Part shown: positions 1 through 39,088 of the stretch, piece by piece
Layout of the letters: every line of letters starts with the position of its first letter
How positions within the stretch are numbered: the first letter of the stretch is position 1
Assembly (NCBI GenBank): GCA_017454355.1
Contig: JAFTDD010000038.1
Coordinates: forward strand, 1-39,088
DNA: 39,088 nucleotides
Source of the DNA: Muribaculaceae bacterium
Lineage (GTDB): Bacteria > Bacteroidota > Bacteroidia > Bacteroidales > Muribaculaceae
Reading direction: 5' to 3'
The notes under the pieces: model-generated
The model's database searches: none
What the model was told of the DNA's origin: nothing
What the model saw: only the letters and a program-made list of their open reading frames with translations
Position numbers and translations under genes: made by a program

Positions 1-23
1 GTCGTTTATACTACTTGTTGTAT
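1..23 (+). other. Partial CRISPR spacer at the window edge
   Basis: These 23 bases sit immediately left of the first visible repeat. They match the last 23 bases of spacer 12 (921-943) at 20 of 23 positions. That similarity makes them the end of another spacer rather than a leader, so the array continues beyond the left edge of the window. The three mismatches are spaced 12 and 6 nt apart, all in one codon phase. Confidence 0.75.
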
Positions 24-2761
24 GTTGTGAATTGCTTTCAAATTTGTATATTTGCAGGAGAATTGGCAACTTTTCGAATACCATCAAGCATAACTGTTAC
101 GTTGTGAATTGCTTTCAAATTTGTATCTTTGCAGGAGATTTGGCAACGAGCAGTTAGAGAAGAAGAAGGCTCAACTGGTTGTGAATTGCTTTCAAATTTG
201 TATCTTTGCAGGAGATTTGGCAACGACAAGGTGAACGCACAAAACGGAAAATGGGTTGTGAATTGCTTTCAAATTTGTATCTTTGCAGGAGATTTGGCAA
301 CTATCAAGTATAGTATTGCTAGCTGACTTATGTTGTGAATTGCTTTCAAATTTGTATCTTTGCAGGAGATTTGGCAACCTTACGGATAGCATCATGCATA
401 ACTGTAATGTTGTGAATTGCTTTCAAATTTGTATCTTTGCAGGAGATTTGGCAACATAATTTACAGCTGTTGAAGCATTTCCAATGTTGTGAATTGCTTT
501 CAAATTTGTATCTTTGCAGGAGATTTGGCAACAAAAGTATGCAGTGAAAATGTGGACGGCCGTTGTGAATTGCTTTCAAATTTGTATCTTTGCAGGAGAT
601 TTGGCAACTAATTAACGGTTATGAAAGAGAGAAACATGTTGTGAATTGCTTTCAAATTTGTATCTTTGCAGGAGATTTGGCAACCCTCATCATCTCATCA
701 CAGCTCTTTGGTGTTGTGAATTGCTTTCAAATTTGTATCTTTGCAGGAGATTTGGCAACTCTTTCAGTTCAGCGGTCATTTTCTCGGTAGTTGTGAATTG
801 CTTTCAAATTTGTATCTTTGCAGGAGATTTGGCAACGGAGTAGATGAAGATGAAAAAGCCTGGCGCGTTGTGAATTGCTTTCAAATTTGTATCTTTGCAG
901 GAGATTTGGCAACTTCGTAAGTCATTTATACTACTCGTTGTGTGTTGTGAATTGCTTTCAAATTTGTATCTTTGCAGGAGATTTGGCAACTTACGCCAAC
1001 AGCGTTTGCGCAACGTCATCGTTGTGAATTGCTTTCAAATTTGTATCTTTGCAGGAGATTTGGCAACCACAAGGAACACCGCGTTGAAAGCGGTCTAGTT
1101 GTGAATTGCTTTCAAATTTGTATCTTTGCAGGAGATTTGGCAACGCATGGTGAAAATGTACTTTGACGGCGAGTGTTGTGAATTGCTTTCAAATTTGTAT
1201 CTTTGCAGGAGATTTGGCAACGGCTTGAGCCGCTTTTTCTTTTTTTGCCATGTTGTGAATTGCTTTCAAATTTGTATCTTTGCAGGAGATTTGGCAACCA
1301 CCCAAAAATGAATGCACCGGCCACTAAAGTTGTGAATTGCTTTCAAATTTGTATCTTTGCAGGAGATTTGGCAACAGCCGTACTTCGAGAGCAAGCGACG
1401 TATCAGTTGTGAATTGCTTTCAAATTTGTATCTTTGCAGGAGATTTGGCAACTATGTTTTCGGATATCAATCTAGATATGCCGTTGTGAATTGCTTTCAA
1501 ATTTGTATCTTTGCAGGAGATTTGGCAACTGTATGGTGGTGGTAGTGGAAACACCCACAGTTGTGAATTGCTTTCAAATTTGTATCTTTGCAGGAGATTT
1601 GGCAACGGAGTTGACGCCGTTACGGCGCTAGTGCACGTTGTGAATTGCTTTCAAATTTGTATCTTTGCAGGAGATTTGGCAACTCGACACCACGCAGCAG
1701 CCGCCGCCGCGGCGTTGTGAATTGCTTTCAAATTTGTATCTTTGCAGGAGATTTGGCAACAACATCTAACGGCGTTATTTTGCAAAGCATGTTGTGAATT
1801 GCTTTCAAATTTGTATCTTTGCAGGAGATTTGGCAACGTTGCCCTCGAGGGGGCGTCAACCCTGGGGTTGTGAATTGCTTTCAAATTTGTATCTTTGCAG
1901 GAGATTTGGCAACCGTTGCCGGAGCCCCTCATCTGTTCTGCAAGTTGTGAATTGCTTTCAAATTTGTATCTTTGCAGGAGATTTGGCAACCTTACCGAGC
2001 GAAGACAACTCATCTTGTTTGTTGTGAATTGCTTTCAAATTTGTATCTTTGCAGGAGATTTGGCAACAGCGATTTGGCAAAGCTTGATGACACACTGGTT
2101 GTGAATTGCTTTCAAATTTGTATCTTTGCAGGAGATTTGGCAACAACGTGCGTGTGCGTGCGCAAGAGAAAGTTGGTTGTGAATTGCTTTCAAATTTGTA
2201 TCTTTGCAGGAGATTTGGCAACTGCGCCGGTATAGACCGGCTTGCCGTTATAGTTGTGAATTGCTTTCAAATTTGTATCTTTGCAGGAGATTTGGCAACG
2301 CCATTCAGCGTGAGAACGTGTCCGTTGCTGTTGTGAATTGCTTTCAAATTTGTATCTTTGCAGGAGATTTGGCAACGCCGCTCGTAGTGTTGAGCTTGCC
2401 GAACACGTTGTGAATTGCTTTCAAATTTGTATCTTTGCAGGAGATTTGGCAACGCACGACACCGTAGGGAAACTCTGCCGCCAGTTGTGAATTGCTTTCA
2501 AATTTGTATCTTTGCAGGAGATTTGGCAACCACCGCCCTGCACGAACAAGACATCAATCGGTTGTGAATTGCTTTCAAATTTGTATCTTTGCAGGAGATT
2601 TGGCAACGGAGAAGATGAAGATGAGAAGGCTTGCCGCGTTGTGAATTGCTTTCAAATTTGTATCTTTGCAGGAGATTTGGCAACTAATTTGAATTTTTAA
2701 CGCCTCTAATGGTAGTTGTGAATTGCTTTCAAATTTGTATCTTTGCAGGAGATTTGGCAAC
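24..2761 (+). CRISPR. CRISPR array, 47-bp repeats, 36 repeats and 35 spacers (type II-C style)
   Basis: Thirty-six repeats of 47 bp start at 24 and then about every 77 bp; the last spans 2715-2761. The repeat begins GTTGTGAATTGC and ends GGAGATTTGGCAAC. Most spacers are 30 bp; those at 533, 609 and 1838 are 29, the one at 685 is 28 and the one at 2145 is 31. All repeats I checked are identical except the first (24-70), which has two substitutions (repeat positions 27 and 39). Repeats of 47 bp with 30-bp spacers are typical of Bacteroidota type II-C (Cas9) loci; the type assignment is inference because no cas gene is in the window. Each repeat holds TTG at positions 2-4, a 19-nt gap and TATCTTTG at 24-31, a good Bacteroidota promoter directed rightward into the following spacer. 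I set the strand to + on that basis. Confidence 0.97.
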
Positions 2762-2866
2762 ACGATGTTGATAACTTATTGATAATTAATAAGTTGCAAG
2801 GTGCTGCCAGAAAATAAAAAATGCCAAATCTTTTAGTTGGTTCGTGAGGATAGAGCCAATTTTGTA
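2762..2866 (+). other. AT-rich flank of the CRISPR array
   Basis: No open frame is convincing here. The stretch has a small inverted repeat (AACTTATT at 2773-2780, AATAAGTT at 2788-2795) and a 10-base run, TGCCAAATCT at 2822-2831, complementary to the 3' part of the CRISPR repeat (AGATTTGGCA). It could be a leader, or the tail of a transcript started in the last repeat. I found no match to a tracrRNA anti-repeat, which should complement the 5' half of the repeat. Confidence 0.4.
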
Positions 2867-2899
2867 TAAAGGACGCGATGTCACACATCGCGTCCTTTA
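2867..2899. terminator. Perfect 15-bp hairpin between the array and the DUF58 gene
   Basis: TAAAGGACGCGATGT (2867-2881), a 3-nt loop CAC, and its exact complement (2885-2899). It lies about 105 bp after the last CRISPR repeat and 85 bp beyond the DUF58 stop codon, between converging transcripts, so it can serve both directions. The stem ends supply A and U runs, but no long separate U-tract follows on either side. Confidence 0.6.
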
Positions 2900-2983
2900 T
2901 GGTTATTAGTGACAGATGAAATGTATGTTAGAGGTTAAGTTTTGTTAAAATGTGTAATGGCAGCGCGATTCTATGGCGCGGGG

Positions 2984-4321
2984 TTAGAAGAGGTGTCGGG
3001 CCTTCATCTCGAGGTAGCGGTTGATGACGTTGATAGTGAGGCCGGAGGGCGATGTGAGCAGCGAGTGGATGCCGTTGCGGCGCAGTTCGGCTACTATGGC
3101 ACGTTTGAGGCCGAGTTGGCGCATCGCTATCACGCGGGTATAGTAGCCTCGCAGGTCGCGCGGACGCTCGGAAACGTAGTGCGCCGTTTCCACGTCATCA
3201 AAGAAGACAACCAGCAGACGATGACGCACGTTCATGCGGCGCAGGTAGGGGAGTTGTCGCCGCATACCGTCGAGCGAAGTGAAATTGGTGTAGAGCACGA
3301 GCAGGCTGCGGCGGCGTATCAGGCGGTCGATGTTGACGGCTAGCGCCGCAAAGTCGCTGTCGTCAAAATCGGTCTCCAAGTTGTAGAGAGCCTCGTTGAT
3401 AACCATCATGTGGGAGGCACGGCGCTCGGCCGGCACATATTCGCCAAAGTCGCCGGCAAATGTCACTATGCCGGCCTTGTCTTCCTTGTGTGTTGCCACG
3501 TAACTGAGCACAAGCGACGCGTTGATTGCGTAGTCGAGCAGTGTCATGCGATCCGAAGTATCGGAATCATCACATAGTTTGAAGGCCTGTTGCATCACGC
3601 GTCCTTTGTCGATGACGTTGAACACTTGCTGCGAACGCTCGTCCTGATAGACGTTGACCATGAGTTGGCCGCGGCGTGCGCTGGCTTTCCAGTTGATGGC
3701 GCGGTACTCATCGCCCTCCACATACTCCTTGATCTGCTCAAACTCGGTGTTATTGCCCACGTGGCGAATGCGCTTGATACCCAACTCGGTGAGGTTGTCG
3801 CTCATGGCGAGTAGTTCATATTTGTTGAGCATCAGATAGGACGGGTAGACAGCGACGTCCTGCTCGCTGCCGAGGGTGTAACGTCGCTGCACGAGGCCCA
3901 GTGCGGTTGCCGCAAAGACGCGGATGTGTCCGAAGCCGTACACGCCACGTTTGACGGGGCGCAGCCTGTAGATGATGTCGCATGCGCCGTGGGCCGCCAG
4001 GCGGTGGCCGAAGAGGACATCGCGCCGCTGGAAGATGTGTGGTATCTCGTCAATCACTTCGAGCCACACAGCAAAAGGGTAGTCGCTCGCCACAGAGAGT
4101 GTCACCTCGTTGTCGTCGCCGTTGCTGAAGCGCGAAGCCATCCGGCGCGAGGCGACGATGGCCCGGCGGTGGTACAGCAAAACCACGTCGAGCGCTACTG
4201 CCGCGACGAGCAACCACAGCGCGGCGATGCCCGCGGTGTAGCACCATGGCCACCATTCTCCGGCAACAAGGCCGAGCACAATGGCGGCTACAACGATATA
4301 GAAGCGTTTGGTGAGATACAA
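2984..4321 (-). CDS. DUF58 domain-containing membrane protein
   Basis: 445 residues. Two hydrophobic segments near the N terminus (about residues 8-45) anchor it in the inner membrane. The DUF58 signature follows in the middle of the protein: IKEYVEGDEYRAINWKASAR, with the usual acidic pair, NWKA and a trailing basic residue. The C-terminal third resembles the von Willebrand A-like fold common behind DUF58. It is the last gene of a minus-strand cluster with MoxR, DUF4350, DUF4129 and SpoIIM-family genes; MoxR-DUF58 pairs are known together and are thought to act in assembly or activation of membrane or envelope complexes, with no defined substrate. A 72-bp gap separates it from the MoxR gene. 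The family call is firm, the function unknown. Confidence 0.92.
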   Translation of the reverse strand: MYLTKRFYIVVAAIVLGLVAGEWWPWCYTAGIAALWLLVAAVALDVVLLYHRRAIVASRRMASRFSNGDDNEVTLSVASDYPFAVWLEVIDEIPHIFQRRDVLFGHRLAAHGACDIIYRLRPVKRGVYGFGHIRVFAATALGLVQRRYTLGSEQDVAVYPSYLMLNKYELLAMSDNLTELGIKRIRHVGNNTEFEQIKEYVEGDEYRAINWKASARRGQLMVNVYQDERSQQVFNVIDKGRVMQQAFKLCDDSDTSDRMTLLDYAINASLVLSYVATHKEDKAGIVTFAGDFGEYVPAERRASHMMVINEALYNLETDFDDSDFAALAVNIDRLIRRRSLLVLYTNFTSLDGMRRQLPYLRRMNVRHRLLVVFFDDVETAHYVSERPRDLRGYYTRVIAMRQLGLKRAIVAELRRNGIHSLLTSPSGLTINVINRYLEMKARHLF

Positions 4322-4360
4322 TGTAGTAGTTAGTAGTTAGTCGTTAGAAAGCCGGTGCGA

Positions 4361-4381
4361 GGGCGCGCGGCATGGCCAACC
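4361..4381 (+). repeat. 21-bp dispersed intergenic repeat, copy 1
   Basis: The 21 bases from GGGCGCGCGG to GGCCAACC recur exactly at 18695-18715 and in changed form near 25023-25042. It lies in the 72-bp gap between the MoxR and DUF58 genes, just after short TAGT/TTAG repeats. No function is visible. Confidence 0.6.
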
Positions 4382-4393
4382 GGTTGTCGGCAT

Positions 4394-5374
4394 TTACTTG
4401 GGTACCTCGATTTTCTCGATGAGGTTGTCGATGACGCGTGCTGGCGTGTAGCCCTGCATTTCGGCCTCGGCGGTGAGGATAATGCGGTGGCAGAGCACGG
4501 GTTGCGCCAAGGTCTTTATATCGTCGGGCACAACGAAGTCTCGTCCTTGCAGCATGGCAAAAGCCTTGCCGGCTTGCAGCAGCGCCACGGCGGCGCGCGG
4601 CGATGCGCCCAACTGGATTGCGCGGCTGCTGCGTGTGCTTTTCACCACTTGTGCGATGTATCGCAGCAGGCTGTCGTCCACCACGATGAGTTGCAGTTTG
4701 TCGCGCATGGCCAGCAACTCGTCTTGCGATAGCACGGGTTGCAGATCCTCGAGTTTGGTCAGTCGCGCGTTGGCCTGATGGCGTCGCAGGATGTTCACCT
4801 CGTCGTCAAGTTCGGGATAGCCCATAATCACCTTCATCATGAAGCGGTCGAGTTGAGCCTCGGGCAGTTGGTAGGTGCCCTCTTGCTCCACGGGGTTTTG
4901 TGTGGCGAGGATGGTGTAGAGGCGTCCCATGGGGTGGGAGGTGCCGTCGACGGTTACTTGGCGCTCTTCCATCACCTCGAACAGGGCCGCTTGGGTTTTG
5001 GCCGGCGAGCGGTTAATCTCGTCCACAAGCACGATGTCGCTGAACACCGGTCCCGGGTGGAAACTGAATTCCGCGGTCTTGGCGTTAAACACTGTGGTGC
5101 CAATCACGTCGCTGGGCATAAGGTCCGGCGTGAACTGGATGCGTTGGAAGCGTGCGCCAATCAGGCGGCTGATGGTGCGCGCCAGCAGTGTTTTTGCCAC
5201 GCCCGGCACACCCTCGAGCAACACATGGCCGTCGGCAAGGATAGCCGTGAGCACCAGTTCGACGTTGGTCTGCTGGCCAACGATTACGGTGGCGATAGTG
5301 CGGCGCAGTTCCGCCACTCTGGCCGAGAAGTCGCTCAGGTCGACGCGCTGTCCATTGGTTGTTATATCATTCAT
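4394..5374 (-). CDS. MoxR family AAA+ ATPase
   Basis: 326 residues, cytoplasmic. Walker A GVPGVAKT at residues 55-62, Walker B IVLVDEIN at about 114-121 followed by RSPAKTQAALFEVMEE, and sensor 1 ATQNP at 157-161. These are the standard MoxR motifs and the length is normal for the family. MoxR ATPases act as chaperone-like remodelers for partner proteins, often DUF58 or VWA proteins, and a DUF58 gene follows directly. The upstream gap to the DUF4350 gene is 49 bp and contains a short tandem repeat of CGTTATT units. The start is the ATG of MNDITTNGQR. Confidence 0.95.
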   Translation of the reverse strand: MNDITTNGQRVDLSDFSARVAELRRTIATVIVGQQTNVELVLTAILADGHVLLEGVPGVAKTLLARTISRLIGARFQRIQFTPDLMPSDVIGTTVFNAKTAEFSFHPGPVFSDIVLVDEINRSPAKTQAALFEVMEERQVTVDGTSHPMGRLYTILATQNPVEQEGTYQLPEAQLDRFMMKVIMGYPELDDEVNILRRHQANARLTKLEDLQPVLSQDELLAMRDKLQLIVVDDSLLRYIAQVVKSTRSSRAIQLGASPRAAVALLQAGKAFAMLQGRDFVVPDDIKTLAQPVLCHRIILTAEAEMQGYTPARVIDNLIEKIEVPK

Positions 5375-5423
5375 ATTCGTTGTTCGTTATTCGTTATTCG
5401 TTTTAGTTTAGTAATGTTGGCAA

Positions 5424-6737
5424 CTATAGGCCGGCTTCCAGACGGTCCATCCGGTCGATAATTGAAATCATTGTGGCATCCGGCAACTCGTCGGAGGTTG
5501 AGGCTTGAGCGATGGCGTCGAGCAGGGTCTCGACCTCATCGCGTGCCGTGCCGGTGGCGGTTGCCAATTCGCGCACGATGGTGGCGCGGTCGTCGGTCTC
5601 CAGGTCAAGCATGAGTTCGCGTCTCACCGCGTCGACAAACATCGTGTAGCGTTTCATCACCAAGTCAACGTTGTCGTGCCGACGGTAGTAGAGGTCGCCG
5701 ACGTTGAGCGTCATCTCCATCACGCGGTTGGCTGGCGGCTCGATGACAGGAATGACGCGCTGTCGTCGGCGTGCCGTGAATACGATAGCCAGCAGGCAAG
5801 TAACGATGGTCAGCAAGTAGGCGGCACGCATTGCCGGGGAGCGCATGAGCACATCGGCAGTCTCGTCAAGTTCGTCGTCAGTGACCTTATCCTCGGCCCT
5901 CAAGCGGCGCACTGGCTTGTCGGCAAGCAGGGACATCAGGCGCAGCATCAAATTTCGGGCCTCGGCATGGTGGGCCACGGCAAAGTTGGTGAACAAGCGT
6001 GGCATTGTGCCGATGATGAGCGCGCCCTTGCGCTCGGGACTGGTCACGCGGATTGCTAAAGTATCGCCGTCGGCACTTTGGATCAGAGGCTGATAACGCG
6101 GTTGTGGAAGCGGCACGACGGTGTTGTAAATGTCGTCTTCGTCAACATCCCACTCTTCTATGTTGACATTCCGGGAGACGTACACTTCCGGTAGCCAATA
6201 GCCGGGGGGCTCGGCGGTTGCCGTGACGCTGTCGCCGTTCCATGTTATCCGCACCTCATCTCTGGGAGCGCAATAGCGGTCATCCAAAGACAAATACGTA
6301 TATTCTCCCTTAAAGAATGTGTTCAGTCCCGCATAGTAAAGGATATTACTGAGTGTGCTGCGGGCGTCTGTAACCACCATCACTGTTGAGCCATGCTCAA
6401 TGAGTTCGTCAATCTGGCTCACTGCATCATCGATGTTGTAGCCCTCGTCGGCCACAAAGAGATAGTTGTAACGCAGCGCGTCGGGCTTGATTTCACCGGT
6501 GATGCTGTCGCCGATGACGTGGGTGAGCGAGAAGAGTTCGTTGGCTACCGTCTCGTAGCCGTGCGGCATCGCCTGCGAGAGCACCTCGTCCACGTGGCGG
6601 ATGCCCTGCGGCTGGCGGTTGTCGTAGCCCAGGTCGGAGTTACTGTAATTATATTCCACCCCGTTGCGGTAACTGAACATGAATGCCAGCACTGCCAGCA
6701 GAGCCATTGCCAAGATGAAACCGCGGTTAATGTTCAT
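5424..6737 (-). CDS. DUF4350 domain-containing membrane protein
   Basis: 437 residues. An N-terminal hydrophobic segment (about residues 6-22), an extracytoplasmic DUF4350-like region with RHVDEVLSQ near the start, and a second membrane segment near residue 310 (YLLTIVTCLLAIVFTA) before a helical cytoplasmic tail. The start codon overlaps the stop of the preceding DUF4129 gene by 4 nt (ATGA at 6737-6734), so translation of the two is probably coupled. DUF4350 proteins occur with MoxR and DUF58 in Bacteroidota clusters; the biochemical role is not known. The domain name is assigned from sequence pattern and context. Confidence 0.85.
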   Translation of the reverse strand: MNINRGFILAMALLAVLAFMFSYRNGVEYNYSNSDLGYDNRQPQGIRHVDEVLSQAMPHGYETVANELFSLTHVIGDSITGEIKPDALRYNYLFVADEGYNIDDAVSQIDELIEHGSTVMVVTDARSTLSNILYYAGLNTFFKGEYTYLSLDDRYCAPRDEVRITWNGDSVTATAEPPGYWLPEVYVSRNVNIEEWDVDEDDIYNTVVPLPQPRYQPLIQSADGDTLAIRVTSPERKGALIIGTMPRLFTNFAVAHHAEARNLMLRLMSLLADKPVRRLRAEDKVTDDELDETADVLMRSPAMRAAYLLTIVTCLLAIVFTARRRQRVIPVIEPPANRVMEMTLNVGDLYYRRHDNVDLVMKRYTMFVDAVRRELMLDLETDDRATIVRELATATGTARDEVETLLDAIAQASTSDELPDATMISIIDRMDRLEAGL

Positions 6738-7375
6738 GACGGCTCACCTCCTTCCTGCCCCGTTGTTATTTGGTCTATGACGCTTCGGCAGCAGCCTGCG
6801 GCAAGTGTCGACTGCTCGTTGAAGGCCTCAAACTTGCCATATCGCACCTTGAGGAAGACGTTGGTGAGGGAGGTCATCGGCGCCATATTCACCAAGAGGG
6901 CATACTGCGATGGAGTGCGTCCGGGCACCCAGTCCAGTCGTCCGGCGTCCACCAGGGCGCGCAGTGTCTTGAGGTAATAGAGGCGGACGAGCGCGGCGTG
7001 GTTGCCGGCGGCCGTCGCGGCGGCAATCTCGGCGTCAAAGTCGATGCCGTATATGTCCTCATCGTCGCGCACCTCGTAGTCGACTGCGGCGTCACGATGC
7101 AACCAGCGCATGATTTTCTTGCGGTAGAGAATTACCACCACCACCAGCACCACCAGCGCCAGGACGCCAACGGCAAGCCAGAAGTTGCCCATTGTTGTCC
7201 TCGTGGCGGATCGCAGCAGGTCGTCGAGGGCATCGGCGATGCGCTCCCACAAGGCTTCGAGCAGCGATGTCGACGGCATCGTCGTGCCATCGTACGCTCC
7301 AAGGTAGTTGTCGGCCTCAACAATCTGCCTCACTTGCTCCTGGCTCACCGCCAGTGTGTCCACCCCGTTGCTCAT
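6734..7375 (-). CDS. DUF4129 domain-containing membrane protein
   Basis: 213 residues from the ATG at 7375 (MSNGVDTLAV). I prefer this start to the longer open frame up to 7459 because it lies one base after the stop of the upstream gene (TAA-C-ATG). One transmembrane segment lies near residues 65-83. The C-terminal soluble domain contains LRALVDAGRLDW and TPSQYALLV, matching the DUF4129 pattern. Its stop overlaps the DUF4350 start. DUF4129 domains commonly sit beside MoxR/DUF58 systems in several phyla; their role is unresolved. Confidence 0.85.
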   Translation of the reverse strand: MSNGVDTLAVSQEQVRQIVEADNYLGAYDGTTMPSTSLLEALWERIADALDDLLRSATRTTMGNFWLAVGVLALVVLVVVVILYRKKIMRWLHRDAAVDYEVRDDEDIYGIDFDAEIAAATAAGNHAALVRLYYLKTLRALVDAGRLDWVPGRTPSQYALLVNMAPMTSLTNVFLKVRYGKFEAFNEQSTLAAGCCRSVIDQITTGQEGGEPS

Positions 7376-7376
7376 G

Positions 7377-8264
7377 TTATAGATTGGCGAAATTATCAAT
7401 TTCCGTCTCAAGGTCGGCGTCGTCTTTTTCCTGCGCCACGCTGCCGTAGTGCAACGCAATGGCCATCACGAGTACCGAATAGGCATAATACTGGACGAGC
7501 GTCATCGCAATGGTCGCCACATAATATGCGGCCGTGAGAAACACCTCGTCGCCGGTTATTTCTATTCGGCCGCCCACAAAGGCGTTTAGTATCATCGAGA
7601 GCAATGCCCACACTCCGCTAAAGAATAACTGCGAGTAAAAATAAATCAGCAGCATGACAATCATCAGGCCGACCATTTTCCAAAACTGGGCGTAGCACAA
7701 CCTGAAGCCACGGACGATTGCCTCTTTCACTCCGCACCCCTCAAACACAGCAACCGGCGCGGCCATCAGCAGCGGGTTAACCACCCCCGCGCAATAAAAC
7801 AGCAAGGCGAACGGCATAAGCAGGAACGCAAACATTGTGAGCCACGACATGGGCAGCGCCACCACAAACAGCAGCACCGAGAGCACAATCATCGGCCACG
7901 CCACGGCACGCAGGCAACGCCACAGGTCGCTAAACGTCACTGTCTCCAGCCCGTCAGGACGGTCAAAATAACACTTCATCAGCGACAAGCACAAGCAATT
8001 GGCCATCATATATCCTACTGCCATCAGGCCATAAACCATGATTGCCGACGCCAACCAGTCACCGCCGTGGTCGTGAAACACGTGGTGCGCCATGAAGTCT
8101 ACAAGTCCCATACCGGCAATGATGGATATCGGCAATAGCACATAAACCGACAGACGCAACCACGGCCGCCAGTTGACGTGGATAAAGTCAAACACCGTGT
8201 TGACCTTGCCAGTCAGGCTGCGGCGCTCGTAGAGCCGTATTTTCTCGTCACGATTCTGTCTCAT
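7377..8264 (-). CDS. Multi-pass membrane protein of the MoxR/DUF58 cluster
   Basis: 295 residues with about six hydrophobic segments (for example LSVYVLLPISIIAGMGLVDF near residue 37 and MIVLSVLLFVVALPMSW near 135). I do not recognise a named domain with confidence. It lies between the SpoIIM-family gene (16-bp gap) and the DUF4129 gene (1-bp gap), so it is almost certainly co-transcribed and part of the same membrane assembly. The basic N terminus (MRQNRDEKIRLYERRS) suggests a cytoplasmic N end. Confidence 0.85.
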   Translation of the reverse strand: MRQNRDEKIRLYERRSLTGKVNTVFDFIHVNWRPWLRLSVYVLLPISIIAGMGLVDFMAHHVFHDHGGDWLASAIMVYGLMAVGYMMANCLCLSLMKCYFDRPDGLETVTFSDLWRCLRAVAWPMIVLSVLLFVVALPMSWLTMFAFLLMPFALLFYCAGVVNPLLMAAPVAVFEGCGVKEAIVRGFRLCYAQFWKMVGLMIVMLLIYFYSQLFFSGVWALLSMILNAFVGGRIEITGDEVFLTAAYYVATIAMTLVQYYAYSVLVMAIALHYGSVAQEKDDADLETEIDNFANL

Positions 8265-8280
8265 CGCGGTTATGATAGGT

Positions 8281-9234
8281 TTAGAGGTTGCGGCGCACCC
8301 TCCATGGCAAGTAAATATAGTAATAGATGATGTAGGCGAGCGAGAGGGCGATGAATAGCATCACCACTGTCGTGTGGTGCTGAGCGTGGCGCGTGAGAAA
8401 TCCCTCGACCATCGCGGCCACAAAAATCATCGGCATCGTGCCCATCACAATCATCATTCCCTCGCGCGAGGCGTTGACAAAGGAGCGCAGCCGCCCATAG
8501 GTGCCGGGGAAGAGCCACCCGTTGCCCATGTGAATGCCGGCTCCGGCCATTATCACTATCGCCGAAATCTCCAGCGTGCCATGGAACCACAACGCCACCG
8601 AGAAGTCGGCCAACGCGTCATATCGGAACAATAAGACGCCCAAAGCGCCTAATGATAGCAGATTATAAACCAGCATAGCCGCCGACGCGATGGACGTGAC
8701 CACTCCCACGGCAAACACCAGTAGGCTCACCGACGCGTTGTTCCACAAGATTTCGAGAAACATCTTTATCGGCGTTTCGCTATTATACACGCCCGAGGCA
8801 TAGCCCTGCTCGATGTTGCTGATTGTCATGTCGACATATCCCGTGCCCATCACCATCTTGACGTAGTCCGGGTCGCGCCATGCGCTATACACTCCAATGA
8901 GCACAGCCACAACGCCAATCACAAGCGACAGCAACATTGCCCTGCGCGCCTTGTAGACGAGCCGTGGCATCTCATCGGTAAAAAAGGTGCGCACTGTGGC
9001 CCACGATGCTGCGCGCCCCTTGTGGATTTCGTTGTGGAACGTGAGTGACAAACTGTTCAGGTAGTTTGTCAAGCCACTGTTGGGATAGTGGGTGCGGCAG
9101 TAGGCCAAGTCGGCCACCACGTCGTTGTAGATGTCAAGCAGACGGTCGGCACTCGTGTTGCCGAGTTCCGTCGCCACCGCCTCATAGTCTTTCCACTTGG
9201 CGCGATTTTTACGAATGAAAGCCGCTTCTCTCAT
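8281..9234 (-). CDS. Stage II sporulation protein M (SpoIIM) family membrane protein
   Basis: 317 residues. The N-terminal soluble part (MREAAFIRKNRAKWKDYEAV, then a helical stretch with LADLAYCRTHYP and LTFHNEIHKG) is typical of the long SpoIIM/DUF95 proteins, followed by about six membrane segments. In Bacillus SpoIIM works in peptidoglycan remodelling during engulfment, but Bacteroidota do not sporulate, so the sporulation name is only a family label. It is the first gene of the minus-strand cluster and is preceded by a good promoter at 9287-9319. An RDD gene diverges from it, an arrangement known for this family in Bacteroidota. Confidence 0.9.
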   Translation of the reverse strand: MREAAFIRKNRAKWKDYEAVATELGNTSADRLLDIYNDVVADLAYCRTHYPNSGLTNYLNSLSLTFHNEIHKGRAASWATVRTFFTDEMPRLVYKARRAMLLSLVIGVVAVLIGVYSAWRDPDYVKMVMGTGYVDMTISNIEQGYASGVYNSETPIKMFLEILWNNASVSLLVFAVGVVTSIASAAMLVYNLLSLGALGVLLFRYDALADFSVALWFHGTLEISAIVIMAGAGIHMGNGWLFPGTYGRLRSFVNASREGMMIVMGTMPMIFVAAMVEGFLTRHAQHHTTVVMLFIALSLAYIIYYYIYLPWRVRRNL

Positions 9235-9286
9235 TGTTTAATTGCTGTCATCCCCCCAAGTTTAATCTTTCGGGAAAAAAGATTTG

Positions 9287-9319
9287 CAAATTTAATGCTT
9301 TTTCAATAATTTTGCAATA
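9287..9319 (-). promoter_or_regulatory. Promoter of the SpoIIM-MoxR-DUF58 cluster
   Basis: On the minus strand: TTG at 9319-9317, a 22-nt gap, then TAAATTTG at 9294-9287, fitting the Bacteroidota TAnnTTTG -7 element. The ATG follows about 52 bp later. Motif only; no transcript data. Confidence 0.55.
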
Positions 9320-9389
9320 ATTTTTAATGAATAATTAGTAGATAGTTCTTTGACCGAAACCTAATTACTAATTGCTAATCGTAACCGCT

Positions 9390-10130
9390 ATGCGAAGCAG
9401 CAATATTATCACAGGCCAGTACGTCGTCATCGAGCAATATCCGGCCAGCGCGGCCGACCGTTTGTTGGCCCGGATGATTGATATGTTCATCCTTCAGGTA
9501 TATCTTGCCGTGTGCTTGAGTGCCCTCATGGCGCTGCCCAATCGCTACCTGCGAGACGACATGGACATTATCTTCATTGTTGCTTTGCTCATTCCGGTCG
9601 CAATCTACTTCCCGGTGTGCGAACTGCTTTTTGCCGGGCAAACTATCGGCAAACGCATCCAGCGCATACGCGTGGTGCAGGCCGATGGCAGTCGCCTTAG
9701 GCTCTCGAGCGCTCTGTTGCGTTGGACTCTCGACGTGCTTGACGTGTCGTTGGCGTTGGGACTGCCCGTAATCATTCTCTCGAAGAAAAGCCAGCGCATA
9801 GGCGACATCGCGGCAAACACCATAGTCATCAAAGACTCTGAACGTTTCTATGCCGACAACAACCCGTACGCCTATGATTTTGCAGACAAAAACTACCATC
9901 CGACCTATCCCGAGGCTTCAGAACTCACTGTCCGGCAGTATGAACTCATCGACCGTGTGATCTACTACGACGGCGACTTCAACCGTCACATGCAACTGCT
10001 CGACGCGATGGCCAATAAGGTAATTGCCACCTTAGGCATCATGCCGCGCCAGGGTATGCCGGCCAATCAGTTCCTCGCCACCGTGCTCAGCGACTACCGC
10101 TACTACGCGTCGTTGCCCGACCTCGGCTGA
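9390..10130 (+). CDS. RDD family membrane protein
   Basis: 246 residues from the ATG at 9390 (MRSSNIITGQYVVIEQYP); a TTG 18 bp upstream gives a longer frame but is less likely. RDD-type features: RLLARMIDMFIL with the early Arg and Asp in the first membrane segment, further segments near residues 45-65 and 105-130, and QTIGKRIQRIRVVQADG before the third segment. RDD proteins are small membrane proteins of uncertain role, some proposed as ion transporters. The gene is divergent from the SpoIIM-MoxR-DUF58 cluster, and the association is conserved enough to suggest shared function. The soluble C-terminal 90 residues are longer than the minimal RDD domain. Confidence 0.88.
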   Translation: MRSSNIITGQYVVIEQYPASAADRLLARMIDMFILQVYLAVCLSALMALPNRYLRDDMDIIFIVALLIPVAIYFPVCELLFAGQTIGKRIQRIRVVQADGSRLRLSSALLRWTLDVLDVSLALGLPVIILSKKSQRIGDIAANTIVIKDSERFYADNNPYAYDFADKNYHPTYPEASELTVRQYELIDRVIYYDGDFNRHMQLLDAMANKVIATLGIMPRQGMPANQFLATVLSDYRYYASLPDLG

Positions 10131-10182
10131 GTGCAATTGTTGTGTATTGCAAGACGAAGTCTTGTACTCTTGGTAATATCAG

Positions 10183-11199
10183 TCACCGGTTGGCGGCTTC
10201 GGTGAATGCCTCCATGATTGCCGTTGGGCGGTGGTTCTTGAACGCTCCCAACGGATAATGTCCCTCGGCCTCGGGCGCCCAGTAGAACACACCCTGACAA
10301 TGCCCGTTGCAGCGGTTCATCGCCGCATCGATTATCGCCGCCATCACCTGCTTGCCCTCAACGGGTTTTGCCGCCTCCACGCCGGTCTCGACAATCATCA
10401 GCGGCTTGTGGTAGATATTCCACAGACGGTTGACGTTGGCCACGACGCCATCAACGGTACCTTGCCATGTGGTCTGCAATTTCTCGTGTTGGTCCCAATA
10501 GGGATAGACGCTCATGCCAATCATATCAAAGCGTGCGCCATAGCGCGTCAGTCCGCCGAAGATTTTGTCATAACGCTTCGGGTCGCTTCCGCAGTCCACG
10601 TGCACAATCACGGTCGCATCGGGATAAACGTCTTTCACCGCTTGGTAGCCGGCATCGGTCAGGCCGGCATACTGTTCCATGTGGGTGCCGGCGCGTCCCA
10701 CTTCCCAGAGGAAACCGTCGGTGGTCTCGTTGCCCACCTGCACCCAACGCACGTCGATGCCGTCGTCGCGCAGCAGTTGCAACACAAGCCTCGTGTGGTC
10801 GGCCAGCGCGTCGCACATCTGCGGATAGGTCAGGTTCTTCCACGCCTCGGGAATGTTTTGCTTGCCCGGGTCGGCCCACCAGTCGCTATAATGGAAGTCA
10901 ATCATCAAGGCCATGTCGAGGTCGCGGGCGCGGCGTGCCATGCGCAGCACATCGGCCGCGTCGCTCCAGCCTCCTTTTGGATTAACCCACACGCGCAGGC
11001 GCACCGCGTTCAGTCCCAGTTCCTTCATCAGCGCGGTGTTTTCGCGCGGCTGTCCGGCGGCGTTGTATAGTTGTCCGCCGTGGTCCTCAATCATTGTCGT
11101 GCCGCTAATGTCGGCTCCCAACCAAAACGGTTCGCCGGCGCCGGCCGTCATAGCGCACAATAGGGCGGCGGCCAGCATCATTCGTTTCATCATTTTCAT
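10183..11199 (-). CDS. Glycoside hydrolase family 53, endo-beta-1,4-galactanase
   Basis: 338 residues with a Sec signal peptide (residues 1-21). The GH53 barrel follows directly: FWLGADISGT, then NAVRLRVWVNP (about 64-74), IDFHYSDWWADPGKQ, the acid/base Glu158 in VQVGNET and the nucleophile Glu271 in MIVETG. Length is normal for a single-domain GH53 enzyme. The family cuts beta-1,4-galactan side chains of pectin (type I arabinogalactan); the product is probably periplasmic or surface galacto-oligosaccharide. No SusC/D or other polysaccharide-utilisation gene is adjacent. A second, much larger GH53 gene lies at 32916-36050. Confidence 0.95.
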   Translation of the reverse strand: MKMMKRMMLAAALLCAMTAGAGEPFWLGADISGTTMIEDHGGQLYNAAGQPRENTALMKELGLNAVRLRVWVNPKGGWSDAADVLRMARRARDLDMALMIDFHYSDWWADPGKQNIPEAWKNLTYPQMCDALADHTRLVLQLLRDDGIDVRWVQVGNETTDGFLWEVGRAGTHMEQYAGLTDAGYQAVKDVYPDATVIVHVDCGSDPKRYDKIFGGLTRYGARFDMIGMSVYPYWDQHEKLQTTWQGTVDGVVANVNRLWNIYHKPLMIVETGVEAAKPVEGKQVMAAIIDAAMNRCNGHCQGVFYWAPEAEGHYPLGAFKNHRPTAIMEAFTEAANR

Positions 11200-11222
11200 C
11201 GCCTTTCAAAGTTTTGGTTATA

Positions 11223-11478
11223 CACTAAAATCCGCAAACTTGTAGAACATCTCGAAAATCTCTCACGAAAAATTCGTAAAACTTATCGTAAAATATCGTA
11301 AAAAGAAAATGTAGGGACACAATTTATTGTGTCCGCCCTCGCGGCACGTGGACACAATAAATTGTGTCCCTACATTTTCTTTTTACGGAATTTACGTGGA
11401 TATTTACGGATTTTACGTGAGAAAATTAATTTTCGGAAATTGTCGTGATGGAAACATCGAGTCCAACGGATTTTAGTG
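11223..11478. repeat. AT-rich dispersed element, copy 1, with 12-bp terminal inverted repeats
   Basis: Ends are CACTAAAATCCG (11223-11234) and its exact complement (11467-11478). The interior is a run of degenerate CGTAAA/TTTACG units and holds at its centre a perfect 38-bp inverted repeat (11297-11334 with 11350-11387) built around two facing TGTAG hairpins. Related elements lie at 14385-14600, 31330-31592, 37662-37884 and about 38575-38744. The 373-bp gap between the GH53 and Spy-like genes consists of this element and a terminator. Confidence 0.65.
11297..11387. repeat. Perfect 38-bp inverted repeat made of two facing TGTAG hairpins
   Basis: Arms 11297-11334 and 11350-11387 are exact complements around a 15-nt centre. 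Each arm contains TGTAG and a self-complementary stem (GGACACAAT, TT, ATTGTGTCC). The whole could form one long cruciform or two small hairpins. The same design, with a different stem, is at 23190-23253. Confidence 0.8.
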
Positions 11479-11486
11479 GTTATAAA

Positions 11487-11519
11487 AAAGGACATTTGGT
11501 GAGACACCTTATGTCCTTT
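11487..11519 (-). terminator. Intrinsic terminator of the ECF sigma operon
   Basis: AAAGGACAT and ATGTCCTTT pair across an inner GGTG-AGA-CACC hairpin with a TT/TT internal loop. In the minus direction it is followed by a run of six T (complement of 11484-11489). It lies 54 bp after the stop of the Spy-like gene at 11573, where the sigma operon should end. Confidence 0.75.
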
Positions 11520-11572
11520 ATCCTGTTTTTAGGGTTTCAGGAATTTCTATGGTTTATAGAATATAGGGAGGG

Positions 11573-12052
11573 CTATTTTTTAGCCTTTCGCTCGGGTCGC
11601 TGACCGTCGCCGCCGCGCGCGCCGCGCATCATCGTGCGGGCGAAGTCGCTCTCTGCCTGCTTGAGGAGGAACATTTGGCGCTTGGAGAGTATTTTGGTGA
11701 ATTGCTCAAAGTAGCGGCTCTCGATTTCGCCCTCGCGCACCTTGGCTTGCGACACGGCGCTTGCCGCTTGGAAACATTCGTCGTCGGTGGCGGCGCTTCC
11801 GCGTTTGTTCACGGCTGCAAGAGCGCCGCGAGCCTCGAAGTTGTTTTGGAAAATTTCCTTTTCCATCGCCTCATACAGTGGCATGAACTGCTCTTGCTGT
11901 GTCGGCGTCAAGCCCACTTGCTCAATTATCATCTGATGCTTTGCCTCAAGCATCTCTTTGCTCCACCGCGAGCGCCCGCCCTGCGGAGGCTGTGCCGCGG
12001 CAAAGAGAGCAATCAGAGCCACGGTTATTGTTGTCAGTAAAGTCTTGTTCAT
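11573..12052 (-). CDS. LTxxQ (Spy/CpxP-like) periplasmic protein
   Basis: 159 residues. Signal peptide at residues 1-20 (cleavage near FAAA-QPPQ), then an all-helical protein with the LTPTQQEQF motif near residue 49 and a second pseudo-repeat (LSKRQMFLLKQ near 123). This resembles Spy/CpxP-type chaperones and heavy-metal sensors of the LTxxQ family. The C terminus is very basic. The start overlaps the stop of the upstream gene by 4 nt (ATGA), so it is translated with the sigma/anti-sigma pair and is probably an effector or regulator of that envelope-stress pathway. Family assignment is moderately sure, function inferred. Confidence 0.75.
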   Translation of the reverse strand: MNKTLLTTITVALIALFAAAQPPQGGRSRWSKEMLEAKHQMIIEQVGLTPTQQEQFMPLYEAMEKEIFQNNFEARGALAAVNKRGSAATDDECFQAASAVSQAKVREGEIESRYFEQFTKILSKRQMFLLKQAESDFARTMMRGARGGDGQRPERKAKK

Positions 12053-12468
12053 GGAGTCGTTGTGTTTGTCAAGTCTTCGTCGGTGGCGAGAGCCTCGTCA
12101 TAGGTGCTGTCGTCATAGGCGATGATGTCGTAGTCGTCAAAACCGGTCATAAGCAGGAAGTCGTCGGCGTTTGAAGCCTCGGTGACGTCTGCTGCCACAG
12201 CGGCCATACGCTGCAGGCTACCGTCGGCAGTGCCGTTATAGCGGTTAAAGATGGTCATCATGCACCACACGCCGGCAAACATTGCCGCCAGATAAACGTA
12301 GGGTCGAACGCGCATCCACAATGTGGGCGTGGCGTCAACGTCGGTAATCTCCACCTCTGGCAGGCGGTCCATCACGCGCGCCGTCAAGTCCTCGAAGTAC
12401 CCCTGCGGCACTTTGAAACCGGGCTCGCGGCCCAGTTTGGCCAATATTTGTGATTCTTCTGGTTTCAT
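12049..12468 (-). CDS. Small membrane protein in the anti-sigma position
   Basis: 139 residues. The N terminus contains GFKVPQGYFEDLTARVMDRLP, a pattern frequent in short Bacteroidota proteins encoded behind ECF sigma factors. One membrane segment follows at about residues 58-73 (YLAAMFAGVWCMMTIF) and an acidic periplasmic tail. It lies 33 bp after the sigma gene and overlaps the LTxxQ gene. Anti-sigma activity is inferred from position and topology; I see no zinc-binding HxxxCxxC motif. Confidence 0.7.
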   Translation of the reverse strand: MKPEESQILAKLGREPGFKVPQGYFEDLTARVMDRLPEVEITDVDATPTLWMRVRPYVYLAAMFAGVWCMMTIFNRYNGTADGSLQRMAAVAADVTEASNADDFLLMTGFDDYDIIAYDDSTYDEALATDEDLTNTTTP

Positions 12469-12501
12469 TGCACTCTTTTGACTACTGAGCGTGACGATGG
12501 T

Positions 12502-13056
12502 TTAATCATCGTCTTGAAAAAAAGCCTCGATTTTCTTCACGGCATGGTGGTAAGACGCCTTGAGCGCGCCAACCGACGTGCCGAGTATCTCGGACATCTG
12601 CTCATATTTCATCTCCTCGTAGTAGCGCATGGTGAACACTACGCGCTGCTTGTCGGGCAAGGAGGCGATGGCGTGCAGCAGGCGCACCTGCAAGTCATCG
12701 CCGTCAAACCATTTGTCTGTCTCCAAGTCGGCCACTAAGGCCTCGGCACCCTCATCGTCGAGGCTCGCCTGCAGGCGTGCTTTCTTCTTGTTGATAAACG
12801 TGATTGACTCGTTTGTCGCAATTTTGTAGAGCCACGTCATCAGTTGGGCGTCGCCGCGGAAGTTGTCGATGTTGGTCCACGCCTTGATGAATGTGTTCTG
12901 CAACACGTCGTCGGCGTCATCGTGGTCAATCACGAGACGACGGATGTGCCAGTAGAGTTGCGAACTATAGTGCTCGATAACTCTGCTGAACGCCTCGCGA
13001 GCAGTCGCCTGATGGTGCAGTTGCTCGACAATCGTTGCCTCGTCGTAGACCTTCAT
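12502..13056 (-). CDS. ECF-type RNA polymerase sigma factor
   Basis: 184 residues, complete. Region 2 has DADDVLQNTFIKAWTNIDNF and FRGDAQLMTWLYKIATNE; region 4 has SLPDKQRVVFTMRYYEEMKY and the HTH VGALKASYHHAVKKIE. Start is ATG of MKVYDEATIV. It heads a three-gene operon with a membrane protein and an LTxxQ periplasmic protein, the usual layout of an envelope-stress ECF system. Upstream lies a large inverted repeat (13076-13157) that separates it from the lipoprotein gene. Confidence 0.95.
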   Translation of the reverse strand: MKVYDEATIVEQLHHQATAREAFSRVIEHYSSQLYWHIRRLVIDHDDADDVLQNTFIKAWTNIDNFRGDAQLMTWLYKIATNESITFINKKKARLQASLDDEGAEALVADLETDKWFDGDDLQVRLLHAIASLPDKQRVVFTMRYYEEMKYEQMSEILGTSVGALKASYHHAVKKIEAFFQDDD

Positions 13057-13075
13057 CTTCCGTTAGTCGTTAGTG

Positions 13076-13157
13076 GCCTCCCCCGCCCCTCCTAAAGGAG
13101 GGGAGCTTGCTGTTGCGGCAACTTGTCATCCCTCCTTTAGGAGGGGGCGGGGGAGGC
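13076..13157. repeat. 28-bp GC-rich inverted repeat between two genes
   Basis: Arms at 13076-13103 and 13130-13157 are complementary apart from one extra G. Each arm is itself partly palindromic (CCCCTCCTAAAGGAGGGG). The loop carries another small dyad, GTTGC/GCAAC. It sits between the lipoprotein stop and the sigma gene start and could terminate the former transcript. Related CCTCC-AAAGGAGG motifs occur at 16451-16480 (inside a gene) and near 31949-31971. Confidence 0.7.
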
Positions 13158-13163
13158 TACATG

Positions 13164-14033
13164 CTACCTCACGCCACCCTCAATCGTCACTGTATAGTCA
13201 TTCAACTTCATTGACAGCGTCAACGTCTCGCTGTCAAGGTTGATGTCAGCCACAAGGTCATCAATCACAAAGTCCGAAATCGGCTTCTGAGGGTCTGAGT
13301 TGCGGTGATAGGCAAACGTGCGCAACGCCTCGCCGGTGATGCGGAAACCATCAGTCGTCGCCTCCACGGTGGCTGGCGTCGCAGCCTCGGTCACAATCTG
13401 CGTGAAGTTGGCCGACGTGTCGCCAAACGTGAAGTTCATCAGCTTCACCGTCGCACGGTTTGTCACCGGATTGATGGCAAATGAGCACAACACGCCCAGC
13501 GACGAATAGTCCTGGCCCTCGCGCGTCATGCGCGTCGTGTTGTTGTCAAAGTTCAACTCCGGCACCCCCGCCTGGCCGCCGCCAACAATGCTGATCACGC
13601 GCCACGTGTTTGACTCAACATAGTCAAACTTGGCGCGCTGGTTGTCAAAGTCGATATATCCTTTCAGCGAAGTCACAAACTCGCTCACCGGCGTCGGCTG
13701 GTTAAAGCGGTACAGCGCGCGAGTCTCGCTCTTGGTCATCGGCACATTGCTCACCAGCAAATCCGGCTTGGTGGAACGCGGTATTGAATTCAACAACGAT
13801 AAACTCAGCAGCTTGCTGTTGGTGTAGTCAATCGTCATCGCCTGGTCGTTGATGTCTACACTCTCCACCTCGCCGGTGGCGATGCGCACCGCGTGGTTCA
13901 ATGTGCAGATGCGCCAATCGACAACCTGACGCTTATCGGTGCCCGAGCCACTGTCGTTGCTGCCGCATGAAACCATCGGCAGTCCCATACCCGCCGCCAT
14001 CGCCGTGATAAACAAAAAATGCTTTACGTTCAT
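13164..14033 (-). CDS. Lipoprotein of unknown function
   Basis: 289 residues from the ATG at 14033 (MNVKHFLFITAMAAG). A longer frame to 14075 exists, but a -7 promoter element at 14072-14065 would lie inside it. Signal peptide with the lipobox MVSC near residue 23 (before GSNDSGSGTD), so a lipid-anchored envelope protein. The mature part is rich in beta-strand patterns (SIVGGGQAGVPELNFDNN, SFAINPVTNRATVKLMNFTF) and repeated Asn/Asp/Thr. I do not recognise a named domain. Its downstream boundary is the 82-bp inverted repeat. Confidence 0.8.
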   Translation of the reverse strand: MNVKHFLFITAMAAGMGLPMVSCGSNDSGSGTDKRQVVDWRICTLNHAVRIATGEVESVDINDQAMTIDYTNSKLLSLSLLNSIPRSTKPDLLVSNVPMTKSETRALYRFNQPTPVSEFVTSLKGYIDFDNQRAKFDYVESNTWRVISIVGGGQAGVPELNFDNNTTRMTREGQDYSSLGVLCSFAINPVTNRATVKLMNFTFGDTSANFTQIVTEAATPATVEATTDGFRITGEALRTFAYHRNSDPQKPISDFVIDDLVADINLDSETLTLSMKLNDYTVTIEGGVR

Positions 14034-14064
14034 TTCAATCTGATTTACACATCCTACATTGCCA

Positions 14065-14098
14065 CAAAGGTACAACTTTTCTCGCTATCCACCATCAA
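14065..14098 (-). promoter_or_regulatory. Promoter of the 13164-14033 lipoprotein gene
   Basis: Minus strand TACCTTTG at 14072-14065, a match to TAnnTTTG, with TTG at 14098-14096 (23-nt gap). The ATG at 14033 follows 31 bp later, supporting the shorter start. Confidence 0.55.
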
Positions 14099-14179
14099 CA
14101 CCACTATATTTTAATATTTTTTTAACTCACCTGTGCAAAATGTGGAGCCTCGCCTTGCCCAAGCCGCTACCCGCAAAAA

Positions 14180-14208
14180 AAGAGCCGCGCCAATGTGGCA
14201 CGGCTCTT
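14180..14208 (-). terminator. Intrinsic terminator of tRNA-Val
   Basis: AAGAGCCG and CGGCTCTT pair outside GCCA-ATG-TGGC with one C/A mismatch. On the minus strand it is followed by seven T (complement of 14174-14180). It lies 6 bp after the tRNA 3' end. Confidence 0.8.
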
Positions 14209-14214
14209 GATGAG

Positions 14215-14289
14215 TAGGGACGATCAGGATCGAACTGATGACCTCCGCAATGTGACTGCGGCGCTCTAAACCAGCTGGGCTACGCCCCT
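14215..14289 (-). tRNA. tRNA-Val (anticodon CAC)
   Basis: 75 nt cloverleaf. Acceptor AGGGGCG pairs with CGTCCCT (one G-T pair), discriminator A. Anticodon arm CCGCA / TGCGG with loop GTCACAT, giving T33 and anticodon CAC (reads GUG, Val). T arm ATCAG-TTCGATC-CTGAT is perfect. The D arm (GCCC/GAGC) has one weak pair. CCA is not encoded. The terminator follows at once. Confidence 0.93.
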
Positions 14290-14384
14290 ATCTCTGAATT
14301 GCGCTGCAAAATTACAACATTTTTTTGAACCGGCAAAATTTTTCGGCAAAAAACTTAATATTTTCGCAAATATTATTCTCACCC

Positions 14385-14600
14385 TTAATTCCGCAACTTG
14401 ATATTTCTCTCTCGAAAATTATCGAAAATAGATCTCTCGTAAATTTGCGTAAATTTTCGTAAATAGTTTATTCACAAAAAATTATTACTAAAATTAATTT
14501 ACGTGGATTTACGAAAATTTACGAGATATAATATTTTTTCGGGAATTTTCGATAATTTTCGGAAATTTTCGTAATCATATTCAAGGTTGCGGATTTTAGG
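14385..14600. repeat. AT-rich dispersed element, copy 2
   Basis: Imperfect terminal inverted repeats: TTAATTCCGCAACTTGA at the left and the complement of TAAAATCCGCAACCTTGA at the right. The interior is degenerate TCGAAAAT, TTTACG and CGTAAA units. Another run of the same units (CACGTAAAA, TTTACGAT) continues from 14601 to 14684 up to the methyltransferase stop. No coding frame is credible in this stretch. Confidence 0.6.
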
Positions 14601-14684
14601 CTCACGTAAAAATCGTAAAAATTCACGTAAAATGTGTAAAATGTTTATTCACGATATTTTACGATGAGTTTTACATGAGATGTT

Positions 14685-15479
14685 TTAGGAAAGCCGCTGC
14701 CTGACGGCCTCATAGACCAGGATGGCCGCGCTGGCGCTCACGTTCAGCGAGTCGACAACGCCGAGCATCGGTATCAAGATGTGGCCGGTGGCCGCCTCGC
14801 GCCACTCGTCGCTCAGCCCGGTGGCCTCGGTCCCGACCACAATCGCGGTCGGTCCGGTCATGTCGGTGTCATAGTAATACCGCGAGTCTTGCAGTTGGGC
14901 CGTCAAGATTGTGAAGCCACGCTCGCGCAGCCAAGCGATACACTCCCGGCTTGTGGTGCACACGGTGGGCACGGTGAATACGGCGCCAAGCGACGCGCGA
15001 ATTGAGTTGGGGTTAAACGGGTCGGCAAGCGGGTCACACACCACAAGCGCGTTCACCCCGGCGGCATCGGCTGTGCGCAGCATCGCACCCAGATTGCCGG
15101 GCTTCTCGACGCCCTCGGCCACCAATAGCAGCGCATTGTCCGGCAGACGCAGGTCGTCGAGCGACAGCCGCGGTGTTGACACCACGGCCAGGACGCCCTC
15201 GGTGGTGGCGCGCAGTGCCGCCTTGGCATACACCACGGCCGTGACCTCAATCCACAGCGCGCCATCGCAACGGCGCTGCAGCAGCGGTAACGCCGCCTCG
15301 TCTATCAGCGCCGGGCAGCAATACACCTCTTTTATATTATATCCGGCAAGAGAGCAACGCTCAATTTCTCTCACACCCTCCACCACCGCCTCGCCGCCGC
15401 TGCGGCGCAGCGATGATGACTCGCGCAGCGCCACAAGCCGTTTGACGCGCCCGTTCTGTAGACTCGTTATCCTTTCCAT
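14685..15479 (-). CDS. RNA methyltransferase, SpoU/TrmH family
   Basis: 264 residues. N-terminal substrate-binding part (MERITSLQNGRVKRLVALRE, then VVEGVREIERC), followed by the SPOUT domain: LLVAEGVEKPGNLGAMLRTA (motif 1, Asn and Arg present), IVVGTEATGLSDEW (motif 2) and IPMLGVVDSLNVSASAAIL (motif 3). It transfers a methyl group from S-adenosylmethionine to a ribose 2'-OH in rRNA or tRNA; the target cannot be told from sequence. The ATG directly follows the TAG stop of the META-domain gene, so the two are co-transcribed. Confidence 0.93.
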   Translation of the reverse strand: MERITSLQNGRVKRLVALRESSSLRRSGGEAVVEGVREIERCSLAGYNIKEVYCCPALIDEAALPLLQRRCDGALWIEVTAVVYAKAALRATTEGVLAVVSTPRLSLDDLRLPDNALLLVAEGVEKPGNLGAMLRTADAAGVNALVVCDPLADPFNPNSIRASLGAVFTVPTVCTTSRECIAWLRERGFTILTAQLQDSRYYYDTDMTGPTAIVVGTEATGLSDEWREAATGHILIPMLGVVDSLNVSASAAILVYEAVRQRLS

Positions 15480-16349
15480 CTACAAGCGCTTGAGTGTGGC
15501 GACCACGCGGCCTTCCTCGTCACGTAGCGACATCACGCCCTGGCCATCGATGGCATAGTCGGTCACTTCTTCCAGTGCGAGCATCAATTGGCTCTCGGTG
15601 GTGCTGAGTTCCACATCATCGGTGGTCGTATGCAAGTCTTCAAACTGCAATGACCTCTCGCGTGCCGCGTCAACTCGTGTCACTCCATTAATGATGTTTT
15701 GGCCGCGGGCATGGAAAAGGCCGGCCGTGGCATCGAGCACCATGCGGGTGCTTGCCGCCGGCTCAATAGCCTCGCCATAAAGGCTCACCAACTGCCACAT
15801 GCCATCAATGTCAGCCAGTTCAACACGTCGCAGCGATAGCACGGTGCTGCCGTGTGACGAGACGGTGTGCAGCATTGTCACAATGCCGTTGGTCTCGAGG
15901 CGCAGGCTATGGCTGTCGCCCAACGCTTTGACAATCGATTGCTCCATTGAAGCGTCGGCACAACTATGGTGGGTAGTCACTACGTTATTGAATGTTACCT
16001 TCGTTCCGGTTACTTTCATTTGGGCGTTCACCCGGTTGCAACCCATGTCGCCAATGAGCAGTCCGCTGCTTGGGTCCAATTCCATTGTCACACGCGCGCC
16101 GTTCTTTAATGGTTTGCGTCTGACGTCGGTCACAGTCCACCGCCCCCGCAGTTGCGATGCGGCATTGGTCAGCGGCACTTCGCGCATGGCCGCCGCCGTA
16201 TGAGTCTGCTTGCCGCTTTGATTGTCGTCAATCACTACCGACACGCGCTCACGGCGATTTTTCTTTGGCTTGCGATCGGGCGCGGCGGTGGCCGAAAGGC
16301 TCGCGCCCATCAATAACGCAACAATTATCCTGAGTATAATCCTGTTCAT
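15480..16349 (-). CDS. Secreted META-domain (HslJ-like) protein
   Basis: 289 residues with a signal peptide (residues 1-22, ending SATAA). A META domain lies at about residues 67-175: LRGRWTVTDV, then SGLLIGDMGCNRVNAQMKV and THHSCADASMEQSIVKAL. A second, more diverged copy follows (DIDGMWQLVSLYGE, then ARGQNIINGVTRVDA, where the Gly-Cys-Asn core is changed). META proteins such as HslJ are envelope proteins of uncertain role. The stop touches the start of the methyltransferase gene. A -7 element lies at 16375-16368. Confidence 0.85.
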   Translation of the reverse strand: MNRIILRIIVALLMGASLSATAAPDRKPKKNRRERVSVVIDDNQSGKQTHTAAAMREVPLTNAASQLRGRWTVTDVRRKPLKNGARVTMELDPSSGLLIGDMGCNRVNAQMKVTGTKVTFNNVVTTHHSCADASMEQSIVKALGDSHSLRLETNGIVTMLHTVSSHGSTVLSLRRVELADIDGMWQLVSLYGEAIEPAASTRMVLDATAGLFHARGQNIINGVTRVDAARERSLQFEDLHTTTDDVELSTTESQLMLALEEVTDYAIDGQGVMSLRDEEGRVVATLKRL

Positions 16350-16367
16350 AGATTTCTAAATAACTCA

Positions 16368-16375
16368 CAAAATTA
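16368..16375 (-). promoter_or_regulatory. -7 element of the META-domain gene
   Basis: Minus-strand TAATTTTG fits TAnnTTTG and lies 18 bp before the ATG at 16349. I see no well-spaced -33 element. Confidence 0.4.
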
Positions 16376-16418
16376 ATAAAAAATCTACAATCACGCCACC
16401 CAATTGAGAAAAAATCAT

Positions 16419-16426
16419 TACTTTTG
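16419..16426 (+). promoter_or_regulatory. -7 element of the TPR gene, 4 bp from the ATG
   Basis: TACTTTTG fits TAnnTTTG and ends only four bases before the ATG at 16431. With normal spacing transcription would start at or near the A of the ATG, giving a leaderless mRNA. The -33 element is not clear. Confidence 0.45.
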
Positions 16427-16430
16427 CCTT

Positions 16431-18563
16431 ATGAATACGAGAATCCACGTCCTCCCTCCGCCTCCTCATAAAGGAGGGGGAAGAATCAGAATAACAGTCC
16501 TCGGGACGCTTATAGCCTGCGCCATCAGTGCCGCGGCACAAATCAATGTGTCGCAGGTGGTCACCATTGGCCGTAACGCTCTATACTTTGAGGACTACGT
16601 TCTCTCTATCCAATATTTCAACCAAGCCATCAACGCCGATAGCACTCAGGCCGAGCCTTACTTCTACCGCTCTGTCGCTAAAATCAATCTGGACGATTAT
16701 CAAGGAGCCGAGCAAGACGCGACTCGCGCCATCGACATCAAGCCGTTTATCGTCGATGCTTTCCGTGTGCGAGCCGTGGCCCGCCAAAACCAGGGCAACT
16801 ATGCCGGAGCCATCAGCGACTATGATGCCGGCCTGCGTCTGCGGCCCGAGGACAAAATGCTCATCGTCAACAAGGCCGTTTGTCTGGGCGCCACAAAAGA
16901 CTATGACGGCGCTCAAGCCACTTACGACCGGTTGCTGGCTATTGACCCCCGCAACGACCGCGCCCATCTGGGTTTGGCCCACCTCTGCCTCGAGCGAGGT
17001 GATACTGTCGCCGCGCGCCAACACGTTGACCGCAGCATTGAACTATCGAAAAACAATGCCGGAGCCTACGTCATCCGCGCCGAGATACAGATGCGGCACG
17101 ACAGTGACTATGCCGGTGCTCTCGAGAGCCTGAACGAGGCCATAAAGTTAGAGCCGCGTCAAGCCTCATACTTCGTCAACCGGGCCTTCATGAAATATAA
17201 ACTTGATGACTACTTTGGCGCGATGGCCGACTATGACTATGCCATCGGCCTTGACCCGGCATCTGTCGAGGCTCATTTTAACCGCGCGCTACTTTACACC
17301 GAAGTGGGGGAGTACAACAAGGCTATCAATGACTACTCGTTTGTTCTCAAGGGTGACCCAGACAACTTTATGGCACGCTACAATCGCGCCATGGTGTATA
17401 TGCAAACCGGCGAGAATCGTCGTGCTGTGGCCGACCTCACCGCCGTTATCGAGAAGTATCCGGACTTTGAGAGCGGTTTTATTGCCCGTGCCCAGGCCAA
17501 GCAGCAGATGGGTGACCGCCGCGGCAGCCAAGCCGACTATGACCACGCTATGGCAATGTTCCGCAGCAAACACACGCGCACCAGCGACTATGATCCGGCG
17601 CAGATTGAACTTGAGAAAGCCATCGAGGCACGTCAACGCGGCGAGGTGCCCACCGAGACCGAAGGGGAAGTCATCAACCGCTTCAACACTCTGCTCACCG
17701 TCACGCCCGAGAACCCGATTAAGCCGGAGTATGACAACAAGCAGCGCGGACGCATTCAAGACGCCAACGTCGAGGTTGAGCCTCAACCGGCTTTTGAACT
17801 CACATACTATAGCCACGACAACAAACTCAACGGCAAGACCCATTACTTGCGAGAGATTGCCGAGGTTAACGATAGCCACGCCCTGCCGCGTACGCTCACC
17901 ATTACGGGCAACGCGCGCCGGCTCACCGACGATGAGATTGCTGCCTGTTTCGCCTCAATTGAGTATTACAACAGCCTGATCTCGACCAATCCGCCTCGGT
18001 CAATCGATTACTTCGCCCGCGCTCTCGACTATCTGCTCGTCAAGGACACCGATCGCGCCATTGCCGACTGTGACCGTGCTCTGGCGTTAAATCCCGACTT
18101 TGCCCTGGCCTATATGCTCCGTGCCGCCGCGCGTGATTTGGCGATTGACATCCGTCGTGCCGCCTCAACCGAAGGCCTTGCCACCGCCCCTGCGATGGAT
18201 TCTCAAGCGTCAGCGGTCGGTCATACCACCGCTCCCGCGGTGGCTCTGCACCAACGCCAAGACGCAGCCGACATGGATGCCGTAATCGCTGACCTCGACA
18301 GCGCGTTGGCCATCTCGCCCAAGAACCCTTACGCCCTCTACAACAAAGCCTTGGTGCTCGTGCGCCAAGGCAACCTCACCGAGGCTATAAGTTGCTACAG
18401 CGCGGCGCTCACCATCAAACCCGACCTCGCCGAGGCTTACTATAACCGGGGTATCACTTACCTCCGTCTGGGCAACCGCCAGCAAGGCGTCGCCGACTTG
18501 AGCAAGGCCGGCGAACTCGGCATCCTGCCCAGTTACAACGTCCTCAAGCGCATGTCCCGCTAA
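16431..18563 (+). CDS. Secreted tetratricopeptide-repeat (TPR) protein
   Basis: 710 residues from the ATG at 16431; a TTG at 16404 extends the frame but overlaps the putative promoter. The signal peptide has a hydrophobic core (ITVLGTLIACAISAAA, about residues 21-36) preceded by an odd PPPPHKGGG stretch encoded by a palindrome-like repeat. About seven consecutive TPR units follow (for example AEPYFYRSVAKINLDDYQGA, AHFNRALLYTEVGEYNKAIN), then a linker of about 150 residues with two KxRGxI-like charged stretches, and three more TPRs at the C terminus (YALYNKALVLVRQGNLTEAI, AEAYYNRGITYLRLGN). TPRs bind partner proteins; the partner is unknown. Single-gene transcript, converging with relA on a hairpin. 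Confidence 0.88.
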   Translation: MNTRIHVLPPPPHKGGGRIRITVLGTLIACAISAAAQINVSQVVTIGRNALYFEDYVLSIQYFNQAINADSTQAEPYFYRSVAKINLDDYQGAEQDATRAIDIKPFIVDAFRVRAVARQNQGNYAGAISDYDAGLRLRPEDKMLIVNKAVCLGATKDYDGAQATYDRLLAIDPRNDRAHLGLAHLCLERGDTVAARQHVDRSIELSKNNAGAYVIRAEIQMRHDSDYAGALESLNEAIKLEPRQASYFVNRAFMKYKLDDYFGAMADYDYAIGLDPASVEAHFNRALLYTEVGEYNKAINDYSFVLKGDPDNFMARYNRAMVYMQTGENRRAVADLTAVIEKYPDFESGFIARAQAKQQMGDRRGSQADYDHAMAMFRSKHTRTSDYDPAQIELEKAIEARQRGEVPTETEGEVINRFNTLLTVTPENPIKPEYDNKQRGRIQDANVEVEPQPAFELTYYSHDNKLNGKTHYLREIAEVNDSHALPRTLTITGNARRLTDDEIAACFASIEYYNSLISTNPPRSIDYFARALDYLLVKDTDRAIADCDRALALNPDFALAYMLRAAARDLAIDIRRAASTEGLATAPAMDSQASAVGHTTAPAVALHQRQDAADMDAVIADLDSALAISPKNPYALYNKALVLVRQGNLTEAISCYSAALTIKPDLAEAYYNRGITYLRLGNRQQGVADLSKAGELGILPSYNVLKRMSR
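16451..16480 (+). repeat. GC-rich palindrome-like repeat inside the TPR signal peptide
   Basis: CCTCCT and AGGAGG form a short dyad within a CCTCC...GGAGGGGG stretch related to the intergenic inverted repeat at 13076-13157. Here it is translated in frame as PPPPHKGGG between the start codon and the hydrophobic core. Confidence 0.5.
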
Positions 18564-18577
18564 AGCAGGGTGTGTAT

Positions 18578-18617
18578 ATCAATCAATCGGCCTCCGTAAG
18601 GAGAGCCGATGATTGAT
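18578..18617. terminator. Hairpin between the converging TPR and relA genes
   Basis: ATCAATCAATCGGC pairs with GCCGATGATTGAT (one-base bulge) around an inner CTCC-GTAA-GGAG hairpin. Both genes end toward it, so it may act bidirectionally. A run of eight G follows at 18641-18648. Confidence 0.6.
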
Positions 18618-18694
18618 GTTATAAGTTATTATATAAAACAGGGGGGGGCAATGTCAAGCGGTCAATTTGTTTTTGCTTGAGGTGGCCGGCGCAG

Positions 18695-18715
18695 GGGCGC
18701 GCGGCATGGCCAACC
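18695..18715 (+). repeat. 21-bp dispersed intergenic repeat, copy 2
   Basis: Identical over 21 bases to 4361-4381. It ends 8 bp before the relA stop codon region. No function is visible. Confidence 0.6.
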
Positions 18716-18722
18716 ATCGGGT

Positions 18723-21002
18723 TTACAGGCGGTCGACGTGCTTGACGCCTTTCACGCCTTGAATTTTCTTGATGAGGGTGTCGAGCGAAGCCAGACTGCC
18801 GATGGAGATGGTGAGCACGCCCTCAAAGGAGCCGTCCTTTGACTGAATCGAGATGCCGTGCAGCATCGTGTCGCTGTTCTTGTTAATCACGCTCGTGATT
18901 GAGGCCACGATGCCGATGTCATCACGGCCCACCACGCGCAGTGTCGCGGCAAACTGCGTGCCAATCTTGCCGCTCCAGTCACAACGGATGATGCGGTAAG
19001 GGTAGCGCTCGGCAAGGTGGCGCACGTTTGCGCAGTCGGCGCGGTGAACCTTCACGGCGCCGTCGCTGGCGATAAAGCCAATCACTTTGTCGCCGTAAAT
19101 CGGGTTGCAGCACTTCGACAACTTGTAGTTAATGCCCTTGACGCCGGTGCCAATCACGAGCACATCGCCACTGGCGGCGGGAGCGTCGGCGGCCGGAGTG
19201 CCGCCGTCGGGCGAGGCGGGCGTGTGCAGCACAAAATCCTCGGCACTGCCGCTTTGTCGCGTAGTGGGCTCCACCGGTTCGTTCTGCCGCTGCACTTGGG
19301 CGTCATACTGCTCGATGACAGTGTTCACGTCAAGCGTGCCGGCGTCAATGGCCAGGAAGAAGTCGGTATTGGTCTTATAGCCCATGCGCTTAATCAGTCG
19401 CGCCAGCGTCGCCTCGTCAAGGTTAATCTTGCGGTTGCGGAAACGACGTTGTAACAGTTCGCGGGCGATATTCACTTTGCGGCTGGCGGCCTCGTTGATG
19501 GCTTGGCGAATCTTATTGCGCGCTTTGCTCGTCACCACGATGTTGAGCCAGTCGGCGCGCGGCACCTGGGTGGCGCCGGTAAGGATTTCGACGGTGTCGC
19601 CACTGCGCAGCCGATAGTTAATCTTCTGGTTCTTGCCGTCGATGCGCGCGCCCATGCAGCGGCATCCCAGCGAACTGTGGATGTGGAAGGCGAAGTCGAG
19701 CACCGTCGCGCCGCTGGGCAACTTGAACAGGTCGCCCTTGGGTGTGAAGACAAACACTTCTTTCTCGTACACGTTGGTGCTCATCGAGCGGATGAGTTGC
19801 ATCTGCCCCTCGCTGCCGGTCTCGAGAATTTCGCGCACGTTGTTCATCCACACGTCTAGGTCGCCCTCGCTCTTGATGCCCTTATACTTCCAGTGGGCGG
19901 CGAGGCCGCGCTCGGCAACGTCGTCCATGCGGCGGGTGCGGATCTGCACCTCAACCCACTTGTTGTCCGGACCGTTGACGGTGATGTGAAGCGACTCGTA
20001 TCCGTTGCTCTTGGGAATGGTAATCCAGTCGCGCAGGCGGCGAGTGTTGGCCGTGTAGATGTCGGTCACCACAGAGTATGCCATCCAGCAGTCGGCCTTC
20101 TCGCGCTCCGGAGCCGAGTCGAGGATGATGCGGATGGCAAACAGGTCGTAGATGCCGTCCAAGTCAACCTGCTGCTTGGTCATCTTGTTCCAAATGCTGT
20201 TGATGCTCTTGGTGCGGCCTTTAATCTCAAACTTGAGGCCCGCAGCCACCAATGCGTCGTGAACCGGTTGGATAAAGTCCTTCACATATTTATCGCGTGC
20301 GACCTTGGTCTCGCTCAACTTCTCGGCAATCTGCGAGTAAACCTTGCGGTTGAGGTACTTGAGCGACATGTCCTCCAAGTCGCCCTTCACCTGGTAGAGA
20401 CCCAGGCGGTGGGCGAGTGGCGCGTAGAGGTAGCGGGCCTCGGTGGAGATGTTGCGCACCAACTCCTCATCGGGGTGATGGTTGATGCGGCGCATCAGGG
20501 CAAGACGGTCGGCAATCATGATGAGGATAACGCGGATGTCCTCGGCAAAGGTGATGAGCAACTTGTGGAAGTTCTCGTCCTGCACCGCGGCCTGTTTCTT
20601 GTAGAGGTCGCCCACGGCGAGCAGGCCGTGAACCAAGTGAGCCACATCGTTGCCAAAGCGACGGCGCAGCGCGTCATACTCCACAGCCCCTTTCTTGCAC
20701 AGGTTGTAGAGCAACGTGGCCAGCAGCATGTCGCGGTCAGGCGCGATGCTCCGTGCCAGGGTGAGTGCCGTGTCTAGGTGGCGGTGCACAGGGTTGATGC
20801 CGTAACGGTCGCGGCGCAAGTAGCCGCCCTCCACGGCACGGCGCATTATCACGTGAACGTCGTGAACATCGTCGGCCGTGATGATGCCGCGGTGCAGGTC
20901 CACCAACTCTCGCGACATGGCAATCACCTCTCGCGCCTCGTTCCCACGGAAAAACGGCTCTTGCGTCTCTCCTCTCTCTATGTTGACTTTTTTCTCTTCC
21001 AT
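18723..21002 (-). CDS. relA: RelA/SpoT-family (p)ppGpp synthetase with a degenerate hydrolase site
   Basis: 759 residues with the full long-RSH layout. The HD hydrolase-like domain is at about 40-220, the synthetase domain at 262-375 (GRTKSINSIWNKM; DLFAIRII; DWITIPKSNGYESLHI; EVQIRT with the catalytic Glu351; RGLAAHWKYK), TGS at about 415-475 (VFVFTPKGDLFKLP) and ACT at about 687-759. The synthetase motifs look intact. In the hydrolase domain the usual HD and following ED residues are replaced: the stretch reads ATLLYNLCKKG (residues 95-105), Tyr99-Asn100 standing where His-Asp should be. This suggests a synthetase-only, RelA-like enzyme with its dead HD domain kept for regulation. It is followed at 46 bp by the helicase gene upstream on the same strand. 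Confidence 0.93.
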   Translation of the reverse strand: MEEKKVNIERGETQEPFFRGNEAREVIAMSRELVDLHRGIITADDVHDVHVIMRRAVEGGYLRRDRYGINPVHRHLDTALTLARSIAPDRDMLLATLLYNLCKKGAVEYDALRRRFGNDVAHLVHGLLAVGDLYKKQAAVQDENFHKLLITFAEDIRVILIMIADRLALMRRINHHPDEELVRNISTEARYLYAPLAHRLGLYQVKGDLEDMSLKYLNRKVYSQIAEKLSETKVARDKYVKDFIQPVHDALVAAGLKFEIKGRTKSINSIWNKMTKQQVDLDGIYDLFAIRIILDSAPEREKADCWMAYSVVTDIYTANTRRLRDWITIPKSNGYESLHITVNGPDNKWVEVQIRTRRMDDVAERGLAAHWKYKGIKSEGDLDVWMNNVREILETGSEGQMQLIRSMSTNVYEKEVFVFTPKGDLFKLPSGATVLDFAFHIHSSLGCRCMGARIDGKNQKINYRLRSGDTVEILTGATQVPRADWLNIVVTSKARNKIRQAINEAASRKVNIARELLQRRFRNRKINLDEATLARLIKRMGYKTNTDFFLAIDAGTLDVNTVIEQYDAQVQRQNEPVEPTTRQSGSAEDFVLHTPASPDGGTPAADAPAASGDVLVIGTGVKGINYKLSKCCNPIYGDKVIGFIASDGAVKVHRADCANVRHLAERYPYRIIRCDWSGKIGTQFAATLRVVGRDDIGIVASITSVINKNSDTMLHGISIQSKDGSFEGVLTISIGSLASLDTLIKKIQGVKGVKHVDRL

Positions 21003-21047
21003 AATTGCTTTACTATCGTCTAAAAACTACATGCTATATGCTACATG

Positions 21048-23102
21048 CTACTTCTTGCGTTTTTTGGGCTGGAGCAGTTGGCGTGCCTTGTCGCGGCATT
21101 CGTCGGCATCCTCTTCCAGGCCGAGGCTGTCGTAACAGTCGGCCAGCCTTAGCCACGGCTCGTGGCGCGTCTTGTCGGCACGGGCGGCGCGGCGATAGAC
21201 CTTGGCGGCAGCCGCCTCGTCGCCGGCGAGCATGACGTCGCCCATGGTCATGAGCAGTTCAAAGTCGCCTGGCGCTAACTTTGCGGCCTGTTCCAATAGT
21301 TGGAGAGCCTTGTCGCGGTCGTCGAGCAGCATGAGTACGCGCGCTTTGCCGAGCATCGCGCGGTGGCAGTTGGCGTCGAGGCGCAGAGCCTTGTCAAAGT
21401 TGGCCATTGCCGAGCGCACCGCCACCTTGTCGACCTCGACGCTGTGAGCCAGCGGCACATTGCCCACAGTGGCCGGCAGGCCACCCATCTCTAATGACTG
21501 GAAACCCAGCGAGGCATACTCGGCCGCCATGCTGTCAATCACCGCTTTTTGCTCGTCGATAATTTGTTGCAAACGTGCCAAACGCCCCAGTTTGGATATA
21601 ATCAGCCTGCGGACGGCGGGCCGTTGCAGTTCGTCGCGATAGCGCATTCCGTCGGCAAAAAGTTCCAGTGCCTGACGCAGGTCGCCGGCATCGAGAGCGG
21701 CCGCCGAGCGTGCATACAGGTCGTTGGCTCGCTGGTTGCGCACGGCGTCGTCGATGGCCGCGCGATCGTTGAACGAGCGCGAGAACGATAACACCTCGCC
21801 GCTGACGCGCACGTCACGCTGCGACAGTCGCCGGCATAGCGTGATACCCTCCAATGAGCGGCAACGGGACAGCGCCACGTAGGCCTGGCCGCACTCAAAC
21901 GCGCCGCCCTCAAAGTCGATGGCCACCCGAGAGAATGTCTTGCCCTGGCTCTTGTGTACCGTCAGTGCCCAAGCGGCTTTGAGCGGCAACTGCTTGAAGG
22001 TGCCGAGCACCTTCTCAACAACCTGCTGCTTCTCCTTGTCGTAGGAATATTGGATGTTTTCCCACACGTCCGCTTTGACCTGGTAATCCTCTCCATCCTC
22101 CAGTTCTACCCACACGAAGTCATCGCCCATCGCGCTCACTCGTCCCACCGTGCCGTTCACCCATCGGCGGTCGCGGTCGTTGCGGATAAAGAGCACTTGG
22201 GCACCCACCTTGAGCGTGAGGTCAACATCGGTAGGCAACGAGCGCTCGTCAAAGAGGCCTTCCACCTCGCCAAGGTAGTGCATCTCCGGCTCGTCAATGG
22301 CAGCCATGTGCTGCTCGTTGATGGCGCTCACGGTGTCGCGGCGCGAGGCCAATGTCATCACCATCGCGTCGTCGTCTTCATTGCCGCCGTCGGGGTCGAG
22401 GCGGTCATTGAGCAACTGCAGGTCAGCGTCAAGAGGCTGTCCGCCGCGCACCCGGTCGAGCAGCGCGACAAACTGCGGATCCTCCTGGCGGTAGACTTTG
22501 CGCAGTTCCACAGGCAGCAATCCCAACTTCTCAAAGACGCGAGCGTTGAAAAAGAAAAAGTTGTGATAGTGCATCGAGAGTATCTGCCGCTCGTCGCTTT
22601 TCACAACCGGTGGCAGTTGGAACACGTCGCCCACAAAGAGCAACTGCTTGCCGCCGAAAGGCTCGCGCCACCGCCCCGTGTAGCAGCGCAGCACGCGGTC
22701 CACATGGTCGATAATGTCGGCTCTCACCATCGAAATCTCGTCGATGATAATCAGTTCCAACTCTTGCAGCAGTTTCACCTTGTCCTTTGGAAAACGCAGC
22801 GTCTTCTTGAGGCGGGCAGGGGAGTAGTCGGGGTCGTCGGGCAGTAACGGCTTGAACGGTATCTTAAAGAAGGAGTGCAGCGTCTGGCCTCCCACGTTGA
22901 CGGCCGCCACGCCCGTCGGGGCGAGCACGACATACTTCTTCTTGGTGTGGGCGCAGATGTAGCGCAGGAACGTGCTCTTGCCCGTGCCGGCCTTGCCTGT
23001 GAGAAACACCGAGCGGTTGGTGCCGGCAATCAACTGCCACACCAACCGGAATTCGGGATTTTGCAGGTCTATCTCCTGTGACAAGAGGTTCAACTCGTCC
23101 AT
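21048..23102 (-). CDS. PIF1-like ATP-dependent helicase with a TPR-like C-terminal tail
   Basis: 684 residues. Superfamily 1B helicase core: Walker A GKAGTGKST (36-44), motif Ia APTGVAAVNVGGQTLHSFF, Walker B IIIDEISMV (118-126), motif III VGDVFQLPPV, and near residue 380 the motif V/VI region ALTVHKSQGKTF and AYVALSRCRSLEGI. A further 250 residues follow, with TPR-like helical pairs (ANFDKALRLDANCHRAMLGK, QLLEQAAKLAPGDFELLMTM) and a basic end (PKKRKK). The helicase part should unwind DNA 5' to 3' as PIF1/RecD-like proteins do. The TPR tail is not part of the core family and probably recruits partners. It is upstream of relA on the same strand. Confidence 0.9.
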   Translation of the reverse strand: MDELNLLSQEIDLQNPEFRLVWQLIAGTNRSVFLTGKAGTGKSTFLRYICAHTKKKYVVLAPTGVAAVNVGGQTLHSFFKIPFKPLLPDDPDYSPARLKKTLRFPKDKVKLLQELELIIIDEISMVRADIIDHVDRVLRCYTGRWREPFGGKQLLFVGDVFQLPPVVKSDERQILSMHYHNFFFFNARVFEKLGLLPVELRKVYRQEDPQFVALLDRVRGGQPLDADLQLLNDRLDPDGGNEDDDAMVMTLASRRDTVSAINEQHMAAIDEPEMHYLGEVEGLFDERSLPTDVDLTLKVGAQVLFIRNDRDRRWVNGTVGRVSAMGDDFVWVELEDGEDYQVKADVWENIQYSYDKEKQQVVEKVLGTFKQLPLKAAWALTVHKSQGKTFSRVAIDFEGGAFECGQAYVALSRCRSLEGITLCRRLSQRDVRVSGEVLSFSRSFNDRAAIDDAVRNQRANDLYARSAAALDAGDLRQALELFADGMRYRDELQRPAVRRLIISKLGRLARLQQIIDEQKAVIDSMAAEYASLGFQSLEMGGLPATVGNVPLAHSVEVDKVAVRSAMANFDKALRLDANCHRAMLGKARVLMLLDDRDKALQLLEQAAKLAPGDFELLMTMGDVMLAGDEAAAAKVYRRAARADKTRHEPWLRLADCYDSLGLEEDADECRDKARQLLQPKKRKK

Positions 23103-23360
23103 CTTTCTATCCCCCCACGCCAGTGGAGGGCTATATAAATTACGCCCTTCGGGCTGATTTTATTTATAAACAGAGTATAGCGTTTTAGGTGTAGGGACAG
23201 AATTTATTCTGTCCACTCGTCGGCAATCGGGCAGAATAAATTCTGACCCTACAAGCCTAAACCATCCGTTTTGCCCATAACCAATTTAAAACAACATTGG
23301 GGACGACAGCCGCCATCCCCAATGTGCTAAAGAATTCATCTCAAAATGGGGTGCTGCGCA
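23103..23360. other. Intergenic stretch with facing TGTAG hairpins
   Basis: No gene. It holds a small GCCC-TTC-GGGC hairpin near 23143 and, at 23190-23214 and 23229-23253, two facing copies of the TGTAG hairpin family with stem GGACAGAAT / ATTCTGTCC (the second copy has one mismatch). Confidence 0.6.
23190..23253. repeat. TGTAG hairpin pair in inverted orientation
   Basis: Left copy: TGTAG then GGACAGAAT, TT, ATTCTGTCC. The right copy is the near complement ending CTACA. Same design as 11310-11374 but with a different stem sequence that still pairs. Confidence 0.75.
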
Positions 23361-24938
23361 TTAGAAGCGGTAGCCCAATGTGAGGGCAATGCGGTTGTCG
23401 TGGCCCTTGACATCGGCCTTAATCGGAGCCTCGGAGTAACCGGCAACATTCACTTCGCCCGGAACAAACGTCGTGACGTTGTTGCGGATCTTGTGCACAT
23501 AGGCCAGGTCGGCGTAGAAGCCGCCGCTGCGGTAGCCCAAACCGGCAGTGATAAACTGCTGATTGTTATCGTAACTGTAAATCGGGCACGAACCGCTGAC
23601 GCTAATGTTCAGTTTGTCGTCCTTCACCTCCTGCTTGGCAGCCGACGAGCGGTACTGATAACCGGCGCGGATGCTGACTTTGTTGGACGCGCGCACTTCA
23701 CCGCCAATCTTGAAAATGTGGGTGGGCTGGAGATATTCCTTGATCTCGCTCGTGGCGTCGGGATACCAATAGTTGTCGGTGTCACCGATGCGCATCGAGT
23801 TGTTCAGGCGGCACTCATACTCGGCGTTAATCAATCCCACCTGGCCGGCCACCACGCCAATGCTGCCTAAAAGTCGCCACGGAGTGCGAATACGGTACCA
23901 CACGCTGTTGGTGGGAGATGTGGCGTCGATGGTGTAAAGTTCGGTATTGCCGTCATAGAAGGCGGTAGAGATAGTCGTCGTGTAGGTGTCCTTCATTCGC
24001 AGGAACGTCGGAGTGTGTACCGCCAGACCGATGCGGAACTCGTTCACCGGCTTGAAAATCACACCGAACTTGAAGTTGTAACCGGTGCCCGTGGTGCGCG
24101 AGCCGCTGCTGTAGCCCAACGACGCGTTGCCGCCATCGAGAGTCTCGGTGCGCTTGTCGTCTTTCCACACCACTGTGTTCTCGAGCACCTCGCCGTAATA
24201 CTTGTAGTATTTATACAGCATGTCCACGTAGCCGAAGCCGATGCCCCAGTGCACCTTGTTGTTGATGTTGCCGCCCAGGGTGACGTCAAACTCGTCGGTG
24301 TGGCCGTGCTCCTGAATCTCAAACTCGTTGTAGCCGTAGGTGCCGTCCACGCCAAGACCCGAATACTCGTTGCCGCCGGTGTGTATCATCGCGTTTCCCT
24401 CGTAGGTGAGTATCTGCCCCCAACTGCCGCCGTTGTCTTTGTAGAAGGCGTCCATCGAGAGGTTGGACGGTGTGATGCCGTCGTGTGTGGCCCAGTCGGC
24501 GTAGTAGTTGGTGATTGACGTGTGGATGCCGTCCATGCCGCCAAGGAAGCGACGCCGGGCGTCATACTTGCGGTTGTAGGTGAGTCCCCACTGGAAGTAA
24601 GGCATCACGTCGCTGTTGAGACGCATGGCTCCCACATAACCCACGTTGATGCAGTTGAAGCGGGTCATGCTGTTGGAGTTGCCGGTGGTCTTGTTGTTGT
24701 TGAAGTCAAGGCTCGCCGTGATGCTCACGTCACTGCTGCGGTACACGCCGATGCCGCCGGGGTTGTCGTTGATGGCGGTCATGTCGCCTCCCAAAGCGCC
24801 CATCGAGCCTGCCAACGACTGGTAGCGGGCGGTGCCGCGCAGGTCGTCGGTAGAGTACTGCAACGCGTCAAACGTGTATTGCGCACCGGCCAGCAGCGTG
24901 GTGCCGCAAGCCATTATGGTGAGAAAAATCTTTTTCAT
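23361..24938 (-). CDS. OmpP1/FadL-like outer-membrane barrel protein
   Basis: 525 residues from the ATG at 24938 (MKKIFLTIMACGTTLLAGAQ, a signal peptide). A longer open frame to 25307 only runs antiparallel to another reading frame of the next gene and is low-complexity Ala/Thr, so I rejected it. The mature start YTFDALQYSTDDLRGTARYQ with SLAGSMGALGGDMTAINDNP is typical of Bacteroidota FadL/OmpP1-like proteins. The rest has alternating aromatic/polar beta-strand patterns and ends with an aromatic (ALTLGYRF), as outer-membrane barrels do. Members import hydrophobic compounds; the substrate here is unknown. Confidence 0.85.
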   Translation of the reverse strand: MKKIFLTIMACGTTLLAGAQYTFDALQYSTDDLRGTARYQSLAGSMGALGGDMTAINDNPGGIGVYRSSDVSITASLDFNNNKTTGNSNSMTRFNCINVGYVGAMRLNSDVMPYFQWGLTYNRKYDARRRFLGGMDGIHTSITNYYADWATHDGITPSNLSMDAFYKDNGGSWGQILTYEGNAMIHTGGNEYSGLGVDGTYGYNEFEIQEHGHTDEFDVTLGGNINNKVHWGIGFGYVDMLYKYYKYYGEVLENTVVWKDDKRTETLDGGNASLGYSSGSRTTGTGYNFKFGVIFKPVNEFRIGLAVHTPTFLRMKDTYTTTISTAFYDGNTELYTIDATSPTNSVWYRIRTPWRLLGSIGVVAGQVGLINAEYECRLNNSMRIGDTDNYWYPDATSEIKEYLQPTHIFKIGGEVRASNKVSIRAGYQYRSSAAKQEVKDDKLNISVSGSCPIYSYDNNQQFITAGLGYRSGGFYADLAYVHKIRNNVTTFVPGEVNVAGYSEAPIKADVKGHDNRIALTLGYRF

Positions 24939-25047
24939 TTTCGTTAGTCGTTTTTCGTTGTTTGATAGTGGGCGGGACGGTGCCCGCCCGTCTTGAACGT
25001 TAGTCGTTGGAGAGGCGGCGCCCGGGGGCGCGCCATGGCCAGCTGTT

Positions 25048-26253
25048 TTAGTGTCTGCGTCCGCCGCCGTGGCTGCCGCCACCGCCGCCGCTGTGTCCGC
25101 CGCCGCTGTAGCCTCCGCCACGCGAGCCGCCGCCGCTGTAGCCACCGCTGCTGCGACTGCCGCCGCTGTAACCGCTGCTGCGTGAGCCGCCGTAACTGGG
25201 ACGGCTGCCGCCGCTATAGCCGCTGCTGCGCGAGCCACCGTAACTCGAGCCACCGTAACTGGGGCGTGTGCGACCGCTGCTGCCGCCGCTATAGCCGCGT
25301 GAGCCACCGCTCATGCCACTGCCTCCGCGACCGATGTTGCCCACGCGCGGACGGCCACCCATTGTCGAGCCGCCGCTGTGACCTCCCACGCTGGGACGTG
25401 AGCGTCCGCTGCTCATCGTCGAGCCGCCGTGGCCTCCGGAGTAACTCGCGCCGCGACGACCGCCCAAGCTGGCACTGTGGCCGCCGCTGCGACCGCTGTA
25501 GGACGGACGGCGGAAACCCGGATTGTGGGCCACACCGCCACCAACATAGCGATGGCCGCCGTGGTGATAGTAGCCGCCGTGGTGATAGCCGCCGTGGTGA
25601 TAGCCGTAGTAGCCGTATCCCCAACCGCCGTGGTGATAGGGACGCGGGCCGCCCCATGTCCAGCCCCAGCCATAGTAGGGTCGCCAGCCGCTGTACCAGT
25701 AGCCGTAATAATAGCCACCCCAGCGCGGACCGTACCACGAGTAACTCCAACCCCAATCCCAATAGGGATCCCAGTAGCGCCAACTGCGATAGCCGTACCA
25801 GGAGTCGTAGTACCACGGGTCAACAATCACGTTGATTGTTGTAACGGAACGCGGGATGCGGTATTCATCGGTGTTGACGTAGAGGTAAATCAAGTCATCA
25901 TCGTTGCTACTGCTCACGATGTCGGTGTTGTAGTAGCGCTCGATGCGGCGTGTGTTGCCAAAGGTGTCTTTATCATCGACCAGAGTGTCTTTTAACTCGT
26001 AGATGTCGTAGGCACCGCCGCGGCGGTTATACTCGTCCACGTCACGCTCTGCCTTGTAGTTGCTTGATGCCTGGGTCACATACTGCGACGGCACGGCCAC
26101 GGCAACCTTCTTGGCTGTGCGCACCGGTGTGACAGTAGCCGGCTTCACGTCCTTGCTGCTGTCATAATAGATGTCGTCAAAGTCCTGTGCGCTCACCTGA
26201 AGGGCGGCGGTGAAGGCTGCGACACCAACCATTGTTGCAAATAGTCTTTTCAT
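25048..26253 (-). CDS. Secreted low-complexity protein rich in Gly, Ser, Tyr, Trp and His
   Basis: 401 residues. Signal peptide (1-22, ending VSAQ), then an ordinary region of about 115 residues (DFDDIYYDSSKDVKPA, TNDIVSSSND-like stretches, INVIVDPWYY). Three compositional zones follow: Trp/Tyr/Gly-rich (about 145-205), His/Gly/Tyr-rich (YYGYHHGGYHHGGYYHHGG, about 208-235) and Ser/Gly/Arg-rich to the end (repeats like SGYSGGSRPSYGGSRS). The His cluster could bind metal and the aromatic zone could support assembly or adhesion, but both are guesses. No named domain. Upstream is the GTAGCAT repeat region. Confidence 0.82.
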   Translation of the reverse strand: MKRLFATMVGVAAFTAALQVSAQDFDDIYYDSSKDVKPATVTPVRTAKKVAVAVPSQYVTQASSNYKAERDVDEYNRRGGAYDIYELKDTLVDDKDTFGNTRRIERYYNTDIVSSSNDDDLIYLYVNTDEYRIPRSVTTINVIVDPWYYDSWYGYRSWRYWDPYWDWGWSYSWYGPRWGGYYYGYWYSGWRPYYGWGWTWGGPRPYHHGGWGYGYYGYHHGGYHHGGYYHHGGHRYVGGGVAHNPGFRRPSYSGRSGGHSASLGGRRGASYSGGHGGSTMSSGRSRPSVGGHSGGSTMGGRPRVGNIGRGGSGMSGGSRGYSGGSSGRTRPSYGGSSYGGSRSSGYSGGSRPSYGGSRSSGYSGGSRSSGGYSGGGSRGGGYSGGGHSGGGGGSHGGGRRH

Positions 26254-26403
26254 TGTGTACTCTCCTTTCCAATGAGCTGTTAAACAAGTTGATTTGCCAA
26301 TTAGACACCGCGGCGTGGCGCGGGTTTAAATGAAATCGACCGCAATTTACGACATTTTGGTCAATTAGGCCACATTTTTCTCTTAAAAAATCTAAATCTA
26401 GCA

Positions 26404-26566
26404 CGTAGCATGTAGCATGTAGCATGTAGCATGTAGCATGTAGCATGTAGCTTGTAGCTTGTAGCATGTAGCGTGAAGTTATTGCCGCTCAACGGCCAGG
26501 CCAAGGCCAGGCCCTACATGCTACGTGCTACATGCTACGTGCTAGGTACTACGTGCTACGTGCTAC
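26404..26566. repeat. Facing arrays of a 7-bp GTAGCAT repeat around a TGTAG hairpin
   Basis: About ten units of GTAGCAT and close variants (26404-26473) face about seven units of the complement, CTACATG/CTACGTG (26514-26566), so the region can fold into one long imperfect hairpin. Between them, at 26494-26518, is a minus-oriented TGTAG hairpin. It fills the 314-bp gap between the Gly/Ser-rich protein and the M13 peptidase stop. CTACATGCTAC also occurs near 21027-21050 and 13156-13166. Confidence 0.8.
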
Positions 26567-26567
26567 C

Positions 26568-28589
26568 TTACCAGATTGCGACGCGATCCTCGGGAGCGCG
26601 CCACATTTTGTCGCCCTCACGGATGCCAAACGCCTCAAAGAATTGGTCGAGGTTGCGGATGGCAACGTTCACACGGTTCACACCCAACGAGTGTGGGTCA
26701 ACCTTTGTGCGGCGCAGGATTTCCTCGGTGGTGATGTTGTTGGCCCACACGTTGGCATAACTCAAGAAGAAACGCTGTGCCGGAGTAAAGCCGTCAATGG
26801 GTTGCTGGCCCTTCCACTGCTCGGTGCGCTCGAGTGCGCTGAAGGCTACTCGCAGGCCGCCGTGGTCGGCAATGTTCTCGCCCATGGTGAACGTGCCGTT
26901 GGCATGCACTCCGTCGGCGACAATCTCGGCACTGTATTGCGCTCCGAGTTTATCGGCCAGGCTCTGGAACTTGGTGGCGTCGTCGGCCGTCCACCAGTCG
27001 GTCATGTTGCCCGTGGCGTCGAAGTTCCGGCCCTGGTCGTCAAAGCCGTGGGTCATCTCATGACCAATCACAACACCGATGGCGCCGTAGTTGCTTGCGT
27101 CGTCGGCTTCGGGGTCGAAGTAGGGCGGTTGCAGGATGCCGGCCGGGAAACAGATCTCGTTGCTCGACGGCTCATAATAGGCGTTCACAGTTTGTGGCGT
27201 CATATACCAGCGGCTCTTGTCCACCGGTTTGCCGAGTTGCGACAACTCGTAGGCCGCTTGGAACAGTCGGGCTTGCCACACGTTGTCCCAGTAACTCTTG
27301 GCGGGGTCGATGTCCAGCGCGCTGTAGTCACGCCAGCGGTCGGGATAGCCAATCTTGACAGTGAACGAATTGAGTTTGACCAGGGCGTTGACCTTGGTGG
27401 CGGGGCTCATCCACGGCAGGGTGGCGATGTGTTGACCCAAAGCCACACGCAGGTTATTGACGAGTTGCTGCATTTTTGCCTTGCTCTCGGCCGGGAAATA
27501 CTTGGCCACGTAGAGTTGTCCCACGGCCTCGCCCAGCAGCGTGTTGGGAACGTTGAGCGACCGTTTCCACAGCGGTTGCATCTCCTTGGTGCCGCTAATG
27601 GCGCGTGAGAAGAGATCAAAGTGAGCGGTCACAAACTCGTCGCTGAGGTATGGCGCGGCGGCGCTGACGATGTGCAGACGCAGGTAGTCGGCCACCTCCT
27701 CACTCTTGAGCGAGCGCCACAGGCGACTGGCCTCTCGGAAGAAGTCGGGCTGGCAAACGCACACACGGGTCTCCTTGCCGGCGCCCAGCGTTTTGAAATA
27801 TTGCTCCCAGGCGATACCGGGGAAGGCCTGCGGCAGGTCGGCCACGGCCATAATGTTATATTGTGCCGCAAGGTCGCGCGTTTGCTCGCGCGTCATCGAG
27901 GCTTTGGCCAGCGCGGTCTCTATCTTGAGCACAGCGGCTGCGGCCTTTTTGGCCTGCTTGGGTTTGTATTGGCCCGTGAGAGTCAGCACCTTGACGATGT
28001 AATCCTCGAGTGCGGCACGCAGACGTTTAGCCTCGGGAGTGTCCTCGAGGTAGTAGTCGCGGTCGGGCAGCGACAGGCCTCCCTGCGAGAGGTAGAGCAG
28101 GTTGGCTTCGCTATTCTTCATGTCGGCCATCACCTGTGGCTCGAAAAACACATCGCTCACTCCCAGATGCAGGTAGGCAAGCGTGGAGGCCAACGCCTCG
28201 GAGGTCTTGACATCGGCCATTGTCACCCACTTGCCCTTGAGGGGCGTGGCCCCCTCGGCATTGCGGCGCTCCATATCCATGCCTTGAGCATAGAGGTCGG
28301 ATATCTTCTGCTCTATGGAGCCTCGCGCGTGGCCGGTGCCCAGGCCGGTGATGATGTCCTTGACCTGCTCGCGGCTGTTCTCGGCCAACATGTCGAATGT
28401 GCCGAAGCGCGCGTATTGCGGCTCAAGCGGATGGGCCTTTTTCCATCCGCCGCAGGCGTACTCATAGAAGTTCTCGCCCGGCGCCACCGTCGGGTCCAGA
28501 TTGGCGCGGTCCACGCCCTTTGGTGTGCCGGCCAGCGCGGCGCTACCGGCCGCCATCGCCATCGCGATAATCATCATTGTCGTTTTCAT
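26568..28589 (-). CDS. M13 family metallopeptidase (neprilysin/PepO-like)
   Basis: 673 residues with a signal peptide (1-20). The zinc site HEMTH at 510-514 lies in GVVIGHEMTHGFDDQGR, and the third zinc ligand Glu571 in GENIADHGG. The C terminus has the family end, MWRAPEDRVAIW. NAYYEPSSNEICFPAGILQPP, about 45 residues before the zinc site, matches the substrate-binding NAYY motif. Length and motif order are normal. It degrades peptides in the periplasm. Its ATG is only two bases after the stop of a HigA-type antitoxin gene, so it probably shares that transcript. Confidence 0.95.
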   Translation of the reverse strand: MKTTMMIIAMAMAAGSAALAGTPKGVDRANLDPTVAPGENFYEYACGGWKKAHPLEPQYARFGTFDMLAENSREQVKDIITGLGTGHARGSIEQKISDLYAQGMDMERRNAEGATPLKGKWVTMADVKTSEALASTLAYLHLGVSDVFFEPQVMADMKNSEANLLYLSQGGLSLPDRDYYLEDTPEAKRLRAALEDYIVKVLTLTGQYKPKQAKKAAAAVLKIETALAKASMTREQTRDLAAQYNIMAVADLPQAFPGIAWEQYFKTLGAGKETRVCVCQPDFFREASRLWRSLKSEEVADYLRLHIVSAAAPYLSDEFVTAHFDLFSRAISGTKEMQPLWKRSLNVPNTLLGEAVGQLYVAKYFPAESKAKMQQLVNNLRVALGQHIATLPWMSPATKVNALVKLNSFTVKIGYPDRWRDYSALDIDPAKSYWDNVWQARLFQAAYELSQLGKPVDKSRWYMTPQTVNAYYEPSSNEICFPAGILQPPYFDPEADDASNYGAIGVVIGHEMTHGFDDQGRNFDATGNMTDWWTADDATKFQSLADKLGAQYSAEIVADGVHANGTFTMGENIADHGGLRVAFSALERTEQWKGQQPIDGFTPAQRFFLSYANVWANNITTEEILRRTKVDPHSLGVNRVNVAIRNLDQFFEAFGIREGDKMWRAPEDRVAIW

Positions 28590-28591
28590 CG

Positions 28592-28996
28592 TTATCGTTG
28601 TTGTTGAATGTTGTAACTGTTAAGTTTAGGGTGGTTCTCGTTGCTTTGTATCAATTCCGATACCAGCGTTTCAAGTCGTGAAATGCGTGATACTAACTTG
28701 GCTATAATGCCATCGTTAGTATCAATTTCTGTTGCAGGGGCAATGTCACGCTCGTATGCAGCCTGCAATTCCAACCAATATCCGGCCGGCATCCCGAAAA
28801 CATCGGCCAAACGGTTTGCCAAACTGATTGTGATGGGCTCTTTTTTATGAAAAAAACGGCTCAAGTTTGATGGCTTCATACCAATCGCTTCGGCAAGATC
28901 CTTCTGCTTCATTCCACGAGCCGACATCTCATCGTGCAAAATCTCTGACGGATGAACCGGCTCTGTGGGTTTCCAATTCTTATCAAGAGTCACCAT
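28592..28996 (-). CDS. higA: HigA-type antitoxin, XRE helix-turn-helix
   Basis: 134 residues. VHPSEILHDEMSARGMKQKD (about 16-35) and the HTH LAEAIGMKPSNLSRFFHKK match HigA/VapI antitoxins, with LADVFGMPAGYWLELQAAYE after it. A further 50 residues, probably coiled coil (KLVSRISRLETLVSELIQS), are beyond the usual length of about 95-100. The gene overlaps the toxin gene by 14 nt. It should neutralise HigB and repress its own promoter. It is more AT-rich than its neighbours, as is its partner. Confidence 0.88.
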   Translation of the reverse strand: MVTLDKNWKPTEPVHPSEILHDEMSARGMKQKDLAEAIGMKPSNLSRFFHKKEPITISLANRLADVFGMPAGYWLELQAAYERDIAPATEIDTNDGIIAKLVSRISRLETLVSELIQSNENHPKLNSYNIQQQR

Positions 28997-29300
28997 AATG
29001 TTCGTTAAGTTCTATTAAAAGTAATTGTAATTCATTGTTTTTTGTAACAAATATCATTCGATATTTGGTGTTGTATCCAACTCGCAGAGAATATTTACCT
29101 GCTAAATTGCCTGACAACAACTCTACGTTCAATGAACGGTGTCGTTTTACAATTTCAAATGAGGGCGAAATGGTTAAGATTCGCATCACTTTATTAAGAT
29201 TGGTCTTCAACGGGGCATTGCTTCGGAATTTCTTGTATTTGCCTATGCAATTGCCTTTTACCAACTCGTATAATTCGTCATCATCAAACGCAATATCCAT
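28983..29300 (-). CDS. higB: HigB-like toxin of the RelE/ParE superfamily
   Basis: 105 residues from the ATG at 29300 (MDIAFDDDELYEL). An upstream ATG at 29333 lies within the promoter. The pattern DDDELYELVKG, then LNKVMRILTISPSFE and LAGKYSLRVGYNTKYRMIFV with a late LQLLLIELNEHYG, fits the RelE/HigB mRNA-cleaving fold. Toxin-first order with a short overlap is typical of HigBA. Low GC compared with the flanking genes suggests recent transfer. RNase activity is inferred from family. Confidence 0.8.
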   Translation of the reverse strand: MDIAFDDDELYELVKGNCIGKYKKFRSNAPLKTNLNKVMRILTISPSFEIVKRHRSLNVELLSGNLAGKYSLRVGYNTKYRMIFVTKNNELQLLLIELNEHYGDS

Positions 29301-29308
29301 ATTGAGTG

Positions 29309-29350
29309 CAAAATTATCAAAAATAATTATCAAATAAGATAATTTTATCG
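29309..29350 (-). promoter_or_regulatory. Promoter and likely operator of the HigBA pair
   Basis: Minus-strand TAATTTTG at 29316-29309 and TATTTTTG at 29325-29318 both fit the -7 element. GATAA/TTATC half-sites repeat around them (29337-29350 complement holds GATAA-AA-TTATC), a plausible HigA binding site. The first -7 element is 8 bp from the ATG. Confidence 0.45.
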
Positions 29351-29391
29351 CTAAATATTATCAGAAGATTATGCAATCGTTTGACAATAGT

Positions 29392-31299
29392 CTATGAGTC
29401 GGCTTCGGCCCATTGGTCGAGGCACTGCTCGAGTTCGCGGCTGAGGGCGCCGTGGCGCTCGTAAATCTCGGGTGATTGTGGCACCTTGCCGCTCGACAGG
29501 TCATCTTCAATGGCGGCAATCTCGGCCTCAAGGGCAGCGATGCGTTCCTCGAGTTGATTGACGCGCCGCTCCGCTTTCCGCGCCGCGCGTTCGCGCTCCT
29601 TTTGCGCCTCATAGTCCAGACGTCCGGCCTTTTCGGTAGGCTTTGCGCTTTGCGCTTCACCCTTTGTGTTTGCCTCTAACTGGTGCAGGCTGTCGAGTTG
29701 GCGGCGACGCAGGAAGTCGTAGATGCCGCCCAAGTGTTCGGTCACGTGACCGCCACCGAACTCAAACACTTTCGTCACCAGTCCGTCGAGGAAGTCGCGG
29801 TCGTGCGACACGACAATCAGTGTGCCGTCAAACTCACGCAGGGCGGCCTTGAGCACGTCCTTGGTGGCCATATCGAGGTGATTGGTGGGCTCATCAAGGA
29901 TGAGCAGGTTGACCGGTTGCAGCAACATTCGCAGGATTGCCAGACGGCTGCGTTCGCCGCCGCTGAGCACACGCACCGGTTTGTCGGCCGCCGCGCCGCC
30001 AAACATAAATGCGCCAAGCAGGTCGTTCAGCCGAGTGCGTATCTCTCCCACTGCCACACGGTCGATGGTATCGCGCACGGTCAGTGTCTCGTCAAGGCGT
30101 CGCGCCTCGTCTTGGGCAAAGTATCCAACCTTCACATTGTGCCCAACGACAAGTTCGCCGCCATGGTCTGTCTCGCCCGTGATGCACTTCACCAGCGTCG
30201 TCTTGCCGGCCCCGTTGCGGCCCACAAAGGCCACCTTCTCGCCGCGCCGGATGCGTAGCGACACGCCGCTGAACACCACATGGTCGCCGTAGCGTTTCGA
30301 CACCTCATCGCAAATCAGCGGGAAGTCGCCCGAACGCGGTGCCGGCGGCCATCGTAGCCTCAGCCGCGATGTGTCCACCTCATCCACCTCGATGCGCTCC
30401 AATTTCTCCAGCCACTTGATGCGACTCTGCACCTGCACGGCCTTTGTGGCCTGATAGCGGAAGCGCTCGATAAACTGCTCGGTGTCGTGAATCATCTTCT
30501 GCTGGTTGTCGTAGGCTCGTCGCTGCTGTTCAAGGCGCTCGGCGCGTAACTCCACATATTTGCTGTAAGGCACGTTATAGTCGGTGGCGTGGCCCAGAGA
30601 CAGTTCGACGGTGCGGGTGGTGACGTTGTCGAGCACGGCGCGGTCGTGCGACACCAGCAGCAGTGCGCCGCGCCGGTTTTTGAGGAACGTCTCGAGCCAC
30701 TGTATCGACTCGATGTCGAGGTGGTTGGTTGGCTCGTCAAGCAGCAGTACGTCCGGCCCTTGCAGCAGCAGTTTTGCCAACTCCACGCGCATGCGCCAGC
30801 CGCCGCTGAATTCGGCGGTTGGCCGCTCAAAGTCGCTGCGCTCAAAGCCCAATCCCATCAGAGTGCGCTCTACCTGCTCGTCGCGGTTTTCGCTGCGCAG
30901 CAGTGCCTGTCGCTCGGTGAGTGTGGTCAACTGCTCCACCAGGTCGGCATAAGCGTCGCTATCGTAGTCGGTGCGACGCTGCAAGTCGTCGTTCACGCGT
31001 TGCAGACGAGCCTCCAACTCGCCTTGCGCGGCAAAGGCGCGCATCACCTCGGCGCGCAGCGTGGTGTCGTCACAGAGGCGCATCTGCTGCGGCAAATAGC
31101 CGATCGTGATGTCGTTTTGGCGCGACACCGTGCCGCCGGTGGGCGACTGCTCGCCGGCGATAATCTTGAGTAACGTACTCTTGCCGGCGCCGTTGCGCCC
31201 CACCAGAGCCACGCGCTCGCGGGCGTTCACCACAAAGTTCACGTCACTCAGCAGCACTGTGCTGCCAAACTCCACTCTCAGTCCCTGTATCGAAATCAT
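29392..31299 (-). CDS. ABC-F family ATPase (Uup/YheS-like)
   Basis: 635 residues with two ABC domains and no membrane segment. First: Walker A GRNGAGKST (34-42), signature SGGWRMRVELAKLL, Walker B LLLDEPTNHLD. The linker is charged and aromatic (EQFIERFRYQATKAVQVQSR). Second: GRNGAGKTT, LSGGERSRLAILRMLL, LLILDEPTNHLD. A C-terminal coiled coil (EERIAALEAEIAAIEDDL) resembles Uup-type proteins. ABC-F proteins act on the ribosome. The exact subgroup cannot be settled here. The -7 element TAACTTTG is four bases before the ATG. Confidence 0.95.
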   Translation of the reverse strand: MISIQGLRVEFGSTVLLSDVNFVVNARERVALVGRNGAGKSTLLKIIAGEQSPTGGTVSRQNDITIGYLPQQMRLCDDTTLRAEVMRAFAAQGELEARLQRVNDDLQRRTDYDSDAYADLVEQLTTLTERQALLRSENRDEQVERTLMGLGFERSDFERPTAEFSGGWRMRVELAKLLLQGPDVLLLDEPTNHLDIESIQWLETFLKNRRGALLLVSHDRAVLDNVTTRTVELSLGHATDYNVPYSKYVELRAERLEQQRRAYDNQQKMIHDTEQFIERFRYQATKAVQVQSRIKWLEKLERIEVDEVDTSRLRLRWPPAPRSGDFPLICDEVSKRYGDHVVFSGVSLRIRRGEKVAFVGRNGAGKTTLVKCITGETDHGGELVVGHNVKVGYFAQDEARRLDETLTVRDTIDRVAVGEIRTRLNDLLGAFMFGGAAADKPVRVLSGGERSRLAILRMLLQPVNLLILDEPTNHLDMATKDVLKAALREFDGTLIVVSHDRDFLDGLVTKVFEFGGGHVTEHLGGIYDFLRRRQLDSLHQLEANTKGEAQSAKPTEKAGRLDYEAQKERERAARKAERRVNQLEERIAALEAEIAAIEDDLSSGKVPQSPEIYERHGALSRELEQCLDQWAEADS

Positions 31300-31303
31300 A
31301 CCG

Positions 31304-31311
31304 CAAAGTTA
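31304..31311 (-). promoter_or_regulatory. -7 element four bases before the ABC-F start codon
   Basis: Minus-strand TAACTTTG fits TAnnTTTG and is separated from the ATG at 31299 by CGGT only, suggesting a leaderless transcript. No clear -33 element. Confidence 0.45.
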
Positions 31312-31329
31312 CAAAAAAACCTTTAATTA

Positions 31330-31592
31330 CCATAAAATCCGCAACCTTGAATATGCTCACGAAAATTTCCAAAAATTCTCGAAAATAATTCTCCTGTGAA
31401 TTTTCGTGAATTTCCGTGAATTTCCGTAAATATTTTATTTAAACAAGAGAACAAGAGCATTTTAGAGAACAAGAGGTTAAATTTACGTGAATTTACGAAA
31501 ATTTACGAGAAATTCACCATTAGATAAAAATAGACGTAAATAGACGTAAATAGACGTAAATAGACGAGAGGTTGGAGAGTTGCGGAATTAAA
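31330..31592. repeat. AT-rich dispersed element, copy 3
   Basis: Left end TAAAATCCGCAACCT, right end complement of TTTAATTCCGCAACTC. The interior has TTTCCGTGAA/TTTACGTGAA units and four tandem copies of TAGACGTAAA-like 11-mers (31539-31566). The right end abuts a headless coding fragment, as if the element had landed in or deleted that gene. Confidence 0.65.
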
Positions 31593-31875
31593 GTATACCC
31601 TCACCGTCTATTCCCTCAACGCCGAAACGGCCGAAGCCCAGGCGCAGTGCGTCACGACCTTCAAGATGGGAACCGCGACCGCTGTCGATGACCTGAACGA
31701 CGATTCCATCGGCATCAGCGTCAATGGCGGTGTCATCACCGTTAGCGGAGCCGATAACGTAGCCATCTACAACGTCGCCGGCGCTCTGGTGAGCACCGCT
31801 CCCGTCACCCGCCTGCCGCGCGGCATCTACATTGTCGTGGCCGACGGCTCCAGCCACAAGATAGTGATTGATTGA
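31591..31875 (+). pseudogene. Headless 3' fragment of a T9SS-type secreted protein gene
   Basis: The frame runs without a stop from 31564 and is sensible from YTLTVYSLNAETAEAQAQ at 31594, the end of an Ig/fibronectin-like domain. A C-terminal sorting-like domain follows: VAIYNVAGALVSTAPV, LPRGIYIVVADGSSHKIVID. There is no start codon or upstream domain; the AT-rich element ends exactly where the coding similarity begins. Its GC-rich codon use matches intact genes. The only internal ATG (31666) would make 69 residues without a signal peptide. I read it as a remnant. Confidence 0.7.
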
Positions 31876-31895
31876 CGGCACGGACGTCTATGCGC

Positions 31896-32047
31896 GAAAC
31901 TGTATCATAATTGGCGCACGCGTTGCGTGCGGAAATCTTTCAAAATAAGCCCCCTCCTTCAAGAGGGGGGAGGACGTTTTAGATTTTGAAAGATTTCCCG
32001 CCCGTTAGGGCGGCCTAATCCCAAAATATGAATTATGATACAGTTTC
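31896..32047. repeat. 152-bp nested palindrome
   Basis: Outer arms of 17 bp (31896-31912 with 32031-32047), middle arms of 16 bp (31931-31946 with 31983-31998) and an inner CCCCCTC/GAGGGGG pair, all nested. It lies between the gene remnant and the first 53-bp hairpin. It could be a MITE-like element or a strong bidirectional hairpin. The GGAAATCTTTCAAA part recurs near 36936-36948. Confidence 0.7.
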
Positions 32048-32072
32048 GGCAGAACCGTAATCGCCGCAGCGC

Positions 32073-32125
32073 GGGGACGGTTCTTCTGTTTCAGCAGCAA
32101 GCTGTGAAACAGAGGAACCGTCCCC
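32073..32125 (+). repeat. 53-bp hairpin repeat, copy A
   Basis: GGGGACGGTTCTTCTGTTTC at the left pairs with its near complement at the right (one mismatch), around GCAGCAAGCTG. It starts 22 bp after the stop of the 32148-32705 gene. Other copies are at 32841-32893, 36186-36238 and 37166-37218. Confidence 0.85.
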
Positions 32126-32147
32126 GTGTCTCTTGTCATTGCGGGCG

Positions 32148-32705
32148 TCACTCCTTGGCGTTGCGCATCAGGTTGTCAAACGCGTGGCGGTAGTCCTGAC
32201 CGAGAAAATAAGTCAACTCGTCCTCATATAGGTTGAGCGGCCCGCCCACCGTGCGGTAAATCGTGCCATCACGATAGTAAAAACGCTTCTCCACGCGATT
32301 GCCGTCGCTGTCGTAGTCACGCTTCACCGTGAATGAGAGTTGGCCGGTTTGGCTGTCATAGAGGTACTCCTCATAGTATTTGCGGCCGCCAAGACTCAAC
32401 TGGCGCGTGACAAAAAACAGTTGGTAATTGATGAACTCGCCCTGGTCGCCGTACTGCTCAACATTGAAGAAGAAGTGCAGCGTCTCGACGGCGGCGCCCT
32501 TGCCCGGCACGTCATAGCGCATGGTGGTTACCATGTCGTTTTTGGCCTGCGAGCGTTTGTGGGTCTTGATTGTCGCTTGCGCCTGGTTGTACTCTTTGCT
32601 GATTGATGTGATCACGGCGTCATCACCAGCAATGGCGGTCGGCGCACCCAGCATCACGGCCAACGCGATTGCCGGCACCATTAGTTTCAAGGTTTTCATT
32701 TTCAT
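32148..32705 (-). CDS. Small secreted protein of unknown function
   Basis: 185 residues with a signal peptide (1-26, cleavage near AIA-GDD). The mature protein is beta-rich and aromatic (VETLHFFFNVEQYGDQGEF, YYEEYLYDSQTGQLSFTV, VEKRFYYRDGTIYRTVGG), a pattern also seen in toxin-repeat-like strands, but I do not recognise the family. It has its own promoter and ends 22 bp before a 53-bp hairpin, so it is probably transcribed alone. Confidence 0.8.
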   Translation of the reverse strand: MKMKTLKLMVPAIALAVMLGAPTAIAGDDAVITSISKEYNQAQATIKTHKRSQAKNDMVTTMRYDVPGKGAAVETLHFFFNVEQYGDQGEFINYQLFFVTRQLSLGGRKYYEEYLYDSQTGQLSFTVKRDYDSDGNRVEKRFYYRDGTIYRTVGGPLNLYEDELTYFLGQDYRHAFDNLMRNAKE

Positions 32706-32747
32706 GTTTTTTGTTGTTAATTAATCGGCCCTCATGCGAGGCCGTTG

Positions 32748-32779
32748 CAAATTTAGCGAGAAAAAATTGAACCGCCAAA
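32748..32779 (-). promoter_or_regulatory. Promoter of the 32148-32705 gene
   Basis: Minus-strand TTTG at 32779-32776, a 20-nt gap, and TAAATTTG at 32755-32748. The ATG follows 42 bp later. Confidence 0.6.
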
Positions 32780-32808
32780 AAAACGCCGAAAAATCGGACA
32801 GTGTTTAT

Positions 32809-32833
32809 TGTAGGGTCTCGCCTTGGCGAGGCC
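32809..32833 (+). repeat. TGTAG hairpin, copy with a CTCGCC stem
   Basis: TGTAG, then GGTCTCGCC, TT, GGCGAGGCC (one G-T pair). Followed after 7 bp by the 53-bp hairpin copy B. Confidence 0.75.
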
Positions 32834-32840
32834 GCAGCGC

Positions 32841-32893
32841 GGGGACGGTTCTTCTGTTTCAGCAGCAAGCTGTGAAACAGAAGAACCGTCCCC
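32841..32893 (+). repeat. 53-bp hairpin repeat, copy B
   Basis: Same sequence as copy A without its mismatch. It begins 23 bp after the stop codon of the large GH53 gene (32916). Confidence 0.88.
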
Positions 32894-32915
32894 GTGTCTC
32901 TGTCGCTAAATGCGG

Positions 32916-35900
32916 TTATCGCACGATGACTTTGCGGCCGCCGGTGATGTAGATGCCGGCCGGCAGACCGTCGAGCGAGGAGCCCACGCAGCGGCCCTGC
33001 GTGTCAAAGACGCGGCCGTCGGCAGGCGACTCGGCTGCGGTGACATCGCGGATGCCGGTGACGACGTTGTCGATGCTAATCGACAGCCCCTCGCCGGCGA
33101 GGGACGCACCGCTTGATGAGGCGAAGTAGGCTCCCATGGCGGGGATTGTCTCGCTGCCGGCGGCCTGGGTGAAGTTGCCGCTACTGTCGATAAAGTAGTT
33201 GCCGGCGGTGGCTGTGGAGGCCGTGTTGGTGCCCACGAGCGAGTAGCTGCCATTGGTCACCGTGGCCGGACTGCTGGCCTCTACCCATTTGTTGTCGATT
33301 GACAGGCTCTCCACATCGGTGCTTGGGTTGAGCAGGTAGGGCGTGTTGGCCGTGAGACCCTCGGCGGTGCAGGTGGTGAACTCGGCAACGCCGGTGGCGC
33401 TGTTGGCACGGCGCGGCGCGCCCGAGCCGGCGTTGCTGTGCACGGTGCGCGTAGCGTCGGTGAACTTGGCCAACTTCACGTTGCTGCCGAAGTAGTATTC
33501 CAGCGCGGTTTGGTCGAGGTAGAACGGCAGGCACACCATGTTCCACTTGCCGCCCTCGAGGTGCAGTGTGGCGCGCACGTTGTAGTAGCCCGCCGTGTGG
33601 GTGGGAGCGACGGCGGACGCGGCGTTGAGCGTCAGCGTTGGCGGCCCGGCGATAGTGAGCACGTGCGTGACGCGGTTCCACGTGAGCGTGTAAGGGATGC
33701 CCGGCTGCAGGAAGTTGGCGTAGATGTTGCCCCACACGTCCTCGCCGCCGGAGGCAAGCAGCGTGTAACTGCCCTCGGCGCTCATGTTGGCGTTGTAACT
33801 ATAGGACTCAGTCCAGTTGGCGCTGATGATGCGGAACGACAGGCCGCCGTATTGGTCGAGGTTCTCGCTGGTGACGGTGAAGTTCTCGAGGGTGAACACG
33901 TCGCTGTTTTGGGTCGACTGGGTGAACGGTTTGTCAAACTCCCAGTTGCCGTAGGAGTAAAAATACCAGTTGTCGGTGTCCTCCACTTGTCGGGTATAAC
34001 TCCACGTGCCTTGAGTGAGGTCGACGTTGATGGTGTAGGTGCCGTAAGCGCCGAGCCAGAACTTCTGCTCGCCGGTGGTGGTGAGGCTCCAAAAGTCGGA
34101 GGTGTCGGTGCGGTACCACACGTCGTCATACTCGTCGACGACCTGGAACGTGAACCAGTCAACGCTCGAGGTGAGCGTGCCGCTGTACACGCCGTCGGTG
34201 GTGGCGGTGAGGTAGCCGAGAATGTTCTCGCCGGCCTCGTCGTAGATGGTGAGCGCGTCGGGATACTGCGAGGCGCTGCTCTTGAACGGGTCGAGCACCT
34301 GCGAGGGCTTGCCGGTGCTGGTGAAGCCACCCATGTTGTAGGCGTTCCACCCCACAGTGTTGTAGTAGGCCGGTTTCCAGTTGCCGTACACTTCCGGCTC
34401 CCAGTAGAAGATGCCCTTGCAGGCGCTCACGTCGGCCACGCGGTCAAAGAAGTCTTCCATCACCTGCTTGGCCAGCGCGGGCGCGGAGGAGTCGAAGCCG
34501 GTCTCGACCACCATCACGTCTTTGCCAAACGTTGTTGCAAGCGTCGAGATGTTGCTCACGGCGTTGCGGTTGCTGGCCACGCCGCTGGATGTGCTGTTCC
34601 AGTCGCTGTAGTCGGGGTAATGCGACAGGCCAATCATGTCAAACTTGCCGCCGGCGTTTTGGAAACCGCTATAGAATGTGTTGCTCGACGACGCGTCCCA
34701 TGCGTTGTGCATGTGCACGATGACGATGGCGTTGGGGAAGACGGCTTTGACGGCATCATAGCCGGCATTGCTCAAGGTGACGTAGTTGGAGAAGTCGTTG
34801 TTATAGACCCTTCCCACGTTCCACACCATGCCGTAGCGTGTCTCGTTGCCCACCTGCACCCACTTGGGGGTGACGCCGGCCGTCTGCAGGGCGGTGAGGA
34901 CGTCGGTGGTGTGCTCGGCGACTTTCTCGGCGGCCTTGGCGGCGGTGTTGGCGCTGGTCCAGTCAACGGGCTTTGTTTGGGTGACGGGGTCGGCGAAAAT
35001 ATCGCTGTAGTGGAAGTCAATCATCACGTCAAGGCCTTGTGCGGCGGCGCGCACGGCTTTTGCTACTACGTCGGCCTTGTCGCACCAAGCGCCGTAGCCG
35101 TAACTGCTCGGGTTGACCCACACCCTGAGGCGGATAGCCGTCATGCCGATTTCTTTCATCAGGGCGAAAATGTCGGTCTCTACGCCCTGCGCGTTATAGA
35201 ACTTCTTGCCGTCGGCCTCCATCTCGGTACACCAACTGATGTCCGCTCCGCGCACAAACGAACTGCTCACCGAGCTGCCCCCGCCGCTGCCGTTGGCGGT
35301 GATCTCCAGGGTGCGGTTGGCGCGGTTCCACGTGAGCGTGTAGCTGTCGCCCTCGGTCATCGCGTTGCAGTAGGCGTTGGTGTTGTCGGTAAACTGTGCC
35401 ATCTGATAGGCGGTGCCCAACTCAGAGAGGTTGCCGCCGGGGCAGTTGTACTTTGTGGTCCACGAGGCGCTCACCAGGGCGAATGAGAAGCCGTTCCACT
35501 CATCGAGTGTGGGGGCGGTGAACTCGAGGGTGAACACGTCGCTGTCCGCCTGGCTCTGCGTGAACTGATAGGTGGACGAGAGAGACCAAGAGGAGAAGTC
35601 GCCGGCGAGGTACCAGTAGTCGATGCTCGAGTCGTCGATGTCGCTGCTGCTGCCCGACGGTGTGTCAAAGCGGATGGTGAGCGCGCTGAGGTTCACCGTC
35701 ACGTCGTAGGTGCCGATGGGTATCGATGCCCAGCCGTTGCATTGTCCGGTGTTGGCGATTGAGAAATCTTGGTCGGCGGCCGAAACAGCCTGTGACCAGC
35801 CGTACTGTGTGCCCCAACTGCTATTGCGCACTCCGAAGTTGAAGCCTACGGCGGTGACGCTGTAGCCGCTGATGGTGTACACGTTGGCGGTGCCGCTCTC

Positions 35901-36050
35901 AACAAACTGGGTTGACGACTGCGTGGCCCAATTGTCATAGGTCACGGTGAGGTACCAGTCGACCGGGTCGCCCGCAGCGCCATGCGCGGCGAGGATGCCG
36001 AGCATGGCTGCCAGGGCGACTAGTATGTGTTTTAATCTGGATGTAGTCAT
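32916..36050 (-). CDS. Large multidomain GH53 endo-galactanase with SusE/F-like modules and a T9SS-like tail
   Basis: 1044 residues with a signal peptide (1-26). Two N-terminal modules (about 28-130 and 143-255) have the SusE/SusF-like pattern (YWYLAGDFSSWSLSS, DSDVFTLEFTAP, YTLTWNRANRTLEIT). The GH53 catalytic domain is at about 265-590 (IRLRVWVNP; acid/base Glu403 in VQVGNET; nucleophile Glu516 in MVVETG). A Bacteroidota-type linker domain follows, then another SusE/F-like module (WYFYSYGNWEFD, YTLTWNRVTHVLTIAG), a beta-rich region, and a C-terminal end VFDTQGRCVGSSLDGLPAGI like type A sorting tails. It should cut beta-1,4-galactan at the cell surface, the modules holding the glycan. No SusC/D pair is adjacent. 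It has its own promoter. Confidence 0.93.
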   Translation of the reverse strand: MTTSRLKHILVALAAMLGILAAHGAAGDPVDWYLTVTYDNWATQSSTQFVESGTANVYTISGYSVTAVGFNFGVRNSSWGTQYGWSQAVSAADQDFSIANTGQCNGWASIPIGTYDVTVNLSALTIRFDTPSGSSSDIDDSSIDYWYLAGDFSSWSLSSTYQFTQSQADSDVFTLEFTAPTLDEWNGFSFALVSASWTTKYNCPGGNLSELGTAYQMAQFTDNTNAYCNAMTEGDSYTLTWNRANRTLEITANGSGGGSSVSSSFVRGADISWCTEMEADGKKFYNAQGVETDIFALMKEIGMTAIRLRVWVNPSSYGYGAWCDKADVVAKAVRAAAQGLDVMIDFHYSDIFADPVTQTKPVDWTSANTAAKAAEKVAEHTTDVLTALQTAGVTPKWVQVGNETRYGMVWNVGRVYNNDFSNYVTLSNAGYDAVKAVFPNAIVIVHMHNAWDASSSNTFYSGFQNAGGKFDMIGLSHYPDYSDWNSTSSGVASNRNAVSNISTLATTFGKDVMVVETGFDSSAPALAKQVMEDFFDRVADVSACKGIFYWEPEVYGNWKPAYYNTVGWNAYNMGGFTSTGKPSQVLDPFKSSASQYPDALTIYDEAGENILGYLTATTDGVYSGTLTSSVDWFTFQVVDEYDDVWYRTDTSDFWSLTTTGEQKFWLGAYGTYTINVDLTQGTWSYTRQVEDTDNWYFYSYGNWEFDKPFTQSTQNSDVFTLENFTVTSENLDQYGGLSFRIISANWTESYSYNANMSAEGSYTLLASGGEDVWGNIYANFLQPGIPYTLTWNRVTHVLTIAGPPTLTLNAASAVAPTHTAGYYNVRATLHLEGGKWNMVCLPFYLDQTALEYYFGSNVKLAKFTDATRTVHSNAGSGAPRRANSATGVAEFTTCTAEGLTANTPYLLNPSTDVESLSIDNKWVEASSPATVTNGSYSLVGTNTASTATAGNYFIDSSGNFTQAAGSETIPAMGAYFASSSGASLAGEGLSISIDNVVTGIRDVTAAESPADGRVFDTQGRCVGSSLDGLPAGIYITGGRKVIVR

Positions 36051-36085
36051 AGTCTGAAAAAGTTAAGGATTAATATTTTCGATTG

Positions 36086-36116
36086 CAAATATATTACATA
36101 TTTACTGTTTTTGCAA
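36086..36116 (-). promoter_or_regulatory. Promoter of the large GH53 gene
   Basis: Minus-strand TTG at 36116-36114, a 20-nt gap, TATATTTG at 36093-36086. The ATG at 36050 follows 35 bp later. Confidence 0.6.
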
Positions 36117-36185
36117 TTTTATTCAATAAAATCGCACTTTTTTCGTACAAAAAACACATGCCTGTCATTTCCGGTGACCCCACCC

Positions 36186-36238
36186 GGGGACGGTTCTTCT
36201 ATTTCACAGCTTGCTGCTGAAACAGAAGAACCGTCCCC
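36186..36238 (-). repeat. 53-bp hairpin repeat, copy C, inverted
   Basis: Same length and stem as the other copies, but the loop is in the opposite orientation (CAGCTTGCTGC). It lies 38 bp after the stop of the HD-domain gene (36277), still at a 3' end. Confidence 0.85.
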
Positions 36239-36276
36239 GCGAGCGGCATTCTGCGAACCGTCTTCGTATTTCATGA

Positions 36277-36900
36277 CTAACGACTAATATTCACATCGGT
36301 GTTCTCGAGGATTTTGGCGGCGAGCGTGTCAGCGATCTGGATGACGGTGACCAGCGGGAAGCGGTTGCCGGCCTCGCGGATGCTCGCCGTCATCTCGCTG
36401 CTCTGGAAGGGGATATCCCAGCCGCCCATGTGCCACCGGATGGCGAGCACCTCGTCGTCGGTCATCTCAAGGCCGCTTTGCAGCAGCATGATGGCGCTCT
36501 TCTCGCCGTGTCCGGCAGGGAAGGCGCTGTAGTCGATGTTGTAGGTCTCGCGGCTCTCCCATTGGCCGGTGGCCGGATTGCGCTCGCTGCGCGTGGCCTT
36601 GCGGTAGATATTGCTCTTGCACACGTCGTGTAGCAGTGCGGCGATGGCCAGGCTCTCGTCAGTAAGTTTCGCCGCCAGTTGTGGCCGTTCGGCAACAATC
36701 AGATCACGCACCTTGACGGCCATGTCGTACACGTTGAGCGAGTGCTCCAGCAGTCCGCCGGCGTAGTTGTGGTGGTTATTTTTCGACGCCGGCGCCTCAA
36801 AGAAGCCCAACGCCTCCAAGTCCTCGATCACATAGTCGATGTTCTCGCGCCCGGTGGCGCGCAGCAGTTCGACAAACCGCTCTTTCAGTTTTTGATTCAT
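36277..36900 (-). CDS. HD-domain phosphohydrolase
   Basis: 207 residues, no signal peptide. HD metal ligands: His53 in GGLLEHSLNVYDMA, HD in AALLHDVCKSN (about 91-92), then PAGHGEKSAIMLLQ, RWHMGGWD and the distal Asp in VIQIADTLAAKILE. This is the pattern of YhaM-like and related HD hydrolases that cleave phosphodiester or phosphomonoester bonds in nucleotides or RNA; the substrate is not evident. Downstream is 53-bp hairpin copy C. I see no clear promoter in its upstream repeat region. Confidence 0.88.
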   Translation of the reverse strand: MNQKLKERFVELLRATGRENIDYVIEDLEALGFFEAPASKNNHHNYAGGLLEHSLNVYDMAVKVRDLIVAERPQLAAKLTDESLAIAALLHDVCKSNIYRKATRSERNPATGQWESRETYNIDYSAFPAGHGEKSAIMLLQSGLEMTDDEVLAIRWHMGGWDIPFQSSEMTASIREAGNRFPLVTVIQIADTLAAKILENTDVNISR

Positions 36901-36917
36901 TTATTATTTATTTTTTA

Positions 36918-36993
36918 GGCCACGCCGTCGCGTGGGAAATCTTTCAAAGAAATTATACAGACGGCCACGCTATCGCGTGGGAAATTTTACAAA
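36918..36993 (+). repeat. Two 31-bp direct repeats upstream of the HD gene
   Basis: 36918-36948 and 36963-36993 share GGCCACGC, TCGCGTGGGAAAT and CAAA with a few changes; each contains a CCACGC/GCGTGG dyad. A related GGAAATCTTTCAAA lies at 31931-31944. Confidence 0.65.
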
Positions 36994-37134
36994 ATCTTAC
37001 GATGCGAGTCCCGTTAGGGGCGGTAAGGATTTAGGCAGGGGTGAGCGCAGCGAACCCCTGCAAGCTGGCCAACACGATTAAGCCCCGTTAGGGGTGGCAG
37101 AACCGTTAACGCAGCGCGGTGACGGTTCGGAAAT
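36994..37134. other. Repeat-dense intergenic stretch without a gene
   Basis: It contains two copies of CCCGTTAGGGG (near 37010 and 37083), the hairpin GCAGGGGT/ACCCCTGC (37037-37063) and a GAACCGT/ACGGTTC pair (37100-37127) resembling the outer part of the 53-bp hairpin surroundings. I find no coding frame. Confidence 0.5.
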
Positions 37135-37159
37135 TGTAGGGCCTGGCCTTGGCCTGGCC
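37135..37159 (+). repeat. TGTAG hairpin, copy with a GGCCTGGCC stem
   Basis: TGTAG, then GGCCTGGCC, TT, GGCCTGGCC (one central T-T mismatch). Six bases later the 53-bp hairpin copy D starts. Close copies are at 26494-26518 (minus) and 38795-38819. Confidence 0.75.
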
Positions 37160-37165
37160 GCTCGT

Positions 37166-37218
37166 GGGGACGGTTCTTCTGTTTCAGCAGCAAGCTGTGA
37201 AACAGAAGAACCGTCCCC
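37166..37218 (+). repeat. 53-bp hairpin repeat, copy D
   Basis: Identical to copy B. It ends 5 bp from the stop codon of the TonB-C gene at 37224, the closest of the four copies. Confidence 0.88.
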
Positions 37219-37223
37219 GTGTC

Positions 37224-37634
37224 TCACAACTTGAAGTTGACCGGCAGTGTGTAGCGCACTCGGATGGGCTCCTCGGTTTGAGCATCGCGTGCCGGCTTGA
37301 AGCGCGGCATGCTCCGGCACACGCGCACGGCCTCGGCGTCGAGGTCCGGGTCGGCCGACCGAAGCACTTTCACATCGCCGATGCTGCCGTCTTTCTCGAC
37401 GATAAACTCGAGTATCACGCGACCCTGGACGCCTTCCTTCTCGCAGCGTTCAGGGTACTGCAGGTTCTCGCTCAAGAACGTCATCAGTCCGTCCATTCCG
37501 CCAGGGAAGGCGCTGTAGATGTCCACGCTGGCGTAGGGCACCGTCTCATCAAACGCTTGCGTCTCCTGGGCAAGCACCCACGCCGGCATTATCGCCATAA
37601 CCAAGGCCACGATAATCTTAACAATTGCTTTCAT
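37224..37634 (-). CDS. Secreted stand-alone TonB C-terminal domain protein
   Basis: 136 residues with a signal peptide (1-22, ending VLAQ) and no proline-rich spacer. The TonB-C fold is at about 50-136: LQYPERCEKEGVQGRVILEF, VEKDGSIGDVKVLRSADPDL, EAVRVCRSMPRFKPA, and a final RVRYTLPVNF. Canonical TonB also needs an N-terminal anchor and a long rigid linker, both missing here, so this is probably not an energy transducer by itself. Bacteroidota encode many such proteins of unclear role. The 53-bp hairpin follows the stop. Confidence 0.85.
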   Translation of the reverse strand: MKAIVKIIVALVMAIMPAWVLAQETQAFDETVPYASVDIYSAFPGGMDGLMTFLSENLQYPERCEKEGVQGRVILEFIVEKDGSIGDVKVLRSADPDLDAEAVRVCRSMPRFKPARDAQTEEPIRVRYTLPVNFKL

Positions 37635-37661
37635 AGTGATGAGCTATTAAATTGGATTAAC

Positions 37662-37884
37662 CTAAAATCCGCAACTCGTTGTTTGCCTGTCCAAAATAAA
37701 AAAATCTTTCTCGTAAAATATTGCATCCCGTGAATTTCCGTGAACTTTCGTGAAATATTTTTATGATGAAAAACAGTGAATAATCTCAATTTTGAAACAT
37801 AAAAGTATTCACGGGAATTCACGTTAATTCACGGGAGATATAAAGATAAAAATAGACGTAAATAGACGCGAAACGCGGAATTCA
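37662..37884. repeat. AT-rich dispersed element, copy 4
   Basis: Left end CTAAAATCCGCAAC, right end complement of CTGAATTCCGCG. The interior has TTTCGTGAA and ATTCACG units plus AATAGACGTAAATAGACG, also present in copy 3. The TGA stop codon of the next gene (37882-37884) lies within the right end of the element. Confidence 0.6.
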
Positions 37885-38547
37885 GAAACTATTCAGTGGC
37901 GCGTCGGGGTCATAGCCACCCTTGACGGTGCCGTCACTAAGGTAGTCGATGCGCTGCGACAGGCTGCCGTCCGGCTTTAAAGTCGAGATGCTGTATTCGC
38001 TCTCGATGCCACACGTTTCGTTGATCTCCAGTTGGCGGTCGACAAGGCGGCGCGTCAGTTCGTTTAGTCTGACGTCAATGTCGCCGCGCGGACTCTCGTG
38101 TTCGCAAGCGATGCATATCTCGGCGCCTGACTGCAATGTGGCGTGAAACATCCAGCAGTTCTGGTCGTCTTTCCACTTATCAAACTCGGCGAATGTTTCC
38201 AGCGACCACCGCTTGCCGCGCAAGGCCGCGGTGATGCTGTCCAGCGCGGCCCGGCCATCAACGTTGTAGATATGGGTGCCTTCGCGCGTACCCAACTTGC
38301 TGTAGTAAAACACGATACGTCCGTTGTTCTTCTGCCACTCGCACGCCTCAAAGAGCATCTTCCCGTCCACGACCTCGCGGCTCTCGTAGCGGAACGACAC
38401 AACGCTGTCGCTATCGGTAACCTCGGCATTCTCCCGCGGCTCACCAATCTCCACGGGATTTTCTATCGGCTTAGACGGCGACTTGGCGCACGCCCACGCT
38501 CCGGCGAGCAACGCCGCCACCACAATAATAAAAATCAAACTTTTCAT
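37882..38547 (-). CDS. Lipoprotein of unknown function
   Basis: 221 residues. Signal peptide with the lipobox AGAWAC (Cys20), so lipid-anchored. The mature protein is a mixed alpha/beta domain with the pattern FRYESREVVDGKMLFEACEW, VFYYSKLGTREGTHIYNVDG and Cys pairs (Cys68, Cys130, Cys145-148 region) but no family I recognise. The stop codon is inside the end of an AT-rich element, so the C terminus may have been altered by its insertion. Clear promoter upstream. Confidence 0.8.
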   Translation of the reverse strand: MKSLIFIIVVAALLAGAWACAKSPSKPIENPVEIGEPRENAEVTDSDSVVSFRYESREVVDGKMLFEACEWQKNNGRIVFYYSKLGTREGTHIYNVDGRAALDSITAALRGKRWSLETFAEFDKWKDDQNCWMFHATLQSGAEICIACEHESPRGDIDVRLNELTRRLVDRQLEINETCGIESEYSISTLKPDGSLSQRIDYLSDGTVKGGYDPDAPLNSF

Positions 38548-38576
38548 CTCTTAATTCATTAAATAATTCAGCCCTG

Positions 38577-38606
38577 CAAAGTTATAAAATATCTTAAAAG
38601 AACAAA
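38577..38606 (-). promoter_or_regulatory. Promoter of the 37882-38547 lipoprotein gene
   Basis: Minus-strand TTTG at 38606-38603, an 18-nt gap, TAACTTTG at 38584-38577; ATG 29 bp further at 38547. Confidence 0.6.
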
Positions 38607-38744
38607 ACATTATCTCATGTAAAAATCGTTAAACTTCACGTAAAATAGTTATTTACGAGATTTTACGATAATTTTTACGGATTTTACGTGAAATAATTAA
38701 TTTCTGAGGTTAGCAAAATATTAATCAAATTTGCGGATTTAAGG
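38607..38744. repeat. AT-rich dispersed element, copy 5, left end unclear
   Basis: CGTAAA/TTTACG units as in the other copies and a right end TTGCGGATTTAAGG (38731-38744). The left terminal repeat is not found, so it is truncated or diverged next to the lipoprotein promoter. Confidence 0.5.
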
Positions 38745-38794
38745 ATTTATAAATTGTTGATTATTTCGTGGTGACGCAATTTGTTGTGTCTATT

Positions 38795-38819
38795 GTAGGG
38801 CCTGGCCTTGACCTGGCCG
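38795..38819 (+). repeat. TGTAG hairpin, further GGCC-stem copy
   Basis: Differs from 37135-37159 at one stem position (GACCTGGCC in place of GGCCTGGCC). Confidence 0.7.
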
Positions 38820-38865
38820 CTGAACTGTGGCGTGGCCAACTTGCATTTGCCCACGGGACAGAAAA

Positions 38866-38954
38866 TTAGAATGGCAAGTCATAACCTATGTCATCATCTC
38901 CATTGCTGCTGATGCCATCATCTGTTAAGAGATGGGTATAGTCAGGCACACTAG
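38866..38954 (-). pseudogene. Truncated coding tail with an SSB-like acidic end
   Basis: The minus-strand frame ends in DDGISSNGDDDIGYDLPF and TAA (38868-38866). The acidic tip ending in DLPF is like the protein-binding tail of single-stranded DNA-binding proteins. The frame opens only about 34 codons upstream and lacks the OB fold. The likely break is near 38955, where a putative insertion-sequence end starts. Too short for a firm family call. Confidence 0.3.
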
Positions 38955-39088
38955 TGTCCACGAAAAAACGTTAACAATTCTCTGAAACCCTTATTAGCAG
39001 TGTAATTCCCAATAATAATTCGACTCCCTACTTTTGAAATGAGTACCTTTGCGCCAAACTTACAGATTGAAAGCAAAGAGACTCATGA
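38955..39088 (+). mobile_element. Possible left end of an insertion sequence with its promoter and start codon
   Basis: The sequence from TGTCCACGAAAAAACG rightward is unlike the surrounding repeats. It holds TACTTTTG and TACCTTTG (39048-39055 area), both matching the -7 element, then AAAGAG and an ATG at 39085-39087 directed out of the window. A cut reading frame to the left and a promoter with a start codon about 130 bp in are what an IS end would show. No transposase is visible within the window, so this is inference. Confidence 0.3.

Follow-up and report, generated by a model that had tools for sequence, protein, structure and literature searches.

A candidate Bacteroidales housekeeping −7 box in every repeat of a type II-C-like CRISPR array from a Muribaculaceae bacterium

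The type II-C-like CRISPR array of a Muribaculaceae bacterium described here very probably carries, in every repeat, the −7 box of the Bacteroidales housekeeping promoter: transcription would start about 4–7 nt past the box, proceed towards the leader and stop at a hairpin, with no need for a promoter outside the array. Because the box lies inside each repeat, each stored virus fragment is probably readable alone. The argument draws on the motif itself, its conservation among relatives, its sliding relative to the repeat ends, its retention in most terminal repeats, the hairpins that follow such arrays and, in relatives, the convergence of the array with cas9. The window, that is, the whole stretch of 39,088 nt analyzed, is an entire contig, and the features of its array are collected in Table 1. 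Published work is cited by PMC number.

Table 1. Coordinates, in the window, of the array and the features that accompany it
Feature	Positions	Strand	Remarks
Type II-C-like CRISPR array	24..2761	+	36 repeats of 47 nt, 35 spacers of 28–31 nt
Degenerate repeat copy	24..70	+	position 27 C>A (free n of the box), position 39 T>A
Putative −33 element TTG, first intact repeat	102..104	+	repeat positions 2–4; equal offset in 36/36 copies; compatible only
Candidate −7 box TATCTTTG, first intact repeat	124..131	+	repeat positions 24–31; equal offset in 36/36 copies
Leader-side flank	2762..2864	+	stretch past the last repeat
17-pair hairpin	2865..2901	+	about 104 nt beyond the last repeat; tail weakly T-rich
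ORF convergent with the array	2984..4321	−	3′ of the hairpin

The repeat copies are identical in 35 of 36 cases, and the single degenerate one retains the box as TATATTTG at 47–54; the earlier note had correctly recorded its change at a free n position of the box and had missed the second change. The left end of the window falls within a further spacer, so the array extends leftward and this copy is not necessarily terminal. The label II-C was assigned from likeness to the 47-nt repeat and the anti-repeat published for Riemerella II-C (PMC5006608), and the array was oriented by means of relatives, whose anti-repeats span the 5′ part of the repeat, and of the published Riemerella anti-repeat, which is the reverse complement of positions 2–17 (PMC5006608). 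The downstream hairpin and the convergent ORF fit a reading towards the leader, and the hairpin is probably the transcription stop of the array; the last repeat and its flank (2715–2901) match those of one other member of the genus (G555) at 74%. There are no cas genes in the window, and Rfam at its gathering threshold returned no match there. Cas9 was not found in this genome by a family model that detects it in relatives, nor by a search with a same-genus protein, an emptiness that alone proves little. As the assembly comprises 102 contigs at 89% completeness, with the array at the end of one of them, the missing Cas9 is no proof of absence; this could be an orphan array, or the assembly may lack the cas operon. 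Three pairs of spacers are similar without being identical (1–23/914–943, 71–100/379–408 and 837–866/2608–2637), which suggests that related phage targets were sampled repeatedly.

As the earlier note stated, every repeat contains TTG (positions 2–4), a 19-nt gap and TAnnTTTG (24–31). The combined pattern occurs 36 times on the plus strand of 1–2761, once per repeat, and not at all on the minus strand; in the remaining ~36 kb of the window it is found zero times on the plus strand and once on the minus strand, and the spacers of the array contain no sense TAnnTTTG. When the repeat was shuffled 200,000 times, TAnnTTTG appeared in 5.75% of the shuffles, and together with TTG at a gap of 18–20 in 0.25%. 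Since the 36 copies amount to one observation and not 36, the comparison across different repeats is the real test. The σABfr promoter of Bacteroides consists of TTTG at −33 and TAnnTTTG at −7 (PMC7366714, PMC12632263). The −7 box of the repeat and its gap fit this promoter; position 1 of the repeat is G, however, and GTTG therefore stands where the −33 consensus has TTTG.

The promoters of the host itself were scanned in 20 stretches of the genome plus the window minus the array (314,258 bases, 128 upstream regions). Sense TAnnTTTG was found 44 times upstream of genes (1.84/kb), compared with 0.19/kb in coding sequence; antisense boxes numbered 29 (1.21/kb), hits that regions between divergent genes would yield. 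Among the 39 host boxes with enough upstream sequence, TTG precedes the box at a gap of 18 in four cases, 19 in seven and 20 in 12, 23 in total, with none at gaps of 15–17 or 21–22, and the base that follows the box is C at a frequency of 0.66 and T at 0.26. The repeat, with its gap of 19 and TATCTTTGCA, agrees with this pattern, and its TATCTTTGC has the form of the σABfr −7 box, TAnnTTTG(Y), like the host's own promoters.

For the comparison with relatives, arrays were gathered beside Cas9 matches without use of the repeat motif. A first set drew on 80 Cas9 regions fetched from 98 genomes above the model cut-off (34/34 from the family, 46/64 from a phylum sample), 63 of which gave arrays; with the window added to the fetched regions, it holds 70 array calls in 64 sources. 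A second, named set consists of the best 80 of 496 relatives matched by an alignment of Cas9 from such loci, picked by likeness of Cas9 and not by the motif, and yielded 58 array calls in 57 of the 80 loci, no array being found in the other 23. Five of the 128 calls were dropped as too short or of unrecognized family (L137, 22 nt; L151 and L255, 30 nt; L194; L240), of which L194 has the box and L240 lacks it. The 123 arrays kept, including those from the best 80 of 496, represent 115 distinct repeats, 87 of 44–50 nt and 28 of 36 nt. Taxonomic groups were assigned from record titles and kinship labels, titles such as ‘Bacteroidetes bacterium’ being classed as uncertain or other.

Exact TAnnTTTG, starting at positions 20–30, is present in 58 of the 87 long repeats, and at least five of its six fixed bases match in 79/87, where shuffled 3′ parts predict 0.89 and 12.5, an expectation that overstates the significance because the repeats are related by descent and the trials are not independent. 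The reverse strand carries the box in 0/87. All 58 repeats with the exact box are 46–48 nt long, and within them the box slides, starting at position 23 (five repeats), 24 (40), 25 (seven), 26 (four) or 27 (two). In the Bacteroidales, whose sample includes members of the best 80 of 496 named relatives, 52 of 56 distinct long repeats have the exact box, and 49 of these 52 have TTG at a gap of 18–20; four of the 56 lack the exact box, as does L240, which had been dropped before the count. The earlier note's description of the promoter as of Bacteroidota type proved too broad. The exact box belongs mainly to the Bacteroidales, and repeats from other orders mostly match at five of six positions: among the named non-Bacteroidales long repeats (from the best 80 of 496) the exact box occurs in 0/8 and at least five of six in 7/8, while it is exact in 2/9 from other orders of the same class and in 4/14 of uncertain or other origin.

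The 36-nt repeats are more varied. The exact box is found in six of the 28 distinct sequences and at least five of six positions match in 16 (expected, 0.30 and 3.9), with two members of the exact-box list, L208 and L241, probably being shortened consensus calls of 47-nt repeats. In nine arrays whose 36-nt repeats begin with GTTGTGGTTTGAT, cas9 lies 5′ of the array and shares its strand; none carries the exact box, four match at five of six, and six belong to the window's own family. Three of the nine (L133, L137 and L183) have degenerate repeats at the 3′ end. Another array, L167, has a repeat that starts like GTTGTGGTTTGAT, with cas9 3′ of the array and the exact box present. Six Bacteroidales 36-nt repeats, of the other subfamily, are without the box. 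Other classes of the phylum contribute 15 distinct 36-nt repeats: seven (L158, L159, L161, L162, L163, L166 and L189) end in TAnnnT flush with the spacer, and four carry TAnnTTTG.

The taxonomic distribution of the box in repeats was compared with that of the box upstream of genes in the array loci. TAnnTTTG is over-represented 5.7-fold there in the Bacteroidales (291 sense, 213 antisense), 2.1-fold in other Bacteroidia (75 sense vs. 84 antisense, without sense bias) and 2.3-fold in other classes (32 sense, 22 antisense), so that the exact repeat box is common in the group with the strongest upstream excess of TAnnTTTG, a correlation only. Host variants of the −7 box were considered as a cause of the five-of-six boxes outside the Bacteroidales and were rejected, as the TAnnTTAG of these repeats is not enriched upstream of genes there. 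We suggest, tentatively, that the II-C repeat promoter has been rewritten to fit the σ-factor of the host, as TAnnTTTG in the Bacteroidales and as an ordinary-looking TAnnnT flush with the repeat end in part of the 36-nt repeats from other classes; the presence of TAnnTTTG in 4/15 of the other-class 36-nt repeats, next to TAnnnT in 7/15, blurs this division. A TAnnnT flush with the spacer resembles the ordinary −10 box found in Neisseria repeats. A 62-copy array from a Fibrimonadaceae metagenome-assembled genome (L243, 19430–24045) has TAAATTTA instead of the box; its Cas9 is 51% identical to the query over the best segment, the record is titled outside the Bacteroidota, and contamination of the assembly is possible.

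When the 41 genomes of the genus were searched with the first 17 nt of the repeat alone, 11 gave a match. Ten of these, the window's included, have at least two copies, and all ten have the box, as does L120, which the Cas9 search had supplied. In this total of eleven, the nn of the box is TC, CC or AT, and the tails that follow it vary in sequence and length, the repeats being 36–48 nt long. The repeats of the window and of L120 are identical over positions 1–31 and then differ at 9/16 positions, while the leaders of the two show only a weak local match of 22 columns. Exceptions are one old copy in L326, which reads TATCTTAG, and the solitary copy in L334, the eleventh genome, which reads TATCTTTA. 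A same-genus array (L324, 8870–10622) has a 36-nt repeat that resembles the 47-nt type ended 4 nt past the box, which indicates that most of the tail is dispensable to the repeat. The tally of substitutions within arrays was set aside as evidence of selection on the box: point changes in repeat copies lie in the right direction and are not significantly rarer at its fixed positions (3/354 sites) than after it (19/930; p = 0.23). In a tail-filtered set of 14 47-mers, positions 28–30 are conserved and 32–35 are nearly without information. This divergence of the tails past a box that stays is hard to reconcile with the box being a relic of common descent in an array read from an outside promoter, an explanation that we consider highly improbable, even though repeats of one family do share ancestry.

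Where an outside promoter would lie also bears on that explanation. The accessible text of the Riemerella survey reports no promoter in the repeats and proposes one in the leader (PMC5006608). In our arrays, an excess of upstream promoters was not found: TAnnTTTG occurs 90–240 nt upstream in sense orientation in 4/38 and in antisense orientation in 10/38, and the leader side often has terminator-like hairpins. Such hairpins lie downstream of 28 of 57 Bacteroidales arrays, compared with 2/57 for shuffled sequences and 3/38 upstream, and 25 of the 28 start 48–78 nt beyond the last repeat; the opposite strand scores 22/57, so many of them may be bidirectional. Where Cas9 was located, cas9 lies 3′ of the array on the opposite strand in 97 of 111 arrays of relatives (including the best 80 of 496). 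Five of the 14 others (L208, L223, L239, L244 and L256) have cas9 on the 5′ side despite the box, and the link between the box and the side of cas9 is thus not absolute.

The leader-distal repeats are informative because type II-C arrays are read towards the leader: transcription meets the leader-distal repeat before any other, and the 5′ part of that repeat is in no useful crRNA. According to Feussner 2025 (PMC12080349), mutations of the extra first repeat of II-C arrays fall mostly within the initial 15 nt, and the authors suggest that first repeats must keep promoter function. A terminal copy outside the main array was taken as credible if its likelihood gain was 15 or more, and credible 5′ loss was seen in 40 of the 66 long arrays whose leader-distal end is visible. 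The loss ends before the box in 36/40 and extends into or past it in four (L181, L177, L206 and L224); in L177 both n are changed, yet TAnnTTTG is intact. This distribution departs from a uniform one at p = 3e-5 (over positions 1–38) or 8e-4 (1–34), and losses of at least 10 nt have their boundary before the box in 21/25 (p = 3e-4). In four further arrays with weaker gains (8–13), L235, L197, L142 and L259, the loss also passes the position of the box.

The two halves of the promoter proposed in the earlier note fare differently in these data. The match to the −7 half is upheld by the shuffles, the sliding, the variation at the n positions and the retention in terminal repeats, whereas that to the −33 half gained no independent support: its gap suits the promoters of this genome, and TTG as a −33 element is only compatible with the data. 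Possibly, the −7 box with an AT-rich upstream tract is the sole promoter element, and TTG (2–4) is fixed for tracrRNA pairing and as the end at which spacers are integrated. This would accord with anti-repeats that start at position 2–3 in many loci and with 36-nt repeats that lack the box and yet also open with GTTG or GCTG. Moreover, terminal repeats hold the box and drop TTG, and no regain of TTG upstream after 5′ loss was found, TTG standing at a gap of 17–23 in 6/30 terminal repeats without positions 1–4 or more (background, 0.14); the terminal repeats support the −7 box and not the −33 element. They may, however, simply be weak promoters, and the gap of 18–20 in 49/52 exact Bacteroidales repeats is where host promoters have TTG (23/39 boxes, none at 21–22), both of which argue against this alternative.

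The box could also serve a purpose other than transcription. In other CRISPR types, repeat interiors serve as integration anchors, and the TTTG block might likewise act in spacer integration, as an inner Cas1–Cas2 anchor, or in tracrRNA pairing, a role that appears improbable. The start of the box (24–27) does lie inside many anti-repeats, and six of the 28 anti-repeat matches that passed our filter run beyond position 27; the other 22 end by that position, so that TTTG (28–31) is mostly outside the pairing with tracrRNA. The box slides relative to both repeat ends, which is unexpected of an integration anchor, and terminal repeats, which are out of use for integration, mostly retain it. Nor would integration or pairing lead one to expect the exact box to be frequent in the group where TAnnTTTG shows its greatest excess upstream of host genes (5.7-fold in the Bacteroidales vs. 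2.1-fold in other Bacteroidia).

Under the promoter reading of the box, RNA polymerase would start about 4–7 nt past it, near repeat positions 35–38, and would read through the last 10–13 repeat nt, then the 30-nt spacer, then the following repeat, the 5′ part of which would pair with tracrRNA. If the box is centered at −7, as in the consensus (PMC7366714), the start would fall at about 35–36, leaving 12–13 nt of repeat in the 47-nt type and approximately none in the 36-nt type of L324. Transcripts would head for the leader end and stop at the hairpin about 50–100 nt past the last repeat; read-through to this hairpin is just as compatible with the data as one short transcript per spacer. An outside promoter would be unnecessary, and each new spacer would gain its own promoter via the duplicated repeat.

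Repeats of this kind also occur in viral sequences. The first 17 nt of the repeat matched 50 viral stretches, a second search pattern gave no match there and a third one contig, already in the set. A Riemerella phage, vB_RanS_CRP19 (L039, 2950–3215), contains what by eye is a mini-array: only the 3′ part of its first repeat is present, yet with TATCTTTG, and there are three full repeats, two of them followed by the same spacer, with a terminator-like hairpin directly after the last. Two further contigs, L058 and L061, resemble L039, and their leading altered repeat also has TAnnTTTG. Nine others (L054, L056, L059, L072, L074, L086, L087, L042 and L051) contain solitary II-C-like repeats or 5′ half-repeats, and the remainder are host-like arrays or chance matches in genes. 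Most of these directly follow an upstream ORF on the same strand, and those of L054 and L087, judged by eye, continue into a hairpin. They are similar to the RNA anti-CRISPRs reported as solitary repeat units (PMC10651486), in the accessible main text of which the word II-C does not occur.

If the repeat promoter has indeed been rewritten to fit the σ-factor of the host, array expression would be bound to the host lineage, which would restrict the transfer of II-C arrays between lineages. The Bacteroidales arrays are predicted to be silent under the ordinary σ-factor, a point relevant to moving Bacteroidales II-C arrays into other bacteria. Pre-crRNAs from 47-nt repeats would carry a tag of 10–13 nt that needs trimming, which is not expected where the box is flush with the spacer. 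The promoter reading of the box could also explain why the decay of terminal repeats halts at a certain point, and it gives a testable rule, that the box should be essential and the tail past it free. For a large group of gut bacteria it supplies a candidate −7 element of crRNA expression; there, the accessible texts of a survey of a relative report no repeat promoter (PMC5006608) and of two further papers name only TTG (PMC8092290, PMC10309648).

The II-C repeats of Neisseria and Campylobacter have an ordinary −10 box that sits flush with the repeat end. The box described here differs in its sequence, TAnnTTTG, and in its place: 16 nt separate it from the spacer in the window's 47-nt repeat, and transcripts should therefore open with 10–13 nt of repeat. 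What the systems share is a promoter motif in every repeat, known here from sequence (36/36); in Neisseria meningitidis and Campylobacter jejuni, the promoter in each repeat gives separate pre-crRNAs, and reading proceeds towards the newest spacer (PMC12080349, PMC13187072). Compared with Feussner 2025 (PMC12080349), the accessible main text of which contains no word beginning ‘bacteroid’ or ‘flavobacter’ and no TAnnTTTG, the boundary of terminal loss is here set just before a defined −7 box. TTG has also been named as the −33 element of a repeat-encoded promoter in the Flavobacterium II-C arrays: in Flavobacterium columnare, TTG 33 bp upstream of each spacer was proposed as the repeat promoter, with eight RNA reads on the array (PMC8092290), and the proposal was repeated for Flavobacterium psychrophilum, where TAnnTTTG is cited for cas9 (PMC10309648). 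In their accessible texts, neither paper names a −7 element in the repeats, and TAnnTTTG is absent from that on F. columnare (PMC8092290, PMC10309648). Earlier naming of TAnnTTTG in II-C repeats was not found in the accessible open-licence literature, which is weak evidence of absence. Promoters embedded in II-C repeats are thus already established, and for Flavobacterium they have, in the texts accessible, only been proposed, with TTG alone named; new here, as far as the literature searched shows, are the −7 element, its taxonomic range, its sliding within the repeat and its retention in terminal repeats.
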